The notes: a model not told the origin generated them from the sequence alone. Shown: positions 1-64,000, counted from the stretch's first letter. The stretch: 64,000 bases of DNA from Actinobaculum massiliense (GCF_001457435.1 NZ_LN881717.1:195896-259895), one strand, 5' to 3'. Numbers and translations: made by a program.

Positions 1-239
1 TGGATATGACCGGAAGTATCGCCTTTGCGCCAGTATTCCTGCCTAGATCGCGACCAAAACCAAACGCGGCCGCTGCTCAGGGTGCGGGCAAGTGCCAGCG
101 CGTCCATATAGCCCAGCATAAGAACCTTGCGGGAGGAGGCGTCTTGGATAATCGCCGGTATAAGCCCGCGCGCATCGAACTTCAGGCGCTCTTCCAGTTG
201 CTGCGCGAGTTCCGTTTCGCTTGTGGTTTCAGGCTCCAT
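1..239 (-). CDS. hisI: Phosphoribosyl-AMP cyclohydrolase HisI, N-terminal part (cut by window start)
   Basis: Read on the minus strand from an ATG at 239, the frame stays open to base 1 and gives about 79 residues. HisI opens the ring of phosphoribosyl-AMP in the third step of histidine synthesis. The visible part has the family hallmark [18 protein letters not shown] near the window edge and, before it, the LMLGYMD stretch typical of HisI. The ATG overlaps the end of hisF by 11 bases, so the two are translationally linked, as in many actinobacterial his operons. The metal-binding C-terminal half lies outside the window. Confidence 0.9.
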
Positions 240-993
240 GAACCTCGTAGCCTTCCTGCGCGAGGAACCGCTTCACTTCGGCGATACTGAAGGTGCCAAA
301 ATGGAAAACTGAGGCCGCCAGCACCGCATTCGCACCGGCCGCCAGCGCCTGGCTGAAATGCTCAAGCTTCCCGGCTCCACCGGAGGCGATAATTGGTATA
401 TCCACCGCCTCGCGCACCGCGCTAATCAGCGCTGTATCGAAGCCGTCGGTGGTTCCGTCCGCGTCCATGGAGGTGAGCAGGATTTCCCCCGCCCCGCGCT
501 CGGTGACCTCCTTCGCCCAGGCGACCGCGTCGATCCCGGTCCGCTTTTTCCCGCCGTGGGTGGTGATCTCCCACCGCATCTGCGCGCCCTGTGAGCGCCG
601 CGCGTCAATGCTCACCACCAGCACCTGGTTGCCAAATTCCGCGGTGATCTCGCTAATAAGCTCGGGCCGGGCAACAGCTGCCGAGTTCACGCCCACCTTA
701 TCAGCACCGGCAGCCAGCAACCTGCGCGCGTCCTCCACGCTGCGCACTCCCCCGCCCACGGTAAGCGGTACAAACACTTCATCGGCGGTAGCAGCGACGA
801 CGTCGTACATGGTGCCGCGATCCTCATTGGTTGCTGAGATATCGAGGAAAGCGATTTCATCGGCGCCTTCATCACTGTATTTGCGCGCTAGCTCCACCGG
901 ATCGCCGGCGTCGCGCTGCTCCTCGAAATTCACGCCCTTGACCACTCGGCCACCAGCCACATCCAGGCACGGAATGATTCGTATCGCTACCAT
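229..993 (-). CDS. hisF: Imidazole glycerol phosphate synthase subunit HisF
   Basis: HisF is the cyclase half of the HisHF enzyme. It uses ammonia from HisH to convert PRFAR into imidazole glycerol phosphate and AICAR. The 254-residue length is normal for this (beta-alpha)8 barrel. The two catalytic aspartates are present: Asp11 in IIPCLDV and Asp130 in VVSIDAR. The phosphate-binding loops GGGVRS and ASGGAG are also visible. The ATG has a good ribosome site (AAGGAGG) seven bases upstream. The gene is the first his gene inside the window on its strand, runs into hisI, and is divergent from the kinase-like gene at 1056. Confidence 0.96.
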
Positions 994-1055
994 GGTTAGC
1001 CTCCTTCGCCACCTTTACCGAGACGTGCGCCCAGACTACCCGCTAAGCTCAACGG

Positions 1056-1661
1056 GTGACTTTTGATTCCAGCGAGGCCATCGCTCGCCGCTGGGCCAAC
1101 GGCAGCGGGACGCGTATTTATGCCATTGACGGACGCTCGGGGGCCGGCAAGTCAACCCTCGCCCGCAAGATTCGCGAGCAGATAAAAGCGGCGAATCCTT
1201 CTGTTCGAGTGATTCTGATCGAGGTCGAGAACCATATCCCGGGCTGGAGCGGCCTGGTGGACGGCGTTCAAAACATCGCGGATGACATTCTGGAGCCGTT
1301 TCTAGCGAACGGCTACTTTAGCGCTCGCGGCTGGAACTGGTACACCTCGCGGTGGAATCCTCCCCGCCGTCATCCCGCCCGCGGCCGCGCCGAAATCCTG
1401 CTACTCGTTGGGTGCGGATCCACCTCGTTGGCTTGCGCGCCCTACCTGCGCGAAAGCGTGTGGATCGAAGCTCCGAAAGCTGTGCGCCGGGCCCGGGTGA
1501 CCGCGCGCGAAGGCGATCCGGGCGAATGGTGGGAGCTGTGGGCTCGCCAGGAAGAAGCACTCCTAGCCCAGCATCATTCGCCCGCCCAGGCGGATTTTGT
1601 ACTTCCTAGCGCAGAGCTAGCTACTGCCCAAGACGCCGAGCACATCCACAATCGCAACTAG
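1056..1661 (+). CDS. P-loop nucleoside/uridine kinase-like ATP-binding protein
   Basis: A 201-residue protein with a clear Walker A motif, GRSGAGKS at residues 26-33, after a short beta strand (IYAID). This arrangement is typical of uridine-kinase-like P-loop proteins. The substrate cannot be read from the sequence; nucleoside or small-molecule phosphorylation is inference. The GTG start lacks a Shine-Dalgarno sequence, but TAAGCT at 1044-1049 lies six bases upstream, which suggests a leaderless message. The last 45 bases overlap the end of the FKBP lipoprotein gene tail-to-tail. The Arg/Trp-rich stretch around residues 85-105 has no motif I recognise. Confidence 0.7.
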   Translation: MTFDSSEAIARRWANGSGTRIYAIDGRSGAGKSTLARKIREQIKAANPSVRVILIEVENHIPGWSGLVDGVQNIADDILEPFLANGYFSARGWNWYTSRWNPPRRHPARGRAEILLLVGCGSTSLACAPYLRESVWIEAPKAVRRARVTAREGDPGEWWELWARQEEALLAQHHSPAQADFVLPSAELATAQDAEHIHNRN

Positions 1662-2477
1662 ATCATGATCCCCGTTGGCTTTGGCTGCGGGAATCAAAAT
1701 CGCTAACCGGCTCCCCACTTTTTGGTCGCGGATCGAGGTGCGTAAACCCTCCATTAACTCGCTCATCGCTACCCCGCGTGGCCCGCCGTCCATCCAGGTG
1801 GATTCGTAGATCTGGCCTTCCGTGTTGGCGAGTACATACTGCAGGGCAACGGCGTCGTCGCCCCCTACTTGGATTCCTTCACCGGCTACCAGCGGTACCA
1901 CCCGCAACTCAGAAATCGGGCCGCCGCCCTGGGTCAACACCGGGCCGGCACCCTCGCCTTCACCAATTCCCGGCATGCCGTTGCCCGGTTCGGGAACGGG
2001 AAGGCGCTCCCCGCGGGCATTGGTATACAAAATGTCCACCACCGCGATCTCAACCGCGCTGGCGTCACCCGCGATAAGCCCCGGCCGCTCAATAATGAGG
2101 CGAGTGCCCTCGCGCATGCCGGTGACGAACTGGGCTATATCCCCAATCGAATCCGCGGTAGCCTTGCCCAGCCGTACCTGCCCAGTGTCATATTCATGCA
2201 CAGGGGCGTCAGTGCGCGAATCGAAGGAGGTGGCGCGGAATAGAATCGGGCTCCCCGAGGAAATTTCCACCCCGTCGCCGGATGACTCAATGCTCACCCG
2301 AGTATCGGAAAGGCGGGCCTGGCCGGTAGTCGTAATTGAAACCGGAGCGCCGAATCCTCCCTCGATTTTGAGCGACCACTCCTCACCCGCGGCAGAGCAA
2401 CCGGCTAGCGGCAGCAGACCGGCAAGTATCCCCGCCAACGCGAAGTACGCCGTGGCGAGTTTGCGCCCAGGCCTCAT
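1617..2477 (-). CDS. Secreted lipoprotein with two FKBP-type peptidyl-prolyl isomerase-like domains
   Basis: The 286-residue product starts with a lipoprotein signal peptide: positively charged start, hydrophobic core, and lipobox LAGC with the acylated Cys27. It should sit on the outer face of the membrane. Two FKBP-like segments follow (about residues 65-150 and 185-283). Both show the pattern of a beta strand, a phrase like FVTGMREGTRLII or LMEGLRTSIRDQKVGSRL, and a final VVDIL/IVDVLGV strand. Aromatic active-site residues are poorly kept, so isomerase activity is uncertain. The ATG overlaps the pafA stop as ATGA. FKBP genes next to pafA are known in Streptomyces. A direct role in pupylation is unlikely because the protein is extracytoplasmic. 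Confidence 0.75.
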   Translation of the reverse strand: MRPGRKLATAYFALAGILAGLLPLAGCSAAGEEWSLKIEGGFGAPVSITTTGQARLSDTRVSIESSGDGVEISSGSPILFRATSFDSRTDAPVHEYDTGQVRLGKATADSIGDIAQFVTGMREGTRLIIERPGLIAGDASAVEIAVVDILYTNARGERLPVPEPGNGMPGIGEGEGAGPVLTQGGGPISELRVVPLVAGEGIQVGGDDAVALQYVLANTEGQIYESTWMDGGPRGVAMSELMEGLRTSIRDQKVGSRLAILIPAAKANGDHDLVAIVDVLGVLGSS

Positions 2478-3901
2478 CCGAGCTCCGCCATCAGCCGCGC
2501 CGCCACTTCACTTTCGGTTTGCAGCGGCTCATCGAGCACCACGGTGGAGTTACTTTCTGATTCCATCAAACGCAGAGTGCTCCAGTCCACCGCCACATCC
2601 CGGCGCGCCTTGTGGGCTTTGGCAACAAATTCCCCGCGAATCTTCGCCCGGGTGGTTTGCGGGGGCCGGCGAAGTGCCTCGTTAACATCTTCGGGAGCCA
2701 CAATGCGTTTAAGCATGCCGCTTTCTTCCATGCGGTGGCGCAATCCTTCCGGCCCAATATCGTGATAGGCCAGGTCCAGGCGCGCCAAGCGGGAATCTTC
2801 CATCTTGATCCCCGAGCGCTCCACGTAGCGGCGAAGCAGCATAAGCTTTGCGGCCCAGTCGATTTCCTGGCTAATTGCCTCCGGCGCACCGGCCTTCACC
2901 GCTTCTAGAGCGCGAGTCCATAGCTCGAAGAGGTAGCGGCGCACCGGGTCGAGCGCCTGCGTGTAGCCCTTCTTCTCGTAATGGTTGAGGACGGCGTCCC
3001 GGAAACGCTCTTGGATCGCGATCGGATCGGAATAACCGCCTGCCGCCAGCTCCAGGTTGGCGCGGCCGGAAAGATCCGAGGCGGTGATGCGGATGGCATG
3101 CATGGGATCGGCGAGCTCTAGAGATGGCAAAATTGCGCCTTCTTCGAGCATCACCAGCAAGGCTTCGGTAATCGCAACTTTCAGGCCGGTGGTTGGTTCG
3201 GCCACATTCGAATCCCCCACGATAACGTGCATACGGCGGTACTCCTCGGAATTGCCGTGCGGTTCATCGCGGGTGTTAATCATGGGCCGCGACCGCGTGG
3301 ATGCAGAGGAGATAGCGTCCCACATTTGGTGGCTACGCTGGGAAAACTCGTAGCGAACATGGCCGTCTTCGCCGCGGAAAAGGAGGCCCGCGCCGGTCAC
3401 GATCTGGCGGGTGACGAAGAACGGCACCAGCCGCGCGATCCGATCCCGGAAATCGGCGCGGCGATGGAGCATGTAGTTCTCGTGGCAACCGAAAGAGTTG
3501 CCGGCCGCATCCACATTGTTCTTGAACAAGTGGATCACGCCCGGGGTGCCAGCCTTCGCCAGCTTTTTATTGGCCGTTTCCATGAGGCGCGCAAAATAGG
3601 CCTCGCCGGCGCGGTCATTGGCTAGCAGGTCGTAAATCGAATCGCATTCGGCGGTGGCGTACTCGGGGTGTGCCCCGACGTCGAGGTAAAGCCGCGCACC
3701 GTTTTCCAAAAATGTATTAGTGGAGCGGCTACGCTGCATTACCGGCTCAAATAAAAGCTGGGCTGCATCTTCCGGGTCCAGAGGCGGGTTCCCACCCCGC
3801 GTCGAAGCGCACGTGAGGCCGTACTCGGTTTCGATCCCCATCACCCGCCGCGGGAGCATGCTCGTGGCGCTAGTCCCGCGCGCGGCGCTCGAATCGCTCA
3901 C
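2474..3901 (-). CDS. pafA: Pup--protein ligase PafA
   Basis: PafA joins the C-terminal glutamate of Pup to lysines of target proteins using ATP, and belongs to the glutamine synthetase-like/carboxylate-amine ligase fold. The 475-residue length is normal. The N-terminal Mg/ATP motif MGIETEYG is at residues 21-28, and the catalytic aspartate is Asp74 in LYLDVGAHPEYATAE. Further family blocks are NSFGCHENYM and INTRDEPH. I chose the GTG start at 3901 because it overlaps the pup stop as GTGA and an AAGGGCGG site precedes it; the internal ATG at 3859 has no ribosome site. PafA lacks the long insert seen in Dop. The stop overlaps the start of the downstream FKBP lipoprotein. Confidence 0.97.
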   Translation of the reverse strand: MSDSSAARGTSATSMLPRRVMGIETEYGLTCASTRGGNPPLDPEDAAQLLFEPVMQRSRSTNTFLENGARLYLDVGAHPEYATAECDSIYDLLANDRAGEAYFARLMETANKKLAKAGTPGVIHLFKNNVDAAGNSFGCHENYMLHRRADFRDRIARLVPFFVTRQIVTGAGLLFRGEDGHVRYEFSQRSHQMWDAISSASTRSRPMINTRDEPHGNSEEYRRMHVIVGDSNVAEPTTGLKVAITEALLVMLEEGAILPSLELADPMHAIRITASDLSGRANLELAAGGYSDPIAIQERFRDAVLNHYEKKGYTQALDPVRRYLFELWTRALEAVKAGAPEAISQEIDWAAKLMLLRRYVERSGIKMEDSRLARLDLAYHDIGPEGLRHRMEESGMLKRIVAPEDVNEALRRPPQTTRAKIRGEFVAKAHKARRDVAVDWSTLRLMESESNSTVVLDEPLQTESEVAARLMAELG

Positions 3902-4080
3902 TGGCCGCCCTTCTGCACGAAGCCCTGCACGAACGAGGACGCGTTCGTTTCCAGCACGCTGTCAATATCGTCCAGCAGCGCATCGATCTGAAAATCCTGC
4001 GCCTTGGGCTCCACCGTCTCCGTTTCGCTTTGCGTTTGCTCAGCGTGGCGGCGCGGCTGCGCGAATTCTTGCTGCGACAT
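3898..4080 (-). CDS. pup: Prokaryotic ubiquitin-like protein Pup
   Basis: Pup is the small, mostly disordered protein tag of Actinobacteria. This one has 60 residues, is rich in Gln, Glu and Asp, and carries the conserved C-terminal half (FQIDALLDDIDSVLETN, SFVQGFVQKGGQ) that becomes a helix when it binds the ATPase coiled coil or the ligase. It ends in Gly-Gly-Gln, so Dop must deamidate it to Glu before PafA can use it. A strong AAGGAGAAGG site precedes the ATG. An 88-base gap separates it from dop, and it overlaps pafA by four bases. In proteasome-bearing relatives prcB and prcA lie between pup and pafA; here they are absent. Confidence 0.97.
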   Translation of the reverse strand: MSQQEFAQPRRHAEQTQSETETVEPKAQDFQIDALLDDIDSVLETNASSFVQGFVQKGGQ

Positions 4081-4130
4081 AGCCTTCTCCTTTGATTTTG
4101 CTCTTCTTCAGTTCTAACCGTTTTGTGATC

Positions 4131-4148
4131 CCCCGGCTATAACCGGGG
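4131..4148 (-). promoter_or_regulatory. Small GC-rich hairpin between dop and pup
   Basis: CCCCGG (4131-4136) pairs with CCGGGG (4143-4148) around a six-base loop in the 88-base gap between the dop stop and the pup start. It has no T-run behind it on either strand, so it is not a classical terminator. It might act as a processing site or an RNA stabiliser that sets the Pup level apart from Dop. That role is inference. Confidence 0.35.
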
Positions 4149-4168
4149 CTACGCGCGGGCGGGTAGCC

Positions 4169-5755
4169 CTACTCGGCTTTGAGACCCGCAATGACGTCGC
4201 TCATGGTCTCAGACCGTGCAATCAAATCCTCCACCTTTTCCCGGGTCCCGCCACGCGGATCGCGGAGCGGTATGCGAATTAGCTCTTCACCGCCCGGGTC
4301 GACGACGGCGGAGGTCCAGCTCGCGGAGATCACCCGATCGGTAAATTTCCGGATAAGTTGCCCGCGCATATATGCCCGAGTATCTTCCGGCGGGTTGTAT
4401 GCGGCCCAGCTCACTTCGGCGTCGTCAAACAAACGCCTCACCTGGCCCCGGGCGGAAAGCATTCCCACAATCGAGCGCTCGCGGCGCAGGTCGTGCCATT
4501 GCAGGTCGAGGGCGCGGATCGTATCGCTACTCCAGTCCAGGTTGCGCCGCTCGCGCATTTGTTGCAGCAACTGATATTTGCCGATCCATTCCACCTCGGC
4601 GGCGGCGGAGAACATATCCGTGCGGATCTTATCGAGCGTGCCCTGCCACAGGTCGAGAATTTCCGCGGTATCCCAATCCGGGCCGCCGTGCGCGTTCACC
4701 AAATCGCCAATCACATCCAGGTACTGCTGCTGAATGTCGATGGCGGTGCGATCCGGGCCGGAGAACATTTCGATCTTTTGCTTCAGGCTCAGGTCCCGGG
4801 AGACCGCCCAGCTGGCGGGAACCGGCTGGTTAATCAGCGCGGTTTCCAATTCGAGGGGGACCTCGTCTTGTTCCAGCATCCACAAGACCAGCGCGGTGGT
4901 TCCCACCTTCAGCAGAATCGACACGTCGAATTGGTTTGCGTCGCCACCGATCACGTGGAATCGGCGATAGCGGCTCGGCTGCGCGTGTGGTTCGTCGCGG
5001 GTGTTGATAATTGGCCGGTTAAACGTCGTCTCCAACCCCACATCGTTTTCGACATAGTCAGCGCGCTGCGAGATCTGGAATCCCGGCGCGCTGGAGGTTG
5101 GCCCCAGGCCCACACGTCCGGTCCCGCACAAAATCGGGCGGGTGACGAAGAAAGGGGTGAGGTAGCGAATAATCTCGGAAAACTCTACACTCCGCTCCAC
5201 CAGGTAGTTCTCGTGGGAGCCGTAGGCGGCGCCTTTCCCGTCCACATTGTTCTTATATACGACCACGTCCCGGCCCTGGCGCGCCATAATCTCCATTGCT
5301 TCGCGCGCGATCTCCTCACCGGCGCGATCCCAGAGCACCGCCTCGCGCGGATTCGAAACCTCCGGCGAGGAGTACTCCGGGTGAGCATGATCCACGTAGA
5401 GCCGCCCTCCATTGGACAGCACCGCGTTGGAGGCGTGCGGCGCCGCCAGCTCCTCGGTGCTCGGGCGCCGAATGGCCTGCAAATCGAGCCCGCCCGACGG
5501 GGCCAGATGGTCCGGATCATCGGTGAGCATGGACGGATCGGCCGTGGCCCGGTCTAGCCGAAAACCGCGTGCATCATTGAGCGGATCTTCCCCCGTGTAA
5601 TCCCAGCGTACGGCCGGCCCAGCGCCAGAGGCTTTACCCTCTCGCCCGTAAGCGGTGACGATTGCCTCCGAGAGTTCGATTGGGCTGGCGGCGGTATCGG
5701 CAGGTTCGAGAATCCCGAATTCGGTTTCCAAACCCACGATCCTACGAGTGGTCAT
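4169..5755 (-). CDS. dop: Depupylase/deamidase of Pup, Dop
   Basis: Dop converts the C-terminal Gln of Pup to Glu and also removes Pup from tagged proteins. It is a paralogue of PafA. The 528 residues include VGLETEFG at the start, the catalytic Asp122 in LYVDHAHPEYSSPE, NYLVERSVEF, and INTRDEPHAQPSRYRRFHV. Residues about 40-85 form the insertion (Dop loop) that PafA lacks, which separates the two calls. The ATG follows a GGGAGG site. It lies 28 bases after arc and is read in the same direction as arc, pup and pafA, so one operon is likely. Because Pup here ends in GGQ, Dop activity is needed for any pupylation. Confidence 0.97.
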   Translation of the reverse strand: MTTRRIVGLETEFGILEPADTAASPIELSEAIVTAYGREGKASGAGPAVRWDYTGEDPLNDARGFRLDRATADPSMLTDDPDHLAPSGGLDLQAIRRPSTEELAAPHASNAVLSNGGRLYVDHAHPEYSSPEVSNPREAVLWDRAGEEIAREAMEIMARQGRDVVVYKNNVDGKGAAYGSHENYLVERSVEFSEIIRYLTPFFVTRPILCGTGRVGLGPTSSAPGFQISQRADYVENDVGLETTFNRPIINTRDEPHAQPSRYRRFHVIGGDANQFDVSILLKVGTTALVLWMLEQDEVPLELETALINQPVPASWAVSRDLSLKQKIEMFSGPDRTAIDIQQQYLDVIGDLVNAHGGPDWDTAEILDLWQGTLDKIRTDMFSAAAEVEWIGKYQLLQQMRERRNLDWSSDTIRALDLQWHDLRRERSIVGMLSARGQVRRLFDDAEVSWAAYNPPEDTRAYMRGQLIRKFTDRVISASWTSAVVDPGGEELIRIPLRDPRGGTREKVEDLIARSETMSDVIAGLKAE

Positions 5756-5783
5756 TTAGCTTCCTCCCTGAGTAGCTCTCGCC

Positions 5784-7349
5784 TTACAGCGGCCGAATAG
5801 CGACGATCTTTTCGCCGCGAGTACGCCCGTTGACCTTGGCCCATTCTTCCGGATCCGAGATCTGATCGAGTTGCGAGTTTTCGCGTGCCTCGGCCCTCAC
5901 CGCAGCCGAAATATTCGCCCGTGAGATCCCCCGCTCCCCGCTTTGCAGGAACGTCTTAATAGCCAGCTTCTTTACCCGGTCCACGATCCCAGCCAGCATG
6001 GCGCCGGAAACGAAATCGCTAATATAGAGCGTTTCGCGCTGCCCCGAGTTGTAAGTGAGCTCCACGTAGCGCAGTTCATCCGTGCGCGCGAAAAGCTCAT
6101 CGGCCAGTTGCGCGCGAAGTGCCCGAGCCGCCTGGTCGGCGGTCCCGTGGGCAGCAATTTCCGCCGCGCTAAAGGGCAGATCCGCGGTGAGGTACTTCGA
6201 GAGGATCTCCAGCGATCCGGCGTAATCAGGCCGGTCAATCAGGATTTTCACGTCCAGGCGTCCGGGGCGCAGTAGCGCAGGATCAATCATGTCTTCGCGG
6301 TTGGAGGCGCCGATAACGATCACATTGTCCAGTTGCTCCACACCGTCAATTTCCGCCAAAAGCTGGGGCACAATCGTGGTTTCGACGTCAGAAGAAATTC
6401 CCGATCCGCGGGTGCGGAACAGCGCTTCCATCTCATCAAAGAAAATAATGACCGGAATGCCCTGACTGGCACGGTCGCGGGCGCGTGAGAAAATCTCGCG
6501 AATTTGCCGCTCGGTTTCACCCACGTACTTATCGAGCAGTTGGGGGCCTTTGATATTGAGGAAGTACGAGCGCGTGGCCCCCTCCCCATTACGTTCGCCG
6601 GCCAAATGCGAAAGTGAGGTTGCCACCGCCTTCGCGATAAGGGTTTTGCCGTTTCCGGGAGGCCCGTAGAGCAGTACTCCCTTGGGCGGTTTCAGTCCGT
6701 GTTCGCGGTAAAGCTCGGGTTGCTGGAAAGGCAGCTCCACCGAGTCGCGGATTTCTTCGATCTGCCGGCCCAGCCCGCCAATGTCTTCGTAGCTGACGTC
6801 CGGAACTTCTTCCAGCATGAGGTGTTCGACGTCGGGGCGCTCCACCCGTTCAAGGATGAACCCGGAACGCAAATCGGCCAAGTAGGTATCCCCCACCCGG
6901 ATATCGGTACCCATGACGCGCCCGCCCACGCGCAAAATTCGCGTTTCATCCGAGTGGATTTTCGCCAGCACGCGCTGCGTATCCAGCACCAGCTCAATAT
7001 GGACGATCTGGCCTGTATCCTCGTACCCGCCAATGCCCATGACCACCATTTCCTGGTTGAGGCGAACCTCCTGACCGGGTCGAAGCTGCTCAATCGCCAC
7101 GTAGGGCGAGGCGGCAACGTTCATTTTGCGCGATCCCATGAGTACATCGACGGAATGGTCCGCGCTGTGCCCACCAATGAAAGTCGCAAAATTTGCCGGC
7201 GGTTTGGACAGCGAATCGAGTTGATCGCCAAGCTCTTGAATACGCTGACGCGCCCCCACCAGCGAGCGCGACAGCCGCTCATTCTTTTCGCGTAGCGACG
7301 CCAATTCGCTCTCAAGCTCAGCCGCTTTTTGCGAGTCAATTTCGGACAT
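5784..7349 (-). CDS. arc: Pup-binding AAA+ ATPase Arc/Mpa
   Basis: This is the ring ATPase that grips Pup and unfolds pupylated proteins. From the chosen ATG (7349) it has 521 residues: an N-terminal coiled coil (about 6-45), tandem OB-fold region (about 60-185), and a AAA domain with Walker A GPPGNGKT (229-236) and Walker B IIFFDEME. I prefer this ATG over a TTG ten codons upstream because GAGGAAAGG precedes it and the TTG overlaps a TACAAT -10 box. The C-terminus is KIVAIRPL. It lacks the GQYL-type HbYX tail with which Mpa opens the 20S proteasome. This matches the missing prcBA genes; in Corynebacterium, Arc is known to work without a proteasome. Confidence 0.95.
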   Translation of the reverse strand: MSEIDSQKAAELESELASLREKNERLSRSLVGARQRIQELGDQLDSLSKPPANFATFIGGHSADHSVDVLMGSRKMNVAASPYVAIEQLRPGQEVRLNQEMVVMGIGGYEDTGQIVHIELVLDTQRVLAKIHSDETRILRVGGRVMGTDIRVGDTYLADLRSGFILERVERPDVEHLMLEEVPDVSYEDIGGLGRQIEEIRDSVELPFQQPELYREHGLKPPKGVLLYGPPGNGKTLIAKAVATSLSHLAGERNGEGATRSYFLNIKGPQLLDKYVGETERQIREIFSRARDRASQGIPVIIFFDEMEALFRTRGSGISSDVETTIVPQLLAEIDGVEQLDNVIVIGASNREDMIDPALLRPGRLDVKILIDRPDYAGSLEILSKYLTADLPFSAAEIAAHGTADQAARALRAQLADELFARTDELRYVELTYNSGQRETLYISDFVSGAMLAGIVDRVKKLAIKTFLQSGERGISRANISAAVRAEARENSQLDQISDPEEWAKVNGRTRGEKIVAIRPL

Positions 7350-7378
7350 GGAAGCCTTTCCTCTTTCAATCTCCGACA

Positions 7379-7384
7379 ATTGTA
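7379..7384 (-). promoter_or_regulatory. Likely -10 element for the arc-dop-pup-pafA operon
   Basis: TACAAT on the minus strand lies about 30 bases before the arc ATG, in the gap after trmI, and leaves room for a short leader with a ribosome site. No good -35 hexamer is seen at 16-18 bases. It is the best promoter candidate for the pupylation operon. Confidence 0.45.
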
Positions 7385-7440
7385 GGGCAGTTGCCGCGAG
7401 CTGTGGTAAGGCAATCTTTACCTATTCCAGTTTTGCTTCG

Positions 7441-7455
7441 CCGCGGCGCGCTAGC
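7441..7455. repeat. Dispersed 15-base element CCGCGGCGCGCTAGC, copy 1
   Basis: The same 15 bases occur at 9510-9524, and 13 of them recur at 13596-13608. All copies lie in short gaps between genes or just past a gene end. The element is GC-rich and contains CTAG, a tetramer usually scarce in such genomes. See the matching finding on gap palindromes. Confidence 0.5.
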
Positions 7456-7477
7456 CGCCCTGCGGCTGCGCTGGCGC

Positions 7478-8557
7478 TTAGCGTTCGCGTTGCCGCTCGC
7501 TGGCCTCCGCGTCGCGGCGAGCTAGCCGCTCGTTGGCCTCGGCCTCCAGCCGCTCGGCAATTTTCCGGCCGCGCGGCCCGGGCAGATCGCTGCCCGTTGC
7601 CTCCACGTCCGCCCGATGGGCGACGTCGCGACGCACTTTCCGGAGCTTTTTGGGCGCAATATCGCGCTCCCCAAAGTCTTCAGATGTCCAGCTCGCTCCC
7701 GGAACCGGCTCGGCATACGCCCCCTTGGCGGGCCGGCGCGATTCGCGCAGCGGCTCTGTTCCCGGAGCCAAGCGCCGCGCCCGGCAGAGAAATCCGGTGT
7801 GCCCAATCATCCGGTGATCCGGACGCACCGCCAGACCCTCCGTATGCCAGGTTCGCCGCATGGTTTCGGAGCTTATCGGCTCGGTGAAGCCGCCGGTATC
7901 TTTCACGGTTTCCGCGTACCGCGAGAGCTGAGTGGTGGTGGTGACGTACACGACGACGACGCCGCCCGAGCGCAACGCGCGGCCAATGGCCTCAACGTGA
8001 TCCCAGGGCGCGAGCATATCGAGCACTACGACGTCGAACCATCCCGGCTCGAAGCTATTGAGTACTTCGCTGGCGTCTCCGACGCGCAGATCCCAGTTCG
8101 GCGGCTCCTCGCCCCACCAGGAGGTGACATTGCCCCAGGCAATCTCCGCAAAATCGGCGCGCTGTTCGGCGGAGATTAGCTGCCCTTGCGCGCCGGCCGC
8201 CTGCAGAAGCGAAATGGAGAGCGCCCCCGAGCCGGCGCCGGCTTCAAATACCCGCGCGCCGGGGAAAATATCCGCTTCCTCGATAATCTGCCCGGCGTCT
8301 TTGGGGTAGACCACCGTTGCTCCGCGAGGCATAGAAAGAACGTAATCGGAAAGTAACGGGCGCAGCGCTAGGAACCTGTGACCCGACTCGGATGCAATCG
8401 TGCTCCCTTCGGGGAGACCTATCAGCTCATCATGGCGAATATTGCCGCGAGTGGACTGGAAATATCCGTCGCGCGTAAGAGAAATTGTGTAGTGGCGGCC
8501 TTTGTAGTCGGTTAATTGCACCCGCTCACCGGGGCGAAAGGGACCTCTTCTATGCAT
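7478..8557 (-). CDS. trmI: tRNA (adenine(58)-N1)-methyltransferase TrmI
   Basis: TrmI methylates A58 in the T-loop of tRNAs using S-adenosylmethionine. The 359-residue protein has the small N-terminal barrel (GPFRPGERVQLTD, GRHYTISL) and a Rossmann methyltransferase domain with motif I EAGAGSGALS near residue 107. It continues with PGWFDVVVLDM and VVVYVTTTTQ. The last 80 residues are a charged, Arg/Glu/Ala-rich tail longer than usual. The ATG has no Shine-Dalgarno sequence, but TAAACT (8565-8570) sits seven bases upstream, so a leaderless message is likely. trmI just upstream of arc/mpa is also the mycobacterial order. Confidence 0.9.
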   Translation of the reverse strand: MHRRGPFRPGERVQLTDYKGRHYTISLTRDGYFQSTRGNIRHDELIGLPEGSTIASESGHRFLALRPLLSDYVLSMPRGATVVYPKDAGQIIEEADIFPGARVFEAGAGSGALSISLLQAAGAQGQLISAEQRADFAEIAWGNVTSWWGEEPPNWDLRVGDASEVLNSFEPGWFDVVVLDMLAPWDHVEAIGRALRSGGVVVVYVTTTTQLSRYAETVKDTGGFTEPISSETMRRTWHTEGLAVRPDHRMIGHTGFLCRARRLAPGTEPLRESRRPAKGAYAEPVPGASWTSEDFGERDIAPKKLRKVRRDVAHRADVEATGSDLPGPRGRKIAERLEAEANERLARRDAEASERQRER

Positions 8558-8635
8558 AAGGGACAGTTTATGTGCCGCGCCCGCACCCAGCCAGCGGTGC
8601 GGCCTAGCGCTCAGCCGGAGCTTTGGCGGTCCGCC

Positions 8636-9460
8636 TTACGCCGCCTTAGCGGTGCGCATCTGCGCAATTCCTTCTTCACTAATCGCCGGTGCGCTCCCAC
8701 CGAAGGCGGGGCAAATCGATTTGAAATAGCACCAGTCGCACAGCCGAGAGGTGGTGGGCTCGAACTCCCCCGAATCCAAGCGCCGCTCAATGGCTTCCCA
8801 GGTGCCATTGAGGTCATCTTCCATACGCGCTAGATCCGCCGGGACCGGATCATACGTAAGGGTGCGGCCGTCACGTAAGTAAATGAGCTGCGTTCGCGCG
8901 GGCATAGCTTCGCCCGTCGCTACCAAGGCCAGGGCGTAAAACCTCATTTGGTAGAGCGCACCGTCCTGGTAGCGCGGGTGCGGAGATTTCCCGGTTTTAT
9001 AATCCACCACCCGCGTAGCGCCATTGGGAGCCGTATCGAGCCGATCGATAATGCCGCGAATCGCCAGGCCCGAATTCAGGCGAGCATTGACGAACATTTC
9101 CCGACCGCTGGGTTGAAGGAACTGCGGGTTTTCCATCTGGAAGTAATTGCCCACCAGCTTTCGCGCCGAGTCGAGCCAATCCGCAAGCTCCTCGGCGGAT
9201 GCAAAAAGCTCCGCCTTTTCTGGTTCTTTGCCCAGTAGCGCCGCCCACTCCGGATCCACGCGAGAGATCGCGTAGTCCCGGGTGCGTTGCTTGGCCGGCA
9301 CATCGTAAAGATGCTCGAGTACCGAATGCACCAGGGTCCCCCGTAAAGCAGCGGTCGAAGGCTGCTCGGGAAGCCTATCGACGCTACGAAAGCGGAATAG
9401 CAGAGGGCACTGCTTGAAATCCTTGGCGCGAGATGGAGATAGTGCTGCGTTTCGACTCAT
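8636..9460 (-). CDS. RecB-family PD-(D/E)XK nuclease
   Basis: A 274-residue stand-alone nuclease of the RecB/Cas4-like superfamily. It starts with LSPSRAKDFKQCPLLFRFR, the first block of this family. The active site is visible as GIIDRLD followed by RVVDYKTGK. A C-terminal cysteine cluster (CDWCYFKSICPAF) may complete an iron-sulfur site together with the early Cys, as in other PDDEXK_1 proteins. Its substrate is not known from the sequence; DNA repair is an inference. I chose the ATG at 9460 because the family begins there; upstream codons are low in similarity. TACGGT (9467-9472) lies six bases before it and suggests a leaderless transcript. Confidence 0.85.
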   Translation of the reverse strand: MSRNAALSPSRAKDFKQCPLLFRFRSVDRLPEQPSTAALRGTLVHSVLEHLYDVPAKQRTRDYAISRVDPEWAALLGKEPEKAELFASAEELADWLDSARKLVGNYFQMENPQFLQPSGREMFVNARLNSGLAIRGIIDRLDTAPNGATRVVDYKTGKSPHPRYQDGALYQMRFYALALVATGEAMPARTQLIYLRDGRTLTYDPVPADLARMEDDLNGTWEAIERRLDSGEFEPTTSRLCDWCYFKSICPAFGGSAPAISEEGIAQMRTAKAA

Positions 9461-9509
9461 ATTTCTACCGTAATGCTCCGCTCCGACATGAACGAATGAA
9501 GGTCCCCAG

Positions 9510-9548
9510 CCGCGGCGCGCTAGCGCCGGCAGGCACCGCCGGCTAGCC
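9510..9548. repeat. Paired CTAG palindromes between nuclease gene and mshC (copy 2 of 15-base element)
   Basis: The gap holds CCGCGGCGCGCTAGC (identical to 7441-7455). Part of it folds as CGGCGC-GCTA-GCGCCG at 9513-9528. GCCGGCTAGC follows at 9538-9547. The stretch directly follows the mshC stop on the minus strand, so it could end mshC transcription, although no T-run is present. Confidence 0.45.
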
Positions 9549-10865
9549 CTAGCGAAGCAGGTCGATACCCAGCAACGCCTTGATTGCCCGCAAAAGTCCG
9601 GCATCGAGCCGTCCGGCGCGAGCAATTTCGTCGACCAGCTTTAGTGTGCCGGGGGTATCGAGATCATCAGCCAGCCGCTCCGCAAGCGCTTGCACGCCGC
9701 CGCGCGTCTGCGCTGGCTGGCTCTGTGCCTCGCTCAGCGGTTCCGCTGGCTGGCTCTCCGCCTCGCTCTGCGCTTGCTCTTGCTGACGCAAAGCCGCTGC
9801 CGCACCACGCCACAGCTCGAGGCGCTCGCCGGCCGCGTTCAGCTCGGCCTCCGTGTATTCCCAATCCGCCCGGTAGTGGTGAGCCAAAAGTACCAGGCGC
9901 ACCACTTGCGGATCCACTCCCCGCTCGACCAGTTGCGAGACTCGCACCAGATTACCCAGAGATTTCGACATCTTTTCGCCGTCGTACGCCACCATTCCCA
10001 CGTGGAAGTGGAGCTGAACGCGCCCCTTGCCGTCGGTGAGCTCGCGCAAATGTGATTCGCTCATTTCATGGTGTGGGAAAAGTAGATCCCTGCCGCCGGC
10101 CTGTACGGTAATGTCCGCGCCGAGGTGATCGCGGGCAATCACGGCGCATTCGATATGCCATCCCGGGCGCCAGGCGCCCGGCTCAAGACCCGCCGGCTGG
10201 AAATCATTGCCGCGCACGCCCTTCCAAATCATTGGATCGAGCGGGTGGCGCTTGCCGGGGCGAGTTGAGTCTCCGCCGTGCTCGTCGAATTCTCGCGCGA
10301 GGTCAAGCTTTCCAAATACCGGCGCCGAGGCAAACTTCGGGTCGCCGGCAAGATCCAGGTAGATATCCTCCGAGCCGCCCGCGCTACCAAGCCGATACGT
10401 CATTCCACGCGCCTCCAGCTGGCGCACCTCCGCTTCCAGCTCATCCACGATCTCGGAGACGGCCACCCAGTGGCGCGGAGGCTGAACTTCCAGCAACTCC
10501 ATATCCGAGCGGAACAGCTCGATTTGCGAATCGGCGAGCTCGCGCCAGTTCACTTCGGTATCCCGGGCCCGCTCGAACAGCGGATCGTCGATATCGGTGA
10601 TGTTTTGCGCATAAAGTGGCGCCTTCCCGCCCGCAATCCAGTACCGCATGAGGGTATCGGCGCAGACGTAGGTAAAGGCGTGGCCGAGGTGCGTCGCGTC
10701 GTATGGGGTGATACCGCAGGTGTACAAGCGCGGAACCGCGTTGGCGCCGCTCGCCCGAACCTCGGAGCCTATGCGCACCATCTCGCCGGTAGAGGAGTCA
10801 AAAAGGCGGAGTTCGGGAAGCTCGCCCAAACACGGAATATCAGGTTCAGTCCAAGTTTTCATCAC
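9549..10865 (-). CDS. mshC: Cysteine--GlcN-Ins ligase MshC (mycothiol synthesis)
   Basis: MshC joins cysteine to GlcN-inositol with ATP, the fourth step of mycothiol synthesis; it resembles cysteinyl-tRNA synthetase. Seen: zinc Cys50 in LYTCGITPYDATHLGHA, the HLGHA nucleotide motif (59-63), GWHIECAVIA, FPHHEMSE, and KMSKS. The TCGITPYDATH phrase separates MshC from CysS. The protein has 438 residues, longer than usual, because a repetitive Gln/Ser/Glu/Ala/Pro linker (about residues 362-392) is inserted before the last helical part. Start is GTG at 10865, or ATG one codon on; TAAGCT (10871-10876) lies just upstream. The gene implies mycothiol as the cell's thiol. Confidence 0.93.
   Translation of the reverse strand: MMKTWTEPDIPCLGELPELRLFDSSTGEMVRIGSEVRASGANAVPRLYTCGITPYDATHLGHAFTYVCADTLMRYWIAGGKAPLYAQNITDIDDPLFERARDTEVNWRELADSQIELFRSDMELLEVQPPRHWVAVSEIVDELEAEVRQLEARGMTYRLGSAGGSEDIYLDLAGDPKFASAPVFGKLDLAREFDEHGGDSTRPGKRHPLDPMIWKGVRGNDFQPAGLEPGAWRPGWHIECAVIARDHLGADITVQAGGRDLLFPHHEMSESHLRELTDGKGRVQLHFHVGMVAYDGEKMSKSLGNLVRVSQLVERGVDPQVVRLVLLAHHYRADWEYTEAELNAAGERLELWRGAAAALRQQEQAQSEAESQPAEPLSEAQSQPAQTRGGVQALAERLADDLDTPGTLKLVDEIARAGRLDAGLLRAIKALLGIDLLR
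9690..9782. repeat. Imperfect internal repeat in the mshC linker
   Basis: Near-repeats of a CGCTGGCTGGCTCT-type phrase alternate with GCCTCGCTC-type phrases. They encode SQPAEPLSEAQSQPAQT-like residues. The repeat expands a surface linker and leaves the catalytic core intact. Confidence 0.6.
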
Positions 10866-10954
10866 TTGCCAGCTTACTGGTATTTTCGAGCGACGGCGTC
10901 GTGAAAAAACTACCGGCGCGCGTTAGGAAACACCCGCGCCAGAAAACGCGAGCG

Positions 10955-10970
10955 CTAGGGCTAGCCCTAG
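10955..10970. repeat. Perfect 16-base palindrome over the uppP stop codon
   Basis: CTAGGGCTAGCCCTAG reads the same on both strands and includes the TAG stop of uppP (minus). It contains three CTAG tetramers. It is one of several CTAG-rich palindromes at gene ends in this window. Confidence 0.6.
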
Positions 10971-11809
10971 AAAACAGACAGCGTGCCCATCCCCAGGCCG
11001 GCGAAAACGAGCACACCCAGAATCACGCGGTACACCACGAAGGGTAGATAGGTGTGAGTGGAAATGAGGCGCAAGAACCACACAATCACAGCGAAGCCTG
11101 AAACGAAGGCGACGAGGGTGCCCACGATGGTGGGGCCGAGCACAATCGCGTCGGTGCCCAGGTGCTTGAACAGCTCAAAGAATCCGGAAAGCACGACCGC
11201 CGGAATGGCGAGCAGGAAGGACACCCGCGCGGCAGCCTCGCGGGTGTAGCCGAGCGCGCGGCCCACGGTAATGGTGCCGCCGGAGCGCGAAACTCCCGGG
11301 ATCAGCGCCATGGCCTGGCCAAAGCCCAGCAAGACGCCGTCGCGCAAATTAATGCTGTCGAGATCCTTGACGCGCCGACCGTACTTATCTGCGGCCGCCA
11401 ACAAAAGGGCGAAAATAATCAGCACGGTTGCGGTGATATAGAGGTTCCGCAAATGGGTCTCAATGAAGTCTTGGAACACCAGGCCAAGGATGCCAATTGG
11501 CAGGGTACCGACGATAACTACCCAGCCCATTCGCACATCGGGGTCGCTTTGGGCTACCGGTTGCTTCCAAATTTTGAACGGCAGGGCGCGCATCCATTTA
11601 GAGATGATTCGCACGATGTCTTTCCAGAAGTACAAGATCACGGCTGATTCGGTGCCGAGTTGTACGACGGCGGTGAAGGCCGCGCCCGGATCACCCCAGC
11701 CGAACAAATCACCCACGATTCGCAGATGCGCCGAGGAAGAGATCGGAAGGAATTCAGTGAGGCCCTGAACTAGGCCCAGCACAATAGCTTCGAAGTAACC
11801 CACTGGCAC
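10967..11809 (-). CDS. uppP: Undecaprenyl-diphosphatase UppP/BacA
   Basis: UppP dephosphorylates undecaprenyl pyrophosphate at the membrane, recycling the lipid carrier for peptidoglycan and giving bacitracin resistance. The signature blocks LVQGLTEFLPISSSAHL and GVSRSGGTI are present, along with about eight hydrophobic segments. I start at GTG 11809 (281 residues, VPVGYFEAIVLG), which is the family's usual length. An upstream ATG at 11887 would add 26 proline/glycine-rich residues and overlap the start of the divergent reductase. The stop lies inside a perfect CTAG palindrome. Confidence 0.93.
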   Translation of the reverse strand: MPVGYFEAIVLGLVQGLTEFLPISSSAHLRIVGDLFGWGDPGAAFTAVVQLGTESAVILYFWKDIVRIISKWMRALPFKIWKQPVAQSDPDVRMGWVVIVGTLPIGILGLVFQDFIETHLRNLYITATVLIIFALLLAAADKYGRRVKDLDSINLRDGVLLGFGQAMALIPGVSRSGGTITVGRALGYTREAAARVSFLLAIPAVVLSGFFELFKHLGTDAIVLGPTIVGTLVAFVSGFAVIVWFLRLISTHTYLPFVVYRVILGVLVFAGLGMGTLSVF

Positions 11810-11885
11810 AGCATAGCCCCCGCGGAACCCGCCGGACGGCTGGCTCGGGCGAGGTATACCGCACGCTTGCGCTACGCTGGTGCGC

Positions 11886-12818
11886 ATGGAACTTCGCTAT
11901 GTTGGGCGCTCGGGACTCACCGTTTCGGCCCTCGGTTTGGGTACTCTCACCTGGGGTCGCGATACCGACGCCGAGGAGGCGCGCGGCCAATTGCGCGCGT
12001 TCGTCGACGCCGGCGGCAACTTCGTGGACATCTCCCCCGGTTTTGGCGCCGGGGCGGCCGAGCGGGTGCTGGGTGAGCTCATGGCCACCGACGTGCAACG
12101 TTCTGACCTGGTGATCTGCGGCCGTGGCGGCTTTATTCAGCGCGGCGAAACCCAGCTGTACGGCTCCGGGCGCGGGCCGTTATTCGAATCCGTGACGCGC
12201 TCTTTGCAGCGGCTGGGAACGGATTACTTTGACGTCCTAATCGTCGGCGGCCCGGATGCCGTGACCGACGACGAAGAAACCGCCTGCGCACTGGCCTCGC
12301 TGGTGAGTTCCGGCGCCACTCGATACATTGGCCTGGCCGATTACCCGGCCTGGCGCTCGGCCCGGATCTACCAGATCCTGCGCGAACGCAAACTCCCGAT
12401 TCTCACCGCGCTGGAGGGCGAGTATTCGCTTTTGGCGCGCGGAGCCGAAACCGAGCTCTTCCCAATGGCCAGCGCCCTCGACTTGGGATTCTTTGCCACC
12501 TCGGCCCTCGGACGCGGTGTGCTCACCGGGAAGTATCGCCATTCGATTCCCCCGACCTCGCGCGCCGCGTCGGAGCATTTGGCCTCATTTGTGGATCCCT
12601 ACCTGGAAGAACATCCGCGCCGTATCGTCGAAGCGGTGGCGAAGGCAGCCGATGGGCTGGGACGCACGCCCACCGATGTGGCCCTCGGCTGGATTCTTTC
12701 CAAACCGATTTCCGCGGCGATTATTGGAGCTCGCACCGCCTCGCAACTGGTGGCAACGCTGGCCGCGGTGGAAGATCTTCCCGAGCTGGTGGTCCAGGCG
12801 CTCGACGACGTTTCGTAG
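11886..12818 (+). CDS. Aldo/keto reductase family oxidoreductase
   Basis: A 310-residue NADPH-dependent (beta-alpha)8-barrel reductase of the potassium-channel-beta/YghZ-like group. Family features: LRYVGRSGLTVSALGLGT at the start, NFVDISPGFGAGAAERVLG where the catalytic Asp/Tyr are expected, and AIIGARTASQL near the end, which binds the NADPH phosphate. In the first block the usual catalytic Tyr in DTAxxYG is replaced by Phe (SPGFGAG), so reductase chemistry may be weakened. The ATG at 11886 follows TACGCT (11873-11878) by seven bases and has no ribosome site, which suggests a leaderless start; a GTG two codons earlier is less likely. The substrate is unknown. Confidence 0.85.
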   Translation: MELRYVGRSGLTVSALGLGTLTWGRDTDAEEARGQLRAFVDAGGNFVDISPGFGAGAAERVLGELMATDVQRSDLVICGRGGFIQRGETQLYGSGRGPLFESVTRSLQRLGTDYFDVLIVGGPDAVTDDEETACALASLVSSGATRYIGLADYPAWRSARIYQILRERKLPILTALEGEYSLLARGAETELFPMASALDLGFFATSALGRGVLTGKYRHSIPPTSRAASEHLASFVDPYLEEHPRRIVEAVAKAADGLGRTPTDVALGWILSKPISAAIIGARTASQLVATLAAVEDLPELVVQALDDVS

Positions 12819-12851
12819 GTAGCGCTAGCGGCAATGCTCGCGGCTCCAGCG

Positions 12852-13580
12852 CTAAGCGGGGCGCACCATATCGAGCGAACGAATTTTCCGCTCCAGATGC
12901 CACTGCGCGTAGGCGCTGGCGTACTTGCCCGCCAGCCGTAAACTCCCCGGCGCGGCCGCATCAATCGCCGACCATTCGCCGTCGAGCAAAGCGCTCAAAA
13001 GCAGGCGGGTGTGTTCCCCTGGGCGCGCCGAGCCGGGCGGGGCGCACGTCGCGCACACCACGCCGCCGGATTGCACGTTGAAGGCTTCGAGCTCACCGCG
13101 CCGCCCGCATACCGCGCATTGGCGGGTTGCCAGGCGCCAACCCGCGATGCTCATAGCCCGCAGAATATAGGAGGTAAGCACCGCCTCCGGGCGATGTGCG
13201 CCGCTCGCCAGCGAATTCAGCGCCCCGAAAAGCAGCAGATATTGCTCGGTATCACGCTCTTGTTCCACGCATACTTTCTCGACGATTTCCGCCATCGTGC
13301 AGGCGGCCGTGTAGCGCTCGTAGTCGCGCGAGACATCGCGCCCAAATGGGGCGATCGTCGCCACCTCAGTAACGGTATGAAGCCCGCGGCCGCGGTAAAA
13401 CTGCGCGTCGACGACGGCGAAGGGCTCGACCCTGGCACCGAAACGAGATTTGGTGCGACGCACCCCCTTGGCCACCGCGCGGATAATTCCGTGCATTTTC
13501 GACATGAGGGTAACAATGCGGTCGGCCTCGCCCAGGTCCTGCGTGCGCAGTACAACTGCCTTATCCCGGTAAAGCCTCAC
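12852..13580 (-). CDS. recO: DNA repair protein RecO
   Basis: RecO loads RecA onto SSB-coated single-stranded DNA with RecR. The 242 residues start with an OB-fold (RDKAVVLRTQDLGEADRIVTL, quoted in part) and carry a C-terminal zinc site made of CAVCGRRG and CATC. The length is standard. The GTG start has no Shine-Dalgarno sequence; GATAAT (13587-13592) is six bases upstream, which fits a leaderless transcript. In many Actinobacteria recO stands near era and leuA, as here. Confidence 0.93.
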   Translation of the reverse strand: MRLYRDKAVVLRTQDLGEADRIVTLMSKMHGIIRAVAKGVRRTKSRFGARVEPFAVVDAQFYRGRGLHTVTEVATIAPFGRDVSRDYERYTAACTMAEIVEKVCVEQERDTEQYLLLFGALNSLASGAHRPEAVLTSYILRAMSIAGWRLATRQCAVCGRRGELEAFNVQSGGVVCATCAPPGSARPGEHTRLLLSALLDGEWSAIDAAAPGSLRLAGKYASAYAQWHLERKIRSLDMVRPA

Positions 13581-13670
13581 TCGGTGATTATCTCACCGCG
13601 GCGCGCTACCTGCCGTAAGCCCGCCCACGGCGAGCCGGCGCCGAACGCGCCCTCTTAGCACAACCCGCGG

Positions 13671-15422
13671 CTACGCCCGATGCGCCCGGTTCATCGCCGA
13701 GACGATTGCTTTGAGCGCCGCCCGAGTGGTCGAGGTATGTATGCCGCAGCCCCAAAGGACCTGGCCATTCACATCGCATTCCACGTAGGCCGCCGCCGGT
13801 GCGTCCTTGCCCTCACCCAGCGCGTGTTCCTGGTAGTCGAGGATATGGACGTCTTCGCCTATACCGTTCATCGCGGTTACGAAAGCGGCGATAGGGCCAT
13901 TACCCTCAGCATCTAAACGCAGTTGCTCCCCGCTCGCCTGGATCTCGAGGACCGCGCTGAGCTCGGAAGCCCCGGCCTGGCGGTGCACGAATTTCATATC
14001 GCGCAGCGCGTAACGCCCCCAGCGCCGTTCAGCTTCATCCGAAGGCAAATACTCATCCTGGAAGATGCTCCACAGCTGATTGGCAGAGATCGCGGTTCCC
14101 GCCCGGTCGGTAAAGGTTTTGACGATACGCGAGAACTCCATCTGCATTCGCCGCGGCAATTCCATACGGTGGGAGGTCTTGAGCAAATACGCCACCCCGC
14201 CCTTGCCGGATTGAGAATTCACGCGCACCACGGCGTCATAGGTACGGCCCACATCGCGCGGATCAATTGGAAGGTAGGGGACATTCCAGACGGTGGCCGC
14301 TTCGCCGCCTTGCGCCACCCTGAGCGCCCGCGCCTCCATACCCTTTTTGATGGCGTCCTGATGGGACCCCGAGAACGAGGTGTACACGAGCGCACCGGCG
14401 TAGGGCGTGCGCGGAGGCACCTCCATTTGATTGCAGTACTCCGAGGTGCGAATAATCTGATCAATATTCGATAGATCCAGCTGCGGATCAATACCCTGCG
14501 AGTAAAGATTCATGGCGAGGGTGACGAGGTCGACGTTGCCGGTGCGCTCTCCCTGCCCAAAAAGGCAACCTTCCACCCGCTCGATGCCCGCGAGCATCGC
14601 TAGTTCCGCGGTGGCAACCGCGGTTCCTCGATCATTGTGGTTATGGGCAGAAAGGCAAATATACTCTCGCCGCGAAAGGTTTCGGCTCATCCATTCCACC
14701 TGGTCAGCGTAGACATTCGGGGTTGACCGCTCGACCGTGGTGGGAAGGTTGATAATCATTTCGCGTTCGGGGCCGGGTTGCCACGCGTCCATTACCGCTT
14801 CGCAGATTTCCAGCGCGTAGTCCAGTTCCGTGTCCACGAAAATTTCCGGGGAGTATTCAAAGCCGACGACGCCGCCCTCCAGCGCCGTTTTCTCCAGATA
14901 GGAAGTGACCTCGTGGGCTCCCTGCACGGCCAGAGCTTTGACGCCCGCCCGGTCAGTATTGAACACCAGCTGGCGGAAAGCCGGTGCGGTGGCAGTGTAC
15001 AGATGCACGGTGGCACGCGGCAAGCCGGCGATCGCATCGATAGTTCGGTGGATCATATCCGGCCGGGCCTGGGTGAGGACGGAAACCGTCACATCCTCGG
15101 GCACCGCGCCTGTTTGCGCCAAGGAGCGCACGAATTCCCATTCCGTGTGTGAGGCGGCGGGGAAGCCAATTTCGATTTCCTTAAAACCAATGCGCACCAG
15201 CTGCTCAAACATTTTTCGCTTGCGCGAGGGGCTCATTGGTTCGGTCAGGGCCTGGTTGCCATCGCGCAGGTCGGTAGAAAGCCAGCGCGGGGCGCGGGTG
15301 AGGCGATTATTCGGCCACTGGCGGTCCGGGAGCGCGATCCGATGCGCATCCAAGAAATGCCGGTACTTCTGGTAGGGCATTCCGGAGGGTTGCTGTCGAT
15401 TCGCGCATCCTTCAGTCTTCAT
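13671..15422 (-). CDS. leuA: 2-isopropylmalate synthase LeuA
   Basis: LeuA condenses acetyl-CoA with 2-oxoisovalerate, the first committed step of leucine synthesis. The barrel motifs are clear: STDLRDGNQAL at the start and the metal site LSAHNHNDRGTAVATAE. A C-terminal regulatory (LeuA dimer) domain covers about the last 130 residues and is the site of leucine feedback in the family. From ATG 15422 it has 583 residues, the long actinobacterial form. The upstream extension to 15467 looks non-coding, and AGAAGAGAAG precedes the chosen ATG. No leader peptide rich in leucine codons fits in the 46 bases after the hydrolase gene, so the feedback domain is the only regulation seen. Confidence 0.95.
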   Translation of the reverse strand: MKTEGCANRQQPSGMPYQKYRHFLDAHRIALPDRQWPNNRLTRAPRWLSTDLRDGNQALTEPMSPSRKRKMFEQLVRIGFKEIEIGFPAASHTEWEFVRSLAQTGAVPEDVTVSVLTQARPDMIHRTIDAIAGLPRATVHLYTATAPAFRQLVFNTDRAGVKALAVQGAHEVTSYLEKTALEGGVVGFEYSPEIFVDTELDYALEICEAVMDAWQPGPEREMIINLPTTVERSTPNVYADQVEWMSRNLSRREYICLSAHNHNDRGTAVATAELAMLAGIERVEGCLFGQGERTGNVDLVTLAMNLYSQGIDPQLDLSNIDQIIRTSEYCNQMEVPPRTPYAGALVYTSFSGSHQDAIKKGMEARALRVAQGGEAATVWNVPYLPIDPRDVGRTYDAVVRVNSQSGKGGVAYLLKTSHRMELPRRMQMEFSRIVKTFTDRAGTAISANQLWSIFQDEYLPSDEAERRWGRYALRDMKFVHRQAGASELSAVLEIQASGEQLRLDAEGNGPIAAFVTAMNGIGEDVHILDYQEHALGEGKDAPAAAYVECDVNGQVLWGCGIHTSTTRAALKAIVSAMNRAHRA

Positions 15423-15468
15423 GGCGCTGAACTTCTCTTCTTTCTGCCGTTGCCAATCTAGTGCCAAT

Positions 15469-17115
15469 CTACAAAATCGCCGGGAACGCGTTCCAATATC
15501 CCAGGGTCACGAAGAAGAGTACCTGGCTCACCAGCGCCACAATGCTCACCACATGCCCGTACGCATTCATCCGTGCTGGACACTCCGGCGCACCGTCCGC
15601 GGCTAGGGTAGCCGCCGGCTCCGGCGCGCTTCGCGCGCCGCGGCGTCGACCGTAGAACCACCGATAAATCCAGCGCACAAACCACCAGGCAGCAAGCAGC
15701 GCGCAAATTTGGATGCCCAAATACCCGCCCTGCACCACCAGGCGATCCTGCCCGTAGTTCAAGGCAATGCGCGCGATGACCAGCAGGTACCAGAGATAGA
15801 GAATCCAGGTGGCGATAATCCACAGCAGGGACAGATTCAGCGCCTTGCCCGACCCGGCGTACTGCGCCAATGCCCGCCCGCGAATGCGAATCAGGCCCAC
15901 CAGTTCCAAGATCAGCACCAGGAGCGCCAGCGCCACCGCCAGGCCCATGGCCCCGAGAATGACGTTTCCGTTGAGGAAATTCGGAACCGCGTGGACGGCT
16001 CCGGCCTGGTACTGCTGCACCGGTTGCGCCCCCGCCACCTGGGGAAGCGAATTCGCGGTGTAGGGCATGCCGTTCACCCAGTCAGCCACATCCTGCATCG
16101 CGGTGAGGACCAGTTGGCGCTCGCCCAGCGGACCGACTCGCAGCCCGTGGTCGGCGTCCCGGTAGTAGCGCAGGGTGAGGTTCCGGTTCCCCGCCTCGCG
16201 CAAATGCTCGGCCATAATAAGCGGACCTTGGATAATCGGCATCGAGTTATCGCCGGTGCCGTACAGCATCATTACCGGAGCGGTGATTTGGGCTTCGTAG
16301 GGACCGGGGTCAAAATCGATATAACGGAAATCTTCCTCGCCAAAATCGTTGCCGAGTAGCTTCGGAATCGCGTTGATGACCTGAATGGGTGCCCCAATTT
16401 CGCGCAGGTAGGCATCGGCGGCAAAGCCGCCCTGTTGGCGAATGGGAAGTACCGGCGCGGAGACGAAAGCAACGTAGGCCACGTTAGGGTTTCGCGCCGC
16501 GATAATGGGCGCCACGAAGCAACCTTCGGAGACCGCGTACAGCCCCACCTGGTTGGGCGCTACCCCCGGCTGCTGGCGTAGTTTCTCCAGCGCGTCTTCA
16601 TAGTCGATCGCCAGAGCCACATAATCGCGGTGGGTGGTGGTGTAGTTGGCGACGCGCTTTTGCGGAACCATGGTGACGATTCCGGTGGAGGCAATTCGCT
16701 CCGCCTCCTCGTTAAAGGAATCAATGCTGTCAGTTCCAGTGCCGTGTACAAACACCATGCCCGGAAGCTCGCCCTCTAAGCCCACCGGCCGCATCACCTT
16801 GGCAACGTTTGTTGAACCATCGCTGAGCGTAAAGGTGAGAACCTTGGTGGTCACCTCGTAGGTGCCCACCTGCGCGGTGGGAGCCGCGGTGGTGATCTGA
16901 GTATCGGCAGTTTCCGGCTGGATCACCGCGTCCATTGGTTGTGGATTCCACCCCGGCCCCAGCATGGTGCCAATCAAAGAGAGGAGCAATACCACCACAA
17001 TCCACGTAATAAAACGCCGATGCTTCGGTAGCCACACGCGCAGACCGCGCGACCGTGGGGTTTCTTCCTTCTCCGCGGGGGCGACCTTCGCGGTAACCGG
17101 ATCCGCACCCGCCAT
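15469..17115 (-). CDS. Membrane-anchored alpha/beta-hydrolase with C-terminal four-helix membrane domain
   Basis: The 548-residue protein has one N-terminal membrane segment (ITWIVVVLLLSLIGTML, about 36-53), an alpha/beta-hydrolase domain (about 85-380), then four membrane segments to the end. Catalytic residues can be proposed: Ser in YAVSEG (a variant of GxSxG), Asp in YGTGDNSMP, His in RDADHGL; the oxyanion strand is VFVHGTGTD. The hydrolase part probably faces outside. The ATG overlaps the era stop as TAATG, so it is co-translated with era. Substrate unknown; a cell-envelope ester or peptide is inference. It separates era from leuA, an unusual insertion in a conserved neighbourhood. Confidence 0.75.
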   Translation of the reverse strand: MAGADPVTAKVAPAEKEETPRSRGLRVWLPKHRRFITWIVVVLLLSLIGTMLGPGWNPQPMDAVIQPETADTQITTAAPTAQVGTYEVTTKVLTFTLSDGSTNVAKVMRPVGLEGELPGMVFVHGTGTDSIDSFNEEAERIASTGIVTMVPQKRVANYTTTHRDYVALAIDYEDALEKLRQQPGVAPNQVGLYAVSEGCFVAPIIAARNPNVAYVAFVSAPVLPIRQQGGFAADAYLREIGAPIQVINAIPKLLGNDFGEEDFRYIDFDPGPYEAQITAPVMMLYGTGDNSMPIIQGPLIMAEHLREAGNRNLTLRYYRDADHGLRVGPLGERQLVLTAMQDVADWVNGMPYTANSLPQVAGAQPVQQYQAGAVHAVPNFLNGNVILGAMGLAVALALLVLILELVGLIRIRGRALAQYAGSGKALNLSLLWIIATWILYLWYLLVIARIALNYGQDRLVVQGGYLGIQICALLAAWWFVRWIYRWFYGRRRGARSAPEPAATLAADGAPECPARMNAYGHVVSIVALVSQVLFFVTLGYWNAFPAIL

Positions 17116-18023
17116 TAGAATCCCAGCCGGTTGAGCATCTTGGGATCGCGTTGCCAATCCTTCGACACCCGCACGTGCAGGTCCAGGTATACCTTCGATC
17201 CAAACAGTTGCTGAATGCTCTGGCGCGCCGCGCGGCCGATTTGGCTCAAGCGCGCGCCTTTTTTACCGATAATAATGCCCTTTTGCGAGTTTCGCTCCAC
17301 GTGGAGGGAAGCGTGAATGCGCAAAAGCGGCTCGCCGGCGCGGGTGGTGGTTTCCTGCATTTCGTCAATCGTCACCGCCAGGGAATGCGGTAGCTCCTCG
17401 CGCAAATCAGCCAATCCGGCCTCGCGAATGAGCTCGGAGATCATCACTTCCTCGGATTGATCGGTGACCGCGTCCAGCGGGTAGAGCGGTGGTGAAGGCG
17501 GAAGTTGCGCGACGACGACGCCGGCCAAGTCCTCCACTTGGTTGCCGGCCACGGCGCTCACCGGAACAATTTCCGCAAAGTCATAGGCCTCGGAAACCTC
17601 AGCAATTTTGGTTGCTACCTCGGTGGGCGCTACCAAATCGGTTTTGGTAATTGCCGCAACCACGGGTGCCTTTGTTTTCTTCGCCATCTCGAAAATATAG
17701 CGATCTCCCGGGCCAATCTTTTCGTTCGCGGGCAGGCACATGACCACGGCGTCAACATCCTCCAGGGAGTCGCGCACCATATCCCCCAGGCGCTCACCGA
17801 GGAGCGTACGCGGCCGATGCATTCCCGGGGTATCAACCAGGATCGCTTGACCGTCTTCTCGCGTAACGATGGCGCGGATAACGCGCCGGGTTGTTTCCGG
17901 CCGATCGCTGGTAATCGCCACTTTCCGGCCCACGAGGGCGTTGGTGAGCGTGGACTTACCGGCGTTAGGCCGCCCAATAATTGCCACAAACCCCGCCCTG
18001 AAATCCGCCGGAATTTCCCGCAT
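17115..18023 (-). CDS. era: GTPase Era
   Basis: Era is a 30S-assembly GTPase that binds the 3' end of 16S rRNA. In 302 residues it shows G1 GRPNAGKST (17-25), G3 DTPGMHRP, G4 TKTD, and a C-terminal KH domain with IIGKKGARLSQIG followed by YLDLHVRVSKDW. The ATG has a GGAGAAG site. It follows the corC-like gene on the same strand after about 120 bases, and its stop overlaps the start of the hydrolase gene. In relatives it also lies downstream of phoH-ybeY-corC. Confidence 0.96.
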   Translation of the reverse strand: MREIPADFRAGFVAIIGRPNAGKSTLTNALVGRKVAITSDRPETTRRVIRAIVTREDGQAILVDTPGMHRPRTLLGERLGDMVRDSLEDVDAVVMCLPANEKIGPGDRYIFEMAKKTKAPVVAAITKTDLVAPTEVATKIAEVSEAYDFAEIVPVSAVAGNQVEDLAGVVVAQLPPSPPLYPLDAVTDQSEEVMISELIREAGLADLREELPHSLAVTIDEMQETTTRAGEPLLRIHASLHVERNSQKGIIIGKKGARLSQIGRAARQSIQQLFGSKVYLDLHVRVSKDWQRDPKMLNRLGF

Positions 18024-18146
18024 CTCAACTTCTCCGTTTCTTTTGTAACGCGAAAAAGCATACTTCCCGCGTCCGCCCGCTTAGACTTTCCACAGTCTAG
18101 CTGGCACGTCGCACTCATACCCGCCTCAGGCGGGCGTGCCGCTCGC

Positions 18147-19409
18147 CTAAGATTCCTCCGATTCCGGCTCCTCATCCACTCGGCGAGCGATCACCGTAGA
18201 CAGGCGACGGCGTCGGCCCTCAAACCGATCAGCGGACACGTGGATGCCGTCAATCTCGCCGCTGGACTCGCGAATGGGCACGCGGCCAAGAATCTTGGTG
18301 AGGAGGCCGCCCACCGTGCTCACATCGTCATCGGAAAGCTCGACGTCGAACACATCACCCAAATCATCAATTGAGGCGCGGGCGGCTACTCGGTAGCTAC
18401 CGTCACCGAGGTCTTCGATATCCGGGGTGGAGCGATCGTGTTCGTCCTCAATCTCGCCCACCAGCTCTTCCACCAAATCCTCAATTGTCACCAGACCGGC
18501 GATGCCCCCATACTCGTCGACCACCAGGGCAATATGCACTTGGTTGTTCTGCATTTCGCGCAGCAGAGCATCGATAATTTTCATCTCTGGCACGAAGAAT
18601 GCATCGCGGCAAATATCTCCAATCGTCACGCCTTCGGCATCGTGACGGTGGTGGGTGCGGCGAACCACGTCTTTCATGTAGGCCACGCCCACAATATTGT
18701 CGATGGTTTTGTCGTAAACCGGAACGCGGGAGAAGCCGGAACGCGTAAAGAGCGAGACCGCTTTATCCAAAGATTGATCAGCGCTGATGGTGATCATATC
18801 GGGACGGGGCACCATAACATCGCGCACCATCGTGTTCGACATATCGAACAGCGATTCCAAAATATCGCGTTCCGAATCCTCAATCGCGGCGGACTCGGAA
18901 ACTCGCTCCACCATCATGGCAAGCTGGTCTTCCTGGCGCTGTTCGAATTCTTCCGGAGTGAATTCCTTCTCGCGCACCACCAGCGAGAACAGCCGGGCCA
19001 GAGCATAAAGCCAACCCTGGGCGCGGGCAATGATTTTCACGTGCCGGCTCGCCCCGAAATCAAGCGGGTTGACGAAAGCAAAGCCAAAGAGGACAAGCAG
19101 GGTCACCCCGAAGAAAATCACCGGAACCGGCCAGAGCTCGGCAAAATCAGACAGTAGCGCGAGGGTGAAAAGAATGCCGTAGCCGCTCATGCTCAGCGCC
19201 CGCAAAGTCGCCAATCCCATGGATGCGGCCGGGCGTAGGGTAAGGATCTTAGTAACCTTTTCCGCGCTCTCGCGCGAATCCGCGTAGGCGTTAGTTGCCT
19301 CGGTGCGCGTCATGCGGCCCAGCGCCGCGCTGACCACGGTGGCCCACATTCCCAAGAAGAGGCAAATGACCGCTCCCACATAGAACGGAGCAGAAGGAAG
19401 AGCGACCAC
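18147..19409 (-). CDS. CorC/HlyC-type membrane protein with CBS pair
   Basis: The 420-residue protein has an N-terminal membrane region of three to four helices (VGAVICLFLGMWATVVSAAL and two more by residue 150), then two CBS motifs (VMVPRPDMITISADQSLDKA, VALVVDEYGGIAGLVTIEDL, shown at the length limit) and a C-terminal CorC_HlyC domain. Such proteins are called hemolysin-family or CorC and are linked to Mg/Co efflux; the actual ion is not visible. I chose the GTG at 19409: it is one base after the ybeY stop and carries CGGAGGTTT. A longer frame up to 19523 only overlaps ybeY. It is co-transcribed with ybeY and phoH. Confidence 0.9.
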   Translation of the reverse strand: MVALPSAPFYVGAVICLFLGMWATVVSAALGRMTRTEATNAYADSRESAEKVTKILTLRPAASMGLATLRALSMSGYGILFTLALLSDFAELWPVPVIFFGVTLLVLFGFAFVNPLDFGASRHVKIIARAQGWLYALARLFSLVVREKEFTPEEFEQRQEDQLAMMVERVSESAAIEDSERDILESLFDMSNTMVRDVMVPRPDMITISADQSLDKAVSLFTRSGFSRVPVYDKTIDNIVGVAYMKDVVRRTHHRHDAEGVTIGDICRDAFFVPEMKIIDALLREMQNNQVHIALVVDEYGGIAGLVTIEDLVEELVGEIEDEHDRSTPDIEDLGDGSYRVAARASIDDLGDVFDVELSDDDVSTVGGLLTKILGRVPIRESSGEIDGIHVSADRFEGRRRRLSTVIARRVDEEPESEES

Positions 19410-19410
19410 G

Positions 19411-19896
19411 CTAAACCTCCGTCGGTTTCGGATCGCCCCCGCCGCGCTCGGCGAGGAAAACGAGCAGGAGATGGCGCTGCAGGCCAAACATCCGCTCCTT
19501 GGTTTCCGGGGTGGCGTGGTCATAACCCAGCAAATGCAAAATCCCGTGGGTTACCAAAAGCAGAATCTCCTCCGCGGTGGAGTGCCCCATACGCATGGCC
19601 TGCTGCTTGGCAACGTGTGGGCAGACCAGGATATCGCCCAGCATTCCGGGGCGCGGAGCCTGCCCGGGAGGAGCCGGCCGAAGCTCATCCATCGGGAAGC
19701 TCATAACGTCCGTGGGCCCCTCCAGGCCCATCCAGCGCACATGCGCCTCCGCCATGGTCTCTTCATCCACCAGGAGCACATTGAGGTCGGCCAGCGGATG
19801 GACGCGCATTTCGTCAAATACGAAGCGCGCCAGCTCGGAGATTTCCTCCAAGTCCATCACCGGGCCAAATCCCGATTCGTCATTCACATCAATCAT
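19411..19896 (-). CDS. ybeY: Endoribonuclease YbeY
   Basis: YbeY is a zinc-dependent single-strand RNase that helps mature the 16S rRNA 3' end and takes part in ribosome quality control. It has 161 residues and the zinc signature HGILHLLGYDH, three His in HxxxHxxGxxH order. The TDVMSFPMDE strand typical of the family is also present. It sits between phoH and the corC-like gene, the usual actinobacterial order, and couples to the next gene by one base. Confidence 0.95.
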   Translation of the reverse strand: MIDVNDESGFGPVMDLEEISELARFVFDEMRVHPLADLNVLLVDEETMAEAHVRWMGLEGPTDVMSFPMDELRPAPPGQAPRPGMLGDILVCPHVAKQQAMRMGHSTAEEILLLVTHGILHLLGYDHATPETKERMFGLQRHLLLVFLAERGGGDPKPTEV

Positions 19897-19945
19897 TCGT
19901 CGTTATCCTCAAGATCTACTTTCTACGCGTAGCTCGCGTTTAGTG

Positions 19946-21043
19946 CTACGCCGGGTTGGCCTCGGCATCGTCGTCGCGCGCGGGCCGAGCCTCCGCGCCG
20001 TCGCGCTCCCGCCAAGCACCGCCGCCGTCACGCTCATACCTGTAGCGGTCCCGCGCCGGCCGCGCCCCCTCGGCGTCGCGCGCCTCCCAGCGAGAGTAGG
20101 CATCAATAATTTCAGCGACCAGTCGGTGGCGCACCACATCCGCGCTGGAAAGCTCGGAAAAGTGAATTCCGGGCACATCACGCAAAATCCGCCGCACCTG
20201 CAACAAGCCCGATTTATGCGAACCACCCAAATCGATCTGGGTAATATCGCCGGTCACCACCATCTTCGAGTTGAATCCAAGCCGGGTGAGGAACATCTTC
20301 ATCTGCTCCGGGGTGGTATTTTGCGCCTCATCGAGAATAACGAAAGCGTCATTGAGCGTTCGCCCGCGCATATAGGCCAGCGGCGCCACCTCAATGGTGC
20401 CCGCAGCCATGAGTTTGGGAATTGACTCCGGATCAAGCATCTCGTACATGGCATCGTAGAGCGGGCGCAGATAGGGATCAATTTTATCGTTGAGCGATCC
20501 CGGCAGATACCCCAACGACTCCCCCGCCTCTACCGCCGGGCGGGTAAGAATAATTCGCTTCACCCGATTCTCGGTTAGCGCCACCACGGCCTTCGCCATC
20601 GCCAAATACGTTTTTCCCGTACCGGCCGGCCCGATCCCAAAGGTGATCGAGTTTTCATCAATGGCATCCACATACGCTTTCTGACCCAGCGTCTTGGGAC
20701 GAATGGTTTTCCCGCGCACCGAAAGAATATCGGTCTGAATAAGCGCGGTGGGATTCTCCACCCCGGCCTTGGCGATACTCACCGCCCGCTCAACGGCGTC
20801 GCGCGCAAGAACCTCCCCGTCCTCCACCACGCCAATAAGCTCTTCAATAAGGGACTGAGCGAAATCCAGATCCGGATCCTCACCGCGCAAAACGATGCGC
20901 TGACCCAAAGCATAGATTTCGGTAGGCGCAAGGCCTTTTTCGAGTACACGCAATACTTCGTCACGATGGCCAAGCAAATTGATCATCGATACTCGCTCGG
21001 GAACGGCGATATGGCGAATCTTTATTTTTGCAGAGTCTGTCAT
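19946..21043 (-). CDS. phoH: PhoH-like ATPase/RNA helicase-type protein
   Basis: A 365-residue PhoH-family ATPase. Walker A is GPAGTGKT (138-145) and Walker B is FVILDEAQN; TRPAVEAGESLGYLPGS and GDITQIDLG are further family blocks. The N-terminal region (to about 110) is a KH-like RNA-binding part, and PhoH proteins are thought to act on RNA together with YbeY. The last 40 residues are a low-complexity tail of Arg, Glu, Asp and Ala that is not part of the conserved fold. An AGGAGATA site precedes the ATG six bases after rsmE. Confidence 0.94.
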   Translation of the reverse strand: MTDSAKIKIRHIAVPERVSMINLLGHRDEVLRVLEKGLAPTEIYALGQRIVLRGEDPDLDFAQSLIEELIGVVEDGEVLARDAVERAVSIAKAGVENPTALIQTDILSVRGKTIRPKTLGQKAYVDAIDENSITFGIGPAGTGKTYLAMAKAVVALTENRVKRIILTRPAVEAGESLGYLPGSLNDKIDPYLRPLYDAMYEMLDPESIPKLMAAGTIEVAPLAYMRGRTLNDAFVILDEAQNTTPEQMKMFLTRLGFNSKMVVTGDITQIDLGGSHKSGLLQVRRILRDVPGIHFSELSSADVVRHRLVAEIIDAYSRWEARDAEGARPARDRYRYERDGGGAWRERDGAEARPARDDDAEANPA

Positions 21044-21049
21044 TATCTC

Positions 21050-21802
21050 CTATCGTAACCCCGCGTACTGCCGAATCGCACGAATAGCCGCAATCGCGTA
21101 CGGACCCGCCGTCGCCGCGCGTAGCACATCCTCCGTGAGCCGCACCGCCCTGCCGCCGGCCGCGGTGAGCGCCTCGAGCTCGTCCGCGCTGATTCCCCCT
21201 TCGGGTCCGACGACGACGTTCACCACTCCGGAAAGCGCTTTGGCCGGCACAGACTCCAGCCCCGTTTGCGCTGACTCGTGGCAGATCAGCGTGAGCGTCT
21301 CGCTCTGCTCCGCTAGCCACCGCGCCAATTGCGCACTCGTCATTACCTGCGCAACGCGCGGGAGGAAACTGCGCCGGGATTGCTTACAGGCGGCTCGGGT
21401 CACCGCTTCCCAGCGCTCGCGGCCTTTGGCTTCCTTGCCGCGCCAGTTGACTACCGAGCGGTCAGATTGCCACGGCACGAACTCCCAGGCTCCGAACTCT
21501 GTAGCCGTTTCGATGGCCTGATCATCGCGCCCGCCTTTGGCCAGCGCTTGAATGAGCCGCACCTTGCACGGCGGCTCAGGGATCTCGATCAGCGCCTCGA
21601 GCCGCCCCGTCAGCTCGCGCTTTTGCACCTCGGTCACCAGGCAGGTGGCACGCTTGCCGGCGCCGTCCGAAATATAGATGCGCTCCCCCGCGCGGATTCG
21701 GCGCACCTGCACGGCGTGGCGGCCTTCTTCGCCGTCGAGCGAAATAGCCTGGCCTACATTCGCCTGCGTCACCGCGGCAGAAAGGAAGAGAGGAAGCGTC
21801 AC
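21050..21802 (-). CDS. rsmE: 16S rRNA (uracil(1498)-N3)-methyltransferase RsmE
   Basis: RsmE methylates U1498 of 16S rRNA near the decoding site. It is a SPOUT-class knot methyltransferase of 250 residues. The SAM-binding knot is seen in VVVGPEGGISADELEAL and VRLTEDVLRAATAGPYAIAA (cut to 20). The N-terminal PUA-like part has GEEGRHAVQVRRI. The GTG start overlaps the dnaJ stop as GTGA, so the gene is coupled to dnaJ and falls under HrcA/CIRCE control. Confidence 0.94.
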   Translation of the reverse strand: MTLPLFLSAAVTQANVGQAISLDGEEGRHAVQVRRIRAGERIYISDGAGKRATCLVTEVQKRELTGRLEALIEIPEPPCKVRLIQALAKGGRDDQAIETATEFGAWEFVPWQSDRSVVNWRGKEAKGRERWEAVTRAACKQSRRSFLPRVAQVMTSAQLARWLAEQSETLTLICHESAQTGLESVPAKALSGVVNVVVGPEGGISADELEALTAAGGRAVRLTEDVLRAATAGPYAIAAIRAIRQYAGLR

Positions 21803-22902
21803 CGTCCCGCAAGCCTTTCCTTGAGTTTCGAGAAGAAGGACTGACCCTCCGAGCTCAGCTCCGCATCCGCGAAGCTCTCGCCGCGAAGCGTGGCAAGGTT
21901 CTCCAGCACTTCGCGCTGCTCTTTATCCAGGTCGGTGGGGGTTTTCACGGCGATCGTCATGCGGATGTTTCCGCGTCCGCTCCCGCGCATCCGCCCCACG
22001 CCCAGTCCCTTCATGGTCAAAACCGTGCCCGAATCCGTGCCGGCCGGGATTTCGAGTTCTTTTTCGCCGTCGAAGGTGGGGATCGTAATAGTTGCGCCAA
22101 GGGCGGCGCTGGTCATAGGAATTTGCACCTCGGCCAGCAAATCCGAGCCGGAGCGCTGATAGATAGGATCCGGCTTGACGGTCACTTCCACGTAAAGATC
22201 GCCATAACCGCCACCTTGGCGGCCGGCGTCGCCCTCATTGGAGAAACGCAACTGCATCCCGGATTCCATTCCCGCCGGAATTTTCACGTGAACCGTTTTG
22301 TCTTCGCGCAGGCGCCCTTCCCCGTGGCACTGCGGGCACGGAGTCGTGATAATCGTGCCGTGACCCTGGCAATCGGGGCAGGGAGCCTGGGTTACCATCT
22401 GCCCAAAAAGCGAGTTTGCCACCCGCTGGATCGTTCCGCTTCCTCCGCAACTCGAGCAGGGCACCGGAGAGGTGCCGGGAGCGCAGGCGTCTCCCTCACA
22501 GCTGTGGCAACGCACGAAGAATGACGAGTGCAGATCGCGTTCGGCACCGAAAACAACGTCTTTCAGCTCGACCGAGAGTTGCAAGAGCGAATCCTGGCCG
22601 CGCTCCCCGCGGGGAATTGGACCACGCGAACTGGCTGCGCCGCCCATTCCAGCACCGAAGAAGGTGCTGAAAATATCGCCGACGTCGAAACCAAATCCGC
22701 CCTGCGCGCCGCCAGCATCGTACTCGCGCCGCGACTTTTCGTTTGAGAGAACCGTGTAGGCCTCATTGACGGCCTTATACTCCTCAGCCTTTTCCGGCCC
22801 GGCATGGTCCGGATGCAATTCCTTGGAAAGCCGCAGGTACGCCTTGCGGATCTCCGCTTGCGTTGCATCGCGCTTCACGCCCAAAGTTTCGTAATAATCC
22901 AC
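21799..22902 (-). CDS. dnaJ: Chaperone DnaJ (DnaJ2 type)
   Basis: DnaJ stimulates DnaK and presents unfolded proteins. The J-domain holds HPD at residues 30-32. Next come a Gly/Phe-rich linker and four zinc motifs (CHSCEGDAC, CSSCGGSG, CPDCQGHG, CPQCHGEG); the first deviates from CxxCxGxG, as is common in the actinobacterial DnaJ2. The 367-residue length is normal. It follows hrcA after 74 bases and overlaps rsmE. No dnaK or grpE is in the window; in relatives the second dnaJ stands with hrcA just like this. Confidence 0.95.
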   Translation of the reverse strand: MDYYETLGVKRDATQAEIRKAYLRLSKELHPDHAGPEKAEEYKAVNEAYTVLSNEKSRREYDAGGAQGGFGFDVGDIFSTFFGAGMGGAASSRGPIPRGERGQDSLLQLSVELKDVVFGAERDLHSSFFVRCHSCEGDACAPGTSPVPCSSCGGSGTIQRVANSLFGQMVTQAPCPDCQGHGTIITTPCPQCHGEGRLREDKTVHVKIPAGMESGMQLRFSNEGDAGRQGGGYGDLYVEVTVKPDPIYQRSGSDLLAEVQIPMTSAALGATITIPTFDGEKELEIPAGTDSGTVLTMKGLGVGRMRGSGRGNIRMTIAVKTPTDLDKEQREVLENLATLRGESFADAELSSEGQSFFSKLKERLAGR

Positions 22903-22976
22903 TGCTTAGTTTCCGTGCACTTTCTTCGTTTGTTTCTCATCCGCCTCGCGCGGCGGGCGGGTACCGGCGCAAAAGC

Positions 22977-23993
22977 TTACTGATCGCTCAAAATATCCGA
23001 AAGGTACTTGGCAACAGCTCGCACCGCGACCATATTCCCCGGGTAATCCATGCGCGTTGGGCCCAGCACGCCCACTCGCGCCACCGCCCTTCCACGAACG
23101 TCGTAGGTGGAGGCGACGACGGCGGCTTCCGCCAGGTCGCGATGCTCGTTTTCCATTCCAATCGAGACCGCCACGCCCGCGTCCATCGCGGCCAAAAGCC
23201 GTAGCATCACCACCTGTTCTTCCAATGCGTCGAGAACCGGAGTAATCGAATGAGCGAAATCCACCGCGTGCCGGGAAAGGTTGGCCGTTCCCGCCAAGGC
23301 CAGGCGCTCTTCGGTATCCGCCAAGGATGCGCTCCCAATTGCTTCGGCCACCGCCGAGCTTATGCTTGCCTGCGGATGTTGTAGCTTGGCCGCCTGGTCC
23401 ACAATCAGTTGCGCGGCTTGCTGTAGCTGGTGATCAACCACGATAGCGTTCAGTTCGCGCGAAAGATCCTCAACGACCTGGCCCTCAACCGGCTCGGGCA
23501 GATGTAGCACCCGCTGTTCGACTCTGCCTGCGCTGGTAATCAAAATGAGGACAACGAGGTTGGGGCCGCTGGGCACAAGCTCCAGGTGGCGCAAGGTCAC
23601 GCGTTCGAGCGAAGGATACTGCACCACCGCTACCTGGCGCGTGATTTGCGAAAGGAGGCGCGCGGCCCGGCTGAGAACATCGTCCAAATCCACCGCGCCG
23701 TCCAGGAGCTTCTCAATTGCACGCCGTTCGCCGGCGGAAAGCGGCTTGAGTTTATCGATGGAATCAACGAAATGCCGGTACCCGGCATCAGTGGGAATTC
23801 GCCCCGCCGAGGTATGCGGTTGAGCGATCAGGCCCTCTTCTTCCAGAGCGGCCATATCATTGCGCACGGTCGCCGGCGAAACCCCTAGCTGATAGCGTTC
23901 GACCAACGTTTTGGAGCCAATGGGTTCGCGGTTGGTCACGTAGTCGCGAACGATTGCTTCGAGCACGCGCTCGCGCCGATCTTTCGTAGCCAT
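22977..23993 (-). CDS. hrcA: Heat-inducible transcription repressor HrcA
   Basis: HrcA binds CIRCE operators and represses class I heat-shock genes when GroEL is free. The 338 residues show the N-terminal winged helix (RERVLEAIVRDYVTNREPIG, SPATVRNDMAALEEEGLI), the HTSAGRIPTDAGYRHFVD block, and the GAF-like C-terminal part. I start at ATG 23993, where GAAGGAGG lies upstream and the family N-terminus begins; a start at 24041 would remove the leader that holds the promoter. A CIRCE element 52 bases upstream indicates autoregulation. Confidence 0.95.
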   Translation of the reverse strand: MATKDRRERVLEAIVRDYVTNREPIGSKTLVERYQLGVSPATVRNDMAALEEEGLIAQPHTSAGRIPTDAGYRHFVDSIDKLKPLSAGERRAIEKLLDGAVDLDDVLSRAARLLSQITRQVAVVQYPSLERVTLRHLELVPSGPNLVVLILITSAGRVEQRVLHLPEPVEGQVVEDLSRELNAIVVDHQLQQAAQLIVDQAAKLQHPQASISSAVAEAIGSASLADTEERLALAGTANLSRHAVDFAHSITPVLDALEEQVVMLRLLAAMDAGVAVSIGMENEHRDLAEAAVVASTYDVRGRAVARVGVLGPTRMDYPGNMVAVRAVAKYLSDILSDQ

Positions 23994-24044
23994 ATTCCTC
24001 CTTCGCTCCCTCGGGCCCGCGCCAATATCCGGCACGCTCACGCC

Positions 24045-24067
24045 AGCACTCGACGCGCCCGAGTGCT
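24045..24067. promoter_or_regulatory. CIRCE operator (HrcA binding site)
   Basis: AGCACTC (24045-24051), nine bases, and GAGTGCT (24061-24067) form a perfect arm pair with the CIRCE spacing. One TTAGCACTC arm is complete on the minus strand, and a TAGAAT -10-like box overlaps its edge. It should control hrcA-dnaJ-rsmE. The start of the divergent DUF3097 gene is only 42 bases away, so that gene may also respond. Confidence 0.9.
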
Positions 24068-24108
24068 AATTCTACGCCCTCGGGAGGATTCGGCCATACG
24101 CTATGTCG

Positions 24109-24975
24109 GTGAGCTTCTCCAACCAATGGCCCGATCGCTACGGGCGTGACGTCCTCTCCTCCGACCCGCACCGCTACGGCGACTTCGCCATCACACCCGC
24201 CTCGGTTCCGGTTGAGGCCAGGCCCGGCCTAGTCATCGAAGACGTGGAATCGGGCTTCGTGGGTGAAATCATGAGCGTGGCAAAACGCGGTGGCATCTGG
24301 CAAATGGAGGTCGAGGACGCGCGCGGGCTGCGCCGCTATTTTCCCCTCGGGCGAGGCTGGTGGATCGATGGCAAGCCGGTTGAACTGCGCCTGCCCACTC
24401 CCGCTAAGCGGCCCGCGAAACGCGCGGTGACCGCTTCGGGCTCATTTCACGTCAAGGCCCGCGCCCGCACGGCGCGCGAATCGCGCATTTGGGTGGAAGG
24501 CAAGCACGACGCCGAACTAATTCAGAAGGTCTGGGGAGAAGACCTCGCGCTGGAGGGCGTGGTGGTTGAGGAGCTGCTCGGGGTGGACAATCTGGAGCAG
24601 ATCTTGGACGACTTTGCGCCGTCGAACACCCGCCGCGCGGGCGTGCTCGTGGATCACCTGGTGGCCAACTCAAAGGAATCGCGTATAGCTCAGCGCGCGG
24701 CCCGCCCGGGAGTTCTTATCCTCGGCCACCCCTATATTGATGTATGGCAGGCAATCAAGCCGAAAGCGCTGGGAATCCCGAGGTGGCCGGAGGTACCGCG
24801 CGGAGAGGATATAAAAACCGGAACTCTGCGGCGCCTGGGTTGGCCCGCACAGTCCCCCGCGGATATTGGAATCGGCTGGTCCCGTATCCTCTCCTGCGTC
24901 AAAAGCTACAAAGATATTGAGCCGAGTTTGCTGGGACGAATGGAAGAGCTTATCGATTTCGTTACCGAAGCGTAG
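24109..24975 (+). CDS. DUF3097 family protein (Toprim-like)
   Basis: An actinobacteria-specific protein of unknown function, here 288 residues. The N-terminal part (YGRDVLSS, PGLVIEDVESGFVGEIM) is a small beta barrel. The middle has RIWVEGKHDAELIQKVWG, a Toprim-like acidic strand, and VEELLGVDNLEQIL. The C-terminal part has HPYIDVWQAIKPKALG, also strongly conserved in the family. Toprim likeness suggests nucleic-acid work, but this is inference. I prefer GTG 24109 over ATG 24103, because TACGCT at 24097-24102 would be the -10 box of a leaderless message and directly abuts the ATG. GCGCTA-AGG-TAGCGC forms a hairpin after the stop. Confidence 0.8.
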   Translation: MSFSNQWPDRYGRDVLSSDPHRYGDFAITPASVPVEARPGLVIEDVESGFVGEIMSVAKRGGIWQMEVEDARGLRRYFPLGRGWWIDGKPVELRLPTPAKRPAKRAVTASGSFHVKARARTARESRIWVEGKHDAELIQKVWGEDLALEGVVVEELLGVDNLEQILDDFAPSNTRRAGVLVDHLVANSKESRIAQRAARPGVLILGHPYIDVWQAIKPKALGIPRWPEVPRGEDIKTGTLRRLGWPAQSPADIGIGWSRILSCVKSYKDIEPSLLGRMEELIDFVTEA

Positions 24976-24977
24976 GC

Positions 24978-24992
24978 GCTAAGGTAGCGCTT
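24978..24992 (+). repeat. Hairpin GCGCTA-AGG-TAGCGC after the DUF3097 gene
   Basis: A six-base perfect stem lies right behind the TAG stop, flanked by CGAAGCG and CGCTTCG, which can extend it. There is no T-run. It belongs to the class of gap palindromes containing GCGCTA/CTAG seen in the window and could mark the transcript end. Confidence 0.4.
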
Positions 24993-25206
24993 CGCTCGCC
25001 GCGCCGAACCGGCGCACTGTGCTCAACCGCACATCGGTAACATTCAAGTAAATACCGTCATGGTTGTTCAACGCAAAGGGCAATTTTCATCTAATTAATT
25101 CTCTTAACAGTGACGCCTTCACCCCGGGGTCTTCAAACCCGGTTTACCCTTTCCAGACCTGCCAGAAAACGGCGAATTTAAGCCAAAAACTTCAACTGAA
25201 AGAAAC

Positions 25207-25212
25207 TAATCT
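25207..25212 (+). promoter_or_regulatory. -10-like TAATCT of a leaderless transporter message
   Basis: TAATCT is followed after seven bases by GTG 25220. The 240 bases between DUF3097 and this point are AT-richer than the genes around, have no coding character, and show no ribosome site, so they are best read as the promoter region. A -35 box is not obvious. Confidence 0.5.
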
Positions 25213-25219
25213 AGGCCTC

Positions 25220-26218
25220 GTGCAAACCACTAGCCACGCTGGCCAACAAAGCCTGATCGAGAAGGTCACCGCCGTCAATCCGCGCGTCACACTGATCGTG
25301 TCGTCGATTATGGTGGGCATGGTCTCGCCGCTCATCAGCCTTTCCGGGGAAAATGCCTCGACCGCTGTGTTCTATCGGTTTGTTATCGGCGGCGTGCTCC
25401 TCATACCGATTGCGATTTTCGAGTGGCGCCGGGCTGGGGCTATCCCGCTTCGGCAAGCCGGGGTCTACGCTCTCGCTGGATTATTCTTCGCCGTCGACAT
25501 CGGGATGTGGACCCCCGCGGTAATTTACGCCGGATCGGCCGTGGCAAGCGTTATTTCTAATATGCAGGTAGTTATCGTCCCGGTTATGTGCCTGCTCTTG
25601 TTTAGGAATCGCATCCCGAAGATTTTCTTCCTCGCGGCTCCCATAGCCATCCTGGGCATCTTCCTGATTTCTGGCCTCTCCAGCGGCGCAATGTTCTCCA
25701 GCACCTTCCTGCTTGGGATCACCCTCGCGGCGGGCGCTTCGATTTTCTACTCCTGCTACATGGTCACCCTCACCCGCGCCACTCCGACCGGGCACACCGC
25801 CACCGAAATGGTCATTGTCTGCGCCGTGACCTGCGCGGCCGGAACCCCGGTGGCGTCGCTCGCGGGCGGCGCCCCCAATTTCCACCTCGACCTGGCCGGA
25901 TGGGGCTGGATGATCGCCATTGCGATCACCACCCAGGTGGTTGGTTGGTTGGGAATCCAAGCCGCGCTTCCGCTCATCTCTCCGTGCGTGGGTGCCACCT
26001 TGGTGCTCTTCCAACCGCTGGTAGGAATCGCGGGCGGAACCCTGGTAGTCGGTGAATCCATTGGACTCGACCAGTGGGTGGGTATTGCCTGCGTGCTCAG
26101 CGCCGTCGTTCTCATGAACGTTATCCCCCAGCGCGCCGCCCAACTCAACCGACGCTACGGTTGGCTCCTGCACCCGGTACGGCAACGCCGCCGCCTGGTG
26201 CGAAACACCGTTCGCTAA
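25220..26218 (+). CDS. DMT-superfamily (EamA) membrane transporter
   Basis: The 332-residue protein has about ten hydrophobic segments in two repeated EamA halves, starting with PRVTLIVSSIMVGMVSPLIS. Typical family blocks are ENASTAVFYRFVIGGVLLIP (20 residues) in the first half and GATLVLFQPLVGIAGGTLVV near the end of the second. It most likely exports metabolites or amino-acid-like compounds; the substrate cannot be told. The open frame extends to 25064, but that part is AT-rich and unlike a transporter N-terminus, and the GTG at 25220 has a -10 box seven bases upstream. The stop overlaps the hemW stop from the other strand by four bases. Confidence 0.82.
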   Translation: MQTTSHAGQQSLIEKVTAVNPRVTLIVSSIMVGMVSPLISLSGENASTAVFYRFVIGGVLLIPIAIFEWRRAGAIPLRQAGVYALAGLFFAVDIGMWTPAVIYAGSAVASVISNMQVVIVPVMCLLLFRNRIPKIFFLAAPIAILGIFLISGLSSGAMFSSTFLLGITLAAGASIFYSCYMVTLTRATPTGHTATEMVIVCAVTCAAGTPVASLAGGAPNFHLDLAGWGWMIAIAITTQVVGWLGIQAALPLISPCVGATLVLFQPLVGIAGGTLVVGESIGLDQWVGIACVLSAVVLMNVIPQRAAQLNRRYGWLLHPVRQRRRLVRNTVR

Positions 26219-27411
26219 GCCCACAGCTCCCGGGTTACCGCATCTCCCAAAAGCCTTCCTTTTCGGGTAAGAATCAAGCGATTGCGGGCCGCCGCGGCGG
26301 CGTCGATGAGCCCATCGGCTCGCAGTTGCTCCACTACCAGCGGATCGACCTCGGGCGGTGTATCAATCCCCCAGCGGGTGCGAATTCCGAGCATAATATG
26401 CTCTTCCTCGCGTTCAACCGCGCTGAGCTTCTCACTATCTTGCACCGGCGAAAGCCCCTCATTTAGGCGCTTTACGTAGGCGAGGGGATGCTTGACGTTC
26501 CAGAACCGCTCACCGTTGATATGGCTGTGTGCGCCCGGTCCGTATCCCCACCAATTGTCGTTGCGCCAATAGTGGATATTGTGCCGGCATTCCTTTCCGG
26601 GTTTGGCCCAATTGGAGATTTCGTACCAGCGGTAGCCAGCCGCGCGGAGCTTTTCATCGGCTAACTCGTATTTATCGGCCTGCAGATCAGGGTCAGGAGC
26701 GGGAAGTTTTCCCCGCCTTATCGCCTGCCCCATTTTGGTTCCGCGCTCAACGATCAAACCGTAGGCCGAAATATGGTCAGGTTCGAGTTCGAGCGCCGCG
26801 TCAAGCGAGCGTTCCCACTGCTCAAGGGTTTCGAAAGGCGCCCCATAAATCAGATCAAGCGAAAATTCCGCGCCCGTCTCACGCGCCCATCGCGCCACGC
26901 GGCGCACTTGGCCCGGGGTGTGGAGCCGCTCGAGGACTTTCAGAACTTCCGGCACCGCGCTTTGCATCCCGAAGGAAAAACGTGTAATCCCGCCGGCCCT
27001 GAGCTCATCAAGGATTTCCTCGGTCACGGTTTCTGGGTTCGCTTCGGTCGTGACCTCGGCTTCCGGCGCCAAGCCGAACTCGCGATCGAGGTTCTCTAGC
27101 ACTGAGATGAGCTGGCCCGGATTGAGCATCGTCGGCGTTCCACCGCCAAAGAACACCGTCCGCAGATTCGCCTGCTTGCCAACCAGCGCCCGGCGCGACA
27201 GGCGGATCTCTTTTTCCAGCGCCTCCGGGAACCTCGCCGCCGAGGCACCTTCGCCGAAATCAAGTTTCGTGTAGGTGTTGAAATCGCAGTATCCGCAACG
27301 CACCCGGCAAAACGGAATATGAACGTAGGCAGAAAAACCCGAGCTCACATCGGGGTCGCGCAGGCCAACTACCTGTGCGCTCAGGGCTTCTGCAGCACAT
27401 TGCGCGCGCAA
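26215..27411 (-). CDS. hemW: Heme chaperone HemW (radical SAM, coproporphyrinogen dehydrogenase-like)
   Basis: HemW binds heme and an Fe-S cluster and delivers heme to target enzymes; it was long annotated as oxygen-independent HemN. The radical-SAM motif CRVRCGYCDF gives Cys35, Cys39 and Cys42, and there is no extra Cys after it as HemN would have. FFGGGTPTMLN and GLIVERGTKM are family blocks. The 398 residues start at TTG 27411, directly after trmB; the first 25 residues are poorly conserved, so the true start may be later. In Actinobacteria hemW often follows lepA, as here with trmB between. Confidence 0.92.
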   Translation of the reverse strand: MRAQCAAEALSAQVVGLRDPDVSSGFSAYVHIPFCRVRCGYCDFNTYTKLDFGEGASAARFPEALEKEIRLSRRALVGKQANLRTVFFGGGTPTMLNPGQLISVLENLDREFGLAPEAEVTTEANPETVTEEILDELRAGGITRFSFGMQSAVPEVLKVLERLHTPGQVRRVARWARETGAEFSLDLIYGAPFETLEQWERSLDAALELEPDHISAYGLIVERGTKMGQAIRRGKLPAPDPDLQADKYELADEKLRAAGYRWYEISNWAKPGKECRHNIHYWRNDNWWGYGPGAHSHINGERFWNVKHPLAYVKRLNEGLSPVQDSEKLSAVEREEEHIMLGIRTRWGIDTPPEVDPLVVEQLRADGLIDAAAAARNRLILTRKGRLLGDAVTRELWA

Positions 27412-27414
27412 ACC

Positions 27415-28290
27415 CTAGGCTCGATTCCGACGCTGCGCCACCACGTCATGCACGGTTCGCCCCGCATCGATTCCGCGTTGCTCAAAACGGGTGAGCACGC
27501 GCTTATCCCAGCGCGGCGCAAATCCCCCGCGCTCCGGCTCCGGGTCGTTCGGGTCCGGGTTTTCTCCCCGATGCGGGTTGGTGAAGAATTCGCTTTCTTC
27601 AACGACGTCGCGCATCTGCCAGGCGTAATTATCCCAGTCCGTTGCCATACGCCACACGCCCTCATCTTCAAGCATTCCCGCCGCGATTCCGGCAAAAAGT
27701 GGCGCTACCAGGCGCCGCTTGTGGTGCCGCTTCTTGCGCCACGGATCGGGGAAAAACGTCCACACCTCCGCCGCGCGCGGATTAGAGGCATTCGGATGAT
27801 CGGGATTGATTCTATCGGCGCAACGGATAATCGCTTCCGAATCGTCAATCCCCGCCGCCTCAAGGCCGAAAAGCACCGGCAGTGCCTGCGCGGCATCGGC
27901 GCATAAAATGCGCACATTGCTCACCTTCTCGCGCACCGCGGTAGCAATGCACCGCGCCGCACCCGGCTCCCAGGCTTCCACTAAAAGCATATTTACCTGC
28001 GGATTTCGCACCGCGTAGCCAACCCCTTGTTCCCCCGAACCGGGGCCAATCTCCACTACGAGCGGAGCCTCCCGGCCAAACTGCTCGGAGATATTGCACG
28101 GCGCGGCCGGATCAACCGTGGTTTCCAGGGGGCCCGGAACCATTTTGAGAAGTAGCTCAGAATGCTCCGCGAAAAGCTTTTCCTTATCGCGTCCCAAACG
28201 GGAACCACGCATCGAAAAGGAGCGAATCCGCCAATGCCGGCGCGGGGCCACCTCGCCGCCCATCTCGGCGGATGTAGGAGTATTAGGCAT
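27415..28290 (-). CDS. trmB: tRNA (guanine-N(7)-)-methyltransferase TrmB
   Basis: TrmB makes m7G46 in the tRNA variable loop with SAM. The 291-residue protein has PLVVEIGPGSGEQ (SAM site) and the key block VWTFFPDPWRKKRHHKRRL, in which Asp, Pro and the basic run contact tRNA. The final EFFTNPHRGENPD is also conserved. A longer N-terminus (to about residue 45) carries Arg-rich RNA-contact residues. It lies 11 bases after lepA and three before hemW, so lepA-trmB-hemW is probably one transcript. Confidence 0.95.
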   Translation of the reverse strand: MPNTPTSAEMGGEVAPRRHWRIRSFSMRGSRLGRDKEKLFAEHSELLLKMVPGPLETTVDPAAPCNISEQFGREAPLVVEIGPGSGEQGVGYAVRNPQVNMLLVEAWEPGAARCIATAVREKVSNVRILCADAAQALPVLFGLEAAGIDDSEAIIRCADRINPDHPNASNPRAAEVWTFFPDPWRKKRHHKRRLVAPLFAGIAAGMLEDEGVWRMATDWDNYAWQMRDVVEESEFFTNPHRGENPDPNDPEPERGGFAPRWDKRVLTRFEQRGIDAGRTVHDVVAQRRNRA

Positions 28291-28301
28291 GAATCTAGCC
28301 T

Positions 28302-30155
28302 CTACTTTCCGGTGGGCGCATCGGAAGTAAGCGCGGCGATAAAGGCTTCGTTAGGAACTTCCACCCGGCCAATCGACTTCATGCGCTTCTTACCTTCCTT
28401 CTGCTTTTCGAGCAGCTTTCGTTTACGCGAAACGTCACCGCCATAGCACTTGGAAAGCACATCCTTACGCAACGCCTTAATGGTTTCGCGGGCAATCACC
28501 CGGCTGCCCACCGCAGCCTGCACCGGAATCTCAAATTGCTGACGCGGAATTAGCTCCTTGAGCTTACGCGCCATGGAATTCCCGTAGTTGTAGGCCTTAT
28601 CGCGATGAACAATTGAGGAGAACGCGTCTACCTTTTCGTGGTTAAGCAGCACATCAACCTTTACCAGATCGGCTTCTTGCTCACCGTCCATGTTGTAGTC
28701 GAGCGAAGCGTATCCCTTAGTGCGCGACTTGAGCTGATCGAAGAAATCGGTCACCACTTCAGCCAGCGGGAGTTGATAGTGCAGTTCCACGCGCTCAGGC
28801 GATAGGTAGTCCATGCCCTTCATGGTTCCGCGCCGCTCCTGGCACAGCTCCATAATCGTTCCCACGTAATCCGCGGGCGTCAGAATCGTTGCCGCTACCA
28901 CCGGCTCGCGAATTTGGCGAATCTTCCCGTCCGGGAACTCGCTCGGGTTAGTTACCTCGAGCTCCGTTCCATCCTCGGCTACCACGTGGTAAACCACCGA
29001 GGGCGAGGTCGCAATAATGTCGAGATCGAATTCGCGTTCCAGGCGCTCGCGGATAATCTCCAAGTGCAAAAGACCCAGGAAACCGCAACGGAATCCGAAT
29101 CCCAGCGCCACCGATGTCTCCGGAACATACGAAAGCGAGGCGTCGTTGAGCTTGAGTTTATCCAGCGCATCGCGCAAAACCGGGAAGTCTGAGCCATCCA
29201 CCGGATACAGCCCGGAGTAGACCATAGACTTCGGATCTTCGTAGCCGGCCAGCGGCACCGTGGCCGGAGCGGTCGCGCTGGTGAGCGTATCGCCCACGCG
29301 GGTCTGCCCCACCTCTTTCACGCCGGTAATAACGTAGCCAACCTCGCCCACTCCCAGGCCCTTCGTGGCCACCGGTTCCGGCGAAATAACGCCTATTTCG
29401 CTCACGTCGTGAATGGCGTTGGTCGCCATTGTTTTTACTTTTTCGTTGGGGTCAAAGTCGCCGTCGACCACCCTCAGGTAGGTGACGACGCCGCGGTACG
29501 TGTCATACACCGAATCGAAAATCAGCGCGCGCCCGGGAGCCGCCGGATCTCCCTCGGGAGCGGGCACCTCCGCCACGATCCGATCCAGCAACGCCTCCAC
29601 GCCCTCGCCGGTCTTGCCCGAGACGGCAATGCATTCATTAGTATCCACGCCCAGCAAGTTCGCGATTTCTCCGGCGTACTTCTCCGGGTCGGCGGAAGGC
29701 AGGTCGATCTTATTGAGCACCGGAATAATCGTGAGATCGGCTTCTAGAGCCATATACAAATTCGCCAGGGTCTGGGCTTCAATTCCCTGCGTTGCATCGA
29801 CGAGTAGAAGGGCGCCCTCGCAGGCCGCCAAGGAACGATTGACTTCATAAGAAAAGTCGACGTGACCGGGGGTATCGATCATATTGAGCGCGTAAGCCTG
29901 ACCATCAACCGTCCAGGGCATACGCACGGCCTGGCTTTTGATCGTAATGCCGCGTTCGCGCTCGATGTCCATACGGTCCAAGTACTGCGCGCGCATTTCT
30001 CGTTGCTCGACGACGCCGGTGAGCTGGAGCATCCGGTCAGCCAGGGTGGACTTTCCATGATCGATATGCGCGATGATGGAAAAATTCCGGATAAGCTCGG
30101 GCGGCGTGTGGCCGGGCTGAATAGCCGCGATTTCTTTCGGGGACGAAGTGGGCAC
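28302..30155 (-). CDS. lepA: Elongation factor 4 LepA
   Basis: LepA is a ribosome-associated GTPase that affects initiation and can back-translocate ribosomes. The 617 residues include the G1 motif AHIDHGKST (29-37), DTPGHVDF, and [10 protein letters not shown], then EF-G-like domains and the LepA-specific C-terminal domain ([20 protein letters not shown], 20 residues). The start is GTG with an AAGGAGAA site. TACAAT (30184-30189) is a likely -10 box. It heads the lepA-trmB-hemW unit. Confidence 0.96.
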
Positions 30156-30183
30156 AGTTCTCCTTCAGACAAATTTCGTCACC

Positions 30184-30189
30184 ATTGTA
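30184..30189 (-). promoter_or_regulatory. Likely -10 box for lepA
   Basis: TACAAT on the minus strand, about 28 bases before the GTG start, upstream of the AAGGAGAA ribosome site. No good -35 hexamer is visible. Confidence 0.5.
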
Positions 30190-30396
30190 GTCTGTTCCGC
30201 AGGCCTTCACCCTGGCCTTGCTTGGCTTCACATCCGCGCGAGGCTAAACCCACAGCTCCACACCTGCACCCACCCATATCCGCACATTGCAGCACCCGCC
30301 GGACCCGCGGAAGTTGGGCTACAGGAGTCTTCGGGAGCTTAAATAATGCTTAGATAGCGATTATATAATATAGAAACGCTCCGATTGAAAATAGAA

Positions 30397-30439
30397 CCGC
30401 TCCCCGAAAGAAGGCGCTAAACCAACTTTCAGGGAGCGG
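30397..30439 (-). terminator. Intrinsic terminator of the pullulanase gene
   Basis: CCGCTCCCCGAAAG (30397-30410) pairs over 14 bases with CTTTCAGGGAGCGG (30426-30439). The only imperfect pair is a G-U on the minus RNA but a C-A mismatch on the plus, which points to the minus strand. A U-rich stretch (UUCUAUUUUC) follows on that strand. Confidence 0.8.
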
Positions 30440-30492
30440 CTAATCTCCGCTTCAAAACCTTAGAGCATGCGCTCTTCGGCTAGCGAGCCGCC

Positions 30493-33400
30493 TCAGCGGC
30501 GATCAACGGCCGGCGTGTCCACGCCGTCGCCGTTCCAATCCCCCACGTAGGACGAATCGGTGCTATCACCATAGTAGACAACGCTTTGCGCCACGCCCGT
30601 CTCCAGCGCATTGCGCAAATGGAAGGCGTTGCCGCGAATCACCGCAATGCCGTCGATGCCGTCTCCATTCCAGTCTCCGGCGACCACGCGATCTCCCGTC
30701 GTACCGTACTGTAAGACGGTGGGCGCCTTGGTCTGGGAGAGGTCAGCCTGCAGGTAAACAGTGTTTCCGCGTACCGCCGCGAGCTCAGAAGCCGCATCGG
30801 CGTCGAAGTTGCCGGCGATAAGCTGGTCGGGGGGATTGCCGTAGCTAATCTCCCGGTCGGCGACGCCGCTACTCAGCGACTGCCGCATTAGCACCCGATT
30901 GCCGCGGACAACCGCGAGGGTATCGACTCCGTCGCCGTCCCAATCACCAACCAGCACCTCGTCGCCCGCGTTGCCGTAGCAGAACTCAAACCGGGCTACG
31001 CCGGTGAAGGCGTTTGTACCGAGGAAGTGGTTGCCGCGGCGCACCATTGGGGTGGAGACGCCGTCGCCGTTCCAATCACCAAAGAGGAGCTCATCGCTCG
31101 GGTTACCGTAGTTGATCACTCGGTTAGCGGCCGGCTGACCCCACGCATCGGCGTAGAAGATGCCGCGGTTCGGTTGCGGCTCTTGGCTGGGCTCCTCGCT
31201 CGGATCGCCGCCAGGCTGCTCGGCCTTGGCCGTTCGCAACACCGTTGCCGAAAGAGCGGAAGCCTCGTAGCCCTCTGTGCCAACACTTACCCGCGCGGGC
31301 TTTTCCGCGCTGACCTTGCCGTCAGCAACGAGCACCTCGTAGTCACCCGCGGCGATATCCGCGACCTTTGCGGGCGCTTCGTTGGCATTGAGAATCACCA
31401 CGTAGGTATCTTCGCCGTCGGTCACCCGGTAGGCGACGACGCCGTCGCGAGCCTGAACAACCGAAGCAGTCCGGAAAATCGCTTCATTGGTCGGCTTGCG
31501 CAAAGCCGGGGTGGCCTTACGAAGCTCGATAAGGCCGCGCGTGTAGGCCACCGCATCCGCCTGTTCCACGGTTCGATCCCAATCAATCGCGTTGACCGCG
31601 TCGCCGGAACGATACGAATTTTCGTCGCCACCCTTGGTGCGCAAGAATTCTTGGCCCATTTGCTGGGCCGGAATGCCCTGCGCCAGGTAAACGGCTGAGG
31701 TAGCCAGCTTTGCCCGCGCCAAGCGCGTGGCTTCAGAGTCCTCTGGACGGGAGGCCTTTAGCTTGTCGTACAGCGTCAGATTGTCGTGGATTTCCACGTA
31801 ATTGACGATTTGCCCCGGACCGGCGTAATGCGTCTGGTCATTACCATTGGTGCACGGCGCCAAACCCTCGGAGTTCTGGCAGGCCAGCAGGTTATTGGCG
31901 ATCAAGGTTTCCAGCCCCGGCTTGCCCGAAACAAATCCGGTATCCGACTCGTTGAAAACCGAACCCTTCAGTCCGTCACGAATCGAGTCATTGAAGAATG
32001 CCAGGCCATTGTCTCCCAGGCGGGGTGCCACGCGGTAGGCGTTCGGCTGGATCATCATGTCGCGCTTCGGAAGGGTGGTATTCATATCCCAACCCTCGCC
32101 CAGCAAGATAATCGACGGATCGATCTTGTTGAGGGCGGTACGCACCTGGCGCATCGTTTCGATGTCGTGCAGACCCATGAGGTCAAAACGGAAACCGTCG
32201 AGGTTGTACTCGCTGGCCCAGTAGGTCACCGAATCGACGACGTACTTGCGCATCATCGCCCGCTCCGAGGCGGTATCATTGCCGACTCCGGAGTTATTGA
32301 CCAGGCTTCCTTCGCTGTTGTAACGGAAGAAGTAACCTGGGACCGTCTGGTTGAAGGCGTGCGAGGCGGCGTCGTACACGTGGTTGTAGACGACGTCCAT
32401 AATCACGCGCAGGTTTGCGCCGTGCAGGCCGGCCACCATCTGCTTGGCTTCCGCCACGCGCGCCGCCGGATCATACGGGTCGGAGGAATACGAGCCCTCC
32501 GGCACGTTGTAGTTCACCGGATCGTAGCCCCAGTTTTGCTGGGCACCGTAGGCCAGGCTGGCGGTCTCGTCGACCGAGCCGTAGTCGTACATCGGCATGA
32601 TTTGCACGTGCGTGACGCCAAGTTGCTTCAAATATTCAAGCCCGGAGACCGCGCCTTTTTCGGTGCGAGTTCCTTCTTCGACGACGCCGAGAAACTTTCC
32701 GCGCTTTTCCGGGGAGATGCCGGAGTGGGGATCAATGGAAAAATCACGCACGTTCATTTCCGCGATCGATGCATTCGTGGCCGGGCCGAAGGCTGGCATA
32801 CGCTCGCCGGCAGCGCCCGACGCCGAACTTTCGGGCGAAAGAATAACCGACCGTTTGCCGTTGGCTACCGCGGCCTTGGCGTAAGGATCAGGAGATTCAT
32901 TCGTGGTGCCGTTGGCGAAGCTGACGCTGAAATCGTAAGCGGTCAGGTTCCGTTCACCGGGCAAAACCGCGCTCCAAACGCCCTTTTCGCCGCGTTCCAT
33001 AGCAACGCTCGAGTCAAGCGGGGCGGTGGGGTTGGCATTGGAGTAAACGTTGACCTTTACCTCGCTGGCGGTAGGCGCCCACAGCTTCAGTTCGGTCTGT
33101 TCCGGAGCATACTTTGCGCCCAGTTCCCCCTCGTAGGCGTAGGCGGCGTCGAACTCGGGTGTGCGCACAACGCTCCCCGCGCTCGCCACTGCCCCGCCGT
33201 ATTCGCCCGCTTTTACCTGGTAGGCACGGCTGAGATCGAGTGGCTGGGCTACCTCGATGCGCAGTTTGCCCTCAGTGAATTTAACGCTGGTTACTTCGGC
33301 GCCCTCAACCTTCACGGACTCCTTGGAGAAGGCAGTAGCTGGGACGTTGCCCCGCACCGTTGCCGTAATTGCAGAAAGCTCGGAAATCTCCGCGCCAATA

Positions 33401-34239
33401 ATTCCCGTCTTGGTGGGAACCACGGTCGGATTTGTGTACACCTGCGCGTCCTTTGCCATAATCCAAATCTCCGTGCTTGCCGCGGAATCGTCTTTCATGG
33501 TGATTGCCGACTGCGGAATCACCCGATCTCCATCTCCAGGATCCTTCGCGCTCCAGGCATCTCCGCCTTGACGCACGATGAACTTCGGGGTGTGAATACC
33601 GCTCTCCGACTTCAGCTGGTAAGTTGCCACCTTTCCGAAGCTATCCTGGCCTGTAAACGCAACCGCGCTCCCCTGACCGTCGTCGACCCAGGTCCATAGA
33701 TCCCAGCCCTCATAATCGCCGGCCGGGCGCAGGTAATGGACCGTTACGTCAAGGACCTTCGGAATTTTCGCGAACTGCTCGGGCGGCCGGGTTGCCGTCT
33801 CTTCGCTACCGGCCTGGATCCAGACCTCTGCCGTTCCCGAGGATGCATCAAGCATCCGGTCTCCGCCGTCCTTATTCCACTGCTCGGTGGTAATAATTGC
33901 CCCGAGCTTACCGGGAGCGTAGGCGCCGGGAACCTTCAGATCGAGGACCTTCCCGAAAGCATCTTCGCCGGTAAAGGCGTAGTGCTTCCCTGCTAAATCC
34001 TTCCCGTCCTGGTCCGTTCCCCACAGATAGACTCCGCGGGATTGATCCGCCTCGCCTTTCGGGGCGTAGTGAATAACTACTCGGGTAGTTGCACTAGCGG
34101 ATTCCTGAGCCAGTTTCGCCGCGGAATCTGCCTGCGCCAGCGGGGAAACGCCAGCCACACAGATGGAAATAACCAATGCGAAAACGGCGAAAAGCCCCAC
34201 CATCGCCCGATTCTTATTCCTGAATCTGAATTGAGTCAT
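30493..34239 (-). CDS. Secreted multidomain pullulanase (GH13) with CBM41 pair and FG-GAP-like C-terminal repeats
   Basis: The 1248-residue protein begins with a signal peptide (hydrophobic residues 13-34, likely cut after AQA near 37). Two CBM41 starch-binding modules follow (about 52-150 and 165-285; e.g. DYEGWDLWTWVDDGQG), then an Ig-like part, a CBM48 (about 375-465) and a GH13 barrel (about 490-990). Catalytic residues: nucleophile Asp686 in GFRFDLMG, acid Glu715 in LLGEGWD, Asp819 in EIHDN. It should cleave alpha-1,6 links in pullulan or glycogen outside the cell. The last ~220 residues hold five FG-GAP/VCBS-like repeats with GDWNGDGVDT-type loops. There is no LPXTG or membrane anchor. 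AGGTTAGGAAA precedes the ATG. Confidence 0.94.
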   Translation of the reverse strand: MTQFRFRNKNRAMVGLFAVFALVISICVAGVSPLAQADSAAKLAQESASATTRVVIHYAPKGEADQSRGVYLWGTDQDGKDLAGKHYAFTGEDAFGKVLDLKVPGAYAPGKLGAIITTEQWNKDGGDRMLDASSGTAEVWIQAGSEETATRPPEQFAKIPKVLDVTVHYLRPAGDYEGWDLWTWVDDGQGSAVAFTGQDSFGKVATYQLKSESGIHTPKFIVRQGGDAWSAKDPGDGDRVIPQSAITMKDDSAASTEIWIMAKDAQVYTNPTVVPTKTGIIGAEISELSAITATVRGNVPATAFSKESVKVEGAEVTSVKFTEGKLRIEVAQPLDLSRAYQVKAGEYGGAVASAGSVVRTPEFDAAYAYEGELGAKYAPEQTELKLWAPTASEVKVNVYSNANPTAPLDSSVAMERGEKGVWSAVLPGERNLTAYDFSVSFANGTTNESPDPYAKAAVANGKRSVILSPESSASGAAGERMPAFGPATNASIAEMNVRDFSIDPHSGISPEKRGKFLGVVEEGTRTEKGAVSGLEYLKQLGVTHVQIMPMYDYGSVDETASLAYGAQQNWGYDPVNYNVPEGSYSSDPYDPAARVAEAKQMVAGLHGANLRVIMDVVYNHVYDAASHAFNQTVPGYFFRYNSEGSLVNNSGVGNDTASERAMMRKYVVDSVTYWASEYNLDGFRFDLMGLHDIETMRQVRTALNKIDPSIILLGEGWDMNTTLPKRDMMIQPNAYRVAPRLGDNGLAFFNDSIRDGLKGSVFNESDTGFVSGKPGLETLIANNLLACQNSEGLAPCTNGNDQTHYAGPGQIVNYVEIHDNLTLYDKLKASRPEDSEATRLARAKLATSAVYLAQGIPAQQMGQEFLRTKGGDENSYRSGDAVNAIDWDRTVEQADAVAYTRGLIELRKATPALRKPTNEAIFRTASVVQARDGVVAYRVTDGEDTYVVILNANEAPAKVADIAAGDYEVLVADGKVSAEKPARVSVGTEGYEASALSATVLRTAKAEQPGGDPSEEPSQEPQPNRGIFYADAWGQPAANRVINYGNPSDELLFGDWNGDGVSTPMVRRGNHFLGTNAFTGVARFEFCYGNAGDEVLVGDWDGDGVDTLAVVRGNRVLMRQSLSSGVADREISYGNPPDQLIAGNFDADAASELAAVRGNTVYLQADLSQTKAPTVLQYGTTGDRVVAGDWNGDGIDGIAVIRGNAFHLRNALETGVAQSVVYYGDSTDSSYVGDWNGDGVDTPAVDRR

Positions 34240-34367
34240 GTGTTTCCTAACCTCGTCATTGAGATATGAGTAACAGCATTCTAAACTTGCCTGGAAATAT
34301 TTTCACTAGTTTTCAGGAAATTTCAGGGTTGTTTTTAGGTAACGCCGGCTGTGGCACGATAGAGTCC

Positions 34368-34859
34368 ATGAGTTTTCCGAAGCGGCTTTTAGGACCAGGC
34401 GAAAAGGTGATTCTGGATATCCACCCTTCTGCCACCATCCTGTTACCAAATATCTTTGCGGCCGTACTGTTTTTTATAACCGGCCTGGCCATGTTGATTT
34501 TCCTTCCCGCCTCCTGGCGGCCGCTCTCCCTATGGATCGTTAGCATCGTCCTCTTGGCGATCCTCGCCGCGGTAATCCTCATTCCATTCCTGCGTTGGAA
34601 GGAAACAACATATACGCTCACGGATCGTCGTTTCGTCGCTCGCCACGGGCTAGTGAAGAAGACCGGGCACGATGTTCCATTGAGTAATATCCACACGGTC
34701 CGCGCCCTCGAAGCTGCTGGTAGCGGCAGTGGCTCGGGTACGCTCGCCCTAGTCACCGGCGATGGGCGCGAGGTTCAATTCCCGGGGATCTTGCGGGCGA
34801 AGGAATTCGCCGCGCTCGCCACTCGGCAGATTGAGGAGAATCAGGAGCGCTTCCGCTAA
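34368..34859 (+). CDS. Small membrane protein with bacterial PH domain
   Basis: The 163-residue product from ATG 34368 starts SFPKRLLGPGEKVILDIHPS, then has two membrane helices (ILLPNIFAAVLFFITGLAML and WIVSIVLLAILAAVILIPF) and a bPH_2 domain with TYTLTDRRFVARHGLV and VPLSNIHTVRALE. This is a common actinobacterial membrane protein of unknown role. The open frame begins at 34266, but the upstream part is AT-rich, lacks similarity and contains the pullulanase promoter region. CACGAT lies seven bases before the ATG, a possible -10 of a leaderless message. It is divergent from the pullulanase. Confidence 0.8.
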   Translation: MSFPKRLLGPGEKVILDIHPSATILLPNIFAAVLFFITGLAMLIFLPASWRPLSLWIVSIVLLAILAAVILIPFLRWKETTYTLTDRRFVARHGLVKKTGHDVPLSNIHTVRALEAAGSGSGSGTLALVTGDGREVQFPGILRAKEFAALATRQIEENQERFR

Positions 34860-35020
34860 AGCGCGCCGCACTGGCCGACGCGCAAAGTGGGCTTCACTTT
34901 GCCCAGCCGGGCTACGCCGCGCCTAGCCCATCGCCGCGCGGAATGCTTTTGCCGCCAAATCACGGGGAAGATCACAGCTTAGCCTCCCACCCACAGTCGG
35001 TGATCTGGTAGGGTTTCTTG

Positions 35021-35049
35021 TTGGACTTTCACCGGTCGGGTGGTAGGTC
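35021..35049 (+). promoter_or_regulatory. Candidate rpsT promoter
   Basis: TTGGAC (35021-35026) and TAGGTC (35044-35049) are spaced by 17 bases in the gap upstream of rpsT. They would give a leader of about 90 bases, including the palindrome GTTTTCCGGAAAAC (35053-35066). The rest of the 287-base gap after the PH gene is GC-rich and shows no gene. Confidence 0.5.
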
Positions 35050-35146
35050 CTAGTTTTCCGGAAAACCACGGGTGCCCCACGCCCACAGTCCAGCGGAAAA
35101 CGCTTCCCTCACCGACCAAAAAGCGATTGATTGAAAGAGATTTTCA

Positions 35147-35413
35147 GTGGCAAACATTAAGCAGCAGAAGAAGCGCGTGCTGACCAACGAGAAGCGTCGT
35201 CTTCGCAACCAGGCTTACAAGTCGGAGATCCGTACCTACGTGCGCAAGACGCGCGAGGCGATTGCCGAGGGTGACCGCGAAACCGCTCAGGCCGCGCTCA
35301 ACGCGGCGGGCCGCAAGCTCGACAAGGCCGTTTCGAAGGGTGTTATCCACAAGAACCAGGCTGCGAACCGCAAGTCGAAGTTGGCGAAGCAGATCAACGC
35401 GCTCGGCGAGTAA
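35147..35413 (+). CDS. rpsT: 30S ribosomal protein bS20
   Basis: S20 binds the 5' domain and helix 44 of 16S rRNA in early 30S assembly. It has 88 residues, is very basic and all-helical, and begins [20 protein letters not shown] (20 residues) with the usual [19 protein letters not shown] end block. The start is GTG with an upstream GAAAGAGAT purine run. It is on the opposite strand to holA, as in relatives, but pntBA has moved between the two. A strong terminator follows. Confidence 0.97.
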
Positions 35414-35458
35414 ATCCGGCGCGATGCCTAACGCGCGACGCTTGTCAGCGCAATATTC

Positions 35459-35499
35459 AAGGTTTGGGGGCCAGGCTCATTGCCTGGCCCCCAAACCTT
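35459..35499. terminator. Strong bidirectional terminator between rpsT and pntB
   Basis: An 18-base perfect stem (35459-35476 with 35482-35499, GGTTTGGGGGCCAGGC core) and a five-base loop lie between the convergent rpsT and pntB. TTATTTGG follows on the plus strand and TTGAATATT on the minus, so it can end both transcripts. Confidence 0.92.
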
Positions 35500-35518
35500 A
35501 TTTGGACTTAGCCGCTCG

Positions 35519-36979
35519 CTATTCAATAGCCGCGTTGATTGCGTCCACAGATGCCTTCGCATCTCCCAGGCACATATCCGTGTTCTCATTGAAGAACAGC
35601 GGGTTTTGCACCCCGGCGTAACCCACATTGCCCATAGAGCGCTTGAAGACCACAACCTTCTTCGCGTCCCACACGTGGATCACGGGCATTCCGGCAATTG
35701 GAGATCCCGGCTCCGCCGACGACGGATTTACGACGTCGTTCGCCCCGATGACGAGGCACACGTCCACATTCGCCAGGTCGTCATTAATCTCGTCCATCTC
35801 CAGCACGATGTCGTAGGGAACCTTCGCCTCGGCCAGCAGCACATTCATATGCCCCGGCAGACGCCCGGCAACCGGGTGAATGGCGAACCGCACCCTAATA
35901 CCGCGGTCGCGCAGTTTCTTGGTCAGGGCCGCTACCGGATACTGTGCCTGCGCCACGGCCATTCCGTAGCCCGGAACAATCACAACCGACTGTGCGGAGG
36001 TGAGCATTTTCGCGACGTCGTCGGTACTCACCTCGGTGTGCTCCCCGTACTCGGGGGCCGCACCGCTCGGAGCTGCGCCGTCGGACCCGAAACCACCCAA
36101 AATCACCGAAATGAAGGAGCGGTTCATCGCCTTGCACATGATGTAGGAAAGGTAGGCACCCGAAGAGCCGACCAGCGCGCCAGTGATAATGAGGAGGTCG
36201 TTGCCGAGGGTGAAGCCGGCCGCGGCGGCCGCCCAACCGGAGTATGAGTTAAGCATGGAGACGACCACCGGCATGTCTCCGCCGCCGATCGCCAACACGA
36301 GGTGCGCGCCAAGGGCAAGGGCGATGAGCGTGAGCAACAGAAGCGGGATGAGGCCAATTCCTACGCTCCGCGTCCAGGCGAACCAGATAATAAGGACCAC
36401 CGAAACGATGATCGCACCCAGGTTGATAAGGTTGCGCCCCGGGAGTATAAGCGGGCTTCCGGAGATCTTCCCGGAGAGCTTGAGGTAGGCGACGATCGAG
36501 CCGGTGAAGGTGACGGCACCAATAAAGACTGCCAGGCCTACCTCGCCCATGTGGAAAGCGTTTTCGGAGCTTTCGCTACCGGGCTGAAGGAAGAACGAGT
36601 TGTAACCTACGATCACCGCCGCTAGGCCCACGAACGAGTGAAGCATGGCGATCAGCTCGGGCATCTGCGTCATTTCGACCGTGCGCGCCCGCCAGATTCC
36701 AATTCCCGCGCCAACCGCAAGCGCGAGCAAAATGAGTATGCCGGTCACGTAGCCTTTCCCGGCGCTTCCGAAGCGGGCGGAGAAGTCGATGGATACCCAG
36801 ATCGTGGCGACGAGGGCAACCGCCATGCCGATCACGCCAAGCCGGTTACCGCGCGAGGCGGTTTCCTGCTTGGATAGGCCGGCGAGGGCCAGAATGAAGA
36901 GGATGGCCGCAATCAGGTAGGCGACGCCCTGGAAAACCAGCGAGGGTGTGCTCATGATTTCTAGAATTGCTTCTTGCAT
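35519..36979 (-). CDS. pntB: NAD(P) transhydrogenase subunit beta PntB
   Basis: PntB forms most of the proton channel and the NADP(H)-binding domain III of the proton-translocating transhydrogenase, which makes NADPH from NADH at the membrane. The 486 residues have about nine hydrophobic helices to residue 270. Domain III follows with [37 protein letters not shown] and [11 protein letters not shown]. Length and motifs are normal. It follows pntA by two bases and is convergent with rpsT. Confidence 0.96.
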
Positions 36980-36981
36980 CG

Positions 36982-38535
36982 CTAGCTCCTCCTGAACATC
37001 GAAAGCATACGATCAGTAACCAGGAACCCGCCGAAGATATTGATCGAGGCAACCGCGATGGCGATAAACGCAAGGATCATGACCAGTACGGGTCCGTAGG
37101 CGATCTGCGCGAGTGCCCCGACCACAATAATTCCTGAAATTGCGTTGGTTACGGACATCAGCGGGGTATGCAGAGCGTGGGTTACCGCGGTAATCACGTA
37201 GAAGCCCACCACGCAAGCGAGCATAAAGACCGTGAAATGCCCGCGCATTGAGACCGGCGCGGTGAACATAATCCACAGCACCACCGCGGCGGCCAGGCCG
37301 CTGAAAAGCCAGAACTTCCAGGAACGGCCTTGCTGTTCCGGGGCTTGGGCTGCTTCGGGCTGGCCGGGAGCACCTTGCGCGGCGGGCGCCGGAGCGGGCC
37401 GCGCGGGTTGTGCCGAAACCTGGATGGGCGGCGGCGGCCACATGATCTGCTCGCCGAGGTTGACGGTAATCGTGCGGACGATTTCATCATCCATATTGAG
37501 CGTGAGCTCGCCGTCTTTATTCGGGGTGGCGAGCTTGAAGAAGTTCACCAGGTTCTGACCGAAAAGTTGGCTGGCCTGCCCGGGCAGGCGCCGCGCCAGA
37601 TCTTCGTAGCCAATGATGGTCACGCCGTTATCCGTGGTGATCGCCTTGCCGGCAACCGTCTGCGTGGTGTTTCCACCGGTGGAGGCGGCCAGGTCGACGA
37701 CGACCCTGCCCGGTTGCATTGCAGCCAGCGCGGCGTCGTCGAGCAGAATCGGGGCCTGTTTACCGGGGATTTGCGCGGTGGTGATGACGATATCGGCCCG
37801 CGAGGCTTCCCGCGCGTAGACCTCTCCGGCTGCCTGCGCTTCCGAATCGCTCATTGCCTTGGCATAGCCGGTGGTGGATTCTTGCTGGACGGGAATCTCC
37901 ACGAATTCTGCGCCCATGGATTGCACTTGCTCAGCGGCTTCGCGCCGCACATCGGTGGCCTTAACAATTGCGCCCATTGAGTTCGCGGTGCCGATCGCCG
38001 CCAGGCCCGCTACACCCGCACCAATCACGTAGACGGTGGCCGGTGGCATCTTTCCAGCAGCGGTGACCTGCCCGGTGAATTGGCGACCGAAGCGGGCAGC
38101 CGCCTCGATAACCGCGCGGTACCCGGAAATATTCTGCATGGAGGATTTCACGTCCATGGACTGGGCTCGCGAGGTGCGCGGAATAGCGTCAAGGGCAAGG
38201 CCGGTGATACGCCGGTTTGCGAGCTCCCGGATCCGTTCCTCGTTTCCGCCCGGATTCATGCGCGCGAGCAAAACCGCTCCCTCGTGCATAAGATCCAGGT
38301 ACTGAGTCGGCGGGTAGTCGGTTTGCAAAACCACATCCGCGCCCCAGGCTTCTTCCACAGAGCCGAGCGTGGCGCCCTTTTCTTCGTAAGCCGCATCGGG
38401 AATGGCGGATCCAAGCCCCGCACCGCGTTCGACGACGACGCCGTAGCCAAGCGCGGTAAGCCGGGCAACCGTTTCGGGAGTTCCCGCAACCAGCGGGTCA
38501 TCGGCCCCCGTATTCTTGGGTATACCTATTCGCAT
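36982..38535 (-). CDS. pntA: NAD(P) transhydrogenase subunit alpha PntA (fused form)
   Basis: PntA carries the NAD(H)-binding domain I (residues about 1-375) and, after a Pro/Ala/Gln-rich linker (about 385-412), four membrane helices. The single 517-residue chain corresponds to the fused E. coli-type subunit, not the split PntAA/PntAB. Seen: [20 protein letters not shown] at the start, [28 protein letters not shown] and [11 protein letters not shown], all family blocks. A TTGATA-N4-TATCAA inverted repeat sits about 50 bases upstream and may be an operator. AAGGAGAA precedes the ATG. Confidence 0.96.
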
Positions 38536-38583
38536 ATTTTTCTCCTTGGTGCCTTCCCAGCGAGAAGCAAGTGCACAAACGCT

Positions 38584-38599
38584 TTGATATTTCTATCAA
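38584..38599. promoter_or_regulatory. Inverted repeat TTGATA-N4-TATCAA upstream of pntA
   Basis: Perfect six-base arms around TTTC, 49-64 bases before the pntA ATG. It is short and AT-rich in a GC-rich setting and lies where a repressor would block the promoter. No regulator can be named from the sequence. Confidence 0.45.
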
Positions 38600-38713
38600 T
38601 GCTCCTAGTTTCCCACTTGCCACCCAGAATCTAAAGCGCGGCGCCGCCTAGCGCGTGCCCATGCCTGCCGCTTTAGCCGGTGCGCCCGCGCCCGCCCCGC
38701 CGACGCGGGCGCC

Positions 38714-39718
38714 TTAGCGTGTGCGCCCGCGGGCCTGACCGATCACCACAATGGCGCGCTCTAGCGCGTATTCGGGATCTCGCGAGGCACCCTTGACCTG
38801 CGCATCGGCTTGGGCGGTGGCGAGGATGGCGCGCGCGAGCCCGTCGCCGGTCCAATGCCGTAGCTCGCGGCGCGCCCGGTCCTTTTGCCAGGACGCCATA
38901 TTGTCTTCGCTGCGCGTAAGTTTTCCGCCCACCTGCACCAGGGCTAGCTGGCGTAGTTTGCTGGCGAGCGCAGCAACGATGGGGACCGGGCTCACTCGGG
39001 TGGCAAAGGCGTGGCGCGCCAGGCTCAGAGCCCGGCCGGTTTGCCCGGCAATCGCCGCATCGGCCACCTCAAAGGGTGTGACCTCGTTACGCCCGGCATA
39101 GGTTGCGCGCACATCGGCTTCATCAATCGTTCCTGTGGAATCTTCTAACAACTGAGCGGTTGCCGAAAGCAGTTCGCGCAAATCTGAGCCGAGGGCATCG
39201 ACCAGAGCCGCCACCGCCCCATCGGTGATTTCCCGGCGTGCGCCCGCCACATCAACTCGCACGAGCCGCGCCTTATCGTCGTCGTACTTGACTTTCTCCT
39301 GCTTGCCGACTTGGAATCCGGCTTTTTCGACGGCGTCGAGAAGCCGTTTGCCGCGGTTACCGCCAGCGTGGCAGATAATTAGCGCGATTTCGGGCTGGGG
39401 ATGCGCAACATAATCGAGAGTTTCTGCCAGGAAGGCATCCGTCATCTTTTCGGCGTTCTCGGCCACGACGAGCCGGGATTGAGCAAAAAGCGAGGGACTG
39501 GTAGCTACCGCCAAGTGACCCGGTTGGTAGGAGCTGGCATCGAGTTTTACAACCTCGGTGGTGGGATTGTTTGCCACCGCGGCCCGCCTCAGGCGTTCCA
39601 CGGTTCGCTCCGCCAGCACCGGCTCCGCGCTGATCACCACAACAATCGGCCCGAGCTTTAGCCGGTCCAAGCTAAGTGCCGAGTCTTTCGCCCCGCGTTT
39701 TTTCGTCGATCGAGCCAT
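38714..39718 (-). CDS. holA: DNA polymerase III subunit delta HolA
   Basis: HolA is the clamp-opening wrench of the clamp loader. The 334-residue protein shows the family's degenerate AAA-like region (GPIVVVISAEPVLAERTVER, 20 residues), SLFAQSRLVVAENAEK, and the C-terminal collar with ATRVSPVPIVAALASKLRQL and WQKDRARRELRHWT. It lacks a Walker A motif, as delta does. It follows comEC on the same strand, the usual comEA-comEC-holA order. The first bases upstream contain AATACT six bases before the ATG. Confidence 0.93.
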   Translation of the reverse strand: MARSTKKRGAKDSALSLDRLKLGPIVVVISAEPVLAERTVERLRRAAVANNPTTEVVKLDASSYQPGHLAVATSPSLFAQSRLVVAENAEKMTDAFLAETLDYVAHPQPEIALIICHAGGNRGKRLLDAVEKAGFQVGKQEKVKYDDDKARLVRVDVAGARREITDGAVAALVDALGSDLRELLSATAQLLEDSTGTIDEADVRATYAGRNEVTPFEVADAAIAGQTGRALSLARHAFATRVSPVPIVAALASKLRQLALVQVGGKLTRSEDNMASWQKDRARRELRHWTGDGLARAILATAQADAQVKGASRDPEYALERAIVVIGQARGRTR

Positions 39719-39771
39719 GCGCTAAGTATTCCACGTTCACTACCGCCCTCGCCTCCGCTCTCCCCACCGCC

Positions 39772-39845
39772 GCCGGCTAGCGCACGGTCAGCGCGGCGAG
39801 CCATCGCGTCGAGTTTTCGCACTTGGCTACCACAGCCGGCTAGCG
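39772..39845. repeat. Two direct copies of GCCGGCTAGCG in the comEC-holA gap
   Basis: The 11-base phrase occurs at 39772-39782 and 39835-39845, and nearly again at 9538-9547 (GCCGGCTAGC). The gap of 134 bases between the comEC stop and the holA start has no gene. These belong to the CTAG-rich gap elements. Confidence 0.5.
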
Positions 39846-39852
39846 TGGTCCG

Positions 39853-42219
39853 CTACGGAGAGCACCTCGATAGAGCCTCACTTCCCCGTAGCGTGATCGC
39901 ACCGCAACGCTGGGTTTCGAAAATTTCTGAGCCCGCAAACGATTGGTAAATACTCGGAGCGGGATGCCCGTAGTCGTTTTCTCCTACCGAAACGAGGGCA
40001 TACCGGGGCCGTAAGAGTTGCGGGATGCGCACCGAATGATCCGCGCTCCCGTGGTGACCGACGATGACCGTGCGAGCCGGTGAAAGGCTTTGCGCCATCC
40101 GCTCCTGGGATTCGCGGTCCGTATCCGCGAGAACCGTCACTCCCCCGGCCACATCAATCTCCACCACGATCGAATCGGCGTTGGCCCGCTTATCGCTATC
40201 CACGGCCCCACGCGGCCACACCACTTTTGCGAAATCGGCCCCGCCGGCCGTAAATTCCGTACCGGCAGTTACCTCTCGCACCCTTATCCCCGCGGCAGCA
40301 AGTTTCGCGAGCGCCCAGGCGCTGTTTTCTAACGGTGCGTAATTTGGGGAAATCCAGGTTTCGCCAACGCTCACAGCTTCCAGAACCGCGGGAAGATCAC
40401 CCACGTGATCCATGTGGAAATGCGAAAGCACAAGGACGTCTAGATGCGTCACGCCGGCCTCGCGTAGGCATTGCGCGGCTCCGCCGCCCGGTGGGCCCAG
40501 GTCAATCATTAGCGTTTTCCCGTTCTTGCGGGCAATGAGGGCGGACCCTTGTCCGACGTCGCACTGCACCGCTTCCCAATCCTCCGGGATTGCTGACGCG
40601 ACAGGAGAAAAGTACCACCAGAGCGCTCCCCCGCCCGCTACGACGGTGCACGCCAACAGCAACCAGCCCGCAACCCCGATGCCGCGCAGATAGTTGAGAA
40701 CTCGGCGATGCGCGGGCATGCGGGCAACCACCCCGGGAGGAAAGTAGCGCCGCCAAGGTAGGGCTGCCGCCCCGAGCATACCTAGTTGCACCAGGGTTGC
40801 CAGTAGGAGGGGGATTCCAGAACCGGGCCACGCGGCGAGATGACGCGCGACCGCCGCCAGCCACCACGTACAAAGGCTTGCCCCGCCGGCAAGGAGCGTC
40901 GCGAGCGGTGTGCACAGCGGTGCGGCTACGGCCGCGCCGAGCCCTAACAGGGTGAGCGGCGCAACCACCGGGGCAACAAGAGCATTGGCGAGCACGCCCC
41001 ACACCGATCCCGTATCTGAGAACAACGCGAGGACGGGCGCGCAAGAAATTTGTGCCACCAACGGCACCGCGCACGCATCGGCGAGGCCCGGCGGGAGGAT
41101 CATGCTCAAATGGTCGGCGAGCGGCCGGCCCGCAATAATAATTCCCGCCGTCGCGCTCACCGAGAGGAGGAATCCGTAACTGGTGGCCAGCCACGGATCG
41201 ATAATGCTCGCGAGCAGGCAGGCGGTGGCGAGGGCAGAAAACGCGTGTGCGTTCTTTCCCAGGAACATAGCTAGGAGAACGACTGATCCCATAAGCACCG
41301 CGCGGAGCACTGAGGCCTCGGTTCCCACCAGTGCAACCAGCGCAAAGAGTGCAACCGAGCACGCGAGGCCGGATAGGTACCTGTTCCGCCTGCCAACGAC
41401 GAGGAGCACCAACACCGTCATAATCGACACATGGCCGCCGGAAACCGCGGTCAGGTGAGTGAGGCTGGTCATTTTCATTGCCGCGTTGAGCTCATCCGGT
41501 ACCTGGGAATCGTTACCCAGGGCGACGCCGGGTATGAGCCCGCGCGCTGGGGGCGAAAAATCGGCCAAAACCGCATCGAGAGACGCACCAATGCGGGCGA
41601 CGATTCGTGTCACGCCGCTTCCCTCACCGGAAATCTGGCTCTGCCTGGCGCGCAAGAATGCCGCTTCGCGCCTTCCTGTTTGTGGCTCCAGGCGCCCACG
41701 GGCGCTGAAGTGTTGGCCGGGAAGTGCCGAGCAATCGAACTCAACTCGGATTCGGGCCCTTGGGCCGATAACGATATTTCTGTGTGAATCGGTTCCACGC
41801 GCCTGCTTCGCCGCGCGGGCTTCATTGACCGACTGTGGCGCCAGTAGTGCTTCGCAGTAGCTTTCACCCCAGGGTGCGGTGCGCATTTTGGGCCGGCTCA
41901 CCACAGTTGCCTCCACCTGCACCTCGGGGCTGTAGGTCGCCGCCGCCGGCCGACCAGAAAGAGAAACATCAGTAATTTCTAGCCGCGCCTGGTGTACCGC
42001 TAAAGAACCGCAGGCCAGGCTTGCTGCCCCCGCAAGAAGCGTCGCCGCCAGTAGTGGGCAGAATATCGCTTTGCGCACCGCCGCGTACCCCGCGCCTAAG
42101 GCTCCCGCGCCGGCTAAGAGCCCGAGTCCGAGCAGAGCTCGCCCCGACACGTTTACCCATGCCATCCCCAGAGCGGCAAGCGCGGGAAAGGATAGCCGCA
42201 GATCGACACGTAAAGTCAC
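39853..42219 (-). CDS. comEC: DNA uptake channel protein ComEC/Rec2
   Basis: ComEC carries single-stranded DNA across the membrane during transformation. The 788-residue chain has an N-terminal DUF4131-type part with membrane helices and an OB-like extracellular section. Next is the competence domain (about 215-500, with LTHLTAVSGGHVSIMTVLVL), then a metallo-beta-lactamase domain (about 540-788) with LVLSHFHMDHVGD and IVGHHGSADHS. The full domain set suggests a working channel. The GTG start follows comEA by 11 bases with AGAGGCC as site. Whether the cell is competent cannot be told; pilus genes are not in the window. Confidence 0.94.
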   Translation of the reverse strand: MTLRVDLRLSFPALAALGMAWVNVSGRALLGLGLLAGAGALGAGYAAVRKAIFCPLLAATLLAGAASLACGSLAVHQARLEITDVSLSGRPAAATYSPEVQVEATVVSRPKMRTAPWGESYCEALLAPQSVNEARAAKQARGTDSHRNIVIGPRARIRVEFDCSALPGQHFSARGRLEPQTGRREAAFLRARQSQISGEGSGVTRIVARIGASLDAVLADFSPPARGLIPGVALGNDSQVPDELNAAMKMTSLTHLTAVSGGHVSIMTVLVLLVVGRRNRYLSGLACSVALFALVALVGTEASVLRAVLMGSVVLLAMFLGKNAHAFSALATACLLASIIDPWLATSYGFLLSVSATAGIIIAGRPLADHLSMILPPGLADACAVPLVAQISCAPVLALFSDTGSVWGVLANALVAPVVAPLTLLGLGAAVAAPLCTPLATLLAGGASLCTWWLAAVARHLAAWPGSGIPLLLATLVQLGMLGAAALPWRRYFPPGVVARMPAHRRVLNYLRGIGVAGWLLLACTVVAGGGALWWYFSPVASAIPEDWEAVQCDVGQGSALIARKNGKTLMIDLGPPGGGAAQCLREAGVTHLDVLVLSHFHMDHVGDLPAVLEAVSVGETWISPNYAPLENSAWALAKLAAAGIRVREVTAGTEFTAGGADFAKVVWPRGAVDSDKRANADSIVVEIDVAGGVTVLADTDRESQERMAQSLSPARTVIVGHHGSADHSVRIPQLLRPRYALVSVGENDYGHPAPSIYQSFAGSEIFETQRCGAITLRGSEALSRCSP

Positions 42220-42230
42220 GGTTCGGGCCT

Positions 42231-43373
42231 CTAGACCGTAACCTTATCCGCGAGTTTTTCGAATTTGCTGGGCCCGATCCCCGGTACCGCTAGTAGATCA
42301 TCAACCGCGCGAAAGCCGCCGTTTGCCTCCCGCCATTCCACAATGTCGCTAGCGGTGGCCGGGCCCACCCCGGGTAGCGTGTCAAGCTCCTGCGCGCTGG
42401 CCGTATTGAGGTTAATCAGCCCGCTCGCGCTACTCCCTACGGTTCCCGAGGTCGCGCTGCTCCCGCCAGCGCCGCCCTGACCAGCGGCGCTCTTCCCACC
42501 AGCGCCCTGCCCACCGGAGGCATTGGCAGAGCTCGGCGGCGCCTCACCGGGACGCGGGATATGGATGTGCTGAGCGTCTTCTAGCGGCGCAGCAAGATTG
42601 ATTGCGGCCCCATCCGCATCGGGTGTGGTTCCTCCCGCCGCCGCCACGGCATCAACGACCCGGGCAGAGCCGGCAAGTGTGTACACCCCGGGGGTTTTGA
42701 CCGCGCCTGATATATAAACCGTGACCGTGCCGCCCGGCGAAGCCGCGGCGTTGTCTGACGGAGTGGGAGCTCCTCCTTGTGCGGGGGATGAAGCGCCTGA
42801 CTCCGGGCTTGGCGAATCCCCCGCCGCGGGCTCCTCATCGCCATCGGTTGCGGCAAGGCCCGCGTATTCACCACTCGGTGCTACCTCCGGCTCACCGTGG
42901 GCCGATGAGCCCGGCCGGGAAAGTGACCACAAGAAGACCGCAAATACCCCGCACAAAACCGCCACGGCGAATGCGCGAAGCGATCGGCTATCCCAGACCC
43001 AGCGCCCGCGCGGTGCCACGGGGGCCAGCGCGGCAACGTCTTCACCCGTCCCTGAGGCCAGAGCCAAGGAGGCAAAGCGCCGCGGCGAGCCTTTTACGCC
43101 TCCACGGTTTTTTCGCCCGCGGCGTTCCTCCCGCGCACCAAAATCCCGCGTGCCGAAATCCTCGCCATCACCTAAATCCGCCAGCGGGTCGAAAGCTCGG
43201 GTAGCTACCGGTGCGGGTTCGGCTTTCAAGGCACGACGGGCGGCGCGAGATGTTTCTTCTGCGCCGCGCAATGCGTCGTCCGCAGCGCGAGATGCATCTA
43301 CCGCGGCACGGGCAATCTCGTGCCGATTAATAGTGCGCGGCGGCGGGCCTGATCGAGGTGGTGGCTGAGTCAT
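42231..43373 (-). CDS. comEA: DNA receptor ComEA with long N-terminal cytoplasmic extension
   Basis: ComEA binds incoming double-stranded DNA outside the membrane. The 380 residues have a charged, Arg/Ala-rich cytoplasmic part (1-130), one membrane helix (AFAVAVLCGVFAVFLWSL, about 134-152) and a low-complexity Ser/Gly/Ala/Pro linker. An SLBB domain (TVYISGAVKTPGVYTL, about 217-275) and a second Gly/Ser-rich linker follow, and the chain ends in the helix-hairpin-helix pair (INLNTASAQELDTLPGVGPA, and VPGIGPSKFEKLAD). Most ComEA proteins have little before the helix, so the 130-residue extension is notable. It is co-directional with comEC and holA. Confidence 0.92.
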   Translation of the reverse strand: MTQPPPRSGPPPRTINRHEIARAAVDASRAADDALRGAEETSRAARRALKAEPAPVATRAFDPLADLGDGEDFGTRDFGAREERRGRKNRGGVKGSPRRFASLALASGTGEDVAALAPVAPRGRWVWDSRSLRAFAVAVLCGVFAVFLWSLSRPGSSAHGEPEVAPSGEYAGLAATDGDEEPAAGDSPSPESGASSPAQGGAPTPSDNAAASPGGTVTVYISGAVKTPGVYTLAGSARVVDAVAAAGGTTPDADGAAINLAAPLEDAQHIHIPRPGEAPPSSANASGGQGAGGKSAAGQGGAGGSSATSGTVGSSASGLINLNTASAQELDTLPGVGPATASDIVEWREANGGFRAVDDLLAVPGIGPSKFEKLADKVTV

Positions 43374-43402
43374 ACGGCCATGCTGGCGCGAGTTGAGGTA
43401 TC

Positions 43403-43443
43403 AAAAAAGTGGGGGTACCAATCCTGTGGATAGATACCCCCAC
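43403..43443 (-). terminator. Intrinsic terminator after the aldose-epimerase-like gene
   Basis: GTGGGGGTA (43409-43417) pairs with TACCCCCAC (43435-43443). On the minus strand the stem is followed directly by TTTTTT. It separates the epimerase-like gene from comEA. Confidence 0.9.
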
Positions 43444-43490
43444 GAATCATTCTGTGGAACGCTGCCGGCAACGCCTGCCGCCAGCCGCGC

Positions 43491-44456
43491 CTACTGCCAG
43501 TAACTCAGCGTCGCGGTAAGCGAACGAACGTCCCCTTCCGCGAGTTGCACCAACGAAGCCTGATCGGGCCGGTTGAAGGAATTCACCAGGGCGGTGCGCG
43601 GGGAAAGCAGCAACGATCCGCGCGAGCCTCGCGAAAGGTCGTCCGCCGTCGAAACCCGAACATACGGCGATTCAGCCGGCTCTTGGGTCAGTTGCAAAAG
43701 GCTACCGCGCACCGGATCGCGAAGCTGGGTGACGACCACCCCACCGGAATTCGGGACGAGATCCCCGAAAACCGCATCCAGAGACTCTTTCCCAATGTAT
43801 TCACGCAAAATTGGGCTGGCCACCCCGGTCAGCGCCGCATCACCCGCGATCGGAATCCCCTGCTGATTCGTGGCGATACGGGTACGCGCCTGCACGGACA
43901 GCGAAAGGTTGGAAATCCCCTCCATGCCTGGGAAACGCACATACGGGCGCCATCCCAGGGCGAGCGGAACGCTGGCTCCGGAAATATTTTCGGCCTGAAT
44001 CGTCACCGACAGATGCCGGCCAGAATCCGCTCCCTGCTCCAGAGCAAACACCACGCCAATCTCGAGTTTCCAGGGATAAGCCGTGATGCCCTTAAAACGG
44101 GTGGAAAGCATCAGCGCATCTCCGGCGCGCACGCGCTTGAAATCTAGGTCACCGATAAGCGCGCCCTCGCCGTCGCCCTTGACCTTCCGGTCCTTACCCG
44201 CGAAACGATAGGTGCCCGCGCCAATCGGGCCCACCCACGGCCCCTCCACCAGGCTGCGATTTCCGGTGCGGTTAAGCAGTTCCTCCGCGCTCTGGTAGCC
44301 GTCGATCACGCTCGGCGCGCCCGGCGCGGGTTGCCACGAAATAAGCGTGGCGCCGCGCTGTGCAATCAGAGCGCTCGCACCATCCGCCGCCGTGAGCCTC
44401 CAGGCGGGTAGCCCGTCAAATTCCTCCGCCGAAATTCTCGTCAGTTTGCTAGCCAC
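43491..44456 (-). CDS. Divergent aldose-1-epimerase/hexose-6-phosphate mutarotase-like protein
   Basis: A 321-residue beta-sandwich protein of the aldose-epimerase superfamily, nearest in layout to YeaD-type hexose-6-phosphate mutarotases: ALIAQRGATLISWQP at the start, GPWVGPIGAGTYRFAGK, and PLALGWRPYVRFP in the middle. Two active-site positions differ: the catalytic His of the HPYF/HTYF motif is Arg170 (GWRPY), and the Arg of the PWANRI-like motif is lost (PWVGPIG). Mutarotase activity is therefore doubtful; sugar binding is more plausible. It stands alone between leuS and comEA with its own terminator. Confidence 0.75.
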   Translation of the reverse strand: MASKLTRISAEEFDGLPAWRLTAADGASALIAQRGATLISWQPAPGAPSVIDGYQSAEELLNRTGNRSLVEGPWVGPIGAGTYRFAGKDRKVKGDGEGALIGDLDFKRVRAGDALMLSTRFKGITAYPWKLEIGVVFALEQGADSGRHLSVTIQAENISGASVPLALGWRPYVRFPGMEGISNLSLSVQARTRIATNQQGIPIAGDAALTGVASPILREYIGKESLDAVFGDLVPNSGGVVVTQLRDPVRGSLLQLTQEPAESPYVRVSTADDLSRGSRGSLLLSPRTALVNSFNRPDQASLVQLAEGDVRSLTATLSYWQ

Positions 44457-44588
44457 AGCCTCACCATCTTCCGCGTTCCAACTCCTCTTCGTCCCAGGTT
44501 GCGTATCCGTTTTAGGTTCGCTTCACGTTCTCGGGTTGCTTTTTTGGGAGGCCGACGCCCTAGCGCCGGCCCCGCCCCTCATAACACA

Positions 44589-47513
<2,925 letters not shown>

Positions 47514-47613
47514 TTCTCTTCTCCTCTATCGAGTATTCCACTGCGAGATTTCCACTGCGGGCCAGTCTATCGCCCCCGACCTCGTCGTCGTGAATCGTCC
47601 CACCCTATGCACG

Positions 47614-47619
47614 TACAAT
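47614..47619 (+). promoter_or_regulatory. -10 box TACAAT of a leaderless HIT message
   Basis: TACAAT ends six bases before ATG 47626, which places the transcription start on or next to the A of ATG. GTGAAT at 47590-47595 is a weak -35 candidate with an 18-base spacer. Confidence 0.6.
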
Positions 47620-47625
47620 TGGGCT

Positions 47626-48066
47626 ATGACGGTTTACACAAAAATTATCGACGGCGAAATTCCCGGACGTTTTATTTGGGCAGATGAGTCGACTGTAGCG
47701 ATTGCGGACATTGAACCGCACGCTCCAGGGCATACGCTGGTGATCCCGCGCGAGCCCTACGAGAAGTTCACAGATGTGCCCGATGACCTCGCGGCGCATC
47801 TGTTCGTCGTTGCCAAGCGCATCGGCCAGGCACAAATTGAGGCGTTTGAGCCGGACCGCGCCATGCTGGTGATTGCCGGCCTGGGCGTTCCACACGTCCA
47901 CCTGCACGTGATTCCCTCGGAGGATGAGAAACTAATTTCCTTCGACTACGCCCAGAAGGATGTGCCCGGCGAAGAGCTCGACGTGAACGCCGAGAAGCTG
48001 CGCCAGGCGCTCATCGCTGGCGGCTGGGGCGAGTTCGTCCCTAAGGATTTGCATTCCTTGAGTTAG
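47626..48066 (+). CDS. HIT-family nucleotide hydrolase/transferase
   Basis: The 146-residue protein has the histidine triad HVHLHVIP near residue 87 and the family start TVYTKIIDGEIPGRFIWAD. HIT proteins hydrolyse or transfer nucleoside monophosphates (AMP-lysine, adenylated side products). The exact substrate is not visible. I start at ATG 47626 because the conserved part begins there and TACAAT lies six bases upstream without a ribosome site; the open frame runs further back to 47494 but overlaps the leuS leader. A terminator follows. Confidence 0.92.
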   Translation: MTVYTKIIDGEIPGRFIWADESTVAIADIEPHAPGHTLVIPREPYEKFTDVPDDLAAHLFVVAKRIGQAQIEAFEPDRAMLVIAGLGVPHVHLHVIPSEDEKLISFDYAQKDVPGEELDVNAEKLRQALIAGGWGEFVPKDLHSLS

Positions 48067-48125
48067 CACTCGGCTTTCGCCAGTTGGCGGATTCGGCTGG
48101 TTTATGGGCCTTGCCGGCCGAAAAG

Positions 48126-48163
48126 AAGTGAGGGGACGCGGCGATTGCCACGTCCCCTCACTT
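48126..48163. terminator. Bidirectional terminator between HIT and HAD genes
   Basis: AAGTGAGGGGACG (48126-48138) pairs perfectly with CGTCCCCTCACTT (48151-48163) over a 12-base loop that holds a small GGC/GCC pair. It lies between two convergent genes. T-runs are short on both sides. Confidence 0.8.
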
Positions 48164-48204
48164 GACTTCGGCAAGAGTTTGCCGAAGCCTCGTTTTCTGC
48201 GTCT

Positions 48205-48978
48205 TTAGTTTGCCTTGCTCACCAGCTCTTCAATGAAGCTCGCGGTATGTTCCCAATCGCGAACCGCGAAGGTATCGATCCCTAGGCACGTGACCGGGAA
48301 GTCGTTCCCGCCCGGATCGAGACGATCACCAACGAAGAGCATCGCGCTGATCGGGATGCCGGTTTGCTTGGAAAGCTCGGCGATTCCGTACGCCTTATCC
48401 ACACCCTTTCGGGTGATGTCCACCGACGTCGACCCACCGGAACGAACCTCCAGCGTTGGCAGACGCTTGGCGACCGCCGCCCGTAGAGTCTCCTTCTTTT
48501 CGCCGTTGGGATCCCAGGCGCGTTTTGCCTCCAAGGGAGCCTGCTGGCCGAGCGCGGAAAACGTAATTTGTGATCCGCGATCTTCCAGAATCTCGCCCCA
48601 CGTTTCAGCCTCCCACAGGCCGAGTCTGCGAGCCTCCTCTTCCAGGATTGCCAGCGCTTCAGCGCGTTCGGCGTCAGTGAGGTTGCGAACGTAGACGTTC
48701 TCCCACTCTCCGCTTTTGCGCACCATATAGCGCGTGCCGCAGGTCGGCATCAGGTGGAGCCGCTCCAATTCTGGTTCGGAGGCATCGAGCCCTGCTAAAA
48801 GCTGGGATTCAAATTGTCCGAATTGACCTCCGGAAATCACACAGACCTCGACGCGATCAAGGAGCCGCGAGAGAGCTACTGCCATTCGCCCTGGTAACGG
48901 GGACTTTGACGGTGCCAGCGTGTCATCCAGGTCAAAAGCGACCAACTGGTAGTTAGAAAGCTGAATTTGTGACGTCAC
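48205..48978 (-). CDS. HAD-IIB phosphatase, phosphomannomutase-like
   Basis: A 257-residue haloacid-dehalogenase phosphatase. The nucleophile and acid are Asp16 and Asp18 in AFDLDDTLAPSKSPL, motif II is CVISGGQ, and motif IV is FVGDRLDPGGNDFPV. The cap (about 80-190) is C2 type, as in sugar phosphatases and eukaryotic-type phosphomannomutases; GSTSVDITRKGVDKAYG is typical of that group. A sugar-phosphate substrate is likely but not proven. The GTG start lies eight bases after the DUF4282 gene, so both are probably on one transcript. Confidence 0.83.
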   Translation of the reverse strand: MTSQIQLSNYQLVAFDLDDTLAPSKSPLPGRMAVALSRLLDRVEVCVISGGQFGQFESQLLAGLDASEPELERLHLMPTCGTRYMVRKSGEWENVYVRNLTDAERAEALAILEEEARRLGLWEAETWGEILEDRGSQITFSALGQQAPLEAKRAWDPNGEKKETLRAAVAKRLPTLEVRSGGSTSVDITRKGVDKAYGIAELSKQTGIPISAMLFVGDRLDPGGNDFPVTCLGIDTFAVRDWEHTASFIEELVSKAN

Positions 48979-48986
48979 GGATGGAT

Positions 48987-49478
48987 TTATGCCTCGCTGT
49001 CGCTCTTTGTGGCCGCTTCACCCAAGAGCCGGGTGGCCGCGGGAATGAGGAGCGCAATCGAAACCTGCAGAGCGAATGCGAAGAGCGCCGAAATGACGTC
49101 CATCGCGGTTAGGCTATAACCCGAGCTCAGCACCGCGATGAGTGCGAACAGAGCGTAGATGAGGAGGATACCGGCGGCAACGATGGCAAGAATCTGTGCA
49201 ATCTTCGCCAGCCCCTTTCCGCCCCGCTTGTTGAAGTCAAGATTGAAGAGGTAACCAAAAGCCGAAGGGTTCACCGGCGGCTGCTGGTAGCCGTAGGGCG
49301 CCTGGCCCTGGCCCGGCGCCGGAGCCGAGTATGCCGAAGGAGCCCACTGCTGGCCGTAGCCCTGCTGCTCCTGGAAGCCCTGCTGATACTGCGCGGCGTT
49401 CGGATCGACCGCCTGCCCGCCCGCGGGTTGCGAAAAGTTGTTCTGGAAGTTCTGCTCGCCGTTCTGCGTTTCGCTCAT
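48987..49478 (-). CDS. DUF4282 membrane protein with Gln/Pro-rich N-terminus
   Basis: From ATG 49478 the protein has 163 residues. The first 80 are low-complexity Gln, Gly, Tyr, Pro and Ala. The conserved part starts FGYLFNLDFNKRGGKGLAKI and has two membrane helices (ILAIVAAGILLIYALFALIA; VISALFAFALQVSIALLIPA), the DUF4282 pattern. Function is unknown. AAAGGAA precedes the ATG; an in-frame start at 49535 has no site. It is divergent from the MntR-like gene and upstream of the HAD phosphatase. Confidence 0.8.
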   Translation of the reverse strand: MSETQNGEQNFQNNFSQPAGGQAVDPNAAQYQQGFQEQQGYGQQWAPSAYSAPAPGQGQAPYGYQQPPVNPSAFGYLFNLDFNKRGGKGLAKIAQILAIVAAGILLIYALFALIAVLSSGYSLTAMDVISALFAFALQVSIALLIPAATRLLGEAATKSDSEA

Positions 49479-49719
49479 TTCAATTCCTTTCGAAACGTTC
49501 CCGAGCAACGCCCGGGCATGCCTTTCGCTGTACAAGATACCAATTAAAAGCTAACTAAGGATATTTTTCCCATATCGCAGCAAAATTCTTGCTTCTTTCC
49601 AGTCTTTTTCATGGCACGGACGCAAACATTTCTCGGTAACCTAGGCAACGTGCACTTTGGCACCCCGAGTAGCCAGTCACCCAAAGCACCCGTGCGCACG
49701 CGATTAACCGGGAGGAACC

Positions 49720-50406
49720 GTGGAGTTATCGACCTCCAATGAGGATTACCTCGCCGCCATTTGGAAATTAGAGGAATGGAACGGCAAAGCTCCCTCCACC
49801 AGCGAACTGGCAAAAAAACTACATCTTTCCGCTTCCAGCGTGTCTGAGGGAGTATCGCGCCTAGCGAACCTCGGTTTTGTCACTCACGCGCCCTACGGTT
49901 CGGTTTCCCTCACCGAAAGCGGCCGTGCGCACGCTGAACGGCTAGTTCGTGGGCATCGCATTATTGAGACAGCGCTCGTCGATTTCCTCGGTTACACCTG
50001 GGATGAGGTGCACGAGGAGGCCGAGCAACTCGAGCACGCCGTCTCGGAGCGCCTCATTGAGCGCCTCGATGGCCTTCTGGGCCACCCCGACCATGATCCC
50101 CACGGGGACCCCATCCCCCGCGAGGATGGCACATCGCTTGGCCGAACCCGCGCCGTCCAGCTCACGCTCGACCAGGTGCACTCCGGGTCTGCAGCGCGAG
50201 TGGAACGGGTTTCGGATGAAAACCCGGATCTTCTTAAATACCTGGCAACTTTCGGTATTTCGGTGGGCTCGCTTCTCACCGATATCAAGCAAATTCCGGG
50301 AGCTGGAGTGCTTGAGGTTCGCACCGCAAACGGCACTCTCACCATCTCGGCCGCGGCGGCTCAATCAATTATTGTTCGGGCAACCACCGACGGCGAACTG
50401 AAATAA
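49720..50406 (+). CDS. DtxR/MntR-family metal-dependent repressor, probably manganese type
   Basis: The 228-residue protein has a winged helix (residues 1-70, STSELAKKLHLSASSVSEGV), a metal-binding dimer domain (71-140) and a C-terminal SH3-like FeoA domain. Ancillary-site residues His79, Glu83 and His98 and primary-site Glu105 and His106 match DtxR/IdeR. At primary positions where iron sensors have Met10 and Cys102, this protein has Asp9 and Glu102, the MntR pattern. I infer Mn(II) rather than Fe(II) sensing, with the three-domain build of IdeR. The GTG has a GGGAGGAA site. No metal transporter is in the window, so the regulon is elsewhere. Confidence 0.85.
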   Translation: MELSTSNEDYLAAIWKLEEWNGKAPSTSELAKKLHLSASSVSEGVSRLANLGFVTHAPYGSVSLTESGRAHAERLVRGHRIIETALVDFLGYTWDEVHEEAEQLEHAVSERLIERLDGLLGHPDHDPHGDPIPREDGTSLGRTRAVQLTLDQVHSGSAARVERVSDENPDLLKYLATFGISVGSLLTDIKQIPGAGVLEVRTANGTLTISAAAAQSIIVRATTDGELK

Positions 50407-50807
50407 TCGCCCCCAGTAGACGTCCGTCGCGCGCATAACCCCGGGTGGGGTGTTTGGCATATCGATTGCGATCTGCACATACTGCCCCGGAACCACCGAG
50501 ATTCGATAGTTCTTTCCCGCGGCAATATCAACCCTTTGCTCTTCATATCCGTCCATCATGCCCTCCGCTCTCTTGGACTCGATGGAACCACGATCGCGCA
50601 CCCGTCCGACACGAAAACTCCCATCTGCATCCGCGCCGGCAGGAAGCCCACCGTCCGCGCAGACGCAGAGCCCAACGCCGGACCAAACGCAGGGCCCCAC
50701 CATCCGTGCAAAAGCAGAGCTCACTACTCGCGCATTCACAAAAGCGGGGCAAGCCCGTTGGGCCCGCCCCGCTTCATTCAATTCTTTTTACCGCAACGCG
50801 GCCGTCC
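50407..50807. other. 400-base gap between the MntR-like gene and ndh
   Basis: No convincing gene. On the minus strand a frame covering about 50365-50560 reads like a protein C-terminus (NYRISVVPGQYVQIAIDMP, then RATDVYWGRLFQ), but it overlaps the 3' end of the regulator gene, has no start or ribosome site of note, and its upstream part is low in coding character. It could be a decayed gene end. The gap also contains the ndh terminator at 50742-50774. Confidence 0.4.
50742..50774 (-). terminator. Composite terminator after ndh
   Basis: AAGCGGGGC (50742-50750) pairs with GCCCCGCTT (50766-50774), with an inner GCCC/GGGC hairpin in the loop. On the minus strand TTTTG follows; on the plus strand there is a TTCTTTTT stretch 10 bases on, so the MntR-like transcript may end here too. 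Confidence 0.75.
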
Positions 50808-52154
50808 CTATTCGGCCTCTTCAAACTTTCCTTCATCGAGCGCCTGGGAGGCGGAGAGAAGTCCGTCTCGTGCACGCTTCGAGAACGGATTGATATCGCC
50901 CGTAATCAGATCGTGGCGGCGCGGGAAGAGGATGTACTTCGACATCAGGTTCACCGCAGAGGCAAGGCGTTCGCGCCCGGATTCCAGTTGCATAACGTGA
51001 ATCAAATTCCAAATGAGCCATGCCGGCAAACCGGAAAGGTTCGGCAACTTCGCGATTTCCGCAACCGCAAACCCGGCCCCGACCGTTGCCATCGAGCCAA
51101 GATCCTTGTACTCGAAATTCTCGGTGCTCTTGCCCTGCAGGCTATTGGTAATAACCTTCGCTACGTGCTTGCCGCCCTGGATGGCCGGTTGCGCGAGCTG
51201 CGGCAACCCCTTCTCCCCGATCACGGCAACGTCGCCAATTGCAAAGACGCCGTCGGCGCCCTCAACGCGCAGGTTCTCATCAACCTGAAGGCGTCCGCGC
51301 GCGCCCTGCGGCAGGCCCCATTCGCTGGCGACCTTCGGGACGCCCACACCGGAAGACCACACGATCAGGTTGGCGTCGATCCAGTGTTCTTCCTTGGTGT
51401 CCATGTTCTCGAGCTTGATACGCTCCGCTTCCACTTCGCGCACCGCTTCGCCCAGCATTACCTTCACGCCGCGGTCTTCCAGCGCACGCTTTGCGGCCTT
51501 CTGGCTATCCTCGTCAAACGGCCCGAGAATCGTCGGAGCCATGTCCACCAGCGTAATCTCGAGGGCATCAGGCGAAACCGCCGGGAAGAGATCCCCGAAA
51601 TCGTACTTGCGAAGCTCGGCGAAGGCGCCCGCGGTTTCGACGCCGGTAGGGCCACCGCCACACACAACAATACGGAAGGGACGCCCGTCCTCGTTGAAGT
51701 CATGTCCGTCAAGCAATCCGAACAGGCGGTCGCGAAGAGTCAGGGCCTCGTCACGCGCGTAAATCGGGAGGGTGTGCTCCTCGGCGCCCGGGGTGCCGAA
51801 GTAATTCGCACCGACGCCGGTGGCCATAATCAGGTAGTCGTACTTCATCGTACGGTCGTCATCGAGGTAGATGACCTTCTCCCGGGTATCCACCCGCTGG
51901 AATTCGCCCAAAACAAAGCGTAGATTCTTCTGCTTGGCACGCAGGGAGCGCAAGTAGAAGGTAATATCGCCCGCATTCAGGGCGCCAGCCGCGACCTGGT
52001 ACAGCAGCGGCTTAAAGGTTTGGTATGCGTTCCGATCGATAAGCGTGACGCGAACGGGAGCCTTGCGCAACGCCCTCGCTGCCGCAACGCCGCCGAACCC
52101 ACCGCCCACGATCACAACGTGTGGCAAAGAGGTGCTTCGGAATGTATCAGTCAT
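50808..52154 (-). CDS. ndh: Type II NADH dehydrogenase Ndh
   Basis: A 448-residue single-subunit, non-proton-pumping NADH:quinone oxidoreductase. The FAD site is VVIVGGGFGGVAAARALRK near residue 13, the NAD site is VVCGGGPTGVETAGAFAEL near residue 170, and FAIGDVAVIGEKGLPQLAQP (20 residues) is the second FAD block. The C-terminal amphipathic part (about 380-425) anchors it to the inner membrane face. TAAGTT seven bases before ATG could be the -10 of a leaderless message, but AGGA also lies upstream, so this is open. It stands alone between two terminators. Confidence 0.94.
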   Translation of the reverse strand: MTDTFRSTSLPHVVIVGGGFGGVAAARALRKAPVRVTLIDRNAYQTFKPLLYQVAAGALNAGDITFYLRSLRAKQKNLRFVLGEFQRVDTREKVIYLDDDRTMKYDYLIMATGVGANYFGTPGAEEHTLPIYARDEALTLRDRLFGLLDGHDFNEDGRPFRIVVCGGGPTGVETAGAFAELRKYDFGDLFPAVSPDALEITLVDMAPTILGPFDEDSQKAAKRALEDRGVKVMLGEAVREVEAERIKLENMDTKEEHWIDANLIVWSSGVGVPKVASEWGLPQGARGRLQVDENLRVEGADGVFAIGDVAVIGEKGLPQLAQPAIQGGKHVAKVITNSLQGKSTENFEYKDLGSMATVGAGFAVAEIAKLPNLSGLPAWLIWNLIHVMQLESGRERLASAVNLMSKYILFPRRHDLITGDINPFSKRARDGLLSASQALDEGKFEEAE

Positions 52155-52247
52155 GTGTCCTAACTTAGTCCAAAGCTAGAGTTCACTCCAATATCAAAAC
52201 CATTCTCGCTAATAGCGTTAATGTTGGGGTTATTAATCCTCAAGCAC

Positions 52248-52263
52248 CGCCCCCACGGGGGCG
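52248..52263 (-). terminator. Possible terminator after the HAD phosphatase gene
   Basis: CGCCCCC (52248-52254) and GGGGGCG (52257-52263) can pair, but the two-base loop is too tight and no T-run follows on the minus strand. Weak terminator at best. Confidence 0.3.
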
Positions 52264-52282
52264 AGAGCGGGCTCGGTAATCC

Positions 52283-53119
52283 TTAGTCAGAAATAACCGC
52301 GTCTATTAGTTTCGCCACCGGCGTGGCGGCAGGAGGTAAGGTCCACCGTACCGCCTGCTTGAGAGCCACGCTTCCGCCCGCAACCGAGACCGAAAAACCC
52401 ACACGGGAAATCCACGGCACGTCATTATCGGAATCTCCCACACCGAGTGCCCGAGCAGGATCTAAGCCTTGTGCATCCAGGGCTTCCTTGATTCCCTTCC
52501 ATTTATCGACGCCGGGGGCCTGAATGTCATAGAACATTTCATGGCCGCGCACCGCACCCGGGAACATCTCCTCAATCTGCGACCCGAGGGCATCGAGCAC
52601 CTTCCCCGGTGCCGCCACACCCATTTTTTCAATGCTCATGGGGTCGACGGCGTCGAAATCAACCTCTTGCAGGGGATGCCCCTCATTTGCGTTCTCCATA
52701 ATGCCTCGCGGCGCGTGCTCGACCGCCAAAGGGTTGAAGGCTTGCACCAGCAAATCGTTGACCGTGGTTCCGGTGAGAACTAGTTGGTATTTCTTAGCGA
52801 AATCAACAACGCGATGGAAGGTCTCCTCACCGATTGGGTAGGTGCGAACTACCTCCTCGCCGTTCCAGACGATTGCACCAGCACCCGCAATGACCCAGCC
52901 CTTTACACCGGCGCGGCGCAAAATATTGGTCCCGCCGAAGAGCAAGCGGCCGGTTGCCAGAATAATAGGGAACCCCGCATCATCGGCGTTCTTCAACGCG
53001 GCGAGAGTTTCGGGCCCCACCCTCGATTCTTCGTCGGTGAGCGTCCCGTCGACGTCAAACACAAAGCATTCCGGCTTTTCATCGAATGGAAGATTCTCAA
53101 AATCAAGTTCTTCGGCCAC
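52283..53119 (-). CDS. HAD-IIB family phosphatase (Cof type)
   Basis: A 278-residue HAD phosphatase with Asp22/Asp24 in VFDVDGTLTDEESRV, motif II ILATGR, and motif IV GVGDSDNDVPWI, the Cof/YbiV pattern with a C2 cap. It should dephosphorylate a small sugar or cofactor phosphate; the substrate is not known. The GTG has no ribosome site; TAGGCT (53126-53131) is six bases upstream, which fits a leaderless message. It differs in sequence from the other HAD-IIB protein at 48205. It lies downstream of the tRNA-Ala terminator. Confidence 0.86.
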   Translation of the reverse strand: MAEELDFENLPFDEKPECFVFDVDGTLTDEESRVGPETLAALKNADDAGFPIILATGRLLFGGTNILRRAGVKGWVIAGAGAIVWNGEEVVRTYPIGEETFHRVVDFAKKYQLVLTGTTVNDLLVQAFNPLAVEHAPRGIMENANEGHPLQEVDFDAVDPMSIEKMGVAAPGKVLDALGSQIEEMFPGAVRGHEMFYDIQAPGVDKWKGIKEALDAQGLDPARALGVGDSDNDVPWISRVGFSVSVAGGSVALKQAVRWTLPPAATPVAKLIDAVISD

Positions 53120-53274
53120 GCCACCAGCCTAACCACTTTTCCGACATAGCGCCCAACGCTCGCTACACCACCCGGCGGGCGTGAAATCACCGCTCCTCCC
53201 GCAACCCAGCCGCGAACCTCCGTTCCGGCGGCGGACCGTTCCACAGGCCGACCCACACGAGCGAAACTTAAGCG

Positions 53275-53305
53275 AAAAACGCTCACGTTATTTCAACGTG
53301 AGCGT
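53275..53305 (-). terminator. Intrinsic terminator of tRNA-Ala
   Basis: ACGCTCACGTT (53279-53289) and AACGTGAGCGT (53295-53305) form an 11-base perfect stem with a five-base loop. A run of T follows on the minus strand, seven bases after the tRNA 3' end. Confidence 0.92.
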
Positions 53306-53312
53306 CCAATCG

Positions 53313-53385
53313 TGGAGCTAAGGGGATTCGAACCCCTGACCTCTTCCATGCCATGGAAGCGCGCTACCAACTGCGCCATAGCCCC
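53313..53385 (-). tRNA. tRNA-Ala (anticodon GGC)
   Basis: The 73-base minus-strand sequence folds as a full cloverleaf. The acceptor is GGGGCTA with TAGCTCC (one G-T pair), the D-arm GCGCAGTTGGTAGCGC, the anticodon stem CTTCC/GGAAG with loop ATGGCAT, and the T-arm AGGGGTTCGAATCCCCT. The anticodon GGC at 53350-53352 reads GCC/GCU alanine codons. The discriminator is A and CCA is not encoded, so it is added after transcription. Confidence 0.96.
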
Positions 53386-53579
53386 GAGCGACCTGATAAA
53401 CATTAGTCCGAAAACCAGGGTGAGCGCAAATCCAAACGGCCGCTTTTTCTGAGAATCACGTCACGTTGTCCTGATCCCGAGGGTTTTTCCGCCCGTACTC
53501 AAGCATTTCCAGCGTCTACGGTTTCACGTTGTAACCGTTTGACCTATCGGGCGCGAATGCGTTCTACACCGAGTGCGTC

Positions 53580-54224
53580 CTATGCCTTGAAGTTGCGGAC
53601 GGGGTCCTCCCCCTCCGCCACAATCTGGTTATGGGCCGCAACCCGCCACTCGTGCTCGCGGTTAGTTTGGCGCCGAAGCAGGGTCCAGTGGCAGTTATCA
53701 AGGCCGCCGATTCCACCCCAGGCGCCACCCATATCCAGCAGTTCGGCCACTCCGCAGCTAATCGCGGCACCGTGGGCCACAATAAGGAGGGTCCCGCCGC
53801 CCATTTCGGCGGAATTTTCGCGCACCACACTGGCTACGCGCTCCCCCACCTCGGTTTTCGACTCAATCTGAAGCCCTTCCGGCTGCCCGCCGCTCATCCA
53901 CACCGCGGCCTGCTCGGGGTACTGTTCTTGAATCTCGCGGCGATTCAGACCCTCCCAGAGCCCGTAGTGGCGCTCCACCAAACGCGGGTCGGTCTGAATC
54001 TCAATCCCCAGCAACTCCGCCGCCGCCTGCGCGGTCTGATACGCCCGGGTAAGCGGAGAGGCAACAATGCGCCGGGGCCGGAAAGAAGCGATATGCGTAG
54101 CCGCCAGCTTCGCTTGGCCCAGCCCGGTCTCATTGAGAGGAATATCAGTTGAGCCCTGGATTCGCCACTCTAGGTTGTAGCTCGTCTGGCCGTGCCGCCA
54201 AAAGACAACCGCGTCCGCGCTCAC
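53580..54224 (-). CDS. Histidine phosphatase family protein (phosphoglycerate-mutase-like)
   Basis: A 214-residue phosphatase of the RHG branch: FWRHGQTSYNLEWRIQG with Arg10-His11-Gly12, SPLTRAYQTAQAA with a second Arg, and LLIVAHGAAISCG with the second His. The true substrate is open (sugar phosphate, nucleotide or phosphoglycerate). Its GTG overlaps the rsfS stop as GTGA. In mycobacteria a gpm-like phosphatase also follows rsfS and nadD, so the operon order is conserved. Confidence 0.9.
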   Translation of the reverse strand: MSADAVVFWRHGQTSYNLEWRIQGSTDIPLNETGLGQAKLAATHIASFRPRRIVASPLTRAYQTAQAAAELLGIEIQTDPRLVERHYGLWEGLNRREIQEQYPEQAAVWMSGGQPEGLQIESKTEVGERVASVVRENSAEMGGGTLLIVAHGAAISCGVAELLDMGGAWGGIGGLDNCHWTLLRRQTNREHEWRVAAHNQIVAEGEDPVRNFKA

Positions 54225-54634
54225 ATTTCCTCCGCTGCCGCGCCAACGCCAGCCCGCGGGCCGGCTAGCGCATCTTCAAGCCTTAGCTCAATCTTTGGAG
54301 CATCCGCCCAGAGCCGACCTAGCGCGTATTCATCGAGGTCCTCTTCACGCTGAATATGGACGATCAGCTCGCCGTAGTCCAAAAGCACCCACCGCGGATC
54401 AAACCCCAGGCCTTCGCGTCGCTTCGGCTTGGCTCCGCGCTCGTGCAATGCCTTCTCCACGCGGCTGACAACCGCGTTCATTTGTGGCTCCGAGTCGGCG
54501 GAAATAATAAGGAAAACATCTGAGATAACAAGCCGCTCGGAAACGTCGATTGCTTCAATTGAGGTGGCTTTGACTTCGGCGGCCGCAGCCGCTCCAGCCC
54601 GGGCAAGTGAAACTGCACGTTCGGATGCCGTCAC
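54221..54634 (-). CDS. rsfS: Ribosomal silencing factor RsfS
   Basis: RsfS binds uL14 on the 50S subunit and blocks 70S joining in slow growth. The 137-residue protein shows the DUF143 blocks VISDVFLIISADSEPQMNAV (20 residues), GFDPRWVLLDYGELIVHI and YALGRLWADA. It overlaps its upstream gene (54631) and downstream gene by four bases each, so translation is coupled. Confidence 0.95.
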   Translation of the reverse strand: MTASERAVSLARAGAAAAAEVKATSIEAIDVSERLVISDVFLIISADSEPQMNAVVSRVEKALHERGAKPKRREGLGFDPRWVLLDYGELIVHIQREEDLDEYALGRLWADAPKIELRLEDALAGPRAGVGAAAEEM

Positions 54635-55476
54635 AAAATCTCCTTCGCATCAGCGATAAGAACGTTGGGGACGTTCCCCAAAGTCGAGGGATCTGCTCCC
54701 ATCGACACATATTTGAGCCAGAGCGTGCCGATCAGCACGCCCAGCACGAGCCCGATAATCACCAAAATAAGCATGGTGACAATCCACGACGCCCCTCCGC
54801 GTCGCTTCTCCTCAGGCTCTTCGACGCCGACCTCCTCGACCTCGCTCTCCTCGCTCGGCTGAGAGCTTAGACGCGAGTCCGCCATGGTACGGCTACGCAA
54901 CTGCTCGCTGAGGCTCAGATTCGCCTCATCGGTCAGCTCTTCCTCCGCCTGCGCGGAAGTCTCGGGGGCCCGCAACGCCTCGCGCACCACAACTGATTCG
55001 TCGCTGTGAATGTAGCGCGGCGACTGTGCCTCTTCATCCGACTCAAAGCGATCAAAAACCGATACGCGCGAAATTTCGTCGCTCGCTTCCGTTTCAGGTT
55101 CAGCTTCCACGGCGGGCACAGGGGGATCAGGTTCGACGACGACGCCGCTCTCCGCCGCCTCTTCATCGGCGACAACAGGCTCTTGCGCGCGGGTTTCAGC
55201 TTCGGTCTGGCGCTGCCGCTCCTCGGCCTGGCGCTGTTGCTCTTCAGCTTGGCGCTGCGCCTCGGCCTCGCATTGCTTTGCTTCAGCCTCACGCTGTTGC
55301 GCCTCTTCGCTTTGGCGCTCGGCCGCTAAAATATCCTTGCGCGAGCGGCGATGAAGCGGAATCTCCTGCGTTTGGGAAATCCGCTCAATCGGGGAAGTTG
55401 CTTCTTGCGGGATTGCGTCCAGTAATCCTCGTTCGCGCATCTGCCGGCGTGTCAGCCGAGGTGTACCGTCGCCCAT
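54631..55476 (-). CDS. Coiled-coil protein with single C-terminal membrane helix
   Basis: Unrecognised protein of 281 residues from ATG 55476 (AAGGAGAACTA site). The N-terminus TPRLTRRQMRERGLLDAI is basic. Residues about 50-100 form a Gln/Glu/Arg/Ala-rich coiled coil (REAEAKQCEAEAQRQAEEQ), then an acidic, Ser-rich stretch, and one membrane helix (WIVTMLILVIIGLVLGVLIG, about 230-250) with a short outer tail. Similar proteins stand between nadD and rsfS in Actinomyces-type genomes, to my knowledge without function. A scaffold at the membrane is a guess. An upstream in-frame extension to 55674 reads through nadD and is not supported. Confidence 0.7.
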   Translation of the reverse strand: MGDGTPRLTRRQMRERGLLDAIPQEATSPIERISQTQEIPLHRRSRKDILAAERQSEEAQQREAEAKQCEAEAQRQAEEQQRQAEERQRQTEAETRAQEPVVADEEAAESGVVVEPDPPVPAVEAEPETEASDEISRVSVFDRFESDEEAQSPRYIHSDESVVVREALRAPETSAQAEEELTDEANLSLSEQLRSRTMADSRLSSQPSEESEVEEVGVEEPEEKRRGGASWIVTMLILVIIGLVLGVLIGTLWLKYVSMGADPSTLGNVPNVLIADAKEIL

Positions 55477-55549
55477 TAGTTCTCCTTCATCCCGATCTTC
55501 ATCACGCACCACCTTACCGTGATTCGTCCGTGTAGCTGTATCAAAGCGG

Positions 55550-56245
55550 CTATTTTTCCGGCGCGTCGCTTTGCCGTCCGCCCCCGGCTCGGCCGCTATC
55601 TTGCACATAAAGGCCGTATTTCCTAATGTGCTGAACAACGTCGTCGGGCACCAGATACCAAATAGGCGCGCCACACTTCACCCGCTCGCGCACATCGGTG
55701 GAAGAAATCGCCAGGGCGGGAACTTCCACCACCTCAAAATTCGTGTTTTCCAGAGTCGACTTACGAATCTGGTGACCAGGGCGCGTCACGCCAATGAAGC
55801 GCGCCAGGCTCCAGAGTTCGTCGGCGTCCTTCCAGGTGAGGATCTCCGGGAGGATGTCGGCGCCGGTAATAAAGTAAAGGTCTGCATCAGGGTAGATCTT
55901 GTGCAAATCACGCAGGGTATCGATGGTATAGGTCAGGCCGCCGCGCTCGATATCCACTCGCGACACCGTAAAACGGGTATTCGAGGCGGTGGCAATAACC
56001 GCCATCAAATAGCGATGCTCAGCCAGCGTCACGTTCCTGTCCTGCTTGAAGGCCGGGTTTCCGGTGGGAACGAATACCACCTCGTCCAGGCCGTAGCGGT
56101 GTTGCACCTCCGAGGCCGCCACCAAGTGGCCGTGGTGTATGGGGTCAAAAGTTCCACCCATAATCCCTATACGACGCCGCCTTCCCTTGCGCTCGGCATC
56201 GAAAGGAATCTGAATATTGCCCTCTTCGCTCAGGGTTTGTGCCAT
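55550..56245 (-). CDS. nadD: Nicotinate-nucleotide adenylyltransferase NadD
   Basis: NadD adenylates nicotinate mononucleotide in NAD synthesis. The 231 residues contain the nucleotidyltransferase motif [11 protein letters not shown] (30-40), [22 protein letters not shown], and the [10 protein letters not shown] block. Twenty charged residues precede the usual start; a GAGGAG site supports the chosen ATG. It lies between proA and the coiled-coil gene on the same strand. Confidence 0.95.
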
Positions 56246-56279
56246 TTTTCTTTACTCCTCGGGCACTCTACGCCGCGCC

Positions 56280-57548
56280 CTAGCGGACGTGTCCTTGCCC
56301 TTCAGCAATCCAGGTGGTGGTGGTAATTTCCGCCAGGCCCATGGGGCCACGAGCGTGAAGCTTCTGGGTAGAGATGCCAATTTCGGCTCCCAGACCAAAC
56401 TCACCGCCGTCGGTAAAACGCGTTGAGGCATTGACCATAATCACCGCGCTATCGATCCCCGCCTTGAAGGTCTCAATTGCCTCCAGATCCTGCGAAACAA
56501 TGGCTTCGGTGTGCCCGGTCGAGTACTTCTCAATGTGCTCGATGGCCGCTTGAAGACTTGGAACCACGCGAATAGCTACCTCGAGAGCCAGGTACTCGGT
56601 GGCCCAATCCTCTTCGGTTGCGAGCTCCACCTGGATGTCTCCCGCCAGACCCCGTACGGATTCATCTACGTGTAGCCGCACATCTTTACTTGCTAGTTCA
56701 CGCAGGAGCCGGGGCACGAACCGCTCGGCAACGTCCGCGTGAACCAGAATCGACTCGGCGGCGTTGCATACCGACGGGCGCGATACTTTCGAGTTGACCG
56801 CGATTGCCAGGGCCTTTTCCAGATCCGCCGCGCGATCGACGTAGACGTGGCAGTTTCCGGTACCGGTTTCGATGACCGGAACCACGGATTCGCGCACGAC
56901 GGTCTGGATCAAACCGGCGCCTCCGCGCGGGATCACCACATCCACCAGGCCGCGCAATTTCATGAGTTCGACCCCGCCGGCGCGACCGAATTCATCGATG
57001 CTCTGAATAGCATCCGCGGGCAGGCCCACCTGCTCGGCCGCCTTGCGCATAAGCTCAACAATCACCCGGTTTGATTCAAACGCCGCGCTACCTCCGCGCA
57101 AGATCACCGCGCTTCCGGCCTTGAGCGTGAGGGCCGCGGCATCCACGGTCACATTTGGCCGCGCCTCGTAAATCATGCCAATCACGCCCATGGGAACTCG
57201 CACTTGGCGAAGCGTGAGCCCGTTAGGCAGGCGCCGCCCACGCACCACCTCCCCGATAGGATCGGGAAGGCTCGCCACTTTTTCGGTGGCGGTGGCAATT
57301 CCGTCAATTCGCTGCGGATCGAGCATTAGCCGGTCAATAAGCCCCGCGTCGAGACCCCGCTCACGGCCCGCCGCGATATCAATTTCATTGGCAGCGATAA
57401 TCGCCGGCGTGTTTTCTCGCAAAATTGCAGCGATGGCGTTGAGCAGAGCGTCTTTCTGCGCCGTCGTCACATGGCGCATCGCTCGCGCTGCCACTCGGGC
57501 GCGCTGGGCTACCGCCACCACGCCGTTTCGAATTTCGGATTCTTGCAT
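56280..57548 (-). CDS. proA: Gamma-glutamyl phosphate reductase ProA
   Basis: ProA reduces gamma-glutamyl phosphate with NADPH in the second step of proline synthesis. The 422 residues have the catalytic Cys in SRPSVCNAAES, the NADPH-binding GVIGMIYEARPNVTVD and the C-terminal FGLGAEIGISTQKLHARGPM (20 residues). I start at ATG 57548; the frame upstream to 57644 reaches into the trxA promoter. TAGGCT (57556-57561) is seven bases before the ATG, so the message seems leaderless. proB is on the same strand but 1.8 kb away, behind trxA and the flavoprotein gene. Confidence 0.95.
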   Translation of the reverse strand: MQESEIRNGVVAVAQRARVAARAMRHVTTAQKDALLNAIAAILRENTPAIIAANEIDIAAGRERGLDAGLIDRLMLDPQRIDGIATATEKVASLPDPIGEVVRGRRLPNGLTLRQVRVPMGVIGMIYEARPNVTVDAAALTLKAGSAVILRGGSAAFESNRVIVELMRKAAEQVGLPADAIQSIDEFGRAGGVELMKLRGLVDVVIPRGGAGLIQTVVRESVVPVIETGTGNCHVYVDRAADLEKALAIAVNSKVSRPSVCNAAESILVHADVAERFVPRLLRELASKDVRLHVDESVRGLAGDIQVELATEEDWATEYLALEVAIRVVPSLQAAIEHIEKYSTGHTEAIVSQDLEAIETFKAGIDSAVIMVNASTRFTDGGEFGLGAEIGISTQKLHARGPMGLAEITTTTWIAEGQGHVR

Positions 57549-57637
57549 GGAGATAAGCCTAAGCCATTGGCTGGAATAAAGAGCCGCGCCCCCTCGTTTG
57601 TTCGAATGGTTACGCAGGACTACAGGAAGGTACAGGT

Positions 57638-58015
57638 ATGGCAACCGTCAGCATTACTGCGGATAACTTCAACGAAACCATTAAGGATGGGATTACCCTC
57701 CTCGATTTCTGGGCTTCGTGGTGCGGCCCGTGCCGCCAGTTCGGCCCCATTTACGAAGCCGTCTCCGAGGATCACCCCGATGTGACCTTCGGCAAGGTTG
57801 ATACCGAGGCCAGCCAGGATCTGGCGGCGGCTTTCGGTATTCAGGCCATTCCTACGGTTATGGTTTTCCGCGATGGTATTCGCGTGTTCTCTCAGGCCGG
57901 CGCGCTGCCCAAGTCCCATCTGGAGGACCTCATTAAGCAGGTCGAAGGCTTAGATATGGATGAGGTTCGCGCCCGGATCGACGAGGCAGAAAAGGACGCT
58001 CCGCAGGAGAAGTAG
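57638..58015 (+). CDS. trxA: Thioredoxin TrxA
   Basis: A 125-residue thioredoxin with the redox site WCGPC (28-32) in LLDFWASWCGPC, the cis-proline strand IQAIPTVMVF and a C-terminal extension of 20 charged residues (DMDEVRARIDEAEK). It reduces protein disulfides in the cytoplasm. An AGGAAGG site precedes the ATG. It is divergent from proA and followed by a clear terminator. Mycothiol ligase elsewhere in the window shows that two thiol systems coexist, as in other Actinobacteria. Confidence 0.95.
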   Translation: MATVSITADNFNETIKDGITLLDFWASWCGPCRQFGPIYEAVSEDHPDVTFGKVDTEASQDLAAAFGIQAIPTVMVFRDGIRVFSQAGALPKSHLEDLIKQVEGLDMDEVRARIDEAEKDAPQEK

Positions 58016-58047
58016 AAGTTACCTCTCGCGGATTTTAGGAATTAAGT

Positions 58048-58090
58048 GCTTCCGCACCCTTGCAGACTTTGCGAGGGTGCGGAAGCGTTT
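58048..58090 (+). terminator. Intrinsic terminator after trxA
   Basis: GCTTCCGCACCCT (58048-58060) pairs with AGGGTGCGGAAGC (58074-58086), a 13-base perfect stem, followed by GTTTTAG on the plus strand. Confidence 0.92.
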
Positions 58091-58145
58091 TAGTGTCTAT
58101 GGAACTTTCGTGAGCATTTGCAGATTTGCGCCGGGCGCGCGTTAC

Positions 58146-59018
58146 CTAAACGGCGCGGCCGTTAAGGAGCGGTACCACGCCTTTTATAACCGAAGCGAAA
58201 TCGGTTGCCACCGAGGCGGGAAGGAAAACAATTCCGTCTGCCGCACCCATGCCAATCCACTTTTCGGTGGCATCCGCCACGTCGTAGACGGTGCCGACCA
58301 CGCAGGAAACTCCGGAAAAATCGCAGTAGCCGTGGATATCGTGGAGAAGCGCCACGCGCTCCTTGGCACACATGAGCGTGGATGAAATCACGATCCCCAT
58401 TTCCACCAGCACCGGAAGGTCGATTCCCTGCTCTCGCGCGGCCGAGCGAAGGGCATAGCGGGCCTCGCGTGCCACGTGCGGAGTTTCGGCACGCAAACGA
58501 ATAAGCGAGGCAAATCCGCATAGCTTTTCCAAATCAAGGCTCTGCACATCGCTGGCACAAACACGCGGAATAACCGCAAATCCCACCTCTTCGAGCGCGG
58601 AAGCTTGAGCGGCGATCTCTGCCAGGTCAGTAGCGGGCGAGATTTCAATCTCAATTGCCGAGTTTCCGGTATTGCCCGGATCAAAATCTCCCGCATTCAT
58701 GAGGGACCGCGCCGGAACCTCGGCCGTCATACCCTGCATGCCGGCCTTACCAAAGGTCGCTACCGTTTTCGCGGCGTCGAGGCCTGCCTCTACCTCATCG
58801 GAACGGATGCGGAACGATTTACCAAGCGAAATAAAGTCCAGCCCACCGCGGCGAGCGGCTTGAATATAGCCCGCTAGCTTTCGCATATCGACGTGAAGCG
58901 CGGGAAGCTCGGCGCATCGTGGCGCACCGAGGCGTGAGAGATCAATTCCCAGGCGCGCATCGCGCGATACGTGCATATCTTCGTTCACGTCACTTGGGCT
59001 CTGGAGCTGAATGGTCAT
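58146..59018 (-). CDS. Divergent luciferase-like (LLM) flavoprotein
   Basis: The 290-residue protein keeps recognisable ends of the LLM flavin monooxygenase family: IQAARRGGLDFISLGKSF near residue 55 and, at the C-terminus, GTVYDVADATEKWIGMGAAD with LPASVATDFASVIKGVVPLL. It is shorter than NtaA/SsuD-type enzymes and the middle part is poorly conserved, so substrate and even activity are uncertain. I start at ATG 59018 because GAAGGTGAG lies before it; the GTG at 59033 overlaps that site. It is convergent with trxA and is followed upstream by a 279-base gap where I see no gene. Confidence 0.6.
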   Translation of the reverse strand: MTIQLQSPSDVNEDMHVSRDARLGIDLSRLGAPRCAELPALHVDMRKLAGYIQAARRGGLDFISLGKSFRIRSDEVEAGLDAAKTVATFGKAGMQGMTAEVPARSLMNAGDFDPGNTGNSAIEIEISPATDLAEIAAQASALEEVGFAVIPRVCASDVQSLDLEKLCGFASLIRLRAETPHVAREARYALRSAAREQGIDLPVLVEMGIVISSTLMCAKERVALLHDIHGYCDFSGVSCVVGTVYDVADATEKWIGMGAADGIVFLPASVATDFASVIKGVVPLLNGRAV

Positions 59019-59297
59019 AGCGCTCACCTTCACTTTCGGTCACAACAAAACCGTGGAAGACCGGCGAGCAGACTTCGCTGACTCACCTAAGGCGAGGCGA
59101 CCCGGATAGGGCGTGGACTCGCCGCGTGTCCTCCTCCGTTCCGCACCGAAAGCGGCTATTTCTGCTTGTGGCAGTTACCCGCTCGATGTGTTTCATTCAA
59201 AGTAGGGCCCATGAGTCCAATAATCAAGACGACAGTGTCCAATAGTGCCCAGGGTCACTCTAGGAATGGTCAAGAAAGTTTCACGACACCTTGACGG

Positions 59298-60404
59298 TTA
59301 GGAGCGACGGGTGCGAACGATGTCGTTTGCATGCACGACGGGACGAGCGCCATGGACGGCGTCGTCGCCAACAATCGCCGTTAGAGAATCTGAACTCCAC
59401 CCGGAAAGCCCGCGGGCGAAAACCACTCCGTCAGAGCCGGCAACCTCCACCAAGTCACCGCGCGCAAAACGCCCGGCCACGCCAATAACTCCGACCGCCA
59501 ACAGGGAGGCGCGATGGCGCACAACGGCTTCGCGTGCACCGTCATCCACAATAACTCGGCCCTTCGCCTGCGCGGCATTCGCCAACCAGAGGCTACGCGC
59601 CGAACCGCGCTTGCCCGTCGGCGAGAACCACGTTCCCGTGATCTCGCCGGCCAAAGCCTCCCCCACTTTCGCCGCTGAGGTGAGCAAAACGCCCACCCCA
59701 CCGGAGGCGGCGAGTTCCGCGGCCGCGACTTTCGAGCGCATTCCACCGGTGCCGACGACGCTGCCCCGATCGGTAATCAGGAAATCTTGCACGTCTTGCG
59801 GGCCGTCAACACGCTCGATCAGGCGCGCATCGGGTTGCGAAGGCGGAGCCGAATAGAGCCCGTCCACATCGGTTAAAAGCACCAGCGCATCGGCGCCAAT
59901 CAGGTGGGAGGCCAGCGCCGCTATACGATCGTTATCGCCAAAGCGCAACTCGTCGGTAACCACGGCGTCGTTCTCGTTAACAATCGGGATGATTCCCAAG
60001 GAGAGCAGGGTGCTTAACGCGTTTTGCACGTTCGCGTAATGGCGGCGGTTAATTACGTCGGTGACCGTCAGCAGAACCTGCCCGATGGTTATTCCAAACT
60101 CGTCAAAGGCGTTTTCGTAAGCGGACATCAGGCGGGACTGCCCGATCATCGCCGCGGCCTGCTTTTCGCGCAGAAGCTTGGGCCGTTCGATATTTAGCGC
60201 GGGGGCTCCAGCCGCTACCGCGCCCGAAGAAACGAGCACAACTTGTGCACCTTCTTCGTGCTTCGCGGCTAGCACGCTGACTAGCCGGTCCAGCATCTGG
60301 GTGTCGAGCGTTCCGTCTGGCCTCGTTAGAGAGGAAGAGCCAATTTTGACGACGATCTTCTGCGCGTTCTTGATCGCGGGCTCGCGGTTTTCCACTGTTC
60401 CCAT
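59298..60404 (-). CDS. proB: Glutamate 5-kinase ProB with PUA domain
   Basis: ProB phosphorylates glutamate in the first step of proline synthesis and is feedback-inhibited by proline. The 368-residue long form has an amino-acid-kinase domain (KIVVKIGSSSLT, VNENDAVVTDELRFGDNDRI at 20 residues, GTGGMRSKVAAAELAASGG) and a C-terminal PUA domain (about 285-368). It follows obgE by three bases, so obgE and proB are probably one transcript, as in mycobacteria. proA is separated from it by other genes. Confidence 0.96.
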   Translation of the reverse strand: MGTVENREPAIKNAQKIVVKIGSSSLTRPDGTLDTQMLDRLVSVLAAKHEEGAQVVLVSSGAVAAGAPALNIERPKLLREKQAAAMIGQSRLMSAYENAFDEFGITIGQVLLTVTDVINRRHYANVQNALSTLLSLGIIPIVNENDAVVTDELRFGDNDRIAALASHLIGADALVLLTDVDGLYSAPPSQPDARLIERVDGPQDVQDFLITDRGSVVGTGGMRSKVAAAELAASGGVGVLLTSAAKVGEALAGEITGTWFSPTGKRGSARSLWLANAAQAKGRVIVDDGAREAVVRHRASLLAVGVIGVAGRFARGDLVEVAGSDGVVFARGLSGWSSDSLTAIVGDDAVHGARPVVHANDIVRTRRS

Positions 60405-60407
60405 TTC

Positions 60408-61928
60408 CTAGTTATCGCTCGGATCAGTCCACACTCCGGACTGACGTTCCTCCCGTAGCTCCTGGCGAGCTTCTTCCTTCGCGTCCATGCGATCGTGGAA
60501 GGCTTCCTTACGTTCCTTACGCGAAGGACGCGAGGGCTCGTCGAAGCGCTGATCGGTTCCGCGCGGGCCAAGCATTTCCGCGCCGGTTGCCATGGTGGGC
60601 TCCCAATCGAAAACGTAACCCGATTCTGCCGGGCCAATCACCACGGTATCGCCCGGGAGCGCGCCCTGTTTGGCCAGGCGTTCTTCGATCCCCAGGCGGG
60701 CCAGGCGATCGGCGAGGAAGCCCACCGCTTCGTCGTTGCCAAAATCAGTTTGCGCAATCCAGCGCTCGGGCTTGCGCCCGCGAATGACCCAGAAATCCTC
60801 GCCGTCGCGGTGGGCGGCTTCGATGGTAAAGCTGGAGTCAGATTCGGGGCCCACCGGCCGAAGCACCGGGCGCTGCAGCTCCGGCTCAGGCGCGTTGCGG
60901 CGCGCTTCCTCCACCATGGTGCCCAGCGCGTAGCTCAGAGCATCGAGTCCGGTATGGGCGGAGGTAGAAACATGGAAGACCTGGTAACCCTCGGCTTCAA
61001 GATCTGGGGTAACGAATTCCGCTAGCTCGTGGGCCTCGGGCACATCAATTTTATTGAGGATCACCACGCGCGGCCGCTCCATTAGGGGCACCTGACCATC
61101 CAGGGTCTCAATGTCTTGAGCGAAGGCGGAAAGCTCTTCTTCAATCGTGTGCAGATCGGAGAGCGGATCGCGCCCGGGCTCCAGGGTGGCGCAGTCAATC
61201 ACGTGCGCGATTACCGAGCAACGCTCAATATGGCGCAAAAACTCCAGCCCCAGACCCTTGCCCTCGGAGGCGCCCGGAATCAAACCCGGAACGTCCGCGA
61301 TGGTGTAGCGCATCTCCCCCGCGGTCACCACCCCGAGATGAGGAACCAGGGTGGTGAAGGGGTAGTCAGCAATTTTCGGCCGGGCCGCCGAAAGCACCGA
61401 AATCAGGGAAGATTTGCCGGCGCTGGGGAATCCGACCAGAGCCACGTCCGCAATGGACTTTAGCTCAAGCACTACATCGCACTCTTCGCCTTCTTCGCCC
61501 AGCAACGCAAAGCCGGGAGCCTTGCGCTTGGGGGAAGCCAGGGCAGCGTTTCCCAGGCCGCCCACTCCGCCGCGCGCCGCTACATAGCGATCGCCGGGAA
61601 TGGCGAGGTCCGCGAGAATCTCGCCTTCCGGGGTGCGAATCACGGTTCCAGCCGGAACCGAAAGCACTAGGTCCTCGCCGTTCTTACCGCGTTGCAGGTC
61701 TCCCCCGCCCGGCTGACCATTGGCCGCCTTCTGATGGGGCGCATGGTGGAAATCAATGAGGGTGGACTCTTGTGAATCGGCTTCGAATACAATCGAGCCG
61801 CCGTGGCCACCGTTTGCGCCGTCCGGCCCACCCAGCGGCTTAAACTTTTCGCGGCGCACCGACGCGCAGCCGTTGCCACCGTTCCCCGCGGAAAGGTGGA
61901 GCGTTACTTTATCGATGAATGATGCCAC
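60408..61928 (-). CDS. obgE: GTPase Obg/CgtA
   Basis: Obg is a large-subunit ribosome assembly GTPase linked to the stringent response. The 506 residues have the glycine-rich Obg fold ([20 protein letters not shown]), the G1 motif [20 protein letters not shown], and a C-terminal OCT domain ([20 protein letters not shown] at 20 residues). A further charged tail ends in [12 protein letters not shown] start at GTG 61928 with GAGGAGGG upstream; the frame extends to 62045, but that part is the 18-base repeat spacer. It lies downstream of rpmA and before proB. Confidence 0.96.
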
Positions 61929-61945
61929 GAAGGCCCTCCTCAATT

Positions 61946-62017
61946 TTGCCCAAGCTAACGAACCTGCCCGAGCAAACGATTTTGCCCGAGCAAGCAAACT
62001 TGCCTGAGCACACGAAA
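61946..62017 (-). repeat. Four imperfect 18-base tandem repeats in the rpmA-obgE spacer
   Basis: Units of 17-19 bases run from 61946 to 62017 (minus-strand core TTTGCTCGGGCAA). Neighbouring units differ by two to five bases. The spacer lies inside a highly conserved ribosomal-protein/GTPase operon. Each unit has a GC-rich CTCGGGC core that could pair with GCCCGAG of the other strand only, so no RNA hairpin is obvious. Confidence 0.7.
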
Positions 62018-62062
62018 GGGTGGAAGGCCAAGCCCTCCACCCCAATCGTTGCTTACTAAAAC

Positions 62063-62314
62063 CTAAGCCGCGACGACGTTGACCGTCTTGCGGTCACGAC
62101 GCGTGCGGAACTCAACGGTTCCGGCCGCGGTGGCAAAAAGCGTATCGTCCTTGCCGCGCCCGACGTTGTCGCCGGGGTGGTACTTCGTACCGCGCTGGCG
62201 GACGAGGATCTCACCGGCGTTGACGAGCTGACCGCCAAAGCGCTTCACACCGAGACGCTTGGCGTTGGAGTCGCGGCCGTTGGTCGAAGAACTCGCACCC
62301 TTCTTATGAGCCAT
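62063..62314 (-). CDS. rpmA: 50S ribosomal protein bL27
   Basis: L27 reaches into the peptidyl-transferase centre. It has 83 residues: [20 protein letters not shown] at the start, then [20 protein letters not shown], and [20 protein letters not shown]. There is no Firmicutes-type N-terminal pre-sequence. AAGGGAAGG precedes the ATG. It follows rplU by 34 bases. Confidence 0.97.
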
Positions 62315-62348
62315 CTCTACACCTTCCCTTTGCTATTGCGGGATCGCC

Positions 62349-62654
62349 CTAGGCGATCTCGGTAACCTTCACGCGGGTCAGCTTCTGACGGTGACCCATG
62401 CGCTTGCGGTAGCCAGTCTTGTTCTTGTACTTCACGATGGAAATCTTCGGGCCCTTCTCGGCGCGGACAATCTCGGCCTTGACCTTGGCGCTGATGCCAT
62501 CGGCAGCCGTGGTGATCTTGTCCCCGTCAACGAGCATGATGGGCTCGAGCTCGACCGAATCCCCGGCCTCGCCTTCCAACTTGTCGATTACGACGACGGA
62601 GCCGACAGACACCTTCTCCTGACGGCCGCCGGCCTTAACGATCGCGTACACCAC
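62349..62654 (-). CDS. rplU: 50S ribosomal protein bL21
   Basis: L21 binds 23S rRNA near L20. The 101-residue protein starts [19 protein letters not shown] and ends [20 protein letters not shown], both typical. The GTG start has CAGGAG upstream. It is the first gene of rplU-rpmA-obgE-proB after the RNase E gene. The 165-base gap in front has no clear terminator; TAACCT is a weak -10 candidate. Confidence 0.97.
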
Positions 62655-62819
62655 GTTCTGCTCCTGAAATACTTACTTTCGCCGACCCGTATGAGCCAGC
62701 CTCACGATTAAGTGCCGTAGCACCGACCATCTAGGTTACTGTTTTTTAGGGCCTGACCACAAGTCGCAGAGGCCAAAAAACCACCTAAAACCCTATGGTC
62801 TTCGACACTTACTTATTTT

Positions 62820-64000
62820 CTACTTATTTTCTTCCGCGCCGCGCCGCAGGGTAATGGTTCCCCGCTGCTTGGTGCCGGTAGAAATGGTTCCGCTCGAGAG
62901 TACCCCGCGCACCGGCGCCGATGCACCGGAGGTGATCTGCAAGCCACCCGAGGGAGCCGCGGTAATCAAGCGCTGGGCGCCGCCGCTTTCCGCCTTCGTC
63001 TTCTTTGGCGTCACCACCCCGCTGGAGAGTACCCCACGCCGCTTAGCGCGAGGCTTATCCGCTGCGCCGGCCTTCGCCGAGCTTCCCGCAGGCTTTGCTG
63101 CTTGTCCCGAATGCTTCGCCGCGCCGCTCGCGGACTTTGCCGCCGGCGCCTCGGCTCCTTCGGACTGCTGCCCGGATGTTGCCAGCGGTTTGCGGCCGGT
63201 CCTGGCCGCACGCTTGGAACGCTCACCTCGCTCGCGGCGCGAATCACCGCGCTGCTTTCTACCGGACGCCTTTTCCTCGCCCGCTTGGTCGCGCGACGGC
63301 GAATCCGTTCCCACTTCTTCGGGGCCTCGCCCGTTGTTACTCTCCCGGTCGACGTCCTTGCGGTCGACGTCCTTGCGGTCGACGCCGTTGCGCCCGTTAC
63401 CACTCCGGTCATTACGGTTGCCACCCCGGTCGTGCCCGTTGCCGCTCGTTTCGCCGCTAGAAACCGCGCCAGAGTGCTCAGCCTGCGCCTCGCCCTCGGG
63501 ATCCTTTTCGCCGTGACCCGCCTGGGCAATCGAGTTCATAGCCGCTCCCGCAGCCGAACGCTGCGCCTCCGATCTGCGCTTGGCTGCCTTCGTATTCTGC
63601 GACTCGCGCCGCTTCTTACGCTTGGCGGAACCACCGCTGGGCTCACCCTTCTCAACGGCGTGGTCATGAATGATATAGCCGCGCCCATCGCAGGCCTCGC
63701 ACGGGGTGGAGAATGCCTCGACCAGCCCCTGGCCCACGCGCTTACGCGTCATTTGAATCAGACCCAAGCTCGTCACCTCGGAGACCTGGTGGCGAGTGCG
63801 ATCCCGTCCCAGGCATTCCACTAGTCGGCGTTGCACCAGATCCTGATTAGATTCAAGCACCATATCGATGAAGTCAATAACGATGATTCCACCAATATCG
63901 CGCAGGCGTAGCTGGCGCACGATTTCCTCGGCCGCTTCGAGGTTATTGCGGGTCACGGTCTCTTCCAGCGAGCCGCCAGAACCGGTGAACTTGCCCGTGT
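62820..64000 (-). CDS. rne: Ribonuclease E/G, C-terminal part (cut by window end)
   Basis: The frame is open to the window edge. The visible 393 residues start TGKFTGSGGSLEETV and go on with LRLRDIGGIIVIDFIDMV, the end of the DNase-I-like catalytic domain that cleaves AU-rich single-stranded RNA. CEACDGRGYI is the Zn-link region. Of the last 270 residues, nearly all are low complexity (Gly, Ser, Ala, Lys, Arg, Asp) and probably disordered, a scaffold for other RNA-decay proteins. It carries a 15-base tandem repeat (NGVDRKDVDRKDVDRE) and two copies of RGVLSSG. rne before rplU-rpmA-obg is the mycobacterial order. Confidence 0.95.
   Translation of the reverse strand, partial: TGKFTGSGGSLEETVTRNNLEAAEEIVRQLRLRDIGGIIVIDFIDMVLESNQDLVQRRLVECLGRDRTRHQVSEVTSLGLIQMTRKRVGQGLVEAFSTPCEACDGRGYIIHDHAVEKGEPSGGSAKRKKRRESQNTKAAKRRSEAQRSAAGAAMNSIAQAGHGEKDPEGEAQAEHSGAVSSGETSGNGHDRGGNRNDRSGNGRNGVDRKDVDRKDVDRESNNGRGPEEVGTDSPSRDQAGEEKASGRKQRGDSRRERGERSKRAARTGRKPLATSGQQSEGAEAPAAKSASGAAKHSGQAAKPAGSSAKAGAADKPRAKRRGVLSSGVVTPKKTKAESGGAQRLITAAPSGGLQITSGASAPVRGVLSSGTISTGTKQRGTITLRRGAEENK
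63346..63390 (-). repeat. Three 15-base tandem repeats within the RNase E tail
   Basis: CGGTCGACGTCCTTG occurs at 63346-63360 and 63361-63375; a third copy at 63376-63390 differs in two bases. They encode VDRKD units in frame, so the repeat number can vary without a frameshift. Confidence 0.85.

Follow-up and report, generated by a model that had tools for sequence, protein, structure and literature searches.

Two divergent pupylation operons in an Actinobaculum massiliense genome without proteasome genes

The DNA considered here, referred to as the window, is a stretch of 64,000 nucleotides from Actinobaculum massiliense that carries a compact pupylation operon on its minus strand (Table 1). 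The genes arc, dop, pup and pafA lie head to tail, with 28 bases between arc and dop, 88 bases between dop and pup, and an overlap of the pup stop and the pafA start in GTGA (3898-3901). This arrangement, and the absence of prcB and prcA from between pup and pafA, are as a preliminary description of the sequence had reported. Each of the four proteins is named by an NCBIfam equivalog model at a score above the curated cut-off.

Arc consists of two OB domains and an AAA domain, and its start has been placed at the ATG at 7349, with an upstream TTG at 7379 as a possible alternative. In alignment, PafA keeps GIETEYG, the catalytic Asp within YLDVGAHPE, and NTRDEPH, and lacks the Dop-loop, the element that separates depupylase from ligase (PMC7947786); the solved structure nearest to it is that of Corynebacterium glutamicum PafA (4b0t/4bjr). 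The window Dop likewise has GxExE and the catalytic Asp, and its Dop-loop aligns as RWDYTGEDPLNDARGF. As the window Pup ends in GGQ, it would need to be deamidated ahead of ligation. The lipoprotein gene is probably co-transcribed with pafA, as part of the operon, because the two overlap by four bases. Its FKBP_C match is weak (E=0.017, under the Pfam cut-off), and FKBP genes are found near or after pafA in other actinobacteria (PMC2588565). Elsewhere in the window, 30493-34239 encodes a secreted-looking protein of 1248 aa that, judged by eye, is apparently pullulanase-like.

Table 1. Genes of the two pupylation operons and associated features; positions are those of the window unless a locus or contig is given
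Feature	Position	Strand	Description
Lipoprotein	1617..2477	minus	Degenerate FKBP-like C-terminal region; overlaps pafA by four bases
pafA (operon 1)	2474..3901	minus	Pup ligase, 475 aa; TIGR03686 564 bits (cut-off 551); PF03136
pup (operon 1)	3898..4080	minus	Pup, 60 aa; C-terminus VQKGGQ; PF05639 over cut-off; TIGR03687 61 bits (cut-off 41)
dop (operon 1)	4169..5755	minus	Pup deamidase/depupylase, 528 aa; TIGR03688 582 bits (cut-off 492)
arc/mpa (operon 1)	5784..7349	minus	AAA ring ATPase, 521 aa from ATG; TIGR03689 697 bits (cut-off 505)
trmI-type gene	7478..8557	minus	tRNA methyltransferase; PF14801, PF08704; upstream of arc, context only
arc2-dop2-pup2-pafA2 (operon 2)	L131:6850-11937 (G000:C4:42850-47937)		Complete operon with overlaps of one or four bases between its genes; Arc2 561 aa, Dop2 571 aa, Pup2 61 aa ending GGE, PafA2 501 aa
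pup2 (second Pup hit, within operon 2)	G000:C4:46262-46429		Same 1.62 Mb contig as the window operon
Orphan PafA-like gene	L235:9186-10820 (G000:C3:152186-153820)	minus	544 aa; other contig, beside dnaE
Ferritin-family gene	C3:37415-37831

The whole-genome search for prcA and prcB that had been proposed on the strength of the window was run with PF00227, a Pfam family that takes in HslV as well as the core subunits of the proteasome. It was negative: there are no matches in the 2.07 Mb genome (four contigs, 98.3% complete), so that no prcA or prcB turned up elsewhere, and none in 213 genomes of the same family. Within the order, the same search was positive for 144 of 248 genomes, and therefore works on relatives; a proteasome hidden elsewhere in the genome is rejected on the two negative results. 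Among named relatives, the space from pup to pafA is occupied by prcB-prcA in Cellulomonas, Isoptericola, Oerskovia and others, and is without them in Actinobaculum, Trueperella, Arcanobacterium, Schaalia, Actinotignum and Georgenia, with the named Actinomycetaceae that were checked sharing the operon layout of the window.

At the C-terminus of Arc, the docking tail GQYL is found in 51 of 52 operons that contain prcBA and in none of the 82 that lack them; the window Arc, which ends in ...KIVAIRPL, is without it. In Georgenia, one of the genera lacking prcBA, Arc ends in AAGYL or AGGYL, apparently GQYL in decay, and this resemblance suggests that the proteasome was lost secondarily. Another genome, G372 (L187:4585-9783), has a gap of ~3.4 kb between dop and pup and an Arc that ends in RDYL, perhaps an intermediate of motif loss. 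Retention of the ATPase without the docking motif has been described in proteasome-less actinobacteria (Barandun et al. 2012, PMC3511204).

Pupylation without a proteasome is therefore supported by the absence of PF00227 from this genome and from 213 genomes of the family, by the loss of GQYL, and by the layout shared among Actinomycetaceae. To this extent the preliminary description, which correctly gave Corynebacterium as the precedent (PMC3511204, PMC8223512), had read the locus well, but its account was incomplete, since a second operon and an orphan PafA-like gene lie outside the window. The question it raised, of what the tagged proteins are used for, now concerns two systems rather than one.

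Two hits came from a Pup search of the whole genome; the second lies ~150 kb from the window operon, within a complete operon of its own (Table 1). The reading frames of both operons are intact. Identity between the two is 49% for Arc, 42% for Dop, 46% for Pup and 37% for PafA, and with copies just 36-49% identical, a recent tandem or segmental duplication is ruled out as the source. Arc2 (TIGR03689, 676 bits) and Pup2 (TIGR03687, 52 bits) are over cut-off. PafA2 (365 bits, against 551) and Dop2 (452 bits, against 492) fall under the NCBIfam equivalog cut-offs, and their exact activities could consequently have shifted. Both match PF03136 far over its cut-off, and the alignment shows GxExE, NTRDEPH and the catalytic Asp retained in both, with a Dop-loop in Dop2 and none in PafA2. 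In the orphan PafA-like protein NTRDEPH is replaced by AERDEPL in the alignment, and no Pup hit was found near its locus.

Two Pup matches occur in about 48 of the 213 family genomes (our own count from the search table). Outside the family, the order sample contains two Pup matches only in two fragmented assemblies, and among 395 genomes sampled across the class this genome alone has two. The idea that double systems arise after every proteasome loss is unsupported, as the order-level searches include other genomes with a single Pup and no PF00227, and the class sample shows one double. At least three types can be told apart among the extra operons. Type 2 was seen in this genome and at 13 further examined loci, and type 3 occurs mostly in a single genus (group g3), as a rule at one shared site, adjoining a conserved valine-tRNA ligase-like gene. 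A further type is represented by L193 and L204, and the orphan PafA-like protein groups there in the PafA tree.

In Arc, PafA and joint trees, which come from quick searches with support by SH-aLRT only, the extra types (2-4) form one clade (SH-aLRT 98, 96 and 100, respectively). This clade nests inside the proteasome-free group in all three, and the AU test rejects a tree in which the extra types lie outside the group (p-AU 0.00145). From this placement and the AU rejection, it is most likely that copying of the operon postdates proteasome loss. The deepest node among the type 1 operons of Actinomycetaceae has a support of 6 (nil), so the duplication may precede or follow the first split in the family.

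It is somewhat unlikely that operon 2 instead arrived recently from outside the family, as the passenger of a mobile element. Such an import would fit the patchy spread of type 2 across genera, the neighbouring genes that vary from locus to locus, and the single Pup match in G248, a genome of the same genus. However, the AU test rejects an origin outside the proteasome-free group, and the GC content of operon 2 (0.587) matches that of its flanks (0.575). A plasmid origin is also rejected, with only two plasmid records matching, at 29-34% identity, and none found above 35%. For the old duplicate that we prefer, gene loss and within-family transfer could both explain the patchy spread.

Five type 3 loci (L132, L181, L198, L199 and L202) have arc, pup and pafA and are without dop, with at least three independent losses of dop3 on the tree. 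It might be expected that dop-less operons would carry a Pup ending in GGE, but this proved false, with all five keeping GGQ. A GGQ-ended Pup cannot be ligated before deamidation (PMC3511204), and the loss of dop3 alongside a GGQ-ended Pup3 thus implies help from the Dop of the first operon. In at least one of these dop-less type 3 genomes, G151, the type 1 operon (L135) does include dop. The simplest reading would be that Dop1 serves both tags in such genomes. Over the last 32 residues of Pup, mean identity is 0.74-0.88 within types and 0.56-0.62 between them, and these type-specific tail residues suggest that each Pup may co-evolve with its own enzymes.

The window operon probably encodes a working, proteasome-free pupylation system in which tagging serves as a reversible switch, and which was later copied, so that two circuits coexist. 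Loss of the proteasome would be ancient, dating back to an ancestor of the Actinomycetaceae. Going by homology, Dop would convert Pup-GGQ to Pup-GGE by deamidation, PafA would attach Pup to lysines of its targets, and the Arc ring would bind Pup and pull the target apart at the expense of ATP. Dop would then strip the tag, allowing the target to refold or reassemble. The tag would act as a switch that reversibly unfolds, disassembles or inactivates a protein, rather than as a death mark. Unfolding of targets without degradation is suggested by the missing proteasome, the lost docking tail, and the precedent of C. glutamicum, in which pupylation has been proposed to free iron from ferritin without degradation (PMC8223512). 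As a ferritin-family gene is present here (Table 1), iron release from ferritin is possible in this organism also.

After proteasome loss, the whole arc-dop-pup-pafA unit would have been copied and would have diverged within the lineage, leaving this genome with the original and with a type 2 copy, whose Pup-GGE would be ready-made, as two partly separate circuits. Regarding the putative targets and the presumed division of labour between the operons, the leading ideas are that the two systems are retained for different targets or for different conditions. A wider proposal, which we advance tentatively, is that one family, having lost its proteasome, may have built parallel, type-specific tagging circuits. 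A Pup, a ligase and an unfolding ring would be particular to each circuit, one Dop would be partly shared, and the circuits would serve as reversible switches for different targets. If true, bacteria would here provide a case in which a ubiquitin-like tag has diversified into several.

Alternatively, Arc might pass tagged proteins to another protease, such as a ClpP- or FtsH-type peptidase, so that degradation persists. Arc has been retained in the complete operons compared despite proteasome loss, which is consistent with this idea, but the docking tail is gone and no alternative conserved C-terminal docking motif was seen across the Arcs of operons lacking prcBA. Furthermore, there is no protease gene in or beside the window operon, and none was seen to be shared beside the type 2 operons; we consider this handover unlikely. 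A different suggestion is that tagging alone alters the activity or location of targets, with Arc unrelated or limited to the stripping of complexes, and with unfolding not needed. The type 3 operons that persist without their own dop lend this some credence, since a fast tag-and-release cycle would not always be encoded on the spot; nevertheless, the complete operons under comparison keep arc alongside pup and pafA, and tagging of this kind is decidedly improbable. That the operons are decaying, functionless leftovers is barely credible: the proteasome is gone, no PF10759 match for Bpa was found here (in a search that scored no control genome over cut-off either), and a PafA match is missing from six family genomes (one an 85% complete assembly), but Pup is over the family cut-off in 206 of 213 family genomes, about 48 hold a second Pup, and both operons have intact frames and catalytic residues.

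Several systems already described come close to the one found here. The window operon has the features of the Corynebacterium type, being a contiguous arc-dop-pup-pafA without prcBA in a proteasome-less genome, and it shares with C. glutamicum the position of pup directly before pafA and an ATPase without the docking motif (PMC3511204, PMC8223512). It differs in that this genome has two operons and an orphan PafA-like gene; any ferritin link here would be carried over from work on Corynebacterium. Operon 1 has orthologues of the tagging enzymes, the Pup and the ring ATPase of the Pup-proteasome systems of mycobacteria and Streptomyces, whereas prcA, prcB and the Arc docking tail are absent here. 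Leptospirillum ferrooxidans L1/L2 likewise has two whole divergent copies in one genome (Barandun et al. 2012, PMC3511204), and organisms with PupQ and PupE together have been described (PMC3511204), to which this genome, with its GGQ and GGE forms, can be added. Leptospirillum lies outside the Actinobacteria, and leptospirilli have been treated as carrying proteasome subunit genes (PMC3511204); in contrast, the copies described here most likely arose after proteasome loss, fall into at least three types, and in some cases lack dop.

Taken by itself, the window operon is unremarkable, since pupylation without a proteasome has been described before; a second, divergent and complete operon is less usual. 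Surveys of the canonical locus overlook second copies, and in the open-licence literature we found no report of second pupylation systems in Actinomyces, or of duplicated whole systems in proteasome-free bacteria. The role of pupylation without a proteasome has long been a question, with evidence mostly from C. glutamicum. Double divergent systems, natural losses of dop, and the combination of PupQ with PupE provide natural experiments, opening the questions of whether each ligase chooses its own Pup and targets, whether one Dop can serve two tags, and what Arc does without its docking tail.

A conserved partner gene for the type 2 operons was sought among their neighbours; none is common to most loci, and only this genome (G000) and G364 share the four nearby genes named next. 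At two distant type 2 loci (L131:12033-19979 and L184:8459-18294), the operon is adjoined by genes for a TetR-like regulator, an MFS symporter and an EamA-type transporter, together with an amidinotransferase-like gene. At the L131 locus of this genome, these are followed by genes for carbamate kinase, ornithine carbamoyltransferase and arginine deiminase.
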